Source: Cyclina sinensis
Taxonomy: Eukaryota > Mollusca > Bivalvia > Venerida > Veneridae
DNA length: 64,000 nucleotides
Direction of reading: 5' to 3'
Assembly (NCBI GenBank): GCA_012932295.1
Contig: JAAONU010000016.1
Coordinates: forward strand, 30,069,290 to 30,133,289
Positions 1-64,000 of the stretch are shown one piece after another. The notes under the pieces are model-generated. The model searched no databases. It worked only from the letters and a program-made list of their open reading frames with translations, and was not told the origin of the DNA. Every line of letters starts with the position of its first letter. The first letter of the stretch is position 1. Both the position numbers and the translations under genes were made by a program.

Positions 1-1650
1 CTTTAAAAATCTTCTTCTCCGAAACCACAAGGCCTGGAGCTTTGATATTTGGTATGAAGCATCATCTAGTGGACCTCTGCCAAGTTTGTTCAAATTATGT
101 CCCTGGGGTCAAAAATGGCCCTGCCCCGGGGGTCACTTGTTTTACATAGAGTTATATAAGAAAGTCTTAAAAAAACTTCTTGTCAGAAACTGTAAGTTAC
201 AGAGCTTAGATATTTAGCGTGTAGCAATATCTAGTGGACCTCTACCAAGCTTGTTCAAATCATGGCCTCTGGATCAAAAATGGCCCTGCCCCGGGGGTCA
301 CTTGTTTTACATAGAGTTATATAGGAAAGTCTTAAAAAAACTTCTTGTCAGAAACTGTAAGTTACAGAGCTTAGATATTTAGCGTGTAGCATTGTCTAGT
401 GGACCTCTACCAAGTTTGTTCAAATCATGGCCTCTGGGTCAAAAATGGCCCCGCCCCAGGGGTCACTTGTTTTACATAGAGTTATATTGGAAAATCTTAA
501 AAAATCTTCTTTTCAGAAACCGTAAGTTATAGAGCTTAGATATTTGGTGTGTAGTATTGTCTAGTGGACCTCTACCAAGTTTGTTCAAATCATGGCCTCT
601 GCTTCAAAAATGGCCCCGTCCCAGGGGTCACTTGTTTTACATAGAGTTATATAGGAAAAACTTTAAAAATCTTCTTGTTAGAAACCGTAAGTTATAGAGC
701 TTAGATATTTGGTTTGTAGCATTGTCTAGTCTAGGTTTTAAAAATCTTCACAGGAGAAACCATAAGGCTTAGAGTTAAGATATTTTGTATGAAGCATTGT
801 CTAGAGGACCTCTACCAAGTTTGTTTAAGTCATGGACCCTAGGTCAAAAATGGCCCCACCCCAGGGGTCACATGTTTTACAGAGAGTTATATAGGAAAAG
901 GTTTTAAAAATCTTCTTGTCATAAACAACAAGGCTTAAGTTAAGATATTTGTTGTGCAGCATTACCTAATGGACCTCTATCAAGTTTGTTCAAATCATGG
1001 CCCCTTGGTCAAAATAGGCCCTGCCCTAGGGGTCACATGTTTTACATAGAATTATATAGGGAAAACTTGAAAAATCTTCTTGTCAAAAACCACAAGGCCT
1101 AGAGTTAAGATATTTGGTATGCAGCATTGTCTAGTGGACCTCTACCAAGTTTGTTAGAAAAATGTCCCTGGGGTCAGTATTGGACCTGCCCCAGGGGTCA
1201 CAAGTTTTAAATAACAATATAGAAGAAAATCTTTAAAAATCTTCTTGTCTGAAACCACAAGGTCTAGAATTTTAAAATTTGGCACGAAGCAAGCTATCAA
1301 GCTTTTTCAAATTATTAGATTAGGTTAAAGGTCACGGAGGCTAAAAGTAGATTTATCTACTGTACCTCATAGAGCCTTCATTTATAGACCAATATCTTTG
1401 ATATTCAGTGTAGAGGTTCCTTGCATGGACCTCTACCCATGGGTAGGGTTTGAGGTCACTGGGTCAAGGTCAAGGTCACTATAGATTATAATAGATATTT
1501 CTACTTTCTGTCATAGAGCCTTTATTTATTGACTGATATTTTACATATTTGGTTTGTAGGCACTTACATATTTTCAATTAAAAAATGAAATACTGCTTAA
1601 CAGCAAACCTACAGCCAAAGTACTCAGGTGAGCGATCCAGGGCCATCATG
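1..1650. repeat. Tandem ~165-bp repeat array (intron of CFAP46-like gene)
   Basis: About eight diverged copies of a ~165-bp unit run from the window edge. Each copy has a CTTCTT..AGAAACC segment, TTAGATATTTGG, CTAGTGGACCTCTACCAAG, a GGTCAAAAATGGCCC segment and AGGGGTCACTTGTTTTACAT. The last ~350 bp drift into GGTCAAGGTCAAGGTCAC-type sequence that recurs at 15240-15780. No coding exon is visible. It lies upstream of the first resolved CFAP46-like exon, so it is probably intronic. Confidence 0.85.
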
Positions 1651-2053
1651 GCCCTCTTGTTTACTCTAAAACTTTGAAAATATCATGTCAGCTGTGTTCT
1701 GTTGATGATGATTGAATTAATCTAGAAACTAATGAAATGCTAGATTTAATGCATGGTTTGATGAACTCATGAAAAAAATGATTTTCTTTTAAGAATTCAG
1801 TTACTTAATGGTTGTCTTAGATTTTGTTTTAAAGTATTGAAATTTCCAACGGTTTTTCATCTTCACAACCTACCAACTTAAATTGCTACCAGTGCTATTA
1901 AGTACTGCAGGTTCAGTAATTTTATACATTCATTTTTTTCATACAGTATAGTATTTGCTTTGATAAGTTTTGACCCATCATTACAAAACTGCAAAATTTC
2001 ATGTATTGAGGAAATATTTTGTTTTCAGTTTCATTTTTTTTTTACCTTTAAAG

Positions 2054-5000
2054 CACCAAGTCGAGCCAAGGTGTTTGGAATGGAGACAAGTAGGGTGGAG
2101 TTGGAGGCCTTGCTAGCTAAATGTCGTGATCACAGACAAAATGTACAACAGTTACTGTTGAAACAAGAATATCAGCGTTCCCAGGCGGCAATGAGACGTA
2201 AAATGTTAGAAAACCTTGACGACAGTATGAAAAGTCAGAGACCCAAGGTAATCATCTGCATTCTGTGTTCACACTTTGAGAGTGTAAATGGTAGCTTAAC
2301 TTTCATAAAGTGACAGATATATTAAATAACCTATAAGATTTTAGTTTTTTCTAATTCAGAGTGTAAGAATGATAGCCTTTTTGTTTTACAGTGAGATTGT
2401 CTCAAAACTACATTTATATATTTCTAAGAACATTCATAGTCCAAAAGGATTTTAAACTTTTCAGACAAAATATGTTTGACTGATAACCTAGGTTGGCATT
2501 GTGAAATGATAAAATGTAACATTAGAACCAGGTTAAAAAGGGAGCAACAGAAAGTGATTTAACAAGATTGCAAATGATGGATCATGACATTAGAAATCAG
2601 AATTATTAGAATGCCTTGACTGTGTCATAGACATAGAAAGATTTATTCCACTACAGATGTACTGGGAAAAGAGTGATTTGTCTGTGAGTTGTACAAAGTT
2701 TATTAGCTCTGTTTTGAGTTTATTTATATCTTAGTTCATCTTGCCAGTTGTATCTAGTTACAGTCTACAGTTTCGTATAGTGTAATTCTATTTTCGGTCT
2801 TTGGGTATCATTTTAGGGATGGGTTTTTTGTAAATTCATTTAATTAGCATAGCTGGATTGTATCTATTTGGAGTTCATTTATTGTTGGTACTGGTTGCCT
2901 GTATGACTGACACCTTTTGAAGAGTTTAGTTATTTTAGGTTGTAAGGAGAGTGCAAGATACAGGAAACATCCCATTCCAGAGACATGCTTGGTTTTTTTA
3001 CATGCTTGTTTTATAGCACCAATACATACCATAATATATAGGTTAATGTCTCATCTGAACAACAATTAGAAGGAGGAGGAGTGGGGATCAAACATGTTAC
3101 TATTAGTTATATGTCATGGGTGTAACCATTTGACCACTGATCCATCCCATTGCTGGAAAGCTAGTTTTTTAACTTAACTTGCACTTTAGAAATGTAAAAA
3201 TAAAAGATTTTTTTTGGTATTTTAGTTAAAAATCAGCGATCAAGTGAGTAAGAGAGCCAAGAGAGTTTTGCCTGGTTAATTTTAGTAGAGAAAAATCACT
3301 AAAGCTAGATTTAAAATGTGTCTAACAGTATATGTTTTGTAATGTAAAAGAAGGAAATTAAGTCACTTTTTCATTTAAGAGAGGTGTTTGGGTTTCTGTT
3401 GAGGTTTTGTTCAAGGTTCATATTATTTTGTTTATGATATTATATCTTTGCTGCTTATGTTTTTGATTCTTTGATAACTTGTTTCAAATTCATACAGTTT
3501 AAGATATCTGAAGAGTATGAATTTTCAAAGAATAGAAAATTGAAAATTTGCAGAAGATTGTGTACATTTGCAATACTGTCTTTATTGATTCCCGGGCCCT
3601 ACAGTCTTCCATTTTGATAACTATGTTAATATCAGTAAAAGCATGCATTGAAAAAAGGATTTCAATATCAGATCAAGTACAGACTTTGCATAAAGCAGGT
3701 TTTTAAAAAATATTCAAAGGTTGCTTTATAAGTTTAAGTTACAGTAAATTGACTCTGTGAAAGGTACATGTTTAAGCTGAGAGCCTTTTTAACTGCTGTA
3801 ACTCTGAAGTTACTTGATCAACAAAACAAACGAAAAGAAATTCGAGTCAGAGATCTTCAGACTATCATCAGCCCTTAGATTTTCTTTGTTTTCTGCAGAC
3901 GCTGGCAGATGAGAGTGAGAGAGAAGAGCGCCATCTACAGGATGAGTTCCGAGATCTTGTCATGGCAGTAGAAATGTACCTTAAACCTATCACTGCACAG
4001 TTTGATGGTATCTTAGTGTAAGTGTTGTGACACTTTTAACTTTCTATATAGAAACCAGTGGTCATTAAATGTTGTAAATACAGATGATGAAAAAAACCTC
4101 TTATTGTATGAGTAAGTGAATACATGCACTAAATTCTAGCAAACATTGTACATCTAGTAAGAAAAGCCTGTGTACAAATTTACCAGTCAAGTTAAGGCAA
4201 AAGGGCTTGTAATCCTTTTTAAATGTAGATTTCAAACATCTCAGCTGTTTCCATGTTGGGACAAAAAACAACATAGGAATAAATATAAAATAATCAGAGA
4301 ACTGAAAAAAGTTGAAATTTGATACAGTTACTTTATACCTTTTATACAGTCCACCAATTCCAAGCCCCTCAACCAGTGTAACAGAGAAACCAGGACGTGA
4401 GCCCAAGGAACCCCCTCCACCACCTCAGGAATATGCCATCCTGCTAGTGGACCCAGAACTAATGGAGCTGCCTCTGGAAGCTCTGAAGGTGTTCCAGGTG
4501 GAAAGCATTGTATCCCTGACCAGAGACTTCTCATTGCAACTGTTCTATCATAGATATCACCAGGACAACCCAGAAGGTAAGAAAAACTTCAGAGCTTTAG
4601 TTAGGATTTAAAAGAATTTGAGACACTCCATAAACTTAGTAAAGGTATTTTGCCAGCACTTTCCCTAGATTCTGTAATGCAAAAGTAACTTGGGATATGC
4701 TTTGTGAATAATTTTCCTTTCCTTTGTGTCCCCTGTGCGTTTTGCATCATGAAGATTCATTTTTCCATGTCTGAAATATGAATGTAGGTTGTCCCATAAG
4801 GTTTTCTCCTTGAGTGGTGTTTCATCTCATGAAATGGTGAACTTTTTCATAAAATTATCCTTTGCCTTTTGTGTTACGAAGAAGTACATCTTGTAATTAA
4901 ATTTTCCCTTTGTCATGTGTTCAAATCATTATTCATAAATTCTTCGTTTGCCCTGTGTTTTAAATCCTGAAATCTTCATTGATAAATTTTTCCTTTGTCC

Positions 5001-8000
5001 TTTTATTCATAAGTGCTCCTTGTCCTGTGTTTAGTATTTTATATTCTATTTTTACTGTTTCATATTGATAGTGAATCTGTGGTAATCAGTTTTCATTTTC
5101 ATGTAAAAAAAACACTGTGATTTAAATGTACCGGTAACCATTCATTTTCTTCCTTTTCTTGAAATAGTGGTTCAGAATTGTAAATTCTTGTCTCCTTTTT
5201 CTGATGGCATTCGTACCAGCCTCTTTGGTCCAGTGGTTACAATAGCCTATGGTTCTTACAGTCAGTTAACTTCTCACTGATTTCGGTGGTACTGGTCTCT
5301 GTGGTTGACTGATTAAAGTACCTGACAGTTCTTGTAATCAGTTAACCATTCAGTGATGGAATTGGTACCAGCCTGTGTGATCCAGTGGTTAAAGTAGCCA
5401 TGGTTCTTATTATCAGTTAACTTATCACTGATAGAGGTGGTACCAGCTTCTGTGTTCCAGTGGTTAAAGTAACCAACATTTCTTGTAATCAGTTAACTAT
5501 TCACTGATGGAACTGGTACCAGCCTGTGTGGTCCAGTGGTCAATGTAAGCATGGTTCTTATTATCAGTTAACCTCTCTCTGATGGCAGATCATGGGTTGA
5601 GCCCCACCACAGCCCATGAAACATTCAATGAACCTGTCACTGTTTGAGGTGGTACCAACCTCTGTGTTTCAGTGGTTAAAGTAAACAACAGTCCTTGTAA
5701 TCAGTAAACTTGTCACTGATGGAACTGGTGCCAGCCTGTGTGGTCCAGTGGTCAGTGTAACCATGGTTCTTATCAGTTAACCTCTCTCTGATGGAAGATC
5801 ATGGATGAGCCCCACCACAGCCCATGAAACATTCATTGGTTCACTGTTGGATGTGGTACCAACCTCTGTGTTTCAGTGGTTAGGGTAGCCAACAGTTTTG
5901 GCAATCAGTTAACTTGTCACTGATGGAACTGGTACCAGCCTGTCTGGTCCAGTGATCAGTGAAGCCAATGGTTCTTATTATCTGATGGAAGATCATGGGT
6001 TTAGCCCCACTACAGCCCATGAAACATTCATGTGAGAAAGTTTCATAGAGAGAGTGGTCCATACCAGGATTGATGGTTAGGTAAACTGCTGGCCTGAAAT
6101 GACTGTTAGAAGGTGTTTATGTCCACTAAAACTAAACCAAAACTAAACAGATGGAAGTGGTTTGTAAACTTTCCCTTTTTTCTTGTCATTAATTTACCTT
6201 GTACCTTGTGTTTTAGAGGAGGGTGCAGGTCAGTATAGAAAACTAGTATTTTATGTTTTAACAGTAGTTCATAGAATGTTATAAATATGTAATAATTGAA
6301 GTTTTATTTACTCACTAGTCTGAATGGTTGAAGGTATTCACTGGTTGAAGTACATGTAATTTCAAATATAAAGTAACCAAATAAATTTTGGTTTGGTATC
6401 CAGTTAACTTTTATGTCTTACCATGAGATATTTATGTTAACCTTTTGGTTATGGTATATGTTGTCACTTTTGGTGTATATTTCTTTAGAAACACTCCCTA
6501 GAATCACATAGGAATATATGTGTAGTTTTTAAATGTTTATGTAGGGAACAAAGAGTTTTTTTATTATGATATTCTGTGCATTAGGTTGCCATACAGAGCT
6601 TAGAAACCGCATAGTGATAATTTCCTTGTATGGTCTGTGCAGCAGAGATTTCTATAGAAAAAAAAAGAAATCTTTTTCTTTTTCATATTCTGTGCAATAG
6701 TTGCCTCTTTAGACCAAAACAGTGTGACAGAAACTTAACTACAGACTGTTTTTGTTCTTTAAACTGTATTGTAATGAAACAAACTATAAGAAATCCTTCT
6801 GCTAGACAAATAGTTAAAAAATTAAGAGGATCAATATTAATTTGATAGTTTGTACTTTTGAGCAGACATTCTAGGAGCAGACATTCTTGGATGCTTTTAG
6901 TGTTTTGATCATTCAGATAACATGTACATAGATCCATTGACCATTTTGTGTACCCACTGACAGATATATTGTGATTTACTAAGTATTTATTTCTTGGTGA
7001 AACAATTATTCTGATGTCATTTTACAGCAGTGTCTCAGGCACCTAGTAAGAAGGGGGAAGCCCCTAAAAGTGCTGCCCCAAAATCTGGAAAGTCAGGACA
7101 TGGGCAGGGCAGTCAGTATATTATTATGACAAAATTTGCTTGTGTATGAATTAGATAGAAAATTACATAACAGTGTTAATTTTGCATGTTATAATTTAGT
7201 GTGCTATCTTTTGCATGCAAAATAAAGTCATGTTCACCTGCTTACACAATGTATTTAGGTCACATCTTAGAAGGCAGAAATAGATTAAAAAAAAAAAAAA
7301 ACTTAACCAGAATATGATCAAAATACTAACCAGTATATTTATGGAGAGACATTATTTTCAAATATTGCAATGGTAATTTCCTTCATCATGTGAATCTGAG
7401 CCATGTATAAGCCATGAAGCCAAAATTTTATGAAAATGAGTCCCTTAAAAATGTGTGAATTAACATGAAGAAGTTTTTGAGGATAATTATTCTGACTTGA
7501 GGTTATGGATTTGCAAATACACCATGTTGGTTAGTCAGAAACCAGATTTAGAACATGAAGAATCTTGAGTTGAATACAACAAGTAAATTTGACTTCCTCA
7601 AAGCTCTTTTGATGAATGTAACATAAATAGTACTTTTGTAAGCAGTTCCTCAGAGAATGTAATATGACGATTACACGAGAAAAAGGGCTCTCGGACATAA
7701 TTTTTGGAAATTGACAGTTTACTTAATATTCAAACAACGATATCCCAGGATTTTTGTCTGAAATTTTCAGCTTCTTACATAGAACAGATAAGATATTCTA
7801 TCCTATTGAAAAGTAACATGAAACCAAACTGATATTCCTTAAAATAATGTCACATAGCCAAATTTGACATCAGATTTTATCTAAGTTTCAGTTGGCAGCA
7901 AATCAATATAGTAGATTTTATTCATTTGAATTTTAGCTATTTCTCTGTAAAATTCTATACCATTTGCATATATCTCACCTTATTACAAATCTATAATAAA

Positions 8001-11000
8001 TATCATTCATCGTTGTGGTTTATTCAGGTATCATCATTTTTAAATCAGAATGAACTGTCATCTTTGTTTTTGAAGAGGAAGATCATTTTGTCATTTTTCG
8101 CTGATTTTAAATTCGTTTTTTTTTTCAATAGTAAAACAAATGTCCGAGTGCTCATTTTTCCCTGTGTCGTCGGTCATATATCATATGTAACATGAGCTAG
8201 TTTCAATACCTATGTAAAGTGAGCAAGTCTGGAGTGATAATAATTTACCTTAAAGTTTACTAATATGTTTCAGTGTTTATTGTATATCTCCAGCCATGAA
8301 TGCCAAAAAGTTCTAAGTGCTAAAATAAAGAATCAGATAGCATTTTTTGGCATTAACCTGTCAAAATGTTGTCCTATGTAAATGGACCAGTCAGAACAGT
8401 TAAGGTTCTTCCAATTGTTAAGTCACAAAAACTAATGGCCATTCAAAAGCAAGATACAGAAAAGTATTGTATTTAGATGTAAAAGTGTCACAAAGATGAA
8501 GGACAATTTTTGTGCACTTTTTAGTAGGGTCTTTCTACAGCAGGAGATCTCACTGTATTAAATATTGTATATGTACTTTTTCAGAAAACTCTAACCTTAC
8601 AATTAACCAGGATATAGATTTTGGTATCATTGCACACTAGCTGTGTGACATTAGAGACTTGATTCTTTTTGTATTGATATTTAGCTGAAGTATGTATTAG
8701 GAGTTACTAAATACTTGACCATACATAGGGTTAAATGACTGATACCAGACTGAAAAGGGGCCAGAGTAGAACATTTATCTTGGAATAACATCTGAAATTA
8801 TTGAATTAATCTGCAGTCTTGTTTAAGACTTACTACATGTATTGTAACTTTATTTCCAAAAAGGACATTGAGTAGACATTTTAATTGGCCAGTGTTACAG
8901 TTCTTAAAGTAGATGAAGAGGTATAAGGTACTACTTTACTACCTCTGAATAAAGACCACCTTGTAAATGAAGACCAGTTTGGTAGCTTTTCCAGTTTTTA
9001 AATACAGAACACCTGTAAATAAGAATTGCATGTTTACCAAACACTGATAGTGCTAAAGGATTTTGTTGCCATTGGACTTTACTTGCATGTCTGAATGCAG
9101 ATATAATTATGATGAACATTTTAAAGTAAAGATGCTCTTGACATATTCAAGGAAAATGCCCAATGATTTTGCAAGAGTTTGTTGTTTTCTTCCTAGAAAC
9201 TTAGTGCTAGTGTATAGTTTTCGCTATTTTTTCTGTAGCTACATAGTTGTAGAGTAATGTAGAAATTTTCAGTCACATTTGTTAGCAAAACTGCACATGA
9301 ATGTCTAAAATTATTTCTTTTGAATTTTCAATTATTTCAAAGTAACTGTAAGGTGATTTAAGTCTTTAAGTTTGCTGATAATCTCCTTTGCTATTTAGTC
9401 TGTCTTGTTACTGTAGTAAAATCATAATGCATAGTTCTGTGCAGAAATATTGCCATCACATTTAAAGTAAGGAGAGAAATAGTTTTGTACTGACTCCATA
9501 GTATTACAGTTTAATTACCGCACAATTACAAAAGGTCCATACAGGACATGTTGACACAGAAATGACAGCCATAAAATTTATAAAGGTTCAGTAGTGACCA
9601 CCAGTTTCCGGAATTTCTTAGCTGTTTCAAGAATACTTTGTCATAACGATCATTTTCTTGGTGACAAGACCCATTTTTTCATACATATCTTTCTTTGTTA
9701 AATCTAAGTTTTGCAGAGCTGTTTTTATCACAGTAATTAATTTGAAGAAAAGGTATCTTGTTCGTCTTATTTCTCTTACTTTGTATTTTGTGAGAGTAAG
9801 CCTAGATTATGTACAGATGATGCTGAGCTGTATTGTAACAAAAAGCACTGCTTTGCATAAGACTATAAACAGATGTACATTCATGTTGTAGCCGAGGACC
9901 AAGCAGCTGCAGCAGCCAAGAAAGCCAAGTCTAAAGGTGGGGACCAGCCCTTCTCCCGGATACCAGGGCTCAGAGATGCCAGCAAGAAGATGGCGAAAAT
10001 TGTGAGACATATTTTACATTAAAAAAAAAATGTAACAGAAATTTGATTTACTGTGAATTATATTGTGAATTTCAGTTTAATGAAAGTAAAAGTGACATCT
10101 GTTGAATAGAATTTTTAGAGGGTGAAGTGTAACCTCACATGAGAAAAAAAAACAGATTATAAAAATTCAGTTTTGTTGCAAGAGGATAGTCTAAAACAAC
10201 CAAGGGACATAAGAATGATAAAAATTTATCAAATGATTTCTTCCTTCTGCCATTTCAGATTCCACTCAACAGACCTTTGAACACTTGGAATATTCCTGTT
10301 GATACGATGAATTTCAGATGTATCCTTTAATATACCTACAGATAATTTTCAACACACGCACGGCTGTTTGTTTTGGTCTCTGTAACAGCTGCTGCAGAGA
10401 GGGCAGGGTTAGATGCAATTCTGTTCGTTCCTTCTTTGCTGCTTTGGCGCTAGAATATTGGTAGTGTGGTGAAACAGGTCTTCTAATTGCTGCTTATTTT
10501 CATGTTGTTTTATGGTTCAATTTACAGTACACTGAGAAATTAGCGTGTAAATGAACACTGTACACTATAGGATATTTGTTCTGTGTACAAGTGCTAAGTA
10601 TGAGGTGCAGTTAGTGTGTCTTTGGAGTTAGACATAAGAGACAAGAATGGTATCTGTGAAGAAGAGATTTCTTTTCTACTAGAGTCTCAATTGCTCTGAT
10701 AGAAATAAAGGAGATATGTTTGCATGAGATAAAAGTTTTTCTTATAAGAACCTGTTTTGCTAGTTATTCTGCACTCGTGTTGAAAACAGGAAAAATCTAA
10801 TTTTAATGTTGCCTTGTAACAAATATCATTGATTTTTTGTTGTTGAAGTAATTTAAATGGAAGATTGAAGGTACTAATTAATTCTTAGACATTTCTCTAT
10901 GGTAAAGTAGTTAAAATCACTGACTTTCAAGGCACTTAAGCTGTCACAGATTGAAGGTTGATGGTCATGGGTTCGAGCTTCGCTACCAACCATTACATAT

Positions 11001-14000
11001 TATGTGAGAAAGTTGACAGTTTCTTACAGAAAATGGGAAGTCTACTACTTATCCTTCCTGATGTAAAGGTGAATATAGCCGATATAACTTTGACAATAAG
11101 AGGGTGTTAAACTAGATTCAACTTACTTAGGAATTCCTTAACCTGGCTCCTAGTTATTGTTGATCCACATCTGGACTGTGCAGAAACAGGTAAGACAATA
11201 GATTCAGTTCTGTTTATTTTGAATTTGATGGTCTGGGGACACCTGTTCCGGAAAAAAAGTAATGCATCCTTAGGGTTATAGCTAGGACTTTCTTGCCATT
11301 TGTTTAAAAATATATGCTTCAAAATACCAAATTTGTGCGTTCTCTTTATTGCCATTTTTATGCCCCCACCACTTGGTTAAGGGGTGGGCGGGGTGGAAAG
11401 CATATAGATTTGCCCTTGTTCATCCATCCACTGTCTGTATGTAGAATTGTTTGTGTCATGTGTAACTCCAAACGTATAACTGCTAGAGCCATGAAACTTC
11501 CTAAGAATAGTTGTCAGCATGTGAACTTATGCACCTAGGGTATTTTAACGCAAATTTATTGGAGATCTGCAGATTAAGCAAAATATAGCATTTTTATGCC
11601 CCCCTTTGAAAAAGGGAGAGCATATTGCTTTGCTGCTGTCTGTCGGTCGGTCGGTCGGTCTGTATGTCCACCAATAGTTTCTGTTCAATTTCTTTGCAGA
11701 AGTTGCACATACTGAAATAAAATTTGGTATACAGATTTATCATAAGAATATCTAGGTCAAGTTTTGTTTTGGGTACGATCAAGCAATTTTTGACAAAGTT
11801 ATGCCCCTTGGACTTAGAAAAATTCCAATTATTTGCAGTTTCCGTTCATTTTCTTTGCAGAGGTTGCACATACTGAAATAAAATTTGGTATACAGATTTA
11901 TCATAAGAATATCTAGGTCTAGTTTTAGCTTAAAATGCATTTTTAGACACCTTAATTTTAAGGACAATGTTTATATGCACCTGTAATTGTACAGAATTTT
12001 TTGTGACAATACAGCAGAATGTGGGGGCATCCACGTCCTATGGACATATCTCTAGTTTTTATGCCCCCGAAGGGAGGCATATAGTTTTTGAACTGTCCGT
12101 CCATAATTCTGTCCGAAAACTTTAACATTGGTGATAACTTCCTTATTAGTAAGTGGATTTACTTCATACTTGGACACAGTACCCCTTTGGACAAGACCTT
12201 CCAACTGACCTATATTTATTTGACCTTAACCCCTGAATGACCTTCAACTTGAAGATCCAGTTGTCCAAAAACTTTTAACAGTTGACCATAACTTCCTTAA
12301 TAGTAAGTGGATTTACTTCATATATGCACACAACACACCTTTGGACAAGACCTTCCAACTGACCCTACATTTATCTGACCTTGTCCCTTGAATATCCGGT
12401 TGTGCAAAAACTAACATTTGGACATAACTTCCATATCAGTAATGGATATACTTCATACTTAAACACAACACCTCTTTGGATAAGACCTTCCCATTGACCT
12501 ATATTTATTTGACCTTGACCCTTAAATGCACCACTTTAGGGGGGGACATTGTCATCTTACAGTGACAGTTCTTGTTTCATTAAATCATGTTTCACAGCCA
12601 CTTTTATTTCAAACTTTTTTAAAATACTAAAAAGACTGACAAGTGTAATTGAAGTAGTACTGAATGAGAAAGAAATACTGTCAGTTTTTGTTCATAAAGG
12701 TTTCTACTTGAATTAAGTTTGTCCAGATGTTACACCCTTTTTATAAAAAAGTAAGTATGAAAGGTAGCAAAGCAAAACTTGCTGTTCTGTAGAATATTTC
12801 AGTATGTCATTTCTGTTGTATTTCTGTTTTGCTTTTTACAGAGGAGAACAAGCCCATCAATGTATTTGAGAAAATTCTAGAAGAGTATGAACAACAGTTT
12901 ACACCACGCTGGCTTGGGGTCATGGGAAATGAACACACACCAAGGTAATTTGTCATGTTTATTTTGCTCTAATTTGGAAATGAGTTAAAACTTGTATTAA
13001 TTATTTGTGCAGACAGATTAAGATCTTTGCTATACTTTGGTCAGTCTGTAATTGTTCAGTATCAGTGAATACCCCTTAAATGATAAACTGGTCAGACCAA
13101 ATTGAATGATGGAATAGTCCATTCAAGAAATTAAGTGAGGTTAGGGTTAAATGTTGTTGAATATGACATATGTGCAAAAGTCCATCAAAGACTTTTTAAG
13201 AATCAAAATGTTACGTTTTTCAGTGTTGGAGAATGGGAGGTTTATTTCTTGGAGAACAGCTCATTCATCTTCTATGGCATGGAGAGACTACTGTCCTACA
13301 TAACACCTGCAAAACTTTCTGCTCTGAATATTCCAGGTAGAGATTATATATATCTAAAGGTTCACTGCCATAAAGTTTAGCCACATTTTGCATACTCCTC
13401 AGAAACTACTGGTGTGATTTCATCCAAACTTTACAGGAATGATCAGTACCAAGTCTAGTTGTGCATATTGTCGGCATTTTCCAGTCCAATGCTATTTGTG
13501 AGAGTTATGGCCCTTTTATGATTTTTATTTTTAAAGTTTGTCCGGACTACTTCTCTTATACTACTAATGCAATTTGAATGAAATTTTACAGGATTGGTCA
13601 GTACCTCAAGTACTTGCACATATCTAATGGGTTTTCAGTTTTTCAGTTTTCAGTTGAATGATTTTTGGCTGAGTTATGGCCCTTGAATGAAAAAGGCGTT
13701 TTAGCCAAATAATGAATTTTGTGTTGCAGGCTTCACAGTAGCTGCGACATGCTAAAAAGTAGCCATGACATATAGGGATCACTTACCCATCATCTGTCTG
13801 TCTGTCCGTCCATCCATCTGTCTGTCTGTCCATCACAAAACTTGTCCGGACTACTCCTCAGAAACCACTGGTGCGATTTCATCCAAACTTTACAGGAATG
13901 ATCAGTACCAAGTCTAGTTGTGCATATTTTTAGCATTTTCCAGTTCAACGCTTTTTGTCAGAGTTATGGATCTTAGATATGGATTTTTATTCTTAAAGTT

Positions 14001-17000
14001 TGTCTGGACTACTTCTCTTATACTATTAAAGCAATTTAAATGAAATGTTACAGGATTGTTTTGTACCTCAAGTACTTGCACATGTCTTACAAGTTTTTAG
14101 TTTGAATGATTTTTGGCTGAGTAATGGCCCTTGAATAAAAAAATGCGTTTTAGCCTACAAACTGTCCAATCACCTCTCAATACTACTGTTTAATTGGCTA
14201 TCATCAGGTGACACATGATCACTGATCGCCCTTGTGTATGTGCCACCCTTAAACTGTCATAAGATGTCACAATTGCAGAATTTTTCCATTATCTTTTTGA
14301 AAGGTGAAATAGAGTTCAAATGAATGAGACAAAAGAAAGAGGGCAGATAACTATTAAAATCAAAATTCTTATTAAGGAGATTAATCTCCTTCTTTATTTA
14401 AAAGCTTTAAGAACCATTTCGCTGGGAGACGTATTGTTTTTGCCCTGTCCGACTGTCCATCTATCCATCTGTCTAACTTCGTTTCTGTTCGATAATTAGA
14501 GTGCCTTTTGACCTAGAGTCCTCAAACTTCATAGGGTGATTGTGGTTATTGAGTTACAGAAGCCTATTGTTTTTGGAGTCAGCCACTCAAGGTCAAGGTC
14601 ATAGTGACCTTGAATGTGAAAATGGTTTCCCCTCAATGACTAGAGTTCTATTTGACCTAGTGTCTTCAAACTTCATAGGATGACTGTCCTTTTTAAGTTA
14701 CAGAGGCCAATAGATTTTGGGGTTAGCCGGTTGAAGGTCACAGTGATCTTTAACTTGAAAATGTTTTCCGCTCAATAACTAGAGTTCTGTTTGACCCTGA
14801 GTCCTCAAACCTTATAGGATGATTGTCTTTAATGAGTAGAAGAAGCGTATTATTTTTGGGGTCAGCTGATCAAAGGTCAAGGTCTCAGTGACCTTAAATA
14901 CGAAAATGGTTTTCACTCAATTACTAGAGTTCTCTTTGACCCAGTGTCTTCAAACTTAATGGTATGATTGTCTAGGCTAGCCTGTTTTTGGGGTCTGTAG
15001 GTTAAAGGCCAAGGTCACATTGACTTAAATGTTGTCAAAAAATTCTCCGATCAATACCTCAATTGCTATATCAGCCAGACTGTTGAACTCTTTGTTTTTG
15101 CAGTGTCAGTTGTTCATCTGTCACATTTTGTTTCCATTTGATAAGGAGAGTTCCTTTTGACATGAAACCATTAAACTTCATATGATACTGTAGCTAAAAA
15201 ATATTTCCAACAAACATGTCACTTTAAAAGCTTTTTTATGTAGGTTTTGTTACCTTGCATTGGACCTCTACCACTGGGTGGGTTTTGAGGTCACCTGGGT
15301 CAAGGTCAAGGTCACGGTGGTTTAAATTAGATATTTTCTACCTTAAGTCTTAGTGTTATGCTGGCATTCAATTTAATTTCAACCAAACTCGCAAAACATT
15401 TGTAAACAATAGATCTCTTTTTTCCTGAACAAACCTAGCTGATCCTATTATGTGTTCCAGATGTATGGGGCCTAAATAGGCTATTTTAATACGTCTGGAT
15501 GATTTGAGTATTCATTTATTGACTGATATCTTAGATATTTGGTGTGTATGTACCATGCACATCTGGCCATGGGTTGGATTTTAGGTCACTAGGGTTAATG
15601 TCACCCAAGCTAAAAATCAAAATTGGACCCACACCAGGTGTCACTTGGTTTTTACATAGACTGATATAGGTAAAAACTTTCAAAAAATCTTCTCATCAGA
15701 AACCACAAGGCGCTGGGGTTCAGATATATTTGGTGTGTGAATGGAAAGTAGTTGAAGTTGTACTCAGGTGAGTGAATAAAAGAGCCAAAATAAGGAAAGT
15801 ACAAGTCTCGTCATTAAATGAGAAGGGTAAGATACTGTTTTTGTGTAGGTATGTGCACAGGTATTTTCTCTTACAACATGTAGTTGTTATTTCTCTTTTT
15901 CAGAGTGTATGATGGTTTATTCATTAGATATGGCACATGACCACCAAGAGTTTCACTAGACAGTCAAAAATAGATGTCCTCAAAAGGTCAGAGAGAATCT
16001 CAGTTTTACACATAGTCAGAATATGCCATACCAACTTGTGATAGATGAAATTACAATGTACAAGAAAACCTTTCTGAGGTTCCTTCAATACTTCATGGAG
16101 CTAGAAACAAAAGATTCAAGACATCAGAAATGACATTGTGATTCTCTGGAAAAAAATATTATATCTGTTCCTTGATTAAACAGATCAGTTTTGACTAAAT
16201 AATGAATTTGATTTGTATGTGTATACTGTGTTCATTTTATTAAAAGAGCAAATTTTCTTATGGAAATATTCATCGAAATTAAGTTCTGCAAATGAAAAAT
16301 TGATCAAGTTTTGCAGCAGCCTTTTTTGAAATCTGTTTCTCAGTAATTCTGCAGATAAAATTCATTCAGCATTAATGATTTTTAAGTTTTATTTCTCAAG
16401 AAAATTGTATAATTACAGTTCAAAAGTTCTGCCATTGGAAAAGCCAGTTGAGACAGCCATGTTGACAAGTCTGACGGGAGTGAAATGTATCCTTGGTAAC
16501 CAGTGGCATTGTACGCTTGCAGAGAATGCTGCAAAACTCAAGACAAATATGAAAGGTAAGTTCCCCGGCCTATGTTGTGGCTTCACGTATGTCAGCAGGA
16601 TTAATTTCTTATTATTGCTTCATAATCAGGGAAGTATCATTTACCAGTGTTCTTTCCTGTTTTAATTAATTCAAAACTATTTTTTTTCTGAAAATGAGAC
16701 AATTCATTGACAAACCCAGTCTGATTCTTGATCGCTTACTGATTATTTGATTTATAGTAAGAGAGCTAATATAAGGTGTGAAGAGTTTACTTGAGCTTAT
16801 TTTTGTATCAAACTTTTTTGATTTTAGATTTGTTGGAGGGAGGTATGTCAACTGGTGAGGCAGTACGTATGCTGTTTACTCCTTATCGCAGGAAGATTCC
16901 AGTCAGTGAGAATGGAGAGGGGGAGGGAGAAGAAACAGGGGGGGAGTCAGACAAGAAAGATGAGGAGGCAAAAAGTACTGATGGTTCAGCCACAGATAGG

Positions 17001-17123
17001 TCACAGGGAAGCGAGAAAACTGCAACCACTGTACAAGAATACAAAGAGAATATTGACATTCAAAGATCCTGGTTTAACTTTGTCTGCTATGGTCTACCAA
17101 ATCTTGTGGTGACTCAAACATAG
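2054..17123 (+). CDS. CFAP46: CFAP46 (TTC40)-like protein, C-terminal exons; 5' end outside window
   Basis: These are the 12 terminal exons of a ciliary C1d central-apparatus protein. Exons: 2054-2247, 3899-4017, 4350-4576, 7028-7111, 9892-10001, 10259-10319, 11154-11189, 12842-12944, 13224-13336, 15904-15986, 16419-16555, 16828-17123 (TAG). All junctions are GT-AG and phases join correctly, apart from the frameshift in the exon at 15904. The protein part starts with a coiled-coil-like segment (VELEALLAKCRDHRQNVQQL). It then has a CHAT/separase-like domain: EYAILLVDPELMELPLEAL, SIVSLTRDFSLQL, SFIFYGMERLLSYI, SLTGVKCILGNQW, and a conserved tail RSWFNFVCYGLPNLVV. Charged, low-complexity insertions (EPPPPPQ; GEGEGEETGG) interrupt it. 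CFAP46 identity rests on recalled similarity of this C-terminus. A related CHAT-domain protein is the alternative, but less likely. Confidence 0.72.
2900..3150 (-). repeat. tRNA-derived SINE (family A)
   Basis: A ~250-bp element shares a long stretch with 43745-43990: CATCCCATTCCAGAGA, then a GTACAGCACTGATACA-like segment, then TCATCTGAA..ACAATTAGAA, then a tRNA-like head. Read on the minus strand it has an A-box-like segment (agtggtc) and a degenerate B box. Two copies in one window support a dispersed SINE. Confidence 0.6.
5190..6120 (+). repeat. Tandem array of tRNA-SINE-like head units
   Basis: Units of ~65-135 bp repeat along the stretch. They contain GGTACCAGCCTGTGTGGTC, CAGTGGTTAAAGTA (A-box-like), TTCTTGTAATCAGTTAAC and CACTGATGG. 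Some units carry ATCATGGGTTGAGCCCCACC (B-box-like) followed by CCCATGAAACATTCA. The last unit runs into a SINE-like tail (GTGAGAAAGTT) shared with 11005. The array is in a CFAP46-like intron and has no coding content. Confidence 0.7.
10890..11110 (+). repeat. tRNA-derived SINE (family B)
   Basis: The A-box-like segment is TAGTTAAAATCACTGAC and the B-box-like segment is GGGTTCGAGCTTC. The tail GTGAGAAAGTTGACAGTTTC matches the tail after the array at 5190-6120. It ends just before the micro-exon at 11154. Confidence 0.55.
11154..11189 (+). CDS. CFAP46: 36-nt micro-exon of the CFAP46-like gene
   Basis: This exon encodes IVDPHLDCAET and sits between a TAG acceptor and a GGTAAG donor. The exon ending at 10319 leaves one base (T) and the exon at 12842 begins AG. 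Joining those two directly would make a TAG stop. With this exon included, both junctions are in frame and the text reads NFR-F-IVDPHLDCAET-EENKP. It matches the position of an IVDP/VVDP segment in the family. Confidence 0.8.
11350..12590. repeat. Three adjacent TATGCCCCC-type dispersed repeats
   Basis: Blocks begin TTTTTATGCCCCC at about 11354, 11592 and 12057. Two end in GGGGGCATCC (12022) or GGGGGGACATTG (12540). The second block contains (CGGT)n at 11640-11660 and two diverged copies of GTTGCACATACTGAAATAAA about 170 bp apart. The third contains three ~130-bp repeats of ACTTCCTTA..AGTGGATTTACTTCATA. No coding frame is credible; short reading frames here are shadows. Confidence 0.75.
13380..14170 (+). 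repeat. Tandem repeat, GGTGTGATTTCATCCAAAC type
   Basis: Two ~450-bp halves share ACTACT..CAGAAACYACTGGTG, TTTCATCCAAACTTTACAGG, AATGATCAGTACCAAGTC, TTGGCTGAG(T)TATGGCCCTTGAAT and GCGTTTTAGCC. A (CTGT)n/(CCAT)n microsatellite at 13790-13835 separates them. Intronic; no exon seen. Confidence 0.75.
14400..15780. repeat. Tandem repeats with CAAGGTCAAGGTCA half-sites
   Basis: Four ~150-bp units share AGAGTTCTGTTTGACC, GTCCTCAAACTTCATAGG, ATGATTGTC and GGTCAAGGTCA(C)AGTGACC. Sequence like the 1-1650 array follows at 15240-15780, with ATAGACTGATATAGG, CAGAAACCACAAGG and TTGGTGTG. The stretch is intronic and ends about 120 bp before the CFAP46-like exon at 15904. Confidence 0.7.
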
Positions 17124-17466
17124 ACATTTTGTGAAATTTTTTGTTTCGCCAGCACACAGTGTGATATTAAGATCACATTTAAGTCAGTGATTTGAATTTT
17201 CTGGTGTGCAAATATAAATATGACAAATAAGTATCTTTTAAATGGAACGATTTGAAAGATGGAAACATTGAAAGATCTGGTGAACATCTAAAAATGCAAA
17301 AAAAGGGTATTTGCAAATTTATTGGTCACTGACCACTCCTGAAGATTTTTTTTTCCGTCCATGTTGGATTTAGTCTGTGATAAAAAGTTTATTTATATAA
17401 AAACTAATGTATGTTTTAAAAATGAATTCTTGAACGAGTTTATATATTTCATTACATAGATAAATG

Positions 17467-17472
17467 AATAAA
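17467..17472 (+). promoter_or_regulatory. Polyadenylation signal of the CFAP46-like gene
   Basis: AATAAA lies 344 bp after the TAG stop. It is followed by a T/G-rich stretch (ttttgttcttgttcattgtg), as expected downstream of a cleavage site. Confidence 0.7.
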
Positions 17473-17499
17473 AAGTATTTTGTTCTTGTTCATTGTGAT

Positions 17500-18470
17500 T
17501 CATTGTCCCTCCTCGCCTTATCGAAGAAAAAAGGGGTGTGTAGAAATGGGCTCTGACTGTCCGTCACACTTCGTTACCAGTCCATAACTAAGCCATTCAT
17601 CAAGGGATTTTGGAAGAACTTGGCACAAATGTTCACCATAATAAGATGTGTCATGCGCAACACCCAGACCCATATCTCCAAGGTCAAGGTAAACTTAGTT
17701 TGTTATACGGTCTATTTTGTGTCCAGTCCACAACGTTTCCATTCATCAGAGGATTATGAAATAAGTTTGCACAAATGTTCACCAAAATAAGATGCATGTC
17801 ATGCGCAGCACCCAGACCCCTTACTCCAAGGTCACACTTTGAGATCAAAGGTCAACATTGTCTGTTGTAGGGTATATTTCTTGTCTGGGCCATAACTTTT
17901 TAATCCATCAAGGGATTTTGAAATTACTTGGCACAAATGTTCACCATAATAAGACGACATGTCATGCGCAACACTCAGACCCCCTCCTCCAAGGTCAAGG
18001 TCACACTTGGAATTCAAAGGTCAACATTGTCTGTTGTAGGGTATATTTCTTGTCTGGGCCTAAACTTTTTCATCCATCAAGGGATTTTGAAATTACTTGG
18101 TACAAATCTTCGCCATAATAAGACGACATATCATGTGCAACACTTGTACCCCTTCCGTCAAGGTCACACTTGGAGATCAAAGGTCAACATTGTCTGTTGG
18201 AGGGTATATTTCGTGTCTGGGCCATAACTTTTTCATCCATCAAGGGATTTTGAAATAACCTGGCACAAATGTTCACCATAATAAGATGTGTCATGAGCAA
18301 CACCCAGACCCATATCTCCAAGGTCAAGGTAAACTTAGTTTGTTATACGGTCTATTTTGTGTCCAGTCCACAACGTTTCCATTCATCAGAGGATTATGAA
18401 ATAAGTTTGCACAAATGTTCACCAAAATAAGATGCATGTCATGCGCAGCACCCATGTTTTTTTGCAAGTG
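17500..18470. repeat. Tandem ~165-bp array with an internal long duplication
   Basis: Units share CATCAAGGGATTTTGAAAT, GGCACAAATGTTCACCATAA, TAAGACGACATGTCATGCGC, a CCAAGGTCAAGGTCACACTT segment and CAACATTGTCTGTTGTAGGG. The ~165-bp stretch from about 17646 recurs nearly unchanged from about 18286, so the array has a higher-order structure. Reading frames across it come from its near-multiple-of-three period and are not genes. Confidence 0.85.
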
Positions 18471-19744
18471 CAGATCTAGCATTTATCAAGATTTTGCATT
18501 GAAAGTCCAGATCAATACCTCCAACTTTTGAAATAGTGTAATTGTGTGCTTCATGTAAAACTTCCCTTAGGTGGGGGACATTGGTAATTGTTTCAAATTC
18601 TTGTATTTATAAATAGGCATTTAAGGTCATGTGAGGTGTTTCAACTGTGCATATATAACCTATAGTTTGACGTCTTTGTTATGACGTAGCAGCCAGCTGA
18701 TTAAATATTTAGTACATCAATTCCAAGGTAGAAGTACATTTGGATAGGTTTCAAATATTTGTCTGTAAACAACAATCTCATATTTGTGTTGGGTAATAAA
18801 ACTCGTATACATGTATAAGTAATATCTTTCATCTGTGTAACTATTAGTCTGTACAGAAGTAAATTAACAGTCCGCTGTAAGCTCCAGAAATTGGCATAAA
18901 TAAGAGTTATTTTACCTTAATTAAAAATGTGGCAAATTCTCAAGTACCATGTAGTGAAAAATGTAAGGGTTGTGGGCTAGCTTAAGGTAAAGTTTATAGA
19001 AACCATTATTCTTTTGAATGTTGAAAGCATTATTTTCATTTATTGCTTAAAGATTGAAATTGAGAATAATCTGCTTTACTGCTTAATTAAATAATAGGCT
19101 GAGATTTGTTTCGTATTATCAAAAAAAAATCCAAAGCTGATGTGCTGGATCATTACAAGATCTTCCAATCTTGATTGTAAGAAAAAAAAACAACTTAGTT
19201 TTGTTCTTCAGTGTTACAGAAATTCTATGACGCCTTTAAAAGAGTGAAGATAATAATCTCACAGAGTTAATGATTTCAAACAAGTTATTTTACTTATGAT
19301 TTTTTCCTTGAACTATTGATCTTTATAGGAAGACATTTGAAGGTCTCGAGCAATTATTATAAGGTTTTTCTAAATAGATGGCATTAAGAATACAACATCA
19401 AGTAACTAGTGCAAGTCAATGAATATTGCCCATCAATATTGAGTTACACATCTGGTTTAGTAGTAGACATGAAAACAAGGGTGCATTATAACAATTTTAA
19501 AGGTGATTTCACTCAAGTTTGAGAGGTTACTTTGTTTTGGAAAAGTTTAAATGATATTTAACCACTGACATCTCCTCAACTTGAATAGGTTTAATATTAG
19601 CAGTAGTCTTCAGCAGTATTTCCATTTTGTAATTGGAACCATTGTTCCTGGGAAGTATTTGTACAACACCACTATGCCCTGTAATAAATTAACAACATAT
19701 TCCAGCTTATGACAAATGATGTACAGTGAGGAAAAAATAGCAAT
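18471..19744. other. Intergenic, no gene seen
   Basis: This is AT-rich sequence between the CFAP46-like 3' end and the converging unrecognised minus-strand gene. I see no exon-like segment, RNA gene or clear repeat. Confidence 0.5.
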
Positions 19745-19975
19745 TTAAACTGTTTGTAGGCCTTGACTGCTTGGTGGTTTATATGTTTGCCTCTTTTTCA
19801 GAGGGTCCCAGGTTCTAATCCTAGCCAGAGCTATAAGTTTCCCTTGGGCTAAGACACCTTTACAACATCTGCCCCAGTTATCGAGTAACAAATATAACTG
19901 GCTCTTCTCTGAAGCAGTTGGCATCTCAAGTTCCATTTCAATAAACTCGATGGCTTTCATCGCAACCAAGCTAAA
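19745..19975 (+). repeat. Possible tRNA-derived SINE fragment
   Basis: TTGGTGGTTTATATGTTTGCC resembles an A box, and CCCAGGTTCTAATCCTAGCC resembles a B box about 45 bp later. The spacing fits a tRNA head, but no acceptor stem can be formed. It is therefore a SINE remnant rather than a tRNA gene. Confidence 0.45.
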
Positions 19976-22900
19976 AATAGCATAAGCTTGTATTTAAAGC
20001 ATTAGTTCTCCCTGACTGGAGAAAAACAACAAAACAAAGGTAAAATAACATTCTACAATAATCTTTTACTTTTTCATGATCATTTTTAATTTCATGATAC
20101 AACAAAATCAAATTCAAAATGTCTGTCCCAAAGGAGTCTTGACAACACATCCAAACACATTTAAAAATACAGATAGTATTTCACACAGCTTCAAATAATA
20201 TCAAATTCAAGTATCTTGAAGAAAAACAAAACAAACACAAGACTACAACACCAATAAACAGATTTTTTGGGTCAATCTTGGATGAAGTACAATTTTCTAA
20301 TGTTCTGTTATTGGCCCCTCTACAGACAGAAATTCTCTGTCTTCAGAATTTCTTTCACAAGAAAATGAATTTTTTAATACCAATTTCCCAATGCTCATAA
20401 ATATTCTACATGTAGACTGAGCACCATTGAACCAGTGCTAGTTACTTAAATATATACTCTCACTTTGAGATATATATGAAAAATTAGATATCAACCCTGT
20501 ATCTGTGTCCAAATCAAGTACTTTGCACAAGACTGGCCCAAGTTAAATGAATAATGTAGGCACTAAGTCTAACCTTGTGTCAAGCCCTAGAAATATGCAA
20601 TATCACATCTAGATATAAGCCTCTGCAGATAACATTCTAAAGAATGTCTTAACAGTTGTTTCAAAGTTCACAAACTTCTGCTGAAATGTTGACTTACAAC
20701 AGGACTAAATGAAGTATGTTTTGTTAACTAAATTATTAAAGCAATATCACTGATACAATACTGAAACCCGAGCTGCAAATGTACCACTTCAGACATTTTT
20801 TTTACCATTTCAATCTTATAAATTAAAAAATCTTCTATGACATTCTGTTGGTTGACAAAATTTCATGTCATAAGTACATGTACATCACATCTATAACTAT
20901 GGTAAATTCAGTAAATGTTAAGGTTTAATATTGTCAGTAAGAAATACAGCCTCATGTGTTAACCACTAGTTTAGTTTTACAATACAGCACCAGATTAATT
21001 TGTCAATGGTGCATCATTTACTTGTGTTATATGACACCAATTTTAACTACCGAAACTTCTGTCTTTGAACTATAGAACATTATGCAGTCACTTGTTTTTA
21101 TCATGATTTTATCCATACATGTAACCCTGCATGTAAGGTCAATTCAAAATCACAAAACTATGTTGTAATGCCCTAAATCCTTATCAATGTGACTAGGATC
21201 ATTAAACTTTTAAAGACCCTCTGTCCCCTGTCTTCCTATGAATCAATGACAGCCATATTTATAGGAGTGAATAAATTACTGGAAAGCGAATATGAAATGC
21301 TGAATAAACTATGTTTTTTAAAAACATGAAATATTTATATAAATGATATAAATGACAAAACACACCATTTTTCTTCTATGTTGTCAAGCATATGGTCATA
21401 TTTATTTCTAGTATGGCAACATTTCACAAAGTCTGAATCTATCTCTGGAGACAAAGAGACTACGAAATTAAATTTCTTATTTATTGTTTCAACACAAATA
21501 ATGTGACTGCATCATAATCAAAAACCCTGATGTCAACAAAAATACTTTGTAAAGATGTATACTATTAATATAATTAGTGAACAACTCCCCTGATACAGGT
21601 ACAATTTGCAATCTTTAAAAGATATTTCACATATTACTAACTTCATTCTTTACAAACTTCTAGTACATTTGGAAGAGAATCCTCCTCCCAAAGCTGAAAA
21701 GCACTTGTGAGTCCTTGCCATCTGAAAACCTACCATTTTCTGCACACAGTTTCGGATTTCAATGACATTATGTGACCTGCACATTTACTACCTGGTCCAG
21801 TGAAAGTGTGTTGTTATATTCATAACAGTTATTGTATAAAACAAATATATATTTGTATAATAAATACATAGGTAGGCATAATGAATTTTACACAGCAAAG
21901 CTCATAGCTGTGTGTTTTAATAACAGCCAAACTTGTGCAAAGTAACAACCTGTCGGGTTTAAGGCTTGTAAACTGATAAAATGGCCCAAAATTTTTCAAA
22001 ATTTTAGCTCCGAAGCTTAACTTGTCTCATATCAATAATTTTTCTATAACAAAAACATAAACTTGATATTTCTTACACAAGTCTCTTCTACTAATAGTAA
22101 TACTGAGTAGTTTGAAATAAATAGCAGAACTGTTGATAGGGAAATACTAATGTATGCTTTTCTTTCACATTAAGCAGATATCATTTCATGAAATTTACAA
22201 CTAAACTAAACACATAACAATAATTCAAATCTCTTTCCTCCAATATGACAAAAAATATGAGAGATCTAAATTTCGCATTCAACAGTTACTTTCAATAATA
22301 GGTTAACAATTATAAAACCTCTTAGTATTAAAAAGTAAGTTATTCATTTTGACAAGGACAAAAATACACATGTATACAAAAAAAAAAAAACTTCACACAA
22401 AATGAAATCCAAAAATTTACATACCTATTTAAAAGTTATCTTTTCATGAACTGTTCATAGTATAAAATGTATAATTATAGCTGCACTTTACATCATTCTA
22501 TGTTCTACTAATTCATTCCCAATTTTCAGTACCGGGTATGTCTTCATTTCTTTAACATAACTTACCAGTCAGTATATATCACTCTTTCCTTCAAGCCAAA
22601 GCGCCAAAAAATACAGAGTTACACATCTTGAAAACTTACTAAACTTTAACTATGCATCAACAAAGAAAGTGGTTCTAAATAGGTATGTACAAAAAACATC
22701 TAATGCGAAATTAAGTATCTATATATCAAACCCAGGACCCTATACCACACAAAAATGTTTCCAAAGTTTTCAATAAATGCTCATCAGAATTCATACTAAT
22801 TCAATATTTTTTCACCACTAGTCTTAGACCATGAACAATCAAATACTGATACACTTCTCATCTATCCATTTTTTTTCATCTTGTTTTTTTAGAAAATGTA

Positions 22901-22994
22901 GGGTTGTTTGGTTAAAGAAAATACTCTCATCTCCATTTTCAATTTTAAGTATATATTCCATCCTGTGCACTAACAAAAGATTTTTGAAATACTT
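19976..22994 (-). other. Probable 3' UTR and downstream DNA of the unrecognised minus-strand gene
   Basis: About 3 kb of AT-rich DNA has no coding-like frame. Several TTTATT motifs (AATAAA on the minus strand, for example near 21480) could serve as polyadenylation signals, so the UTR end cannot be fixed. A poly-A run sits at 22379-22390. Confidence 0.4.
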
Positions 22995-25900
22995 TTAGAA
23001 TGAACTTGGGGAGAACATATTTGATTCTTTATTGTTTACTTTAACTTTCTGGGTAGTGCTCCATGTAAAAAATGACTTCATAAAGTTTGGTTTGTGGGCC
23101 TCTAGATCAGAGCCAGCAGAGTCTGAGAAGTCATGTAGATGGTGCGTATGCATACTCGTAGCTGGTTCAGAATATGACACAACCTTATCGGTTGGTGAAT
23201 TAACAACTTCGATTACCTCGACTGGCTTTGAGCTAACCACCTGTTTCTCTGCCATTCTAACCAGTCCTTGTTCATGTTTTTTATCTTGCTGTAGTTTTTT
23301 CAGATGCAACTGTCCTGCAACACTCTCCAAGAATGAAAATCCTGGACCTGTCTTTTGAAGTTCGTTTTGATTTTTCTCATTTTTTAGTGAATTTCTCCTC
23401 TTTAACTTAGGCGATATTCTTGGAGTGGTTGGCAATGATTTTGCCTTGCGCGCCTCAAATAAACTATCCTCTAAAGCAGGCATTTGTCCATCTGACACTG
23501 AGAGCTCTGGCTGACTTGTATAGTGGTTAAACTCAGGATCGTCTCTGATAATTTTGTGAAGATCGTATTTGCCTTCTGGGTCACTTTCATAACCATGCCT
23601 TTGTGAAAGGTGGTTTTTAATAGCAAGTTCCCGTTTCTTTTTTGGTTTTCGCTTCTTGTGTTGATTAGGGAAGTATAATTGTCGCAGACTATCACCAAGG
23701 TTAAAAAGTGGCTCAACAACTACTTTTCTCTCTTCTGTTTTGGCTGCATCAACTGAAAATGTTGAAACAAACATATATTTACCTATAAACAAGTTCATAA
23801 AGTAATGCTTCTGCAATATGAAGGAACACAACATTCAAATAATAGGACACAAATACCTAATTATCTTAATATGAGAACTATTTTACTTAGCCTTGGTTAC
23901 CATCTAAATTCAAGAAACTTGCAATGTAATAATAACTTGGATCTAATGGCTCAACAAGTAAATTCTATCTATTAAATCATCTTAAAATGGTCTAAACCAA
24001 CTAACTAATATATCTGATTAAAGGGGTCAAATCAATTAAAAGTAATACCTAGGATGATACTCCCTTTTGCTACTGCTAGCCTTAAAGCAACTAGCTATAA
24101 ACATGCAATGATCTTCATAATAATATAGAACAACATGCACTGAGAAAAAACTATTTAATACCAATTTCTGACAGGCTTTCTTTGCCATCTGTGTCGTTTT
24201 CATCCTCTTCCATTACAGTGAAGAACTGACGACTTCGACGCCGAACTGAAAACACATTTTCTCGTGCAGGTTCAAGTTCTACATCTGGATCGCTTTCTGT
24301 TTTGAATAAAATGTCCTTTTCAAGTGAGACAATTTCCGTAAGTTTATACTCATTACGAGCCATAGTTGTTGTTGTAGTTGGTCCCAGATGAGCAACAGTG
24401 ACAGATGTGTTCTTCTCATTATTAGAAATAACAAGGCTTATTGTAGCACTTGGCTTTGGGGTGTGTGTTGTACTGGCACTACTGCTCAAAACAGTTTCAC
24501 ATACTGATGACAGCACAGCACTCTTCGGTATCACAATAGTGTTCAGATCACTGACTTTAGATGTACCCGTTTGTGTGGAAATGAGATTCGTTTTTGGAGA
24601 GATCGACTCGCACTGCGAGGTAGGCAGCTCCTGTTGCATTTTGCCTTTCTGTTTTTTTGTATCTTTACAAGCAGACCACCAACATGCAAACTCTGAAATA
24701 TATGAGAAAACCATCTGTCTGAAGAATTTTCCACCTCAATATGAAATCTTATTTTAGAAAATCAATGAGGGACATTGCTGATAACAAATTATCCCCCTTA
24801 CTCAGATAACATCAGAGGTAATCCAAATTGCACTTTGGTCCTTTCAGTTGGAATCCTCTGACTTTATCCTTGTTTCTCTTTGTGATAGTCTTGACTTTCA
24901 GTTGTGAAAATTGTCACTTACATATTAAATAAAAAGTTAGGAATATAAAAAAACAAACTTTATGTGCTAACAAAATATATTTTTAAACTAAATGTTTAAT
25001 CTGACTACTATTGTGGCAAATAATAAGGTGTAATTATCACCATACCATAAAGGAAAACAGCGATGAAAGCAGAGGAATCCAAATAGAAGGACCAAGTTAA
25101 TATTTGAGAGTATTCAGGGTAGATAATCCACTGATGTCCCCCATTTCTTTCTAAAATTCTAAAAAAGTGCATTATGCCTGAAATCTGCACAAAAAGGCAC
25201 CTTTGCTTAAGTGTGAAGAATGCTACATGGTAATAAGAAATTCTCTGCACTAACAAAATGGTATCATTAGTCTGGACTTATGACAAAAATATGTTTTTTG
25301 GCTGACTTAAAAAATCTGAAGCATTTTTAGATGTTATGACATGTAGGTTTAAGATAAACAAAAACATTTCTATACAGGTGTATTCACTAAAACTTACATA
25401 ATTGTAAATTAAATCTACACTGTCAATAATGATATTAACTTTAAGCAAATATCAGTCAGTTTTTAAATTAATGTTTATAATTATGTGACCTTTGATTCCA
25501 AAACACTAATTTCACAGAAGTTAGAGCAAAAAAAAGTCGCTTTAAAAGTGGACATTGAGGACAGTATAATTTTAAACTGTTAAAATAAACATCACTTAAA
25601 TACAGTCCTATCAACCTCAAACATTACTTTTTCAAAGAATGGATTAGAGAAAGTAAAAAACAAAACAAATTTCACACCAAAAAAAGATCTGCTTCCTGGG
25701 TTTCTTTGCATCTTGAAGTATGTTTCAGTTGAAAAGTAAAATATTCTTAAATAAATAAACTTTCCAAAAACACAACACTGATAATACAGTACAACAGGAT
25801 TCAGTTATGATCTAGGTGCATGCACTTGTTCAAATCACTAGGAAAAAACAGTCTTACACATACAACATTTTATATCTATAATCAGTCTTGTCCAACTTAA

Positions 25901-28900
25901 AAATGTGTATTCCTTTGGAATTAATCCTGTATTAAAATAACAGAGTGCTGAAAAATTTAGAATCCATTATTACACGGGGTTTACATATCGAACATGTTCT
26001 GTTCAGCTGAAAGCACACAAACCACAAAGAATACTGAATATAGGTCATCACGGTAATGATGATGAAATCTGTTTACTTGGCTGAATGAGAGTCTACTCTG
26101 ATGATGCAATCACCAGAAATCCACTACTGACTGACCTATGTGACAAAAGGCTAACCTAAGAAAACATGGTTTCCTGCATTCAAAAACAAAATAGCATTAA
26201 GATTTTGGTACTATATTTCTAACCCCCCACCCTGCCAAAAAAGGGTTTTTTATGTAAAAGATGACGAAAAATCCTTAACATAATTTTGCATTACTGACTG
26301 GCATAAGCATTTTTTTAACTTGTTGAAACAATTTCATCATTATTTTCTTGGCCTAATAGATATTAACCAGTCTAGCCCTGTTACAACACAAAGACATACA
26401 ACAAAGGGTCATAAGTTTGGTCAAACAAATTAAAGCAAGTCCATGAATAAATACAAAGGTCAGTTAGTTCAAGTCAGAAGTTAGAGAGTGATACATGAGT
26501 ATATGTCAAACCTTGAGAAAGTTATGATTTTTTCACTGAAAGCTACCAAAAATATTAACCTTGAGAAATGTAACATAAAAACAATAACCTGTTCTTAACA
26601 AGTGTGTTGTAAAACCAAATCCATAGCTAACTACAATCAATGTTTTCTAGAAGTCAGTATCATAACCAGTGAACTCTGCAAAGATTATTTCTGTATCAAT
26701 CCAAGCCTTTTACTGCTGTAACTATTGTAATATACATGCATACACTTTCAACTGTGATTCATACGCGATTTTTTTCCATGCAAAAACAACAACAGTGCTT
26801 GGAGTCAAATGTACAAGGAAAACTTTATGCACCTATCTATGTTTTCCCTAGTGGAAGCAGACTTTTGACAAAAAGGACCGTTCCCTAGAGTCAAGAAAAT
26901 AAACTTTGGCTGAATTTCTGACCCCAGGACATTATGTAAAGCAACTCCAATTCTAGGGAATTTTACTAATTGCCATTTCTCTAAGGTGGGGACTTCTAAA
27001 AAAATGTCAAATTTACCCCCCCCCCCCCTCCACCCCGGATCAGCCTGTCATTCTTTCCTCAGGCAAAACATTGACTGGTGCATTACAGATGCTCATCTAT
27101 TCTTGCCATCAAAACTAACTGCAAATCACTATTTCTTTTCTTTTTGATTTAAATATAAATCATTTAAATATAATTTCCTTACATGAATTTGGAAAAAGGC
27201 CCTCAATAATGTCCATAATGTGTTGTGATTAAAACTTAAAACATATTCACGTATGTGTCAAAAACCAAGACAGAGAGTGACCTGTGTATGACTCCAATGC
27301 GTTTGAAAACTGGATTTGGCTGGTAATAGCTGGTGTGAATGACCTTCATTCAGTTTATTGGGAAATTACTTCAGTATGTTATCCCAGTGAATAACCTAAA
27401 GCATGCAGTGAGTCCTGTGTAAAAAGATTAATAACAGTACCTTAGATAGGATTTTGCCAAATTGTAGAAATAGCTACATAAAGCATAAGTAAAGTCGACT
27501 GTTGTAGAAAATGTTGTAAAAACATGGTTGTGATTCAGTTAGCATTCGCATGTAAAATAAATAGCATAAACAATGTAATGGTTACATTCCTACATATCTA
27601 ATACACATGTGTTTGACAGATTACTCATACAATATATACAGCTTAAAGCTAAACTAACTACACAAAATTTTATGTTCACAAAAATGCTAACAAGACATTA
27701 ATTTTCAATAAAAAAACTTATTCGAAAAATCACCAGCGAATATGCTGAATATTTGATTAGTACACCAAGTTTAATACTGACTTTACTTAAAGATACTTAA
27801 GGAAAATGTGATAAAAATATTATGACTTATCAATTAAATAAATTGTCAGTTAAAGGGAAAAACACTTGCTTCTCTGAAAAATCAAGTCAAAATGAAAGGT
27901 TGTAAGTAAAGAAAGTTATCAGTAAGACAAGTCAGTCAAGTAAAATTAAATGTCTTTTTTTTGTTTTTCTAGGTAGTCAAAATGTACAATATCAAATGGG
28001 TGAAAAATATACAAATTCATGAATAAGATTAACTAAAAAAATGTTCAGGTTTGTAACAAACAGCATTAATATTTTGTTATCACAAACTATAAACTTTTGA
28101 ACTGCTGAAGACATGAAATTGGCCCCTAAAATTTGGGAAGGACCTAGCAATTGTAACAGCTTTTGACATGTTCTAGGCCTAACTTTGACATAACATTAAC
28201 TATTGCTTTTACAGGTGTAATGATAGCTGATGAACTTATCACATAAAACCGAAAGTAGCAAATAAGTTCATTTAATCAGGCTGAACATTTACTTGATTTA
28301 AAACTTTAATTTAAACATTTTCACATTTACAAATAGTAACTATAACTGCAGGAACTCTCGTCCATTTTACCCTTTCATTCATACAAATGATCAGTATGGG
28401 TATTCAAGTTACAAAAAACTGGTTAATTTCTACATGCATGCAAGCAAAGCAAGTGGAATTAGTAAAGTGAAAGGGCCTCCCCAACAACTGCCTTCCTCAA
28501 GTAATTAGAATCTGATTGGAGGGGTGGCCATAAAAGGGGTTTTTTAGGGATGAGGAAGAACCAGTTTACCTGCTTTCACTCGTCTCTTCATGCCAGATAA
28601 ATGAATGTACATTGTGATAGCTTTAGGAGATAATGAAAGGAACACAATTGTTCTCCTGGAATTCTTCTGTGAAATATGGGGTCCTGGGTCTGTGAAAAAA
28701 TAGCAAAACTACACAAAAAGCATATCCTAACACAGAAGCTTTAGTGTTAAAGACAGCCATGCAAGACACTAAAGTTAAAACTGCATGACAACAGAAGAAG
28801 TTTCTCATCAGCTTTAAGGAAACATTCTGAATTTTTTTTTTCCATACAGGTATAACTACATTCAAATGCTCCAGGGACATGCATTTTCTCAGATTTTATT

Positions 28901-29783
28901 TCAGACCTAATCATTTATTTCTTAAAATGCCTCTCTCATCTGAATACCATCCTCACCAAAAGGTATCAAAGGGCAAGTGACACTAAAACAAACATTCAGA
29001 TGAGATCTGCATGCATGAGAAAGTAATATTATGAATGAAATTAGAAAATGTTCTAAGAAAAAAACATTCTAAAAAGACCAACTAAGATTAATTTACTGCA
29101 TATGTCTACTTGAAGACTTAGAACTGATATTCTCTGATCTTTCAAGTCCTCTTCATGTTGGCATTATAATGCTCACTGTTGTTCTTAAATTACATTTTTA
29201 TACAAATTTGAAATTTTACTGAATTTTTTACAAAATACTAACAATATATAAAAAACACATAATTTGATCTACCAGTGTCTTTTTAATGGTTAGCACAGCA
29301 TTTTAAAGTCAATCTGTAAATGCAGGATAAAAACATGCAAAGTAAATTACTAAAGACAGTCAGGTAAATATGAAAATTATTCGCGGCTAGCAGTAGCAGG
29401 TATATCCAATGGCCTTGGGGGGTGAAGTGTCTTGTGGGGTGAAGTGTCTGCAAAATTTGGGGGGTGAAGTGTCTTGCAACCATACAAAGATATTACATGA
29501 TGTTATTATTAAGATGAATAACTGAAACTTATTTCGGTCTTTCTAAAATATGTTTTTAAACGATATTTATTTTTCAAAATATGCTTTCAAAATAATTATG
29601 CTTTAAGTTGTCAAATTTCTGTAACAAATTCAAAATATAATAAATGAAATTAATCGATGTAAGCTGTCACCAAATCATGTAACTTGACAAACTGAAAAAC
29701 ATTCAAGCAAAAGATATTTCCATGAAAAGTTAGATACCTTTTTGAAAAAAGTCCTCCAATGTGAATGGCATTTCCAGCCCCAT
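22995..29783 (-). CDS. Unrecognised 484-residue protein, four coding exons
   Basis: Exons in transcript order: 29783-29738 (ATG), 28689-28570, 24692-24162, 23752-22995 (TAA). Each splice is GT-AG and phases 1/1/1 join exactly. The start is the first ATG of the exon (MGLEMPFTLEDFFQK); a second ATG lies four codons on. Residues ~17-55 are compact and hydrophobic (SRRTIVFLSLSPKAITMYIH), then a Cys/Trp patch (EFACWWSACKD). A Ser/Thr-rich disordered middle follows, then an acidic segment (FFTVMEEDENDTDGKESLSE). The C-terminal exon has a basic patch (HKKRKPKKKRELAIKNHL), a phosphosite-like PTTPRISPKLKRRNS and a terminal NMFSPSSF. No signal peptide or membrane span is seen. The basic patch could be a nuclear localisation signal (inference). 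The exon model is firmer than any function. Confidence 0.65.
29380..29480. repeat. Short GGGGTGAAGTGTCTTG repeat
   Basis: Three closely spaced copies of GGGGTGAAGTGTCTTG (or -CTGC) lie in intron 1 of the unrecognised minus-strand gene. It is a local minisatellite seed with no coding role. Confidence 0.6.
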
Positions 29784-30170
29784 TTTGAGGTTCCTTAATT
29801 CAACTAACTATACTATTACTTAACAGTTTAAGTTGTTTGTTCACGAAAGAAAATATCCAATATGATTTTTTTCAGACATTTCCAAGGTTTTTAAAGAGTT
29901 TGGCGGATAAACAAAAAACAAGGTCGTGCAAAAAAACAGGCCGTTTCTATTGAAATTCAACTGCTTACTAAATCGTACACACGTACCACATCCAGTGTAT
30001 ATCGGTCGAATGCGCATTATTTACAAACACTGAACTTTTTTCTTTCGGTTAACTTCTACATGAGTGTTTTCAAATCAGCTGGCCGAATTCTTTGTTGTTG
30101 ACTGTTACAGATTCAGGACACAGGTGAAATCAATGAAAAAGCTCAGCTAATTTCAACAAGAAACACTCAC

Positions 30171-30390
30171 CTGATTTACAAAAATTAGCACTTTAAAGCT
30201 GGATCATCAACAATCCCAGATTCTATATGATAGGAAATCGGTACGTTATGCTCATCACAGATTTTCAGTGCCATGTCCTAAGATAGGAGACGTCCTTTCA
30301 AGATGGCTTCTATCACAGAAGTACTTGAGAGACTGACGATTGTTTTCGGCTATTGACGTTGCTGATCTCCGGAGGGCAAAACATGGAATA
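30171..30390 (-). other. Probable non-coding 5' exon with an upstream ORF
   Basis: A consensus donor (CAG then GTGAGT) on the minus strand at 30171/30170 points to an untranslated first exon for the minus-strand gene starting at 29783. It holds a 29-codon upstream ORF, 30274-30185, starting MALKICDEHN and ending in TAA before the splice. CAAGATGGC (YY1-like) is on the plus strand at about 30299. The transcription start is not visible. Confidence 0.45.
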
Positions 30391-30518
30391 TGATTGGCTG
30401 TTGGTTTCCGTATACTTTCCGGTAAAATCCGTGATATCGTCATGAAGTTGTCAAATCTTAAAAATAACGTTCTGTTCTATTTTAAGAAACTTGACAATAA
30501 CATCAACCATGTGCTAAA
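30380..30518. promoter_or_regulatory. Divergent promoter region
   Basis: About 140 bp separates the inferred 5' exon of the minus-strand gene from the ATG of the plus-strand ARL-like gene. TGATTGGCTG (30391-30400) is an inverted CCAAT box (AGCCAATC on the minus strand). No TATA box stands out. A shared bidirectional promoter is inference from spacing. Confidence 0.45.
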
Positions 30519-33500
30519 ATGTCAAAAATATCCATCTTTAATTTTTGCATTGGCAAAAAGTTCGCAATTTTTATTGGTGGACTTGGTACTTTTGCCGCAG
30601 TATATGGTATCTACAAATTAATACAAATACTCAGACAAGCTGATGAATATTTCACAACATTGAAATGGCAGGTAATTCCCCTACAACAAACATTGTAGCC
30701 TTAGTGAAGTCATTAAGTTGTCTCTCGCTCTTTTTGCATGACTAAACATAGCTGTTGGACTGAAAAATTATTATTATTATTATTATAATCTTTATTATTA
30801 TAATCTTTATTTCCTCCAATATTGAAGATTATTTGATATTAACATATATAACATTTATACATATGGCATAAATAATGGAAAACAAAACTATTTACAATGT
30901 AGTAGTGATGTGTACATAATTTAACAACACAATTTACATTTTTCTAATTCTTAGTAACCTTACTGATCTGTGATACAACATGACAATCTGTAAATGATTA
31001 CTGTTTGATTGCAAATATAAAAACATTTTCTTCTTCTTTTTTTTTTTCTTTTTTTTACTGCAATTCTGGTGACATTAACACTTTGCACATCTTATGTACT
31101 ACTGTCAGTACAAGTTTAAAACACTGAATTCTTGTTTTACAATCTAAGACCAAGAATGTCATACCTGACAGAAGGGAAGCTGTCTGATATTTTGGCGATA
31201 GACTACAAAAATAATAATAATTTTCTACACCTAATAGATTAATGAGTTTTACCCATAGGTTTAACCTATATTCCTTAGTATTGGTACAATACATAATAGA
31301 ATGCAACACCATGTTATCTGTTACCATGTTACATAGCGGACAAAAGATTTCATATTCTCTAGAGAATAGACGACTTAAAGCTACTGCGGCTGTTATACAT
31401 TGTTTTCTATAAACTGGGTATAATCTGCTGAATTCCCAGATACAAGATAAATGGTACTCATTATGTATATCAAAAAGCATGTACAAATCTTGGTCATTCA
31501 CCATTCTAAGTTGTAGATCTGCGTTGGCTTTTTCAAGCACAGATTCCCTAACTATTGTCTTCCAAGATGATTTGGAAGGAAAATAACCTGTCCGTAAATA
31601 TTCGTTGATAGTATTGAAAACATGATGACAAATAATGAATATGTAATGTTTAAGGTTGTGAGTTATAGCATCATCTTAACAGATTTTTATATTTCTTGCA
31701 TTTATTTCATATCATACTTCATTGCAAACATAAATGATTCTTCCATTATCAGTGGAAATTATTCTCAAAATTTTCATGAAGGGCCTAGTTTCACTTTTAA
31801 AGTTAAAATATAATCTGACAGGAATAACATAATCTGTTATAATCTATGCTTGTAATGAACATTCCCATCTGCAGGAAACATGAAAGGATTCAGTAACTCA
31901 ATGATAAATTTACTGAATGCAAATGAGCTACAGTTCCCCGGGTAGTCCCATGTAATGTAGTCACAAGACCCTAGGAAGATCAACATTTATTTTAACCATA
32001 ATGAATGTCCAATGTCAGTTGAAATTTAGATGTTTGTTAGAAGAAAATAAAAATGTAGCTTTAATGCATATGCAAGTACTGCAAGTATGTTTTATCTTTG
32101 CAAGTAAACCTGAAATCATTTTACAATATTCAGTGTAAGCCAAAGAAATATCACCTGATAATAAGATCAATACGAGGATTATGGACCTTGAAAAAGGGAT
32201 GTCAACTAAGGCATTGATACCACATTTCTAAGGTCAATAAATTTTTATCCATAATTCCTTATGACTTTGATCATGCAAATTTAACATTCAATGGTGCAAA
32301 ATTTGGCATCAGTCTGACCTCATTCAATTCATACTATAAAGCAAATTTGGCACAGTTTATTTCATGTGGTTCAATATGTGTGTTATTTTTCATGTAATGC
32401 TTGACAGAGCTTTTAATTATAAAATGTAAAAAAAAATGAAATGAATACATTTAATAATTATTATGACTCACTGTAATTTTCATGCTTCTCTAAAATGTCC
32501 TTAAAAAGTATGTTTCAATAAACAGAATCATAATAACTAAAACATTTTCCAGGGTGGAGGAGCTCAGCGTCGGATTCTTGTACTTGGATTGGAGGGTGCG
32601 GGCAAGTCGAGACTTCTTCAATGTTTTCAACAGAACTCCTACCCTGGCAATATCTTACCCACTCCAGCACCTTCTATTGGCTATAACATTCACTCTGTAG
32701 GAATTGGTGGGGTTGATTATCATTTTTGGGAAGGTATGACAATTATAACATTTCACTATTTGATATATTTTATCAAGAAAAAGAAAAGTTTTTTCAATGC
32801 AACACAAGCAAAGTGTTCATTAATTAAATCAGTAAGAAAAACAGTAGCAGCAGCAGTAGTAGCAATGATTGACCATCACAGTTGCAAACCCAGGCTATTT
32901 AAAGTAGAACTGTCAACAGTGGTTTTAATTTTGATATTAAGCAGGCACTTATATAGGATCTGATGATATTAAATCTGTTATAGTGAAGGAATTCAGCAAT
33001 CAACTGGTTCAGATTTAATATTCAAGATTATCAAAACTGACCAAAATAATTATTAAAATGTCCATTTAAATTTCATAAGACAAACCTTGCCATGTTTTAT
33101 TGACTTACATGATACTGTTATAAGGAAAAATAGTTAAAAACATTTACTGAAATAAGGTGAAAACATACTAGTATACTGAAATAAAGTGAAAACAAATTAT
33201 GACTATAAAAAATTGGTTACTTGTACATGTTTTTATCTTTACCTAGATTTAAGACAGGCTGTATTTAATCTAAAATATTTGACCTGAAAAGAATTCATCG
33301 TAAACAGTTGGTCAGTCTGTTCACCTTGAACTTATTTTTCACCGTGTTTATTTTCTCTATCTCAAGTGTTAAACCTTGGTTAAGCAAGTGTAGCATGGCA
33401 GTGAGGGTAAGCTGAGGTGTACTCCTATTTGGGTACCCCTTATGTTAAATGAATACTTGATTGCATTGTGTTGAAGTACTAATACAATTCAAAACTGTTG

Positions 33501-34807
33501 AAAAAAAAATAAGGCCCAGGTTACTTTCTAAGGTTGTTCCTTTTCTTATTCAAATTGTCCTGAAAAAAAGGTTAATTTTTATCTTTATGTTGATCACAGA
33601 TCTATTGATAGGAACAGTGTACACAACTTGTATTAACCCATTTTTATGTACTATTATTGAAATGTATGCTTTGCTGCAGTGATGAACTTGCTTGTCTCTG
33701 ATTAAAGTGGCATCTGTCCTTTTTCGTTATATATGGACTTAGTCAAACTTGTATACAGGGTAACCTGGTTTAAATATAGATTGGTTTAAAGATCAGTTGT
33801 CATAAAAAGACTTGAAATATATATAAATGTTTGCAAAACTTTCTTTTACCAATGGCTATATTTTTCAAACAGAGCTTTAAGTAGTTTTGACAATTACCTA
33901 ATCTGGTCAGAAAAGTAGAGGAACATAGTGCAGTAAGAGATCTATGTTATATTCAAGGAAGATATTCTATTTTGTTTCTTTAAGAAAAATTCCTCCAGAT
34001 TTCGTTGCAGGTTTTAAACTTTAAATTAACAAACCAAATAAACAGCAGTTAAAGGCTTATTACTCTTTTAAAATTCAACAACAATGTTGTCTTTTTACAA
34101 AATTGAAGGAGTATAAAATATATCACATCTTTTTTTTATTAGGAAATGGGACTTCAGGACACTCTGCCGTGTATCTTGGTGTCCCGAGTTGTATCGACAT
34201 GTTTATTTGGGTGGTTGACAGTTCCACTCCTCACCTTTTTGATGCTTCAAAAGCAGCATTACACGAGTTCATTAAAGCTTGTGACAACCTGGTACTCCAA
34301 GATTCAAAAGAGAACAATAGTCTAGTAGGAGTCCCACTGGTTATTGTTGCTTCTAAACAGGTTTGTAATGAGTTAATTTGCAGGTATTAAATTTTAAATC
34401 ATTCACAGCATCAACAGAATTGAAAATCTGAATGACCTACATTACATAAAACAGAGCTTTTTCTTTAAGTAAGCCGTCATTAGCAATATGTGCCAATTTT
34501 TGGGAGAAGCACGAATACCCTGTGTGATTTTATGTACGTTAAAAAAACTGTATACATTAATATTACACTTTTACAAAAGCAAGAGTTTAGTCTATTAAAA
34601 TATATACTTTACCACCAGGATCTTGCATCTAGTGTTTCTGCAATGAAAGTGTTTCAAGAAATGGAAACTGAAAGCTTGCAGGAGAGACATAAGGTGTATG
34701 TTGTAGGAACACAGTTACCCAATGTTGGTCAAAGAAAGGGACTGTGGAGGTTGTATGAGTTGGTGGCATTTGCTGAGCAGAAGAGATACAAGGCTAATGT
34801 TTCATGA
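30519..34807 (+). CDS. ARL9/ARL10-like small GTPase with N-terminal membrane anchor
   Basis: Exons: 30519-30671, 32553-32733, 34143-34360, 34619-34807 (TGA). They give 246 residues, phases 0/1/0, with GT-AG introns. The N-terminus (MSKISIFNFC...) has a hydrophobic span FAIFIGGLGTFAAVYGIY at ~15-32, like the anchor of ARL10, in place of the ARF myristoylated helix. G1 is intact: LVLGLEGAGKSRLLQ at ~60-74. The region where ARFs have WDxGGQ reads FWEGNGTSGHSAVY, so the Asp and double Gly are lost. IDMFIWVVDSSTPHLF matches the ARF strand and VDS motif. The NKxD position reads ASKQD, split by the last intron. It may bind nucleotide and is probably a poor GTPase (inference). Family assignment is firm; ARL9 versus ARL10 is not decided. 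Confidence 0.78.
30763..31700 (-). mobile_element. 5'-truncated non-LTR retrotransposon (LINE) 3' end
   Basis: Read on the minus strand, a 161-codon frame (31540-31055) extends upstream in the same frame to about 31665. It encodes the C-terminal end of a LINE ORF2: YFPSKSSWKTIVRESV, CIWEFSRLYPVYRKQC, then a zinc-knuckle-like FCPLCN..H..YC. The element ends at a (TAA)n tail, seen on the plus strand as (ATT)n at 30763-30790 beside AATAAAG-type repeats. It lies in intron 1 of the ARL-like gene, antisense to it. The 5' part is missing and a stop lies upstream. Confidence 0.65.
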
Positions 34808-34810
34808 CTA

Positions 34811-34816
34811 AATAAA
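34811..34816 (+). promoter_or_regulatory. Polyadenylation signal of the ARL-like gene
   Basis: AATAAA begins 4 bases after the TGA stop and is followed by a T/G-rich stretch. This implies an extremely short 3' UTR unless a later signal is used. Confidence 0.6.
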
Positions 34817-36437
34817 ATGTGTGTTAACATTTACATATATTCTGTTTTATTTTATCAATTCTGTGACTGTCTAGTCCTTAATGACAGAAATGTCACAGAA
34901 CAAAATTATTTATTTTTAATACAGAAACCCCATAGAATGTACTTCTGTTGTAATTTTAGAAAAGATACTAAACTGAAATAATCAGATTAAAAACTGTCCT
35001 GTTTCTATGAATCTGCAAAAGGTGATTAGAATAGATAAAAGGATTCCTGCCACATTTATCATTCACTGATAAGATATTGATAATATCTAATCTACCATAT
35101 TTTGATAAGCAAGATTCAGTTGACATTACATAATCTGAACTTAGCATCTTAACATTAAATTTGTGACATCAAAGATACAGTAAGGTGTAACCTTCATTTG
35201 CTGTAAAACTCTCTAGGTAATGATTTCAGTAAAAAAAGTTGGACAAGAAAAACAAATATATATTAAGACATTTGTGACTTGCAAGGTGAAAAGGAATAAG
35301 TATTGCTGAAGTGTTTCAAGAAATTGAAACTTAAAACTTGCCCAGTTAGTCAGTATTGACTTTTGGCAGTAATAAGTTGAAGATTCTGAATGTTATGATG
35401 GTTCAGGCTGGTACTGAATTTACTGAACTTACCAGAGATAAGACCACTGACCAAAAACTACATCCAATGGGAACATACCCCAGACCAACATTCTCTTATG
35501 CCACAATATTCCTCATGACATAATTTATAAGTACAAAAACATCTATATGTCCATTAATGTGTTAAGTTGTACATTATACTATATGCAATGGCATTTACTA
35601 GTAACATGTCCATGCTAGACAGTTGAATGACAAGACTGATTTCATAAAATTTGAATTTACAAACTGGATTGCCATAATTAAAGTAAAGATTCTCTATTCT
35701 ATTTTTATTAGCAAGACTCAATAGATGAAAAACAAAAGTAACATTTAGAGAAAGTTTTGAGATTGAAATTGGTTGAAATAATACTTATCAGTTAAAATGG
35801 ACCTTCCAGTTTAAAAGACGAGGAAATAATCATAAATTTTAGCATAGAAAATGAAATTCCTGAAGGAACTGCCTTCAATATGTAACCATAAGAACATGGA
35901 TAACTTAATACAAGGTTTTCTATTTTCTTGCTTTAATTACTACATTTGTAACATGTAAGGCTGGGAACCAGAACCAAAACAAGTACTGAAATATCTATAT
36001 CCAGCTGAATAACCATAAGACACGAGTTTGTAGTTGCGTTAACAGCTGAATAATAGAAAAGGCAATACAAAGTGAATATTATGTCTGAAAGAGCACTGGA
36101 ATAGTTTTAACCTTTGGCTAGAAATGCTTAAAACATCTTTCTTCATGAGCTATCAGTGATATTTTCATTTCATTTTCTTTGGTAGAAGCAAGGTGCAACT
36201 GTTTCAAATTCAGTGTCACCTGTTTTGGAAGTAACTTTTCGGATATGAATAAGTATCTGAATACTTACACAGTATTCAATTACAAGATAACCATTGCTCA
36301 CTAATAAAATGTATTCAAAGTCTCACTACAACCACAAAGTATAATAATGAAGTAGTGAAACAAGTTGTCTTACAGTGACAGAAATATCCATTACAAATCA
36401 ACTTTCAGAGGAAAACACCCAGCATGACATTTTTCTC
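34817..36437. other. Intergenic, no gene seen
   Basis: This AT-rich spacer separates the 3' ends of the ARL-like gene (plus) and RMND5 (minus). No exon, RNA gene or obvious repeat is visible. Confidence 0.5.
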
Positions 36438-38442
36438 ATTTTTATTTCATACACACAACATCTCTAAAACAAATAAATTATATACAATTATTTACAGCAT
36501 ATTTTAACAAAACAAATATATCAAAAAACAAAATTTATTTTTCATTGTAATACAAGGGAGACAATTTGACCAGCAAATGTACACACATTTTTCTCACTTC
36601 CAACAAGAGATTTTTACTCCCTCTGTTGTTTACATTGTTTGTATCATTTTTTGTCACTTACCATTTAGATCTACATCTATCCATATTCAACTGCAAAAGT
36701 AAAGTATTCGACCAACCAGGTCATTTCTTATCAAGTATCTGAAGATTTTTTCATATTATTCACAATTGTTACCAATGTTCCTGGTAAATTTTAAATAATA
36801 AATATGCAGTTGGTTACAACAGCTAAAAACAAAACAAAAAAAACTGTCAAAAAGCACTCATCAACTGCTGCGAATCATACAAGGTCAACAGACCTTTTGT
36901 CACTACAGTCATGTCAATTCCTCAAATTCTCAATATTGTCCATATAGTAAATATATGTACCCCTACAAAAAGCAAATTTGCAAGAAAAGTGGATTTAAGT
37001 GACTACTAACTATAGTGCAGTATTGTACAGTACAGTTCTAATAAGAGATCAATTTTCAATATGAAAACACAGCTTTTAGGTATGTCTTGGTGGAAGTTTG
37101 CACCCATGCAAATTTCTGAAAGTAAATGCTTCTAAAAGCCAGTTGTCCCTAATAACTTTTGGTTGTGAAAATGTATCATTGATTTCTTGAAAATTCTTTC
37201 ATTTTCTGACATTGCACATTTCAATACCAACATTTTGGATCAATTAGGGCATTCTGTCATCTGTCCCTGAAACTTGTTTTTATTTGCATAAATTTTGTTT
37301 TCCTGTAGCTTCATATAAAGAGTTAAAAGGAAATGAAAATGTGCCACTTTGTCTTATAGTATAATACTTTTTCAAATGATCCTACTCTCTTGCTGAAGTC
37401 CCTGGATCCTTCAAATGATCCTACTCTCTTGCTGAAGTCCCTGGATCCTTCAAATGATCCTAGTCTCTTGCTGAAGTCCCTAGATCCCTGGATCCTTCAA
37501 ATGATCCTACTCTCTTGTTGAAGTCCCTTGATCTTTCAAATAACCCCACTCTCTTGCTGAAGTCCCTAGATCCCTGGATCCTTCAAATGATCCTACTCTC
37601 TTGTTGAAGTCCCTTGATCTTTCAAATAATCCCACTCTCTTGCTGAAGTCCCTGGCTCTTTAACTTTATAACTGTTGGCAGAGATGAACACTTACTCCTA
37701 CAATGATCTCAACATTCTGCTGACAACATATCCATTAATTCCTTTAATGACTGGAAGATGTGGTTGAGTCCTTTCTGTTGTCATAAACAGTACTGTAGAA
37801 GAGCTCATTCTGAGGGGATTTTACTTTTACCAAAGAACAGAATGTTGAAGACACATTTGCATGGTTTTGACTTTGCCAAAATGATATTCTGCCTTTTAAA
37901 AGTTATATTAGTGTTAAAATGACCAAGACACATGACAGTCAAAATAAATGCTGAAAACACAGTGAATGTTCAGAAATCATGAAAATCTGAAGTATCAGGG
38001 ACTTCTATTTCTGTGAGACATATGAATGAAAATATACTTCCCAGTATGGCTGACTTGGTGACTTCACCTGTCATAAAAGATTTCTTTACTGTATTGTTAA
38101 GTCAATGAGAGTAAAAACTTTTTCCCTCAATGAATACTTTTAAGTTTAAATATTGGTAAAGTTTTTTTTTTCATAGCATACACATCAGTGCAAACTGAAC
38201 TTCTGAAAATATTCAAGGTCACTTTGGCCACTTATATAATTTTAACAGCATGTTCATTCACTCACTCAAATGTTACAATGTTTCTTTGCATTATATATGC
38301 AGACAAGTTAAAGCACTGCTAAAGTAATTTTTTTACAGATGCATGATAAGGTCTTGTGACAGCCAAAAGTGGCTGAATTATGATATTTGGTGACTGCCGT
38401 TTGATTGACTGAAAGAACTGTAAATTCATTGTGATGGAAATC
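36438..38442 (-). other. Probable 3' UTR of RMND5
   Basis: This lies downstream of the RMND5 TGA on the minus strand. TTTATT motifs (minus AATAAA) near 36440 and 36535 are plausible polyadenylation signals, giving a UTR of about 2 kb. It includes a minisatellite at 37371-37664. The UTR end is inferred. Confidence 0.4.
37371..37664. repeat. Minisatellite, ~45-60-bp unit
   Basis: About six copies of TTCAAATGATCCTACTCTC followed by TTGCTGAAGTCCCTGGATCC occur. Some units carry an extra CTAGATCCCTGGATCC, so 45- and 60-bp versions alternate. It lies in the probable RMND5 3' UTR. Confidence 0.85.
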
Positions 38443-41400
38443 TCAGAAAACAACAATTTTCGCATCATCTGGGTTTTGCTCCATTGGACAATATGGACAC
38501 TTCACTCTGGAAAACAGAAACATTTTCTTAGTATATTTTCGTTCTAAAATAGACTTATCATTATTTTTCTTAATGATTACCTAACATTTCTTGTACTATA
38601 TCCCAACATGCTAAAGCGTTTACAGCAATAGTCTCCAGAACATGATAATGATTTACCATTTAGAACACAGGAAAGTCAAGTTACCTAACCTAAGCTTGAG
38701 TTATGTCATAGTTATTTTCAGTTCTGTTAGTGTTAACCCTGAACATGCTGAAATTTTGTAATGGATTTGCCCAGCTTTGAATTTGGAACAATCCATTCAA
38801 AGTTTAAGGGATTTCAATATCAAAATACAAAAATGGAGCTGCCAACAGTATAGAGCCTGGTCAGACTGCATGGATATGCAGGCTGGCCTGGGTCTATACT
38901 GGTGGCAAAGGCTAATCACTTTCGGTTTCAGCAGGTTAAGGGTTAAATAGAAATACAACATACTTATTTCCTGAGGCAAGTTTATGAAGAGCATCTCTGG
39001 AGATCACATGACCACAGGTCAATCGAACTGGTGGATTGTGTTCTGTACTTTGTTGTCGAAGGATAGGACATGCAAATATTGAATGGTAGCGATGCTCGGC
39101 CCCCAGGTCTATTTCAACCTAAATGAGTGGACAAAAAATAAACATGGTCAGTTAATACTGTTATAACTTTTTAGTTTTCAGAAATATCTTGGTTAATGTT
39201 AGTCTGGATTCTATGGATGTCTTTAACTTTGGTTAATTCAGCATATAATAAAATATTCAAGGACTTATATTTAATTGAATATCATGTGATATTAACAGAT
39301 TGAAAAAAATATTACCTCCATATGGTGACTATCAAATCAAAATTCCATAACTTCATTATATCTGCCAAGACTATTAAATATAAAGCTTTTAAAGAAATTA
39401 AGAAGTTTTATTTTTTTCATGACAGTCATGAAACAAGAGCACTGCTGGGCACAGCATTATATGCCAAAATTGAGTTTTTTCCAAGTATGATACATTTGTG
39501 ATATAAGGGAGGAAACCTTAGGCTTTGGAATTAAATGATTTGCTTTAAATTTTGAATTTTCTGTTCCTGATTTATAATATTTTGATTTTTAACATTTTAT
39601 AAATTTAATTTGGGAGTTTTATAAATCTTTATCATATCTGAATTTTAGGTTTTATAATTTGTATAAATGTAAGTCTTTCAGAAGTTATGATAATCATGCT
39701 GTGGTGCATGGTTATAAAGTTATAGTGCAGAAATATTGATTGTTTAGTTTATTGTCACCTTGACCTTTTATGTACTTACCCCAGACAGTATAGGGGTCAC
39801 GTAATCAATGACTGCAATCATCCTGAGAAGTTTAAAGTCTGTATGGGAAGTAGTTGCCAAGTTATACAGCAGAAATACTTTTCAGTGTTTAGGTCATTGT
39901 GACCTTGACATCTGACCTACTGATCCTAAGATATATGGGGGTCATTTTCTCAATGTAATCAATCATCATATGATGTATGTATGATAAATGGTTATAAAGT
40001 TTTACAGCAGAAATAGTTTTCAGCACTTAAGTCAATGTGACCTTGACCTTTGACCTACTGACCCCAAAATCAATAGGGGTCATTCACTCAATGTGTGCAA
40101 CCATTATATGAATTTTGAAGTCTCTATGACAAATGGTTGTTGAGTTACAGAGTGTAAATGATTCTAAACATTTAGATCACTGTGACCTTGACCTTTGATC
40201 TACTGACCCCAAAATGTATATAGGTCACCCACTCAATGTGTGCAACCATTATATGAATTTAGAAGTCTCTATAACAAATAATTGTCAAGTTACACTGCAG
40301 AAATGGTTTTCAATGTTAATGTCACTGTGACCTTGACCTTTGAGCTACTGACCCCAAAATCAATAGGGGTCATGCACTTAATGTGGGCAATCATCACATG
40401 AAGTTAAAAGACTGTAAGCCAAACAGTTCTCAAGTTATCCTCCGGAAACCAAACTACTAACAGACGGACAGACAGACAGACGGACACCCAGGACCAAAAC
40501 ATAATATGCCCCTTTGGGCATATAAAAAGACAACAGCGACCTTATCTTTTTTTACCTTAACTTTCTGACTTCCCAAGAATTTGGATATAGCTGGTTTTAA
40601 AAGTCAGAATACTTACAGGTAATTCATCTTTGTTTGTCCAAACTCCTGACACCTGTCTTTGCTGCATCACCTGACGTATGTTTAACAACGGTGGCAATGC
40701 TCTACATCCTGCTCGAATACTGGAAAATAATATAATATCTGTAGAGTAATCCAATAGTATAGAATCATCAATCATAGCTACAGCAAAATTACAAGCAGAT
40801 TGATCAAATATAATAGAAGAAAAAGGGATCTGTAGATTAAAAACATTCTGAGCAAATCAAAGTAAACGGTCCTCTTTCATCCTGAATTTCAAACTCTAAC
40901 ATCCAATTCAAAGAGCTTTAGGGATGTACCTAAATTTTAAGTACTAGTATTTAAGATACATCAGTTTCACATCCATTAGTATACATGAGTAGAAATTCTA
41001 ACAGCATGATATAAAATTTGTTACAAAGAACAAATCAGAATTAACAACATGTTTTAGCATTAGATATTCAAGATTAATTAATAAAAACTATGGTTTTAAC
41101 ACAAACCTGACACTAAGTGGACTTTCTACTGACATTCCCATAAGAGCACATGCATCTCTGGTAAATACATCACAGATTTCATCCCAGTAAATGGGGTCAA
41201 GTAGGTTTGCATATGGTGAATTGTGTATTCCCTGCTTCATGTACAACAGGCTTCCCATCAATACCTGCACCTCTGAAACAAAATAGACTGAATTTATAGA
41301 CTTTTAAAAACAGTGAAGTATAAATGTAAAATTTGCTTCAAAACCATACAATATATGATTATCTTCACATGCTAATTTTTTAATATAAAACTTAAAAATG

Positions 41401-44400
41401 GATGCCTTGTTTCAAGGCCTTCACTGAACTAGACAGATCCTAAGAGTTCAAGCAAAACTCCCAACAATGATTGGTACAGTTAATACAGTATAACTGCTTA
41501 TCATTGATGATCCTAAAATTTTGGACTGACAGCCATAATATATACAGAATCTACTAAAGGGTTCGGACCATAATATCTCATTATTGGATTATACGTTTTT
41601 TTGTTTTAAGAAAGTAACTTTACAGAATTTATTCCATGAGATTCAGCTTACATGTATGTTTGGCTTCTTATAGAATTAGGTTCTTTGAATTATCAATAGT
41701 CCCCTGTTGAAGGCATATGCTTTCTGAGTTCAGTAAAGTTTATATATATATTTCACTCTGCAATAGAACAACACTTTGTTCTTTGTGAAACGTTGTAATC
41801 TAATGGTAAGCATTAAGGTTTAACAATCAAAATAGTCACTTTACTAGATCATTTTTTTCAATGTACACTCTACCCATATTTATATCACAATGTAGTGTAA
41901 TAAACTCATATTACTGCAAAGAAATCACTAATTTACCTCTAGTATGCTTTTCTGCAAACTTTGCAAAGTGTCTGGCATACTGTAATGCCTGGGTTTGATT
42001 CTGAGGGTATTTTGATACAAGCTCTATAAACTGAAGTCGATGAAGCTTGAATTCTAGGTTACTCCCTTGACTCTCTAAAAGGTCTCTGTTTGCCCCTGTC
42101 CAGCTGTAACAGAAACAGTGGTAAACTGATACTGAGTTTTAAACAATGTATTTTTATCATTAAGACAATGACTAAGGGTACATTTGATGGACCAAAAGCA
42201 TAAAAATTTAAGGTCAACAGTCCCAATCTTCTGTACTTTCACATGCTAGCTGGAAAATTAAGAGTTCAGTTTAGAAATATTATTTGTCACTCACCAAAAA
42301 CACCTTTTCTTGAGAGAACATTGCATTTGAATATTAGCTTTAGAGATCTGTTAAAAGGCTGAATTAAATTAAGTTGGACTAACCTTAATGCTGGTTGAAG
42401 ATTTCTTCGTTTCAAGGCCCCCAGAATTCTGTGAAGCTCTAGAAAAGGCTCCATTTGTGCTGGGTCTAAATTCAGTTCTGCCTCCTGAAAAAAGAAAATC
42501 CTTGTTCTAAACCCAACTTACAATTTCACTCTTTTTTATGCATCTTGATCCAATGATTAATGAAGATTTATAATTATGACAGCACACTTCACACTTTTAA
42601 CTATTTCATAGTTAGCAGGGCTTTTTTTCCTTCAATAGCAGAGGCCTTTAACAGACATCTTCCCCTCAGGAAAATTCTTTAAAATCATGCAGTTTTCCCC
42701 TAAAATTCAATTTACATCAAGTTTTTTCTTCCCCTTTTGTAAAAAGACTGTGTTAATTTTCCCCAAATTTAAGGGAAGGGCCTACCTGTAAAAAAAAGCC
42801 CTGTTTAGCTCTGAAATTACAGTTGATAAACAATTGAATGAATCTCAACAGGACAAAGTATACTAAAATACCATTCTTCGATCCCTTCAGTCATTTGTGT
42901 GAGGAACAAACTCTAAGACAACATAACGAAAAGTGTGATTCTACAAACAAAATTAATGATCAGATCTTTTGCCTGTTGAAACAATCAGTTTTTGATTGTA
43001 TATATTTATATCTCAGCCACACAGCATGGTAGCTTACCTCATTTAAAGCTTCAGCTATATCTAGTTTTCCTTGCCTCAAAAAGTGTTCACAAATAATCTC
43101 ATTCAGAAGTCTCTTTGCCTCTTCATCTTCAAATGAACTCTCAGTAAACACTGCATTGAATTCTGACACAAAGTTCTGAAAAGTCAGAAGACAAAACTTA
43201 GTCTGACAACAAATGCAAACAATAGGAATGCTGTTTTTCTAATGGCCTAGTTTAAAATCATTCATCTTTAAAATCTCTTGGGCAAATAAACATAATTTTT
43301 TTTCAATTTCAAAGGAAGAAAATAGTAAATGTAACAATTAGGAACTTTATGACTGTCCTAAAACAATATCATTTATTAATGACATGACTTTTCACACAAC
43401 AAATTTGGAAGTTTTTAGAAGACTGGACCCAGATATAAAAAAAATAATTACTGACCCTGTCAATGGTTTTTCCAACTTTTGAGACTGTACTGTGCAGATC
43501 TTTGTGTTCCTGGCCCATTCTCCCTGTTGCTTCTTGAACTCTATGCAATGCCTGATTCAATACCAGGGACTGTGTCACTTGTACTTCTCCATCTGCAGGT
43601 CCTGGTTAAACAGAAAGTAAATCCAAGTTACTTGTCATAGCATCCACAGACTTATTTAGTATATTCTGAGTTATAATATGTTTTACCACTATGAGGCTGA
43701 AAAATAATACAAAAATATGGTATAGTGTGGGTACAAAACTTAGGTACAAGCAGAGATTAGTTATTTTATGTTGTGGGGGTTTAAGATACAGAAAGCATCC
43801 CATTCCAGAGATACCACTGGTTCTTTTGCATGCTCACTGTACAGCACTGATACATTGGAGCTCGGTTTAATGTTTCATCTGAAAGACAATTAGAAATGTT
43901 AGTGGAGGAGTGGGGGATTGATCTTGCAACCCCTGGGTTACAAGTCCAGTGATTAACACTGGACCACTTATCTGCTCCTATAATTATCCTTATGTTTGAG
44001 GATGTCTTATATTTTGATCCGCAACATGTTTTGACAGCTGACTTAGAAATACACAATATCATTAGTGGGTCTCATGACATATGATCTGTACACACATGAT
44101 ATATTTTGTTCTTCAATCTTAAACTGGTTCATAAATATAAGATATGAACTTTAGCATTGAGTGAAAGTAATTTCCATGAAAATCTCCCAACTGATATTCA
44201 TATTACGTCACTTTGCAGGCTCCAGACACCACAGAAATTACACCTCATGTATTCAAACCTAATTTTCTTAAAATCTCCAAATAGTTACACCATGCTTTCT
44301 ACATGAAAACTGAGTTACAGATGTTTACTGAATAGGATGTTTAATATCTTTGACATAATTGTAAGTATATTGATTTAGATAATCTTGCATGAAAAAGTTT

Positions 44401-47400
44401 GGTTTTGTACAACTCTATCATTGATACTGAGTGCATGAAACAGAGTACTTGTCGAAAAGGGACATTTCCAACTAGTAATAAATTTCCTGGTAATTAACTT
44501 AAATTGCTGTGATTAACATATTTTCAAATCTTTAATCCATGCTGAGCTTGTGTTAATCCACTTGCAAATGAAATACAAACGGCAAACTGTGAAAAAGTAA
44601 TAATTTAAACCATTGAAATATGAATGAAATCATTAGCAAAAGATGGAATGTACTTGATGAAAGCGTTTCATTTGCAAGCGGATTAACAGCAATTTAAGTT
44701 AATTAACAGGAAATTTATTAGTATTGGGAAAATACTGATAAAGTAAACATTCTAAATAACCAGTTTCAAATCTGTTTTTACTCCAGTAAATCCCCTCTCC
44801 CTTGTACAGTCTTGTATGCATACCATCTGGGATGAGCTGATTTTGATCTCCTCTTTTATCTTAAAAGTAAATAGCCCATAATGTCAGACATCACTATAAG
44901 TGTAAATGGTATCCTCAAACTGTTGTCCACTCTTAAAACAGATAAAGCTGCAGGTCCTGACAAAATTAAACCAATTATCCTTAAAGAACTTCGATATCAG
45001 ATTGCACCTATTCTCAAAATTCTTATTCAGAAATCTCTTGACACTGGTACTCTGCCCTCAGATTGGACAAAAGGAAATGTTGCCCCTCTGTACAAGAAAG
45101 GACTTTCAAGTGATCCATCCAATTATCATCCTATTACTCTAACTTGTATTCTGTGTACATGTAAATTGACAGAACATATAATTGCCTCCAATATTTTCTC
45201 TCATTTTACTCGTGTTAATATCTTGTATGAATTACAACATGGATTCAGAGAACGTCAATCTTGTGAAACCCAACTGTTGCAATTGGTAGATGAACTAGCC
45301 AGAACTCTCGTTGCAGCCAAGGAGTCAGACCTTATTCTCCTTGACTTGAGCAAGGCTTTCGACAAAGTAAGTCATACTAAATTACTTAATAAACTTCATG
45401 AACATGGTATCAGAGGTTGCACACTTGACTGGATTCGCTCCTTCCTGGTAGGCAGAACTCAAGTGGTTGTCCTCAAGTGCAAGAAATCTGCTGAAGTCCC
45501 TGTGACATCTGGTGTGCCCCAAGGGTCTGTCCTTGGGCCGGTTCTTTTTCTCCTCTATATCAATGACTTACCTGATCATGTAAAATCCCAAGTCAGACTT
45601 TTTGCTGATCTTACCATCAACAACACAACTGATTGCAAACAATTACAACACGATCTTGATATTTTACAGAAATAGGAAAGTAAATGGGAAATGCACTTAA
45701 ATCCTAGCAAATGCCAAGTTCTCAACATCTCACAAAATAAACATACAATACACCTTGACTACATACTACATGGACAAATCTTTGAGACTTTAACAAATGC
45801 AAAATACCTTGGTGTTAACATCTCGAATGATCTTTCTTTTAATACCTTTTAATACACATGCTGACAAAATCTGCTTAACAGCAAACAGAACACTTGGCTT
45901 CATAAAACGTAACATCCAAACCAAAAACAAAAAGGTTAAAGAAATAGCATATAAAAACTCCTGTCAGACCTCCAGTAGAATAATCCTCCTCAGTATGGTC
46001 ACCCTACACTAAACATAATATCAATAAAATAGAAATGGTGCAAAGAAGAGCAATCAGACAGATATGTAACGACTATTCCACATACAACAATGTCTCAGAT
46101 ATACAAAAGTCACTTGGTTAAAGATCTCTGGAAAACAGATGAAATGATGCTAATTTAGTAATGTTTTATAAGATTGTCTATTCTCTTGTAGCTATTCCTA
46201 TCTCAACTTATTTTGAAAAACCCAGGAGAATGACTTGTCACACACACACCTTAGCCTATAGACAAATCCATACAAGTGTCAATTATTACAAATTTTCATT
46301 TTTCCCAAGCACACTGATACTATAGAATAACCTCCCGTCTGACACTGTGCTCCTGTCCACGCCTGAATTGTTCAAGCAGGCAGTTAAGTCAAACTGCCAA
46401 TAAACAGCTGGAGCAGATGTGTTTTTAACCTGATTTTAAACTCTGTCTATATATTAACACATTTGTTTTTCATCTCACTTTTTCACTTGATGTGTCACTG
46501 TTGATGCTTTTTTAAAAGGCAGTGGCTACGGTTACGGACTGTAATCCTAGCCCCCGAGTCTAGGATTACGGAAGTTCCATAATCCTAGACAAACCCACTG
46601 GAAAAGGCTACGATTACGGAAGTTTTTATAGAAGCGTATTTTCAAAAGTTAAATATCAATTAGCAAGCCAAATTTAATTTTTATTCATTAAACAAACCAT
46701 TTTACCAAATTTGCGTTATCAAACTTTCATTAAATGATTTTGATTGTTGTTTCAGCAACGAACTAACGTTTATATTGTTGTCATCTTTACACTGTCACTT
46801 GAGCACTCATTTCTAGTTGGACAAGTAATATAATTCTTTTTTGAAAATAAAATGATGTAATGTAAGATCATTTAAATCACTTTTACTTGTCCATCTACAT
46901 CAACAAGTCTACACCACAAGGAGGAGCTCAAACCATGGCCTGCCAAAATTTGTATTTGTACAAGTTTTTTCCAGCAGACATGTTACAGACATGTTATTTC
47001 ATTTTTTACTATGTTCTTTTCCTTTCTTTTTGTCATTGTTTTGTGAATTAAATATTGATTTTGAATAGACATTTTTAAGAATGGAATTGTTGTTGATAAA
47101 AGACTATTGCATTATAATTTCACATAGCAATATGTGTTCGTTCTTCATGAAATGTGTTATGTTTTCGTTGTGGTTTTTCTTTTAATTGCCATCCAATTTT
47201 ATTTGGATCATTCTCTATCCCTCTCGGCACTCTTTTTTTTTAAATCTGTCTACAGGTTGTAAACAGTCTTTGACATTACAAATTCACAAAATTAGTAGCG
47301 TTACATTATAAATTATTCATTAATTGCTTTCTTTTAATAAAGGAATCTTATACAAAAATAAATAACCTGTGGTCAAATTTATTGCTGCACAAAATGAACG

Positions 47401-50284
47401 AGTACTTATTCCCAGGACACCATTGTTTTTTCCCCAATCTTCCCCAAACAATTAGAAATTGACAAGATCGACCTGCAGTATTTGCTTCCTAACTTTATAA
47501 TTCAATGAAAACTTGGAATTTAATAGACAGTCGTTCAATTTTTGTGTCATAATAATGCGAACAAGATAACACTTAAGACAATACACATAACAGGGCAATT
47601 ATTCACATCGTCTTTGAAGTGTCTGTAGATGACGACAATGACATTTAACGTTAGTCAATACAACAACTAAGATAGCGTATCATAACACAAGTGTTGACTC
47701 ATTTTGGAGAAAATGTAATATTTGAGACGGAACCTGGCTGATTCGGACCTTGGCTGATTCGGCCCAGGCTTATTCGGACCCTCCTTGGCTGATTCGGACC
47801 GCATCCTTGGCCGATTCGGACCACTTTCTTGGCTGATTCGGACCACGAAACTTAAAAAATATTCATCATCTTTAACATTTTTTTTAAGTGAGTGACTTCC
47901 TATTTTTATATTTATCTGGTTTAATTAATGATATGCACTTCAATCAACACATTCTATAGTAAGTGTAAATGCATACACTTCTGATTCCATGATTTCATTT
48001 GTGAAAAGCAAGGAGTAAAATTGCAATTTATGTACACCAAATTTATTGAGTTGTTGCAGTCAACACTTACTCAAATTTCTCATAACTTAATGGCATTAAA
48101 CAATGATAAACGGCAGGCGCGTTATTTGCCAAATCCACGAGTTAATTGTTATTTAAAGCTAATGTGTTGTAACTAATTAATTTTTCACGCTTTTACCTTG
48201 ATTAAAACGACGGCCGGATCACACTTACTTTATAATGTGTTGATTGAAGTGCATATCAATTAATTTTTCACACTATTAACGTGATAAAACAACGGCCCGA
48301 TCAAAGTAGGGCATTTACACTTACTTTATAACGTGTTGATTAATTAAAGTGCATATAACTACTTAGTTTTTCGCACATTCGTTACATTTTTTAAAAATTT
48401 TTGATGACTTCCATTTTTATTTGTTTATTTTCTTTCAGTAGATATTAGTATTATTATTATATAAACAAATATGTATAATGGGAGAAGAAATGACAGACAG
48501 ACAGATCGACACACAGATTTCTTTATTACACCCAATGCAATTTTTTACAACCTGGGGATAAGCAATTATTCTTGTGAATTTTACTAAATAAATATGACCA
48601 AATATTTTCAGCGTCACCCGCATCCGCCCTTAAACAATCAAATTAAGCCAGATAAATATAAAAATAGGAAGTTACTCACTTAAAAAAATGTTAAAGATGA
48701 TGAATATTGTTAAAGTTACGTGGTCCGAATCAGCCAAGAAAGTGGTCCGAATCGGCCAAGGATGTGGTCCGAATCAGCCAAGGATGTGGTCCGAATCAGC
48801 CAAGGAGGGTCCGAATCAGCCTGGGTCCGAATCAGCCAAGGTCCGAATCAGCCGGTATTCTTTGAGACAATTAACGGTTTATCACTCGATTTTGGGTATG
48901 TAACCCTTCTTTAAATATACTTCAGTAACCGTAGCCTATTTCAGTGTGACAGTGTGACTCGGAGGCTAGGATTAGATTTAGAATGTCAAAAACATAGGGA
49001 GCCGGTGCAGTGTTTGGATAGCATATAAAATGCTTATTTGAACATCTGAACACACTAGAAAAAAAAATTTCCCACCATCATATATCATATAGACAAGGGG
49101 TGGAACACCAAAACCTAAAAACTTACACTTCTTTCTATTAATGTCATGTTTTTTTCACAACTGAATCGGTTTCTAGGAAAAGCAAACGGTCTTTATATAG
49201 TCTTATGTCTACCCTTCTGAAAACCAACCAAACAAATATTCTATCTTAACCCGCTATCCGGTGCCAGGAAGAAACATCACGTAAAATTGCACAATTTTGA
49301 CAGGTCGACAACAAACGTGCAACCGCCAACTTGTAGAGTAAAACTCCAATAGTAACGTTCGCAATCGAGGTTTTTTGGCTGCATGCAATAACTTTTCAAC
49401 AACTTTCTCTCTCACCGCTAAAAAACCGTTCGCTTACTCGATATACAATTAGTAATTCAGCTTTTCGTACAAATTTCACCCAATGTTTCCGATTTCGGAC
49501 ATGTTTGTATCACGCGACTTTTTTGTAATCTTGGCCAATGAAAATAGCTGTTACAAAAAAAAAGTCACGTGATACAAACATGTCCGAAATCGGAAACATT
49601 GGGTGAAATTTGTACGAAAAGCTGAATTACTAATTGTATATCGAGTAAGCGAACGGTTTTTTAGCGGTGAGAGAGAAAGTTGTTGAAAAGTTATTGCATG
49701 CAGCCAAAAAACCTCGATTGCGAACGTTACTATTGGAGTTTTACTCTACAAGTTGACGGTTGCACGTTTGTTGTCGACCTGTCAAAATTGTGCAATTTTA
49801 CGTGATGTTTCTTCCTGGCACCGGATAGCGGGTTAAGATAGAATATTTGTTTGGTTGGTTTTCAGAAGGGTAGACATAAGACTATATAAAGACCGTTTGC
49901 TTTTCCTAGAAACCGATTCAGTTGTGAAAAAATATGACATTAATAGAAAGAAGTGTAAGTTTTTAGGTTTTGGTGTTCCACCCCTTGTCTATATGATATA
50001 TGATGGTGGGAAATTTTTTTTTCTAGTGTGTTCAGATGTTCAAATAAGCATTTTATATGCTATCCAAACACTGCACCGGCTCCCTATGGTCAAAAATGAC
50101 AAAGACAAAGCAGACATTTGTGTTGGGATTTTAGCTGTTTATGTTTACCCTCGGCTAATTCTCTACGAATATTCTCCAGAGAAGTGATGAAATCTTCTAA
50201 TGTATCAACAGAGTGATCATGAAGGCCGCCAAATTTTGTTAAAACTTTATCAGTTTCTCTCTCAACTGTTATACATGAATCCAT
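38443..50284 (-). CDS. RMND5A: RMND5A/B orthologue, CTLH (GID) E3 ubiquitin ligase RING subunit
   Basis: Nine exons in transcript order: 50284-50149 (ATG), 43601-43456, 43175-43038, 42484-42384, 42103-41937, 41272-41107, 40719-40617, 39118-38964, 38506-38443 (TGA). All splices are GT-AG and phases join without a break to 391 residues, equal to vertebrate RMND5A. The N-terminus [15 protein letters not shown] matches the family. LisH falls at ~114-140 ([20 protein letters not shown]). CTLH/CRA follows at ~150-300 ([48 protein letters not shown]). A RING-like end has [17 protein letters not shown] and CPYCP. With its partner MAEA it forms the catalytic RING pair of the CTLH complex (family knowledge). 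An in-frame ATG four codons upstream (50296) is possible but not conserved. RMND5A versus RMND5B cannot be separated here. Confidence 0.93.
38732..38946. mobile_element. MITE, ~215 bp, in RMND5 intron 8
   Basis: The ends are inverted: TTAACCCTGAACATGCTGAAA at about 38734 and TTTCAGCAGGTTAAGGGTTAA at 38926-38946. They match at 18 of 21 positions. The interior (GCCAACAGTATAGAGCCTGG, GGCTGGCCTGGGTCTATACT) has no reading frame. Size and structure fit a non-autonomous DNA element. Confidence 0.65.
39430..40535. repeat. Tandem ~143-bp repeat block in RMND5 intron 7
   Basis: It starts ACAAGAGCACTGCTGGGCAC. About five diverged copies follow, of GTGACCTTGACCTTTGACC, CTACTGACCCCAAAATC, AGGGGTCA, CAACCATTATATGAA and AAGTTA(C)AGCAGAAA. 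It ends with (GACAGACG)n at 40465-40487 and ATAATATGCCCCTTTGGGCATAT. This is the same repeat class as the TATGCCCCC blocks at 11350-12590. Confidence 0.8.
43745..43990 (-). repeat. tRNA-derived SINE (family A, second copy)
   Basis: It matches 2900-3150 over CATCCCATTCCAGAGA, GTACAGCACTGATACA, TTTAATGTTTCATCTGAAAG and ACAATTAGAA. The minus strand reads a tRNA-like head with AAGTGGTCCAGTG (A box) and GGGTTGCAAGATCAATCCCC (B-box region). It sits in RMND5 intron 1. Confidence 0.65.
44474..44735. repeat. Imperfect inverted repeat (hairpin-forming)
   Basis: AATAAATTTCCTGGTAATTA then ACTTAAATTGCTG near 44478-44512 is inverted at 44682-44725 (CAGCAATTTAAGTTAATTAA then CAGGAAATTTATT). GTTAATCCACTTGCAAATGA at 44553-44572 pairs with TCATTTGCAAGCGGATTAAC at ~44668. 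The left arm carries ~40 extra bases. This is probably a decayed fold-back element in RMND5 intron 1. Confidence 0.6.
44881..46515 (+). mobile_element. 5'-truncated, inactivated non-LTR retrotransposon (CR1/L2/Jockey-like RT)
   Basis: A 264-codon frame (44881-45675) encodes reverse transcriptase from the KAAGPDKI motif through [66 protein letters not shown] and VRLFADL. The usual FADD catalytic box reads FADL, so one catalytic Asp is lost. After a TAG, homologous sequence continues in broken frames ([47 protein letters not shown]) to about 46400. It has no endonuclease part. It is antisense to RMND5 in intron 1. Confidence 0.85.
46516..46640. repeat. TAATCCTAG hairpin cluster, possible element end
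   Basis: GGCTACGGTTACGG at 46525 is followed by GTAATCCTAG, CTAGGATTACGG, ATAATCCTAG and GGCTACGATTACGGAAG, alternating in orientation. An inverted counterpart lies at 48925-48978 (AGTAACCGTAGCC, then GGCTAGGATTAG). The pair may be the ends of a ~2.4-kb non-autonomous element enclosing the 47729-48860 element. Boundaries and target duplication are not clear. Confidence 0.5.
47729..48860. mobile_element. Non-autonomous inverted-repeat element with CGATTCGGACC tandem ends
   Basis: The direct repeat TTTGAGAC flanks it at 47721-47728 and 48861-48868, an 8-bp target duplication. The outer ~120 bp of each arm is a tandem of TTGGCTGATTCGGACC units (five to seven copies, orientation mirrored). The arms then continue inverted for ~85 bp: AAAATATTCATCATCTTTAA and AAGTGAGTGACTTCCT on the left, complements at 48645-48710 on the right. 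The centre holds a ~95-bp tandem duplication (48170-48360: TTACTTTATAA.GTGTTGATT). No transposase is encoded. The 8-bp duplication fits hAT-like elements (inference). Confidence 0.75.
48993..50088. mobile_element. Fold-back (snap-back) element with ~536-bp inverted arms
   Basis: The left arm (48993-49528) and right arm (49551-50088) are nearly identical inverted copies around a ~22-bp spacer containing TTGGCCAATG. The ends read CATAGGGAGCCGGTGCAGTG and its complement. GTCAAAAA flanks it on both sides (48985-48992 and 50089-50096), an 8-bp target duplication. Reading frames inside (for example 49855-50187) are artefacts. It sits in RMND5 intron 1, with its right target duplication ending 52 bp from exon 1. 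The high arm identity suggests a recent insertion or gene conversion between arms. Confidence 0.9.
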
Positions 50285-50396
50285 TTTGTTTTCCAATGTT
50301 GTTGTTGTTTTTTTTCATATGTCAGGGGAGACCACCAAGGCTTTGGTTAAAACATCTACCAAACAGTCAAAATTGTTCCAAGAAATAAGCTGAATT
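50285..50396 (-). promoter_or_regulatory. Probable 5' UTR / promoter-proximal region of RMND5
   Basis: This lies directly upstream of the RMND5 ATG on the minus strand. No TATA or clear initiator was identified. The CGATACGGACC duplication begins within ~120 bp of the start codon. Confidence 0.35.
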
Positions 50397-50723
50397 GTAA
50401 TCCATATCGGGACGATACGGACCATCTTGAAAAAACTACACTGATACTTTTTTAAAACCATATTTATTATTTATTTAACCTTCTTAATTATGAACTGACA
50501 TGTATATATGGTAACAGGGTCTTTCAAATAGCTGTTTGAAAGCTTTAGGGACGATACGGACCATGGGACAATACGGACCAGACGATACGGACCAATTTTG
50601 TTGGTAATCACATATCGGGACGATACGGACCATCTTGGAAAACTGTCTTGATACTTTTTTACATCATATTTTTATTTATTTAACCTTCTTAACTGTGAAC
50701 TGACGTATATATGGTTATAATAT
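50397..50723. repeat. Direct duplication with GACGATACGGACCA motifs
   Basis: Two ~115-bp copies (from 50397 and from 50605) share ATATCGGGACGATACGGACC, ATCTTG, TGATACTTTTTTA, TATTTATTTAACCTTCTTAA and GTATATATGGT. Between them lie closely packed variants: GGGACGATACGGACCA, GGGACAATACGGACCA, GACGATACGGACCA. It is upstream of the RMND5 start and has no coding content. Confidence 0.8.
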
Positions 50724-50830
50724 GCTTGGTCATGTATTAAATGATTCATCATCACTGGTCTCGGTCAGAGAAATTCTTGAGAAGCTTTTATGTATACCGA
50801 CCAGGTTAGTGTGTATTGTTTTTATTCTTA

Positions 50831-50872
50831 TTTTAGAATAAAATACATAAAATATATATTTTATTCTAAAAT
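50831..50872. repeat. Perfect 16-bp-stem palindrome
   Basis: ATTTTAGAATAAAATA and its complement TATTTTATTCTAAAAT are separated by ~10 bp of AT sequence. It would form a stable AT hairpin. No element could be built around it. Confidence 0.7.
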
Positions 50873-51187
50873 GATATATAATAGATATCATAGCGACGGT
50901 ACAGATTCAAATTTCTGCTGAAGTTGTCAAAATATTAGTATGAACCGTGTTTACCAATAGTGACTTCCCTTTTTTACAAATTTGCCATTTGTCATGCAAT
51001 TGTGTCAATAGAACAGAAACTGCGAAGAAAGGTTAACATGTATTGAAAGAATTGTTTGTCGGTTAAAAAAGCATAAGAGAACTGTAAACAGGCTCCAATA
51101 GCGTTTAAAACTTGATAGCAATATTCCTCAGCTAAATGAATTAACTGGTGACAAATCGACCATTCAAAAAATAGCACGATATTCAAC

Positions 51188-51874
51188 TTTTTAATATCAC
51201 ACCGTGATATTTCTGCATTTAATAATATATAAATGTTTAATTTTTTGTGGATCAGATTTTACACAAGTTGAGTCATTCTGAAATTGTTTAATTGTTACAT
51301 GGAAAAGAGACAATTTTTATATATCAACAGATGCAAAGATCATTACTTTATTACAATGGGTAAAGTGTTGTTGATGCACACAAAGATTTGCATTTTTTTG
51401 TATTGTGTCGATAAGTGTTCACACTTTCTATTTATAGATATAAAAAAAATTATGTGGGCAGATAAATAAAGATACATTTAATAAACAGAAATTTACTACA
51501 TCCAAACACATATAAATTGACTGCTAGTAACATCATTCTTTCAATTAGTGCAAACTCCACGCACTGGTTATGCTACGCTCAGTAACCACTGCCTTCACAC
51601 GAATCACATGATGATGGTCTTTTCACATGATTGTGTCAAGATGGCGATTACGCCAAAGAAACCGTTGAAACATTGTTTCATCTGTGATAACACTATAATT
51701 TGAGCTCTGGTGTCAAGTCTGCCGATATGATTGACAAAATTTCATTTCTGTTAAAAAAGAGCTTTAGTACAGTAGAGGTAGCAAACAGGTTACTTGGAAT
51801 ATGCAGATGACTTGAATGATTTCTTTTTCAAAAGCGGTCATAGAGTTTTGAAATAAACGGTGTGATATTAAAAA
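51188..51874. mobile_element. Possible 687-bp element with 18-bp perfect TIRs
   Basis: TTTTTAATATCACACCGT at 51188-51205 is exactly complementary to ACGGTGTGATATTAAAAA at 51857-51874. Similarity continues a little inward (CACACCGTGATATTTC and CACACCGTTTATTTC). No unambiguous target duplication is seen. It encloses the coding remnant at 51642-51830. Confidence 0.5.
51642..51830 (+). pseudogene. Frameshifted coding remnant, possible transposase N-terminus
   Basis: After CAAG, ATG opens MAITPKKPLKHCFICDNT and then stops. The next frame carries coding-like text VKSADMIDKISFLLKKSFS and then EVANRLLGICR before a TGA. A Cys pair (CFIC) followed by a helical segment resembles the N-terminus of transposon proteins. 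It may be the lost 5' part of the gene at 52796-54592 (inference); the join was not resolved. Confidence 0.4.
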
Positions 51875-52795
51875 TTATTCTCATAATATTTATGTTCCTG
51901 AAATTATTTTTTATTTGAGTTCACATCTAACACCTTGCAGTCTTGAAACATTAGCAAAACTGTGTTTACTTTTTAAAAAAAATCAAAATTGAAAAAAATC
52001 CTATTGTCAAAAATCTTGATGAAAATGTTGTGATGGCGGAGATCTAATCCTGTAAGAAGAGATCACTTTGTGGGAGATCGCAATTAGTGAAGTCGGAAAA
52101 TTTCTTTAGAATGAACATGAATTTCAAAATTATAAAATTATGATCCTTTGTTGTAGATGTAGAATAAAGATATAATTTAATATGTATATGGCTGACCAGA
52201 AAAAGGTGTTTTATCATCTTTCATACTCTACCTAGCAACCACGGCTTATCAGTTAATCTATCGCTAATCAGCTGAAAATCTGGTTAAATTTGATGGTCGG
52301 TGTACTTTTTGCTTCATAAAATCAATATTTCTAAACCTATTTCAAAAGCAATAACATGCTTTGAAAGGTAATAAAATTATCTTTCAGATGCTATAAATTA
52401 GTTTCTAATCAATTTCCTACAATGCCATGTGCCCTTGTTTTTTACCCCCGACCAGCAATGTTTTTGACAAGTTGTAAACAATTAGCAATCAGACGTATCG
52501 CCAATGACCCCTTTCATCTTCAAACAACAATGCGGCGGGCTAAATGCTGTTAAATATTCATGAATTTAATTTTAGATGAAAGCTGATTGGCTGACCTTTC
52601 CGAGGGTGTGTCTTAAATTAGTATATGACCTCCCTATCCGACAATATAATTCACCAAAGTTAAAGAAAAATTTACGTCGTAAATCATCTTTTTTTGTGAA
52701 ATTAAGATCAATTTTCAAAATCTTGAAGGTTTAATAAAATGATTTGATACCAAAATTATATTTCAGAACGAACTATAAGTATTCCGCGTTTTAAT
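51875..52795. other. Intergenic stretch, no clear gene
   Basis: AT-rich DNA upstream of the transposase-like frame. Scattered non-AT segments (52490-52640, with GGCGGGCTAAATGCTG and CCGAGGGTGTGTC) could be promoter sequence of TTC1 or of the element. No exon with clean splice sites was found. Confidence 0.35.
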
Positions 52796-54592
52796 TTGAA
52801 ATGTCATATTGTCACCGGCGCTGCTTCGCATTACCAATCCGCCATCTTGAAAACCCGTGTTGCAAAAGAAAATGCAGACACTATACAGAGAGTCACAGAA
52901 AAACACCTTAATGAGCTATCAATAATAAAAGATAACTCTGAGTATCTGACAGAGACTCTTCATAAATTGGCCTTTACAATGAGCGATAGGGCTGCAAATG
53001 AAAAATGAGCCGATCAATTGTTAGATGAATGGAGGGATGAAATGTTGAGAGACTATGAAGGAAATAGTAATGATGTGCATCATTTCCATTGCATGGCACA
53101 TGTGTTGTTGGGGCTTCACAACTATGTTATACCAAACCTAAAAGAGCATGAGCAAAAGCTTGAAAATGAAAATGGACCAATTGGAAGGAATTCCCTGTCC
53201 TACTTCAGCTCATGGAGTAAGAAAGAGAGTGTTGTTAGTCGTGTTGTGCGAACTACATCTGAAACATTTGGACCAGCAGGTGATCACCTGGGTTTACGTG
53301 ATCGATGGGATGCATACTGTGCAGAGCATGGTGTTAAATTCCTCATAGGAAATTACCGCGACAACCGCTTTAATGCTCTGTTTCAAACTGCGGCTGAAGT
53401 GTACATACATAGGACAGACTTCATTAAAGTACTGGAAACTGTGTCAAAGCCAAACATGAAATTGAAAGCTGTCAAATCAGACCTAGAGTCAATGGAAGTG
53501 TGTTCTCTTCTGCAGTGTTTAGGCTTGTACTACCACAAGCTAACAGGGCCATACTGGAACATGATCACATGTGGGACAGTCAGCTACTTTGAACTCTCTT
53601 CACACATACAAGAAATTGTGAAGTTCCTGACCACCTGTGAAGAAACTCCAATGCATTTATTAGTAAAAAATGAACACTGGGCTTCAACTGATCTTCTTAA
53701 CATTAGCCGAGTTCCGTATCATGATAGGCTGGTAGACAAACTGTTTGAGTTGAATGGAGAGACAAAAGACAAGTTATTGGCTGTAATACCAATAATTGCA
53801 CGTGCAATGCTAAAATGTATCAGAAAGCAGCTTGACGATTTTCTCCCAGGTGGTAAGTTTGAAGACGTGCCTGTAGAGATGTCTAAAACAGCAGCCTTTG
53901 CACCTGTAACCAACCTCTCATGTGAGCATCATTTTGGAGACTTGGACTCTAGTCAGAGGAGACGGCCACATGCATCAAATCACCATCATTCATCAGTCCA
54001 GATGCTTAAGAGAAATTGTACGCAGATAAGTGACTGGATTAGTAAAATGGACAGTGACATGAAGTCAGAACTACTTAAATCAGCTAGGAAAGGTGGGAAA
54101 GAGCTAAGAAGAAAACATCGTGAGCATGAAAAAAGTGTTCTAATTGAAATCCATGAAAATATGATGCAAGAAGTAGCAAACAAGGGGAGGAAAAGAAAAA
54201 TTAATGACAGTGAAAATCCAAGTAAAAAAAACAGATGTGATGATATCAAAGAAATTGATACAGTGAATGAAAATGACTCACATACCATCAAAGAAATTGA
54301 AACAGTGAACGAAAATGACTATGTGGCAGTTGCCTACCAGGACAACTGGTATCCTGGGATTGTTGAGAAACTTGTTGACACAGATACTGTTTTTGTTAAG
54401 TTCATGGCACCTTGCAAAAAAGATGGCATCTTCCAGTGGCCAGCTCGTGATGACAGACAATTAGTCAAAAAACATTTCATATTGTGCAAAAATATTGTGC
54501 CAGACTGTATGAGCTCTGGTAGACAGTGGTATGTGAAAGAACACTCAGATATAACAGATGTGTACAGCAAATTTTATTCAATGTATTTTTAG
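52796..54592 (+). pseudogene. Transposase-derived gene, hAT-like core, one in-frame TGA
   Basis: One frame runs 52796-54592, with a TGA at 53006-53008 as its only interruption; after it 524 codons stay open from 53018. Before the TGA is LAFTMSDRAANEK and after it HHFHCMAHVLLGLHNY. Together they resemble the hAT-type order of an Asp motif then a Cys/His motif (…DxAxN … CxAHxLxL). A helical middle follows, then AFAPVTNLSCEHHFGDLDSS and a basic segment. An imperfect duplication (DIKEIDTVNENDSH / TIKEIETVNENDYV) leads to a C-terminal module VAVAYQDNWYPGIVEKL..FVKFM, like a chromatin-reader/Tudor-type barrel often found in invertebrate transposon proteins. AATAAA lies 9 bases after the stop. The N-terminus seems incomplete. 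The long open frame suggests recent origin or constraint. Confidence 0.6.
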
Positions 54593-54595
54593 CTA

Positions 54596-55944
54596 TGAAC
54601 AATAAAACATGAAACACTTCAGTTACTGTGACATCAGCAGAACATTTATCTTCAACATTTTCATATCAAGTTTTAAAATCAGATATATTTTATTATTTAC
54701 ATATTTGCTTTTTTCTATTTTTAATGCTTTGTAATGATTTAAGAATGAATTAATGTGGCTTATAATTTTTATTCTGTGTCCAGACAGGTTATTTTTAACA
54801 TAATTAAAACTCTTGTCGCAGATGAAAAATAAAATATAAAAAAAACATATTTTTTGGTGGAGTTTTTATATTATATATCAATAACTAATAATCCTGCCTT
54901 AAAACTGATTGCAGAAATAGATTCTACAGGAAAAATGCTAACAGACTGCAAAGTTTCATATAATTCTGTGAAAAAATAAAAAAAGTTATGAAAGATTAAG
55001 TGAAAAGTGACTTTCGCGCGGGTCCATGAGTTCGCATCTATTTCTTATATAAAACAGCACTTGGAATTTCCAGAAAAATGGCCATTTTCACGAACTTCAA
55101 TCCTGCATAACTTTTTTATTTTTCAAGATAATTTAAAAAAATAAACAGTTCTGTGCTTGAAAAATTCAGGACTTGCAGAAAATGTTATTTTAAATGCATT
55201 TATCTGAAAATGAAAAAATGGCTGTGGTTGCTACTCTACCTCGCTAATGAATTTTTATATGCATTAATAAGTTTGAAAAGTCAGTAATGCTTTTACTATC
55301 AAAAGTATGATTCTCAGTTTATTGTCAATAAAAATTTTATTATGCATAAGAAGTATTTAAATTACAAAAAGTGCATTTAAACTTAAAACTTTTTTTATGC
55401 TGGTACAGGTTGACTGATCAAAGTACAAGTCTGTTAAAGTACAGTTGACTTTGGTGAGAGTTAACCAGTTTCCTATAATTCATTTAGTCATACAAGGTGA
55501 AGGTTAAACAGATATTTACTCAACAATAATGACTTATTTAAACCTTACTAGAATTTTGAAATGAGCACCTTTTCTTAGACTTTGAACCTAGTGTTTTGGA
55601 TAAGACACATAGTATTCAAATTAGATGAAGTCTTTTTACATGAGCCTGACTGAAGTAATTATTAGAATATTCATGTAGTAATTATTACACTTTTCATCCT
55701 TAAATCAAGAATTATTTTCAGTTCTTAGTAATTTGTACAACGTCAAAGTTAGTAATATTAAAGGTTCATTTTAGAAAGAGAGAAGGTGGGATTGGGGCAG
55801 GGAGGAGGGGAAGCAAGAGTTTTCTTTTTAACCAGCTGTATGAGTTAGGCACTATACTAGCATTATGAACTTACGTGGAAGCTTTTTTTTTTATAATAAT
55901 CATAGGTTGTAGGTTAACTTTTTCTTTGTTCTTTTTCTTTTCAG
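54596..55944. other. Spacer between the transposase-like frame and TTC1
   Basis: AT-rich, with AATAAA at 54601-54606 serving the upstream frame. No exon or RNA gene is apparent. The first exon of TTC1 is not recognised, so the TTC1 promoter may lie here or further upstream. Confidence 0.4.
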
Positions 55945-58900
55945 AATAACTTATGCCCAGATAACGGTTGAACTGTTTTTCATTTAGAAGAAATTATGGA
56001 TAATACACTTGCAGACAGGTTAAATAGTGTTCTTGAAGATGGACCTGGAAGAATTCAGTCAGGCAAGACCAATGAAGATAAGTCAGCCAGCAGTGATTTA
56101 GTGTTAAACAATGATAGTTCAGATTTGGACCTGATAGAAAATTCTACAAAGGAAAACTTTGAAGCAGACAATACTAATGAAACTGAAGAGAAAGTCTGTG
56201 ATAACAGAAATCAAGAGTTGGAAGATGGAGCTGAAAAATTACCAGGAGAAAGTCTTGAAACAAATGTAGAAAATTCAAAGTTGGTGCCTGGTGACATTGG
56301 GGATAGTGATGATAGAACTAAAAAAGAAAGTGCAATAAATGAAAACTGTGATAAAGATATGATAGAAAATTCAACTAAAGAGGGAAGTGAAACAAAGGGA
56401 GACAACTGTGAAGACAACAAGGAAGATGAGGACAATGATGAATTTGCAGATTTCAGTGAAGAATCAGGTTCTGATGCAGAATATGAGTCCGCAGAGGAAG
56501 GGGAAGAAATACATACTGACAAACAAAACTTGAAGGAACTGGAGGAAACTCTAACAGAAGAGGAGAAAGAGGTTTTTATATTATGCTTCATGTCATTTTT
56601 CAAAATTATTTCAAGGTAGTTTTATCACAAGATTTAGCAATATTGATAAATGCATCTTTAGGTGCTTTAAAATGAAATTATAAGAACTACTATTTCATTA
56701 TCATGGAATTTATACACCTCTCTGTTACACTCTCTGCCTTACAGTAAAATAGACTGTTCTAAATTTGTAATGCAAAAGTTCTGCAGGAAGAAGAACAGAG
56801 AAAAAGACATGGATGTATGCCAAACTTTCCTTTTCTCAGCTAGCATTGGCTTAAACTAATGAGACTTTCACTCTAAAAAATAGCTGTACAGATACATTTG
56901 AGCACCGCTCCAGGAAAACCGGGCTTAATGACAAAAATTTCGATTTTTAGTTTTTTTGATAAATGAATACAGAAATATTTGAAGGTAAAAAAACTGAAAA
57001 CCGTTTCTTGCTATTGTGGATTTTAACGATTTTATGGCGATTTAAACACAATAGGTGTCAATAATATATGAGGAAATTAACACGACGTCGTATTGACGTC
57101 ATTTTTTACATGTCATGTCCATTTCGCAGGAAACAATGGTTTCATCTTCCTTATAAGAATAAACTTACAAGCACACAACATTATAAAGATGACTGTTAAT
57201 TTACTTAGATTTAAATCGTTAATGGTTTTTCAATGAAATTGAAAAGCATTGCACATATGAACTTTCAAAAAAAGTCACTGATTGTCGTCAGTGGCAGTAG
57301 CTGGGCAAGTAATATCTTGGAAAGATGGACGGACATATGGACGCACGTTCTTGTACAAATATTCCTGTCTCTGCCTGGATAGCCCTCCGGCAGGAAGAAC
57401 AGGTGGTAAGCTGGCAGGGAACTGAGCACGGGGGCGTAACACCTGCACCTCAATTTCTTCACTGTCACTCGAAGTCCGGACAACAACAACGCCAGGCTTT
57501 TGTGCACTCAGACGAAAATACTGGTATTTGCTGGAACGATACAAAAACAAATAAGAAAATATAGATATGAAACATATACTACCAAGCTTACAATCTAACA
57601 TATTTCTATTAAAATTTGTGCAATAGACAGAAAAAAATACAGTTAATACAACTCGCCAATGATTATATGCAAAACGAAACCATTTCTTATTTTTAAGTTG
57701 AACCTGTTCGCATTAAAATAATGCTGGTTTAATTACTTTGATTATTACATATTATCGTTTATAACCTAAGAATTCAACTTATCCAGGAACTTATAATCTT
57801 ATTTACCGAATGCCGGGAATAGATCGTATGACTGGGTCGAGGAATGATCGCCAGTCTCGCCACTGCCAGGCCGGATACCGGACCGCAACATTTGTTGTTG
57901 AAGATTTGTTAACAACTGCCTCCAGCTGGTCTATTCCGTCGCAGTCTGAACGGCGATAAAGCTTCTTTAGTAAAGCAAATCCACCATCAATCAAGCAACG
58001 GGCGTGACCCGGAATTTGCATCATTAGCTCGATTTTCTCGTGTCTCCCAGTCATCACACGCCATAACAGATATCCGATTATGTAGCGGTTTTTATTTTGC
58101 CCTGTAAAATAACAATTTTACAACTTCGTTGTTGTTGTTATTATTATTACTATAGCCGGGTACAGCTATATGGGTAAAATGCAGTTATTATCATTATTGT
58201 TGATGTTGTTGTTTAGTAACTTCGGTATTTTGATGTGTCAGACAGAACACTGTCAACATTTATCCGAAAATATGAATACTATTATACTTAATGATAAAAA
58301 AGATTATTTTAAAAATAGTACTATCTGTCTGTGTAAACTGTACTACTTCTGTTTACACCTTACACGATGCATTTTTTATTTGAATCGGCGATGAGTGTTA
58401 TGCATGATTTAATGAAGAATAAACTTGTCGTTAGTTTTTTTTGTAATTTTCATTACCTGGGCAGTTGTCTGCATGTATGGCACACGCCGATTCTCCGGGT
58501 TCACGCCTTGTCTCCATCGCCCAGTCTATCATAGAAATGACTGCGTTCGGGCCGTGTGTGCTTGTTCCGTCTGCTCCGATCGTTTCATTCTCATCAACCA
58601 GAAAGTTGAGTTGTGTGGGGATGTTGTCGATACGGAAGCCAAATATTTGGATCTTGCGTAATGTTGTAAAATATACAGGACCCATCTGTCGTGCATGGTG
58701 TGGAATACACACATTTTGACTGAAGTCAAAAGTGTAATGGATGTACCGATCAGTGTCATTAGATTCACGAGAACGTTTCACACAGGTGTTATACATCTCA
58801 CGTTCTTTTTGGGCCGCTTGTACGTGGCTGCGTAGTTTTTGGGTAGACTCCAGCTTCTCTTCCTCAGAGATAGAGTCCATAACTTCCTTTCGAAACCGCT

Positions 58901-61900
58901 CACACGTTGCACAGACGTCATCACGTGGACTTGCTATTTTAATGTGCGGAAGACATGATCTCCAGATATTATTAAATGTGGAGTACTTCACCGCTCGTGT
59001 TATCGGAACTGTCTCTGCACAACTTCCTATGTATGACTTGTGAACAGCAACCTTCGTGGTATCACTGGGGAGATACACTGGAGCATCACCGTCACGACCA
59101 CATGGTGCTGCTGGCTGGGGAATACCAATCTCATCCGCGTAATTGCTTATGAATTGGACCACAGCTCGGACATCCTCAAACTGCAAGGACTTGGCAGGTC
59201 TTTTACCTACGTTTTTATGTACACGTGGCACGACACCGTTTACTTGAACGTGTTTCATAATGTTCTGCAGTGCATGTTTACCTACATCGAACACCAACAT
59301 AAACACCGCTTTGCAAACTTGGCGGCCCCTAAATGTAAAGTCATAGTGTGACCTCTGCCTCTTTTTGCCACGCTGTGTTGTTTCCTTCTTAATGTTGGAA
59401 ATAATCGAGGTCATGATGACCATTTCCTTCTCAGACTTGTCCATTTCTCTAATGTTTAAAATGTTGCAGCAAAGTTCAGAGTCTGTAAAAGTGTCAATGC
59501 AATGTTTATTGCAACACCCTCTGCTTCTCATTTGTTTAAGTCTTTCAAGGTCGGGATCGACTTCCGTATCTTCCCCACTACTACTGCTGCTGCTGTTGTC
59601 ATGCTCTTCAACGAATCTCTGAACCCGATCATCTATATCATTTCTACAAGTGTCTTCATCTTCTTCATCAGCCACCTCTTTGTCACTTGCTTCATTTTCA
59701 CTTAGATCGACGCTGGCCTGCGAGGCAGTCGGTGTTCTCCCAAAATGTTCTGAGAACAAACTTTCCAGCTCCTGAAAATACACAAAGATCCACCCATCTA
59801 ATTGAATTGATTGAATGATATTTAAATAAGCGTTATTTTTAATCAGAGTCACTTGACGTAAAGATTTCGACCAAGATTCTTTATGAATATGATCCCAGAT
59901 TTCTAACCAGGCAGTTCATAATAAAAATTAAAGGAAACAGACGAGTCGGTAGGGATTATCACAACAACAACAACAAAAAGGTAAGGATGGCTCGCGCCCG
60001 TATTGTTTCAAAAGCAGTATAAGATCTAGATCTAGATGAAAATCTAAAAAATGATATAAATTCACGTAGATCTAGTAAACTTTTTAAAAATTAAGTGATT
60101 TCTTAAGTAAGCACTAAATGTAACCCGGACTGGTTTAGGATATATATGTCTATAAAAATATTATACATATTGAGTAAATAAAAAAAAAACATAAAAATAG
60201 ATACGATCGGGTTTCGAACTCGTGCCCAAAATATACAAAACTATTGAGCGGCCGTCACTGTATCCACTACACCAAACTGACAACTGACATGACATGTAGT
60301 AAATGTTTTATATGTAGTTTTAGCCGTGCCCGCCAAATGACAAGCAACTGAGAAATTTAGCACTCATCAAATTATTTCTGATTGTGTTGAATCAGTTAAT
60401 AATTTCAACAAGGTTTAAAAAAAAAACGGATCTATTTCATCGTTAAATGAACTTACACGTTGCTAGTTAATCTTCATGGCTAAATATGGTTTAAAAACAA
60501 TTCCGTTTGCAACAACACCGAACATTGTTTAAAATAAGAAGTAAAACCTAAGTATCAGTCGAAAATATTGTAATTTGCCTTTATGTCATTAAAATCGTTT
60601 CTAAAAATGGTTTTGTAAAAAGTCCGCGAAATCCTAAAAAGTGCGCCAAATCAATATTGTCAGAAAATAAGAAATCAAATAGGTTATTAAATAAAATATT
60701 GGCATTCCGATGTATTTTACTCACCTCAAGTTCACTATCCATCTTTTACATTCACTAGCACGGGATCAAATACCGAGAAATTGCGTAAATAGTGTTTAAA
60801 ATGAAACTTGCTCAAAGCGAAAGTAGTAAGCGATGTGTTTACAAGTGACGTCAACAGTTTTCGACGTCATAACTGAGATGTCATTAAGCCCGGTTTTCCT
60901 GGAGCGGTGTTCATTTATATGCATCTGTGCATTGTGATCAAGATTAGCACGGTTCACTACACTGTTACTTCTAAGTTTTAAGTTCAAACTCCCATTTAAA
61001 TGGGTTTTGGTCAGTCCAGACCTCCTGAAAGATAAGTCCATTTTAGAAATTTTGGCAGGTTTAAAGTATGTTGAATTTTTGTTCTTGTTTCAGGAGCGAA
61101 GAGGCACAGCACAGGAAATGAAGGAAGAAGGAAATGAATTGTTCCGCTGTGGAAGCTACAAGTCAGCTATACGTATTTATTCCAGAGCTCTAAGAACTTG
61201 CCCTCTTAAGTATGCTAAGGATAGAGCAATCATGTACTCAAATAGAGGGGCCTGTAAAATGAGATTGGTATGTATAAAAAATTAACAGTGAATTCAAAAA
61301 GTAACAATTTATAATATATGTCTGTTGCACAGATCCAGAAAGCTAAAAACTTGTCATATACCTGTCTCTTGCACAGATCCAGAACAGCAAGTTTTTTGTG
61401 ATAAGAGGTGTCAGTTAAATTTTGAAGACAATTGAATAATTTTTATGTATGTCATTTTGTGCCACTGTCAAAATTTTACAGGAGGAATATGAGGATTCCA
61501 TAAAGGATTGCAGCAAAGCCCTTGAACTTCATCCACATTATATGAAGGCTTTGATGCGAAGGGCGGAGTTATATGAGAAAACTGAAAAGTTAGATGAGGC
61601 TTTAACTGACTACCAGAAAATACTTGAAATTGATCCATCACAGCACACAGCCAGGGCTGCCTGTATTGTAAGTGAACTAGGATGTTTTTATCTTCTTATT
61701 TTATAGCATTTTACGCTTGGCTAAAAATCTGTCTTATCATTTTCTTGATGAATTAAGTAATATCTGAAGAGTTCTTTCCATTTACCAGTAGTTAAAGAAC
61801 AGTTAAAGGAAATCCATATAGCTCTAAATGTTTGATAAGTTGGCCTTTTGTCATACACTCATCAAGTTTTTGTGACAGTGGTTAACCTTTGACTGACATG

Positions 61901-62463
61901 TTTTAAAGAATTAATTTAGGTTGATGCATTTAAAGAGACATACCCTAACATTAACTGATAGTTTACTGTCTATCTGTTTATTGGCTTATTCGCTGAAAAT
62001 GAAAAATAATTGATAAATTTAAGAACATAAAACTTACGTTCATTTTTTTCCTGTAGACACATAGAAAGTGTTCATTTGGCATAAAGGGCTTCTTAATATA
62101 AAGACTACTGTTTACATTTAGTTTACTGTTGAACTTAGAAAGTTTGACTGACACACTGACAGATAATAATTCATTCAATACCATTCACATTATCTTACAC
62201 AATTTTAAAGAAAATGGAATACTTCAGATATTAGAGAATATGCCTCTTTAAGCATTTATAAATTTATAAAATTCTAGATGTATGGAACGGTCTTTTTTAT
62301 TTCAAAGATTTTTTTCAAGCTCTTTTTCTAGTGGTCAGTCAATGACCACCTTTTATTTTGATGCTGAAATTCTTTGAAAAATGAAAGATTTAATCTTTTC
62401 TGTTTCAGAAACTTCCAGAACAGATCAAAGAAAGAAATGAGAAATTAAAAGAAGAAATGATGA
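55945..62463 (+). CDS. TTC1: TTC1 (tetratricopeptide repeat protein 1), 3' end outside window
   Basis: Exons: 55945-56571 (ATG at 55996), 61094-61267, 61482-61667, 62409-62463, then a missing last exon. Phases are 0/0/0 and all splices are GT-AG. The first 190 residues are acidic and disordered (DNDEFADFSEESGSDAEYES), ending in a charged helix (LKELEETLTEEEKE). TPR repeats follow: EMKEEGNELFRCGSYKSAIR with SRALRTCP at ~200-235, then DSIKDCSKALELHPHYMKAL, then RRAELYEKTEKLDEALTDYQ with KILEIDPS to ~305. The end KLPEQIKERNEKLKEEM is the conserved helix before the final GKLKDLGN-type segment. TTC1 is a cytosolic TPR adaptor that binds Hsp70/Hsp90 family chaperones and G-alpha16/Ras (family knowledge). 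Its first resolved intron is 4,522 bp, of which 4,013 bp is a transposon. Confidence 0.92.
57275..60742 (-). CDS. Intact transposase, DDE-type, 627 residues, four exons
   Basis: Exons in transcript order: 60742-60725 (ATG, MDSELE), 59771-58457, 58101-57807, 57530-57275 (TGA). Phases join with no stop: GAG then GTGAGT, CCAG then GTAATG, TTCG then GTAAAT. The N-terminus is acidic with a Ser run (~35-70). A Cys-rich knuckle (CCNKHC...C) lies at ~91 and CATCERF at ~297. The catalytic core has HYTFDFSQNV (Asp ~355), GPVYFTTLRKIQIFG, then HADNCPGQNKN (Asp ~441), which is split by intron 2. IPGHARCLIDGGFALLKK follows and may supply the third acidic residue. The C-terminal part contains RYPAWQWRDW and ends in a basic, Pro-rich tail. 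The intact frame and splice sites mean it could still be active (inference). Confidence 0.85.
60201..60285 (-). repeat. tRNA-like segment (SINE head) inside the transposon
   Basis: The minus strand reads TTTGGTGTAGTGGATACAGT (A box) and, ~45 bp later, GAGTTCGAAACCCGATC (B box), with GACGGCCGCTCAATAG between. The boxes are close to consensus. The arm spacing is loose and the acceptor stem cannot be paired convincingly, so this is a tRNA-derived SINE or pseudo-tRNA rather than a gene. It lies ~460 bp 5' of the transposase second exon, in its first intron. Confidence 0.55.
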
Positions 62464-62480
62464 GTAAGAAAATTGCATTT

Positions 62481-62845
62481 ACAACAGCCACTGTCAATTA
62501 TTTATATTTTCACAACAGCCACTGTCAAATATTTATATTTTAACAACAGCCACTGTCAAGTATTTATATTTTAACAACAGCCACTGTCAAGTATTTATAT
62601 TTTAACAACAGCCACTGTCAAGTATTTATATTTTCACAACAGCCACTGTCAAGTATTTATATTTTTACAACAGCCACTGTCAAGTATTTATATTTTAACA
62701 ACAGCCACTGTCAAGTATTTATATTTTAACAACAGCCACTGTCAAGTATTTATATTTTAACAACAGCCACTGTCAAGTATTTATATTTTAACAACAGCCA
62801 CTGTCAATTATTTATATTTTCACAACAGCCACTGTCAAGTATTGT
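62481..62845 (+). repeat. 31-bp minisatellite, about 12 copies
   Basis: The unit is ACAACAGCCACTGTCAAGTA then TTTATATTTTA. Copies differ at one or two positions (C/A before ACAACAG; AATTA, AAATA or AAGTA). The array starts 17 bases after the TTC1 exon ending at 62463, inside the intron. Degenerate units (ACCAACCACTGTAAAGA) continue to about 62975. Confidence 0.92.
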
Positions 62846-62975
62846 TGTTGTTTTCACACCAGAAACTGTTAAGATTATTTTCCTTTTCACACCAACCAAT
62901 GTATTTTTTTTTAATTTCACACCAACCACTGTAAAGATTTTTCCTTTTCAAACCACACCAGCCACTGTCTAGACT

Positions 62976-63830
62976 TTTGTGCCCCCACGACTTTGGGGGC
63001 CACTAAGGTTTACCTTTGTCCATCTGAAAATTTGCATTGCACATAGCTCCTTAAGTAATTGAAATGGAATCACAAAACCTTCTGTGAATGTTTACCATGA
63101 TAAGTTGTTATGCTTCTGCGGTTTTGTTTGCAGCCTATCACAGTATGGCTTGAAATATCAGATATGGGCATTTCAAAGTTTGTTTTGTGCAAAGAGTATT
63201 TGAAATGAAATCACAAAATCTTTTGATAAATGTTCAACCATGATGGGTTGTTTTGCACCTATGGTTTTCTTTGCAGCTCGTCCCAGTATAATTGCCATTG
63301 AAATAGTAATAAATGGGCATTTTAAAGTTTGTTTCACACATGCTCCTAAAGTGTTTAAAATGGAATCAGGAAACATTCCATGAATGTTCGCTGTGATAAG
63401 TTTTTGTGCCCTTAGGGTTTTGTTTGCAGCTCATCCTAGTATGATTACAGTTTTGGCCCTTGAAATAGTAACAATGGGCATTTAAAAGTTTGTGTTGTGC
63501 ATAGCTCATAAAGTAATTGAAATGGAATTATGAAACAGTCCAAGAATGTTTGCCATGATGAGTTCTTGTGCACCTGGTGTTTTGTTTGCAGCTGGTCCCA
63601 TTATGACCATAGTTATGGCCCTTTGAATTGTAAAAGGGGTATTTTAAAGTTTGTGTTTTGCATAGCTCCTAAAGTAATATGAAATTATGAAACCTTTCAA
63701 GAATGTTCATCATGATGACTTGTTGTGCACCTGGGGTTTTGTTTGCAGCTTGTCCCAGTCCCTTTGAATGGTAAAAATTGGCATTTTGAAAAATCTAACA
63801 TTTTAGTTAAATGGTTGTGCCCCTTTTTTT
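62976..63830. repeat. Tandem ~145-bp repeat in a TTC1 intron
   Basis: It starts GTGCCCCCACGACTTTGGGG. About five diverged units follow, of GCATAGCTCCTAAAGTAATT, GAAATGGAATCACAAAACC, GAATGTTTACCATGATAAG, TTTTGTTTGCAGCT and GGCATTTTAAAGTTTG. It ends near 63830, and a related TTGTGCCCC segment with (CTGT)n follows to about 63900. No exon is visible before the window end. Confidence 0.8.
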
Positions 63831-64000
63831 ATACAGTATGCAGCAAATAGTATTTGCTTTTTTCTGTTCGACTGTGACTCTGTCTGTCTGTATGTCCACC
63901 CAGCAAGTTTGTGTTATGTGTACCTACCGCAGTAATATAAATTTAATTGTAACAGTAAAGTAAAGTGCTTGTTTATTATAGTATTATGCTAGTTAACCTC

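Follow-up and report, generated by a model that had tools for sequence, protein, structure and literature searches.

A probable Sola transposon, most similar to Sola2, with a DUF7869 protein in an intron of Cyclina sinensis

Results and Discussion

A 4013-bp element in a host intron

The locus studied here raises the question which kind of mobile element interrupts the intron of a host gene and whether it has moved recently by means of its own protein. In the window, that is, the whole stretch of 64,000 nucleotides of Cyclina sinensis DNA analysed, a transposon of 4013 bp occupies positions 56900–60912. It is bounded by two 34-nt terminal inverted repeats (TIRs; left, 56900–56933, plus strand; right, 60879–60912, minus strand), which are 97% complementary with one mismatch, and is flanked by target-site duplications of the sequence ATTT at 56896–56899 and 60913–60916. 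Both the inverted ends and the duplicated ATTT had been described in an earlier note on this DNA and were found again here.

The element lies antisense in a host intron of 4522 nt (56572–61093, plus strand), which shrinks to 509 nt upon removal of the element, as the same note had estimated, or to 505 nt if one ATTT is removed as well. The next host exon (61094–61267, plus strand) contains TPR matches below the cut-off, and a TPR_1 match with an E-value of 1.3e-15 was obtained in the open stretch 61440–61703. These repeats in the downstream coding stretch support the proposed insertion into an intron of a TPR-repeat gene, which we take to be TTC1.

A putative transposase gene is the only one recognised in the 4013-bp element. 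The transposase gene is located on the minus strand and runs uninterrupted from ATG to TGA over 627 codons in four exons, namely exon 1 (60725–60742, 18 bp encoding MDSELE), exon 2 (58457–59771), exon 3 (57807–58101) and exon 4 with the TGA stop (57275–57530). The three predicted introns (59772–60724, 58102–58456 and 57531–57806, minus strand) are all of the GT-AG type, and the four exons are predicted to be spliced together in the RNA. Intron 2 falls between HADNCPG and QNKN, so that the division of the HADNCPGQNKN motif noticed earlier is confirmed. All three intron positions, including the one after the 18-bp exon 1, are shared by L016, a copy of the sister subfamily described below. In the older copies L012 and L013, intron 1 carries about 460 bp extra.

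The encoded protein and its conserved aspartates

The window protein matches the Pfam family DUF7869 (PF25273) with 58.2 bits and an E-value of 1.1e-15 (gathering score 26). In this profile search of the spliced protein, which the earlier note had suggested for DDE transposase families, DUF7869 was the sole Pfam match at E up to 1. Across 47 homologs, families other than DUF7869 reached an E-value of 0.011 at best, and the sole DDE family reached 0.026 in one member (both among 25 of 30 families). The nearest full-length relatives among the matches listed show about 53% identity over 98–99% of the length, and none of the source names of the homologs among these matches, as given in part, says transposase. 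One homolog search scored the 8000 candidates sharing most words.

Three aspartate residues are candidates for the first, second and third catalytic residue, respectively: D355 (codon 58725–58727) and D441 (58467–58469), both encoded by exon 2, and D483 (57986–57988), encoded together with the GQNKN motif by exon 3 (all minus strand). D355 and D441 are Asp in 47/47 homologs and D483 in 46/47; in a more divergent set, all three are conserved in 25/25 homologs, and they align with Asp residues of a 905-aa relative with 21% identity. Two sequence searches of the PDB gave no convincing relative. The matches to the ribosomal protein uL3m (E 0.13 and 0.15 in the first search, 0.72 and 0.85 in the second) and to a CsLinker chain (E 0.24 in the first) were set aside as chance.

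Dispersed copies with their own duplications

Four full-length copies were found on contigs C8 (the window), C2, C10 and C6, the latter three with 99.58, 99.50 and 99.03% identity to the window copy, with the same ends and with 4-bp duplications of their own. The full frame of 627 codons is present in three of the four, while the copy on C6 (L011) has an 11-bp deletion. A search of the 903-Mb assembly with the TIR pattern (up to two mismatches, reversed pattern as control) gave 30 matches, which exceeds chance because the reversed control gave none. These 30 matches represent 13 two-ended elements of the window family and the sister subfamily, spanning about 3.5–9 kb, and four single ends; short non-autonomous derivatives with both ends were absent among them.

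Each of the 13 two-ended elements is flanked by a perfect 4-bp duplication (7 ATAT, 5 ATTT/AAAT and 1 ATAC). This count includes L012, where one end has changes in its three outermost bases and the duplication was read outside these, within an AT run; it leaves aside the single ends C14:41148734 (L014), C12:38868560, C16:38041212 and C17:22725615 as well as copies or fragments with non-matching ends (such as L015, L022, L025, L026 and L028). The duplications of several elements (L011, L012) lie in AT runs, which makes a 4-bp match less informative. A paralogous empty site was also found: in a tandem repeat of L027, one unit matches the flanks of L013 once these are joined, is 4 bp shorter and reads through without the element and without the extra ATTT.

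The copies are nearly identical and dispersed, and each has its own duplication; movement was therefore recent. Together with the open frame, these features bear out the view of the earlier note that this is a young DNA transposon of the autonomous type.

Placement beside Sola2

Sola elements are described in PMC10741241 as encoding a DDD transposase, generating 4-bp duplications, measuring mostly 2–9 kb and carrying TIRs of 11–1124 bp. For Sola2, the duplications are given as AWWT and elsewhere as ATAT, AAAT and ATTT in PMC3627910, and PMC10294476 reports Sola2 in bivalves. By comparison with the published descriptions (PMC3627910, PMC10741241, PMC4455052), the duplications of the window family and its sister subfamily are likewise 4 bp long and AT-rich, with 12 of 13 being AWWT; the 4013 bp and 34-bp ends of the window element lie inside the given ranges, and its protein has a conserved Asp triad. 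In contrast, the transposase of a slime-mould element of the Sola2 type described in PMC3627910 has 888 aa, and Fanzor1 is carried by such elements, whereas the gene studied here encodes 627 aa and is the only one recognised in its element.

Because the candidate DDD motif, the AWWT duplications, the size and the ends agree, the element is placed beside Sola, as the earlier note had suggested from the 4-bp duplication, and fits best with Sola2; the placement of what is a new family follows described features and not sequence. We regard it as very likely that the element is a recently mobile, autonomous cut-and-paste Sola transposon, most like Sola2, with a 627-aa DUF7869 DDD transposase. It is unlikely that DUF7869 elements instead form a DDD superfamily apart from Sola and share 4-bp AT-rich duplications with it by chance. 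Such a separation would be in line with the missing direct sequence link between DUF7869 and Sola here, with the Pfam entry, which gives the function of DUF7869 as unknown, and with a literature search in which the name DUF7869 was not found, but the structural marks tested agree with Sola, and with Sola2 especially. Searching the literature for GQNKN returned, as judged by title and beginning of the abstract, matches on unrelated subjects only.

Constraint and the state of the window copy

The element had also been called apparently intact. This is true of its reading frame and splice sites, but residue 230 (codon 59100–59102, minus strand) is a Cys which is private to the window copy among the four copies, L009 and L010 having Arg; at base 59102, the three sibling copies agree on another base. 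The 47 homologs carry Arg (34), Ser (9), His (2), Pro (1) or Lys (1) at this position and never Cys. The private Cys would suit a dead or host-adopted copy, with relic ends and a gene that has a host role or is young junk. We consider this quite unlikely in view of the recent movement deduced above and of the constraint between subfamilies.

The sister subfamily shows 58% amino-acid identity to the window family in exon 2, and comparison of L016 with L010 over 609 codons gave pS = 0.88 and pN = 0.25. By these estimates, synonymous sites are saturated between the subfamilies and protein sites are not, a constraint compatible with descent through working copies. Within a subfamily, the nine pairs with dS > 0.02 had dN/dS values of 0.41–0.72, and this weaker constraint would be expected of decaying copies. 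In these calculations, stop codons of old copies were skipped, L009/L010 and L016/L017 had no synonymous difference and hence no ratio, and the ratios of the window copy with L009 and with L010 are each based on four synonymous changes.

Other superfamilies

Duplications of 4 bp are also made by Ginger and Chapaev/CMC elements, and short duplications of the sequence TTAA by piggyBac and Kolobok. Membership of the element in one of these superfamilies is very improbable. Ginger is characterised by an integrase-type (rve) domain, which was absent at E up to 1; Pfam matches of the window protein include neither an integrase nor a CMC-type transposase domain. The duplications are ATAT, ATTT and ATAC rather than TTAA, which speaks against piggyBac and Kolobok. 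On the grounds of Pfam and duplication sequence, these superfamilies were set aside. An assembly artefact or segmental duplication, for which no support was found, has a negligible probability, as the flanks differ among copies that each have their own 4-bp duplication and an empty-site paralogue exists.

Proposed mechanism and wider occurrence of DUF7869

For the Sola-like element, we propose that the 627-aa DUF7869 DDD transposase, made from the four-exon gene, would bind the 34-bp ends, excise the element and insert it with a 4-bp stagger into an A/T-rich AWWT target; host repair would then convert the stagger into the 4-bp duplication. This model presumes that the protein has an RNase H-like fold and binds the ends, that the element is excised and that it is active at present. 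The young and nearly uniform family, in which three of the four full-length copies have kept their frame, is suited to bench work.

DUF7869 thereby gains a likely role as a DDD transposase making 4-bp AT-rich duplications, a role supported in one genome by two element families that differ greatly from each other and both have ends and duplications. For molluscs and other animals, genes annotated as uncharacterized DUF7869 proteins may belong to transposons and not to the host. It is conceivable, although doubtful, that DUF7869 supplies the DDD catalytic core for a large superfamily of transposases making 4-bp AT-rich duplications, one that lies outside Sola or extends well beyond its present limits. 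PF25273 proteins occur in bivalves, gastropods, hemichordates, echinoderms and sponges, and the host genome contains 133 matching stretches, counted exon by exon. Two pairs of DUF7869 loci (L063/L064 with L069/L070, and L066/L067 with L071/L072) had no clear ends and were dropped, their ends being blurred by identity past the compared stretch or by ending in a repeat. The second DUF7869 family, with 21% protein identity to the first, has a 905-aa ORF in a 5183-bp element with inverted ends. The two copies examined are flanked by ATAT and AGAT, respectively; AGAT and the single ATAC of the window family and its sister subfamily are the duplications which depart from AWWT.

An apparently intact transposon in a host intron

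The element at window positions 56900-60912 (4013 bp) is real, young and autonomous in structure, and represents a new family of the Sola-like kind. Its 34-bp inverted ends with one mismatch, the ATTT on either side and the four-exon, 627-codon gene, all claimed in the earlier note, were borne out by a sequence check, the gene as an unbroken minus-strand frame with GT-AG introns. The transposase exons predicted from this frame lie on the minus strand at 60725-60742 (exon 1), 58457-59771 (exon 2), 57807-58101 (exon 3) and 57275-57530 (exon 4). This gene is antisense to the host gene, whose intron measures 4522 nt as found. The intron of about 509 bp proposed for the empty state holds if the element alone is removed and falls to 505 nt once one ATTT goes too.

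Coding stretches downstream of the intron carry TPR repeats, weak in 61094-61267 and matching TPR_1 with an E-value of 1.3e-15 in 61440-61703; we take the host gene to be TTC1. The host donor site (56565-56580), where the exon end was fixed from the frame and the following exon, reads GAG/GTTTTT, a poor fit to the usual donor consensus. Further downstream in the host gene region, 62481-62843 is a tandem array of a 31-bp unit, present in 11.7 copies with 97% matches.

Copies and a sister subfamily

Other genomic copies were looked for by a DNA search of the assembly that contains the window (154 contigs, 903 Mb in total), and besides the window copy on contig C8, full-length ones were found on C2, C10 and C6 with identities to it of 99.58%, 99.50% and 99.03%, together with older, broken copies. 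All copy counts are lower bounds, since scoring was confined to the top-ranking candidates. The 627-codon frame is unbroken in three of the four full-length copies, the C6 copy having an 11-bp deletion in exon 2. A sister subfamily, about 66% identical to the window family at the DNA level in long aligned parts, was located on C17, C5, C12, C19, C1 and C16; four of its copies are 95.9-99.7% identical to each other across about 3.9 kb.

The older copies L012 and L013 contain about 460 bp of extra intron 1 sequence (L012 3443-3902, L013 7232-7691; 94% alike) which is absent from window 59772-60724; the young lineage may have lost it by internal deletion, or the older lineage may have gained it. 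L013 is also interrupted by two insertions of about 1.9 kb (about 1296-3152 and 3557-5441) with identical ends, AGCTCACCTGTCACG...GGCCATCATGGCCCTCTTGTT; judged by these ends, they are a putative mobile element.

Gene model and selection

The sister copy L016 has the same four predicted exons as the window gene, with the junctions ATGGACAGTGATTTAGAG/GTAAG and TTCAG/GAGTTGGAAAG around intron 1, TGTCCAG/GTATGT and TTTCAG/GTCAGAATAAG around intron 2, and AGAATAAG/GTGAGA and TGCAG/GCAATATCAG around intron 3. Comparison of L016 with the full-length copy L010 over 609 stop-free codons gave a pS of 0.88 (saturated) against a pN of 0.25; the spliced frame has therefore been under selection along both lineages. 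Within subfamilies, dN/dS was 0.41-0.72 (nine pairs with dS >0.02), a weaker constraint, as expected for copies in decay after insertion.

Ends, duplications and an empty site

Searching with the terminal inverted repeat pattern at up to two mismatches gave 30 matches, and the reversed pattern gave none. The matches resolve into 13 two-ended elements and four single ends, and a perfect 4-bp duplication flanks every one of the 13. The duplication is ATAT in seven (L009, L011, L012, L016, L017, L019, L021), ATTT in five (window, L010, L013, L020, L051/L031; in two of these AAAT in the element's own orientation) and ATAC in one (L018), with L012 counted despite three altered outermost bases at one end and the L011 and L012 duplications falling within AT runs.

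L013 (C16) and L051/L031 (C1) are inserted at the identical position of a tandem-repeat unit, ...CCCACTGACCTATATTT. An unoccupied unit in the tandem-repeat stretch L027, CCCACTGACCTATATTTATTTGAC, is identical to the joined flanks of L013, the occupied site differing from it by one additional ATTT. This unit is a paralogous rather than an orthologous empty site. The pattern CCCACTGACCTATAT finds three units in L027, one exact, one with a one-base difference and one differing more. A perhaps similar unit, judged by its appearance, was picked up by a tandem repeat finder at window 12248-12527.

Comparison with Sola elements

Published descriptions characterise Sola elements by a DDD transposase, 4-bp duplications, TIRs of 11-1124 bp and a length that is mostly 2-9 kb (PMC10741241), and list Sola1, Sola2 and Sola3 as subgroups in Repbase (PMC4455052). 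Slime-mould Sola2-type families are described with AWWT duplications, others with ATAT, AAAT or ATTT (PMC3627910), and a mollusc/bivalve survey includes 14 curated Sola2 consensus elements (PMC10294476). Because 12 of the 13 duplications of the window family and its sister subfamily are of the AWWT type, Sola2 is the best provisional filing for the window family, judged against published descriptions of such elements.

The protein family DUF7869

The only Pfam match of the window protein at E ≤1 is DUF7869 (PF25273; E 1.1e-15). All 47 aligned homologs match this family, and the best E-value among them for any other was 0.011 (25 of the 30 families touched at E ≤1). Relatives among the matches listed (the best 120 of 130, 120 of 193 and 120 of 454, many without names) come from bivalves (Ruditapes, Mercenaria, Mya, Crassostrea, Ostrea, Saccostrea, Tegillarca, Pinctada, Dreissena, Mytilus), gastropods (Aplysia, Elysia, Patella), hemichordates (Ptychodera, Glandiceps), echinoderms (the crinoid Antedon, the sea urchin Diadema) and sponges (Halichondria, Dysidea), the animal group being in each case presumed from the genus. 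The nearest of the named relatives make a bivalve mollusc the likely host. Two homologs, P0026 and P0152, are assigned to bacterial MAGs (Sedimenticola sp., Gammaproteobacteria); they are probably not genes of bacteria but animal DNA that was binned with the symbionts.

Asp355 and Asp441 are conserved in 47/47 homologs and Asp483 in 46/47, and all three are invariant in a more divergent set (n=25). From this conservation we infer that these residues, spaced by 86 and 42 positions, are a candidate DDD triad. Conserved cysteines occur near the N-terminus and in a DVCATC motif; one can speculate that they bind zinc and aid DNA binding. In the mechanism we propose, the transposase would be made from spliced RNA, bind the 34-bp ends and cut out the element by its DDD site, and insertion would follow at a cut staggered by 4 bp in AT-rich target DNA.

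A second DUF7869 family

DUF7869 matches in this genome amount to at least 133 stretches, counted exon by exon (best 150 of 234 candidates scored); none was found in 14 control genomes. Three pairs from DUF7869 groups were compared, two of which had no clear ends. The third belongs to a second family with an open frame of 913 aa at four places and 881 aa at a fifth, examined in two copies (C6, C14). The C6 copy spans 5183 bp, from CGTCGG to CCGACG, with ends matching at 32 of 40 positions. It is flanked on either side by ATAT, and the C14 copy by AGAT. Read from its first Met, the ORF codes for 905 aa and shares 21% identity with the window protein across 330 columns. When aligned to the profile built from the 47 homologs, it matches from the N-terminal cysteines past the third Asp, with the three Asp in register. 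Inverted ends and 4-bp duplications thus mark the elements that code for either of two very different DUF7869 proteins; the wider point is a probable function for DUF7869. Several DUF7869 groups have equal scores and open-frame lengths on different contigs, which suggests their recent multiplication.
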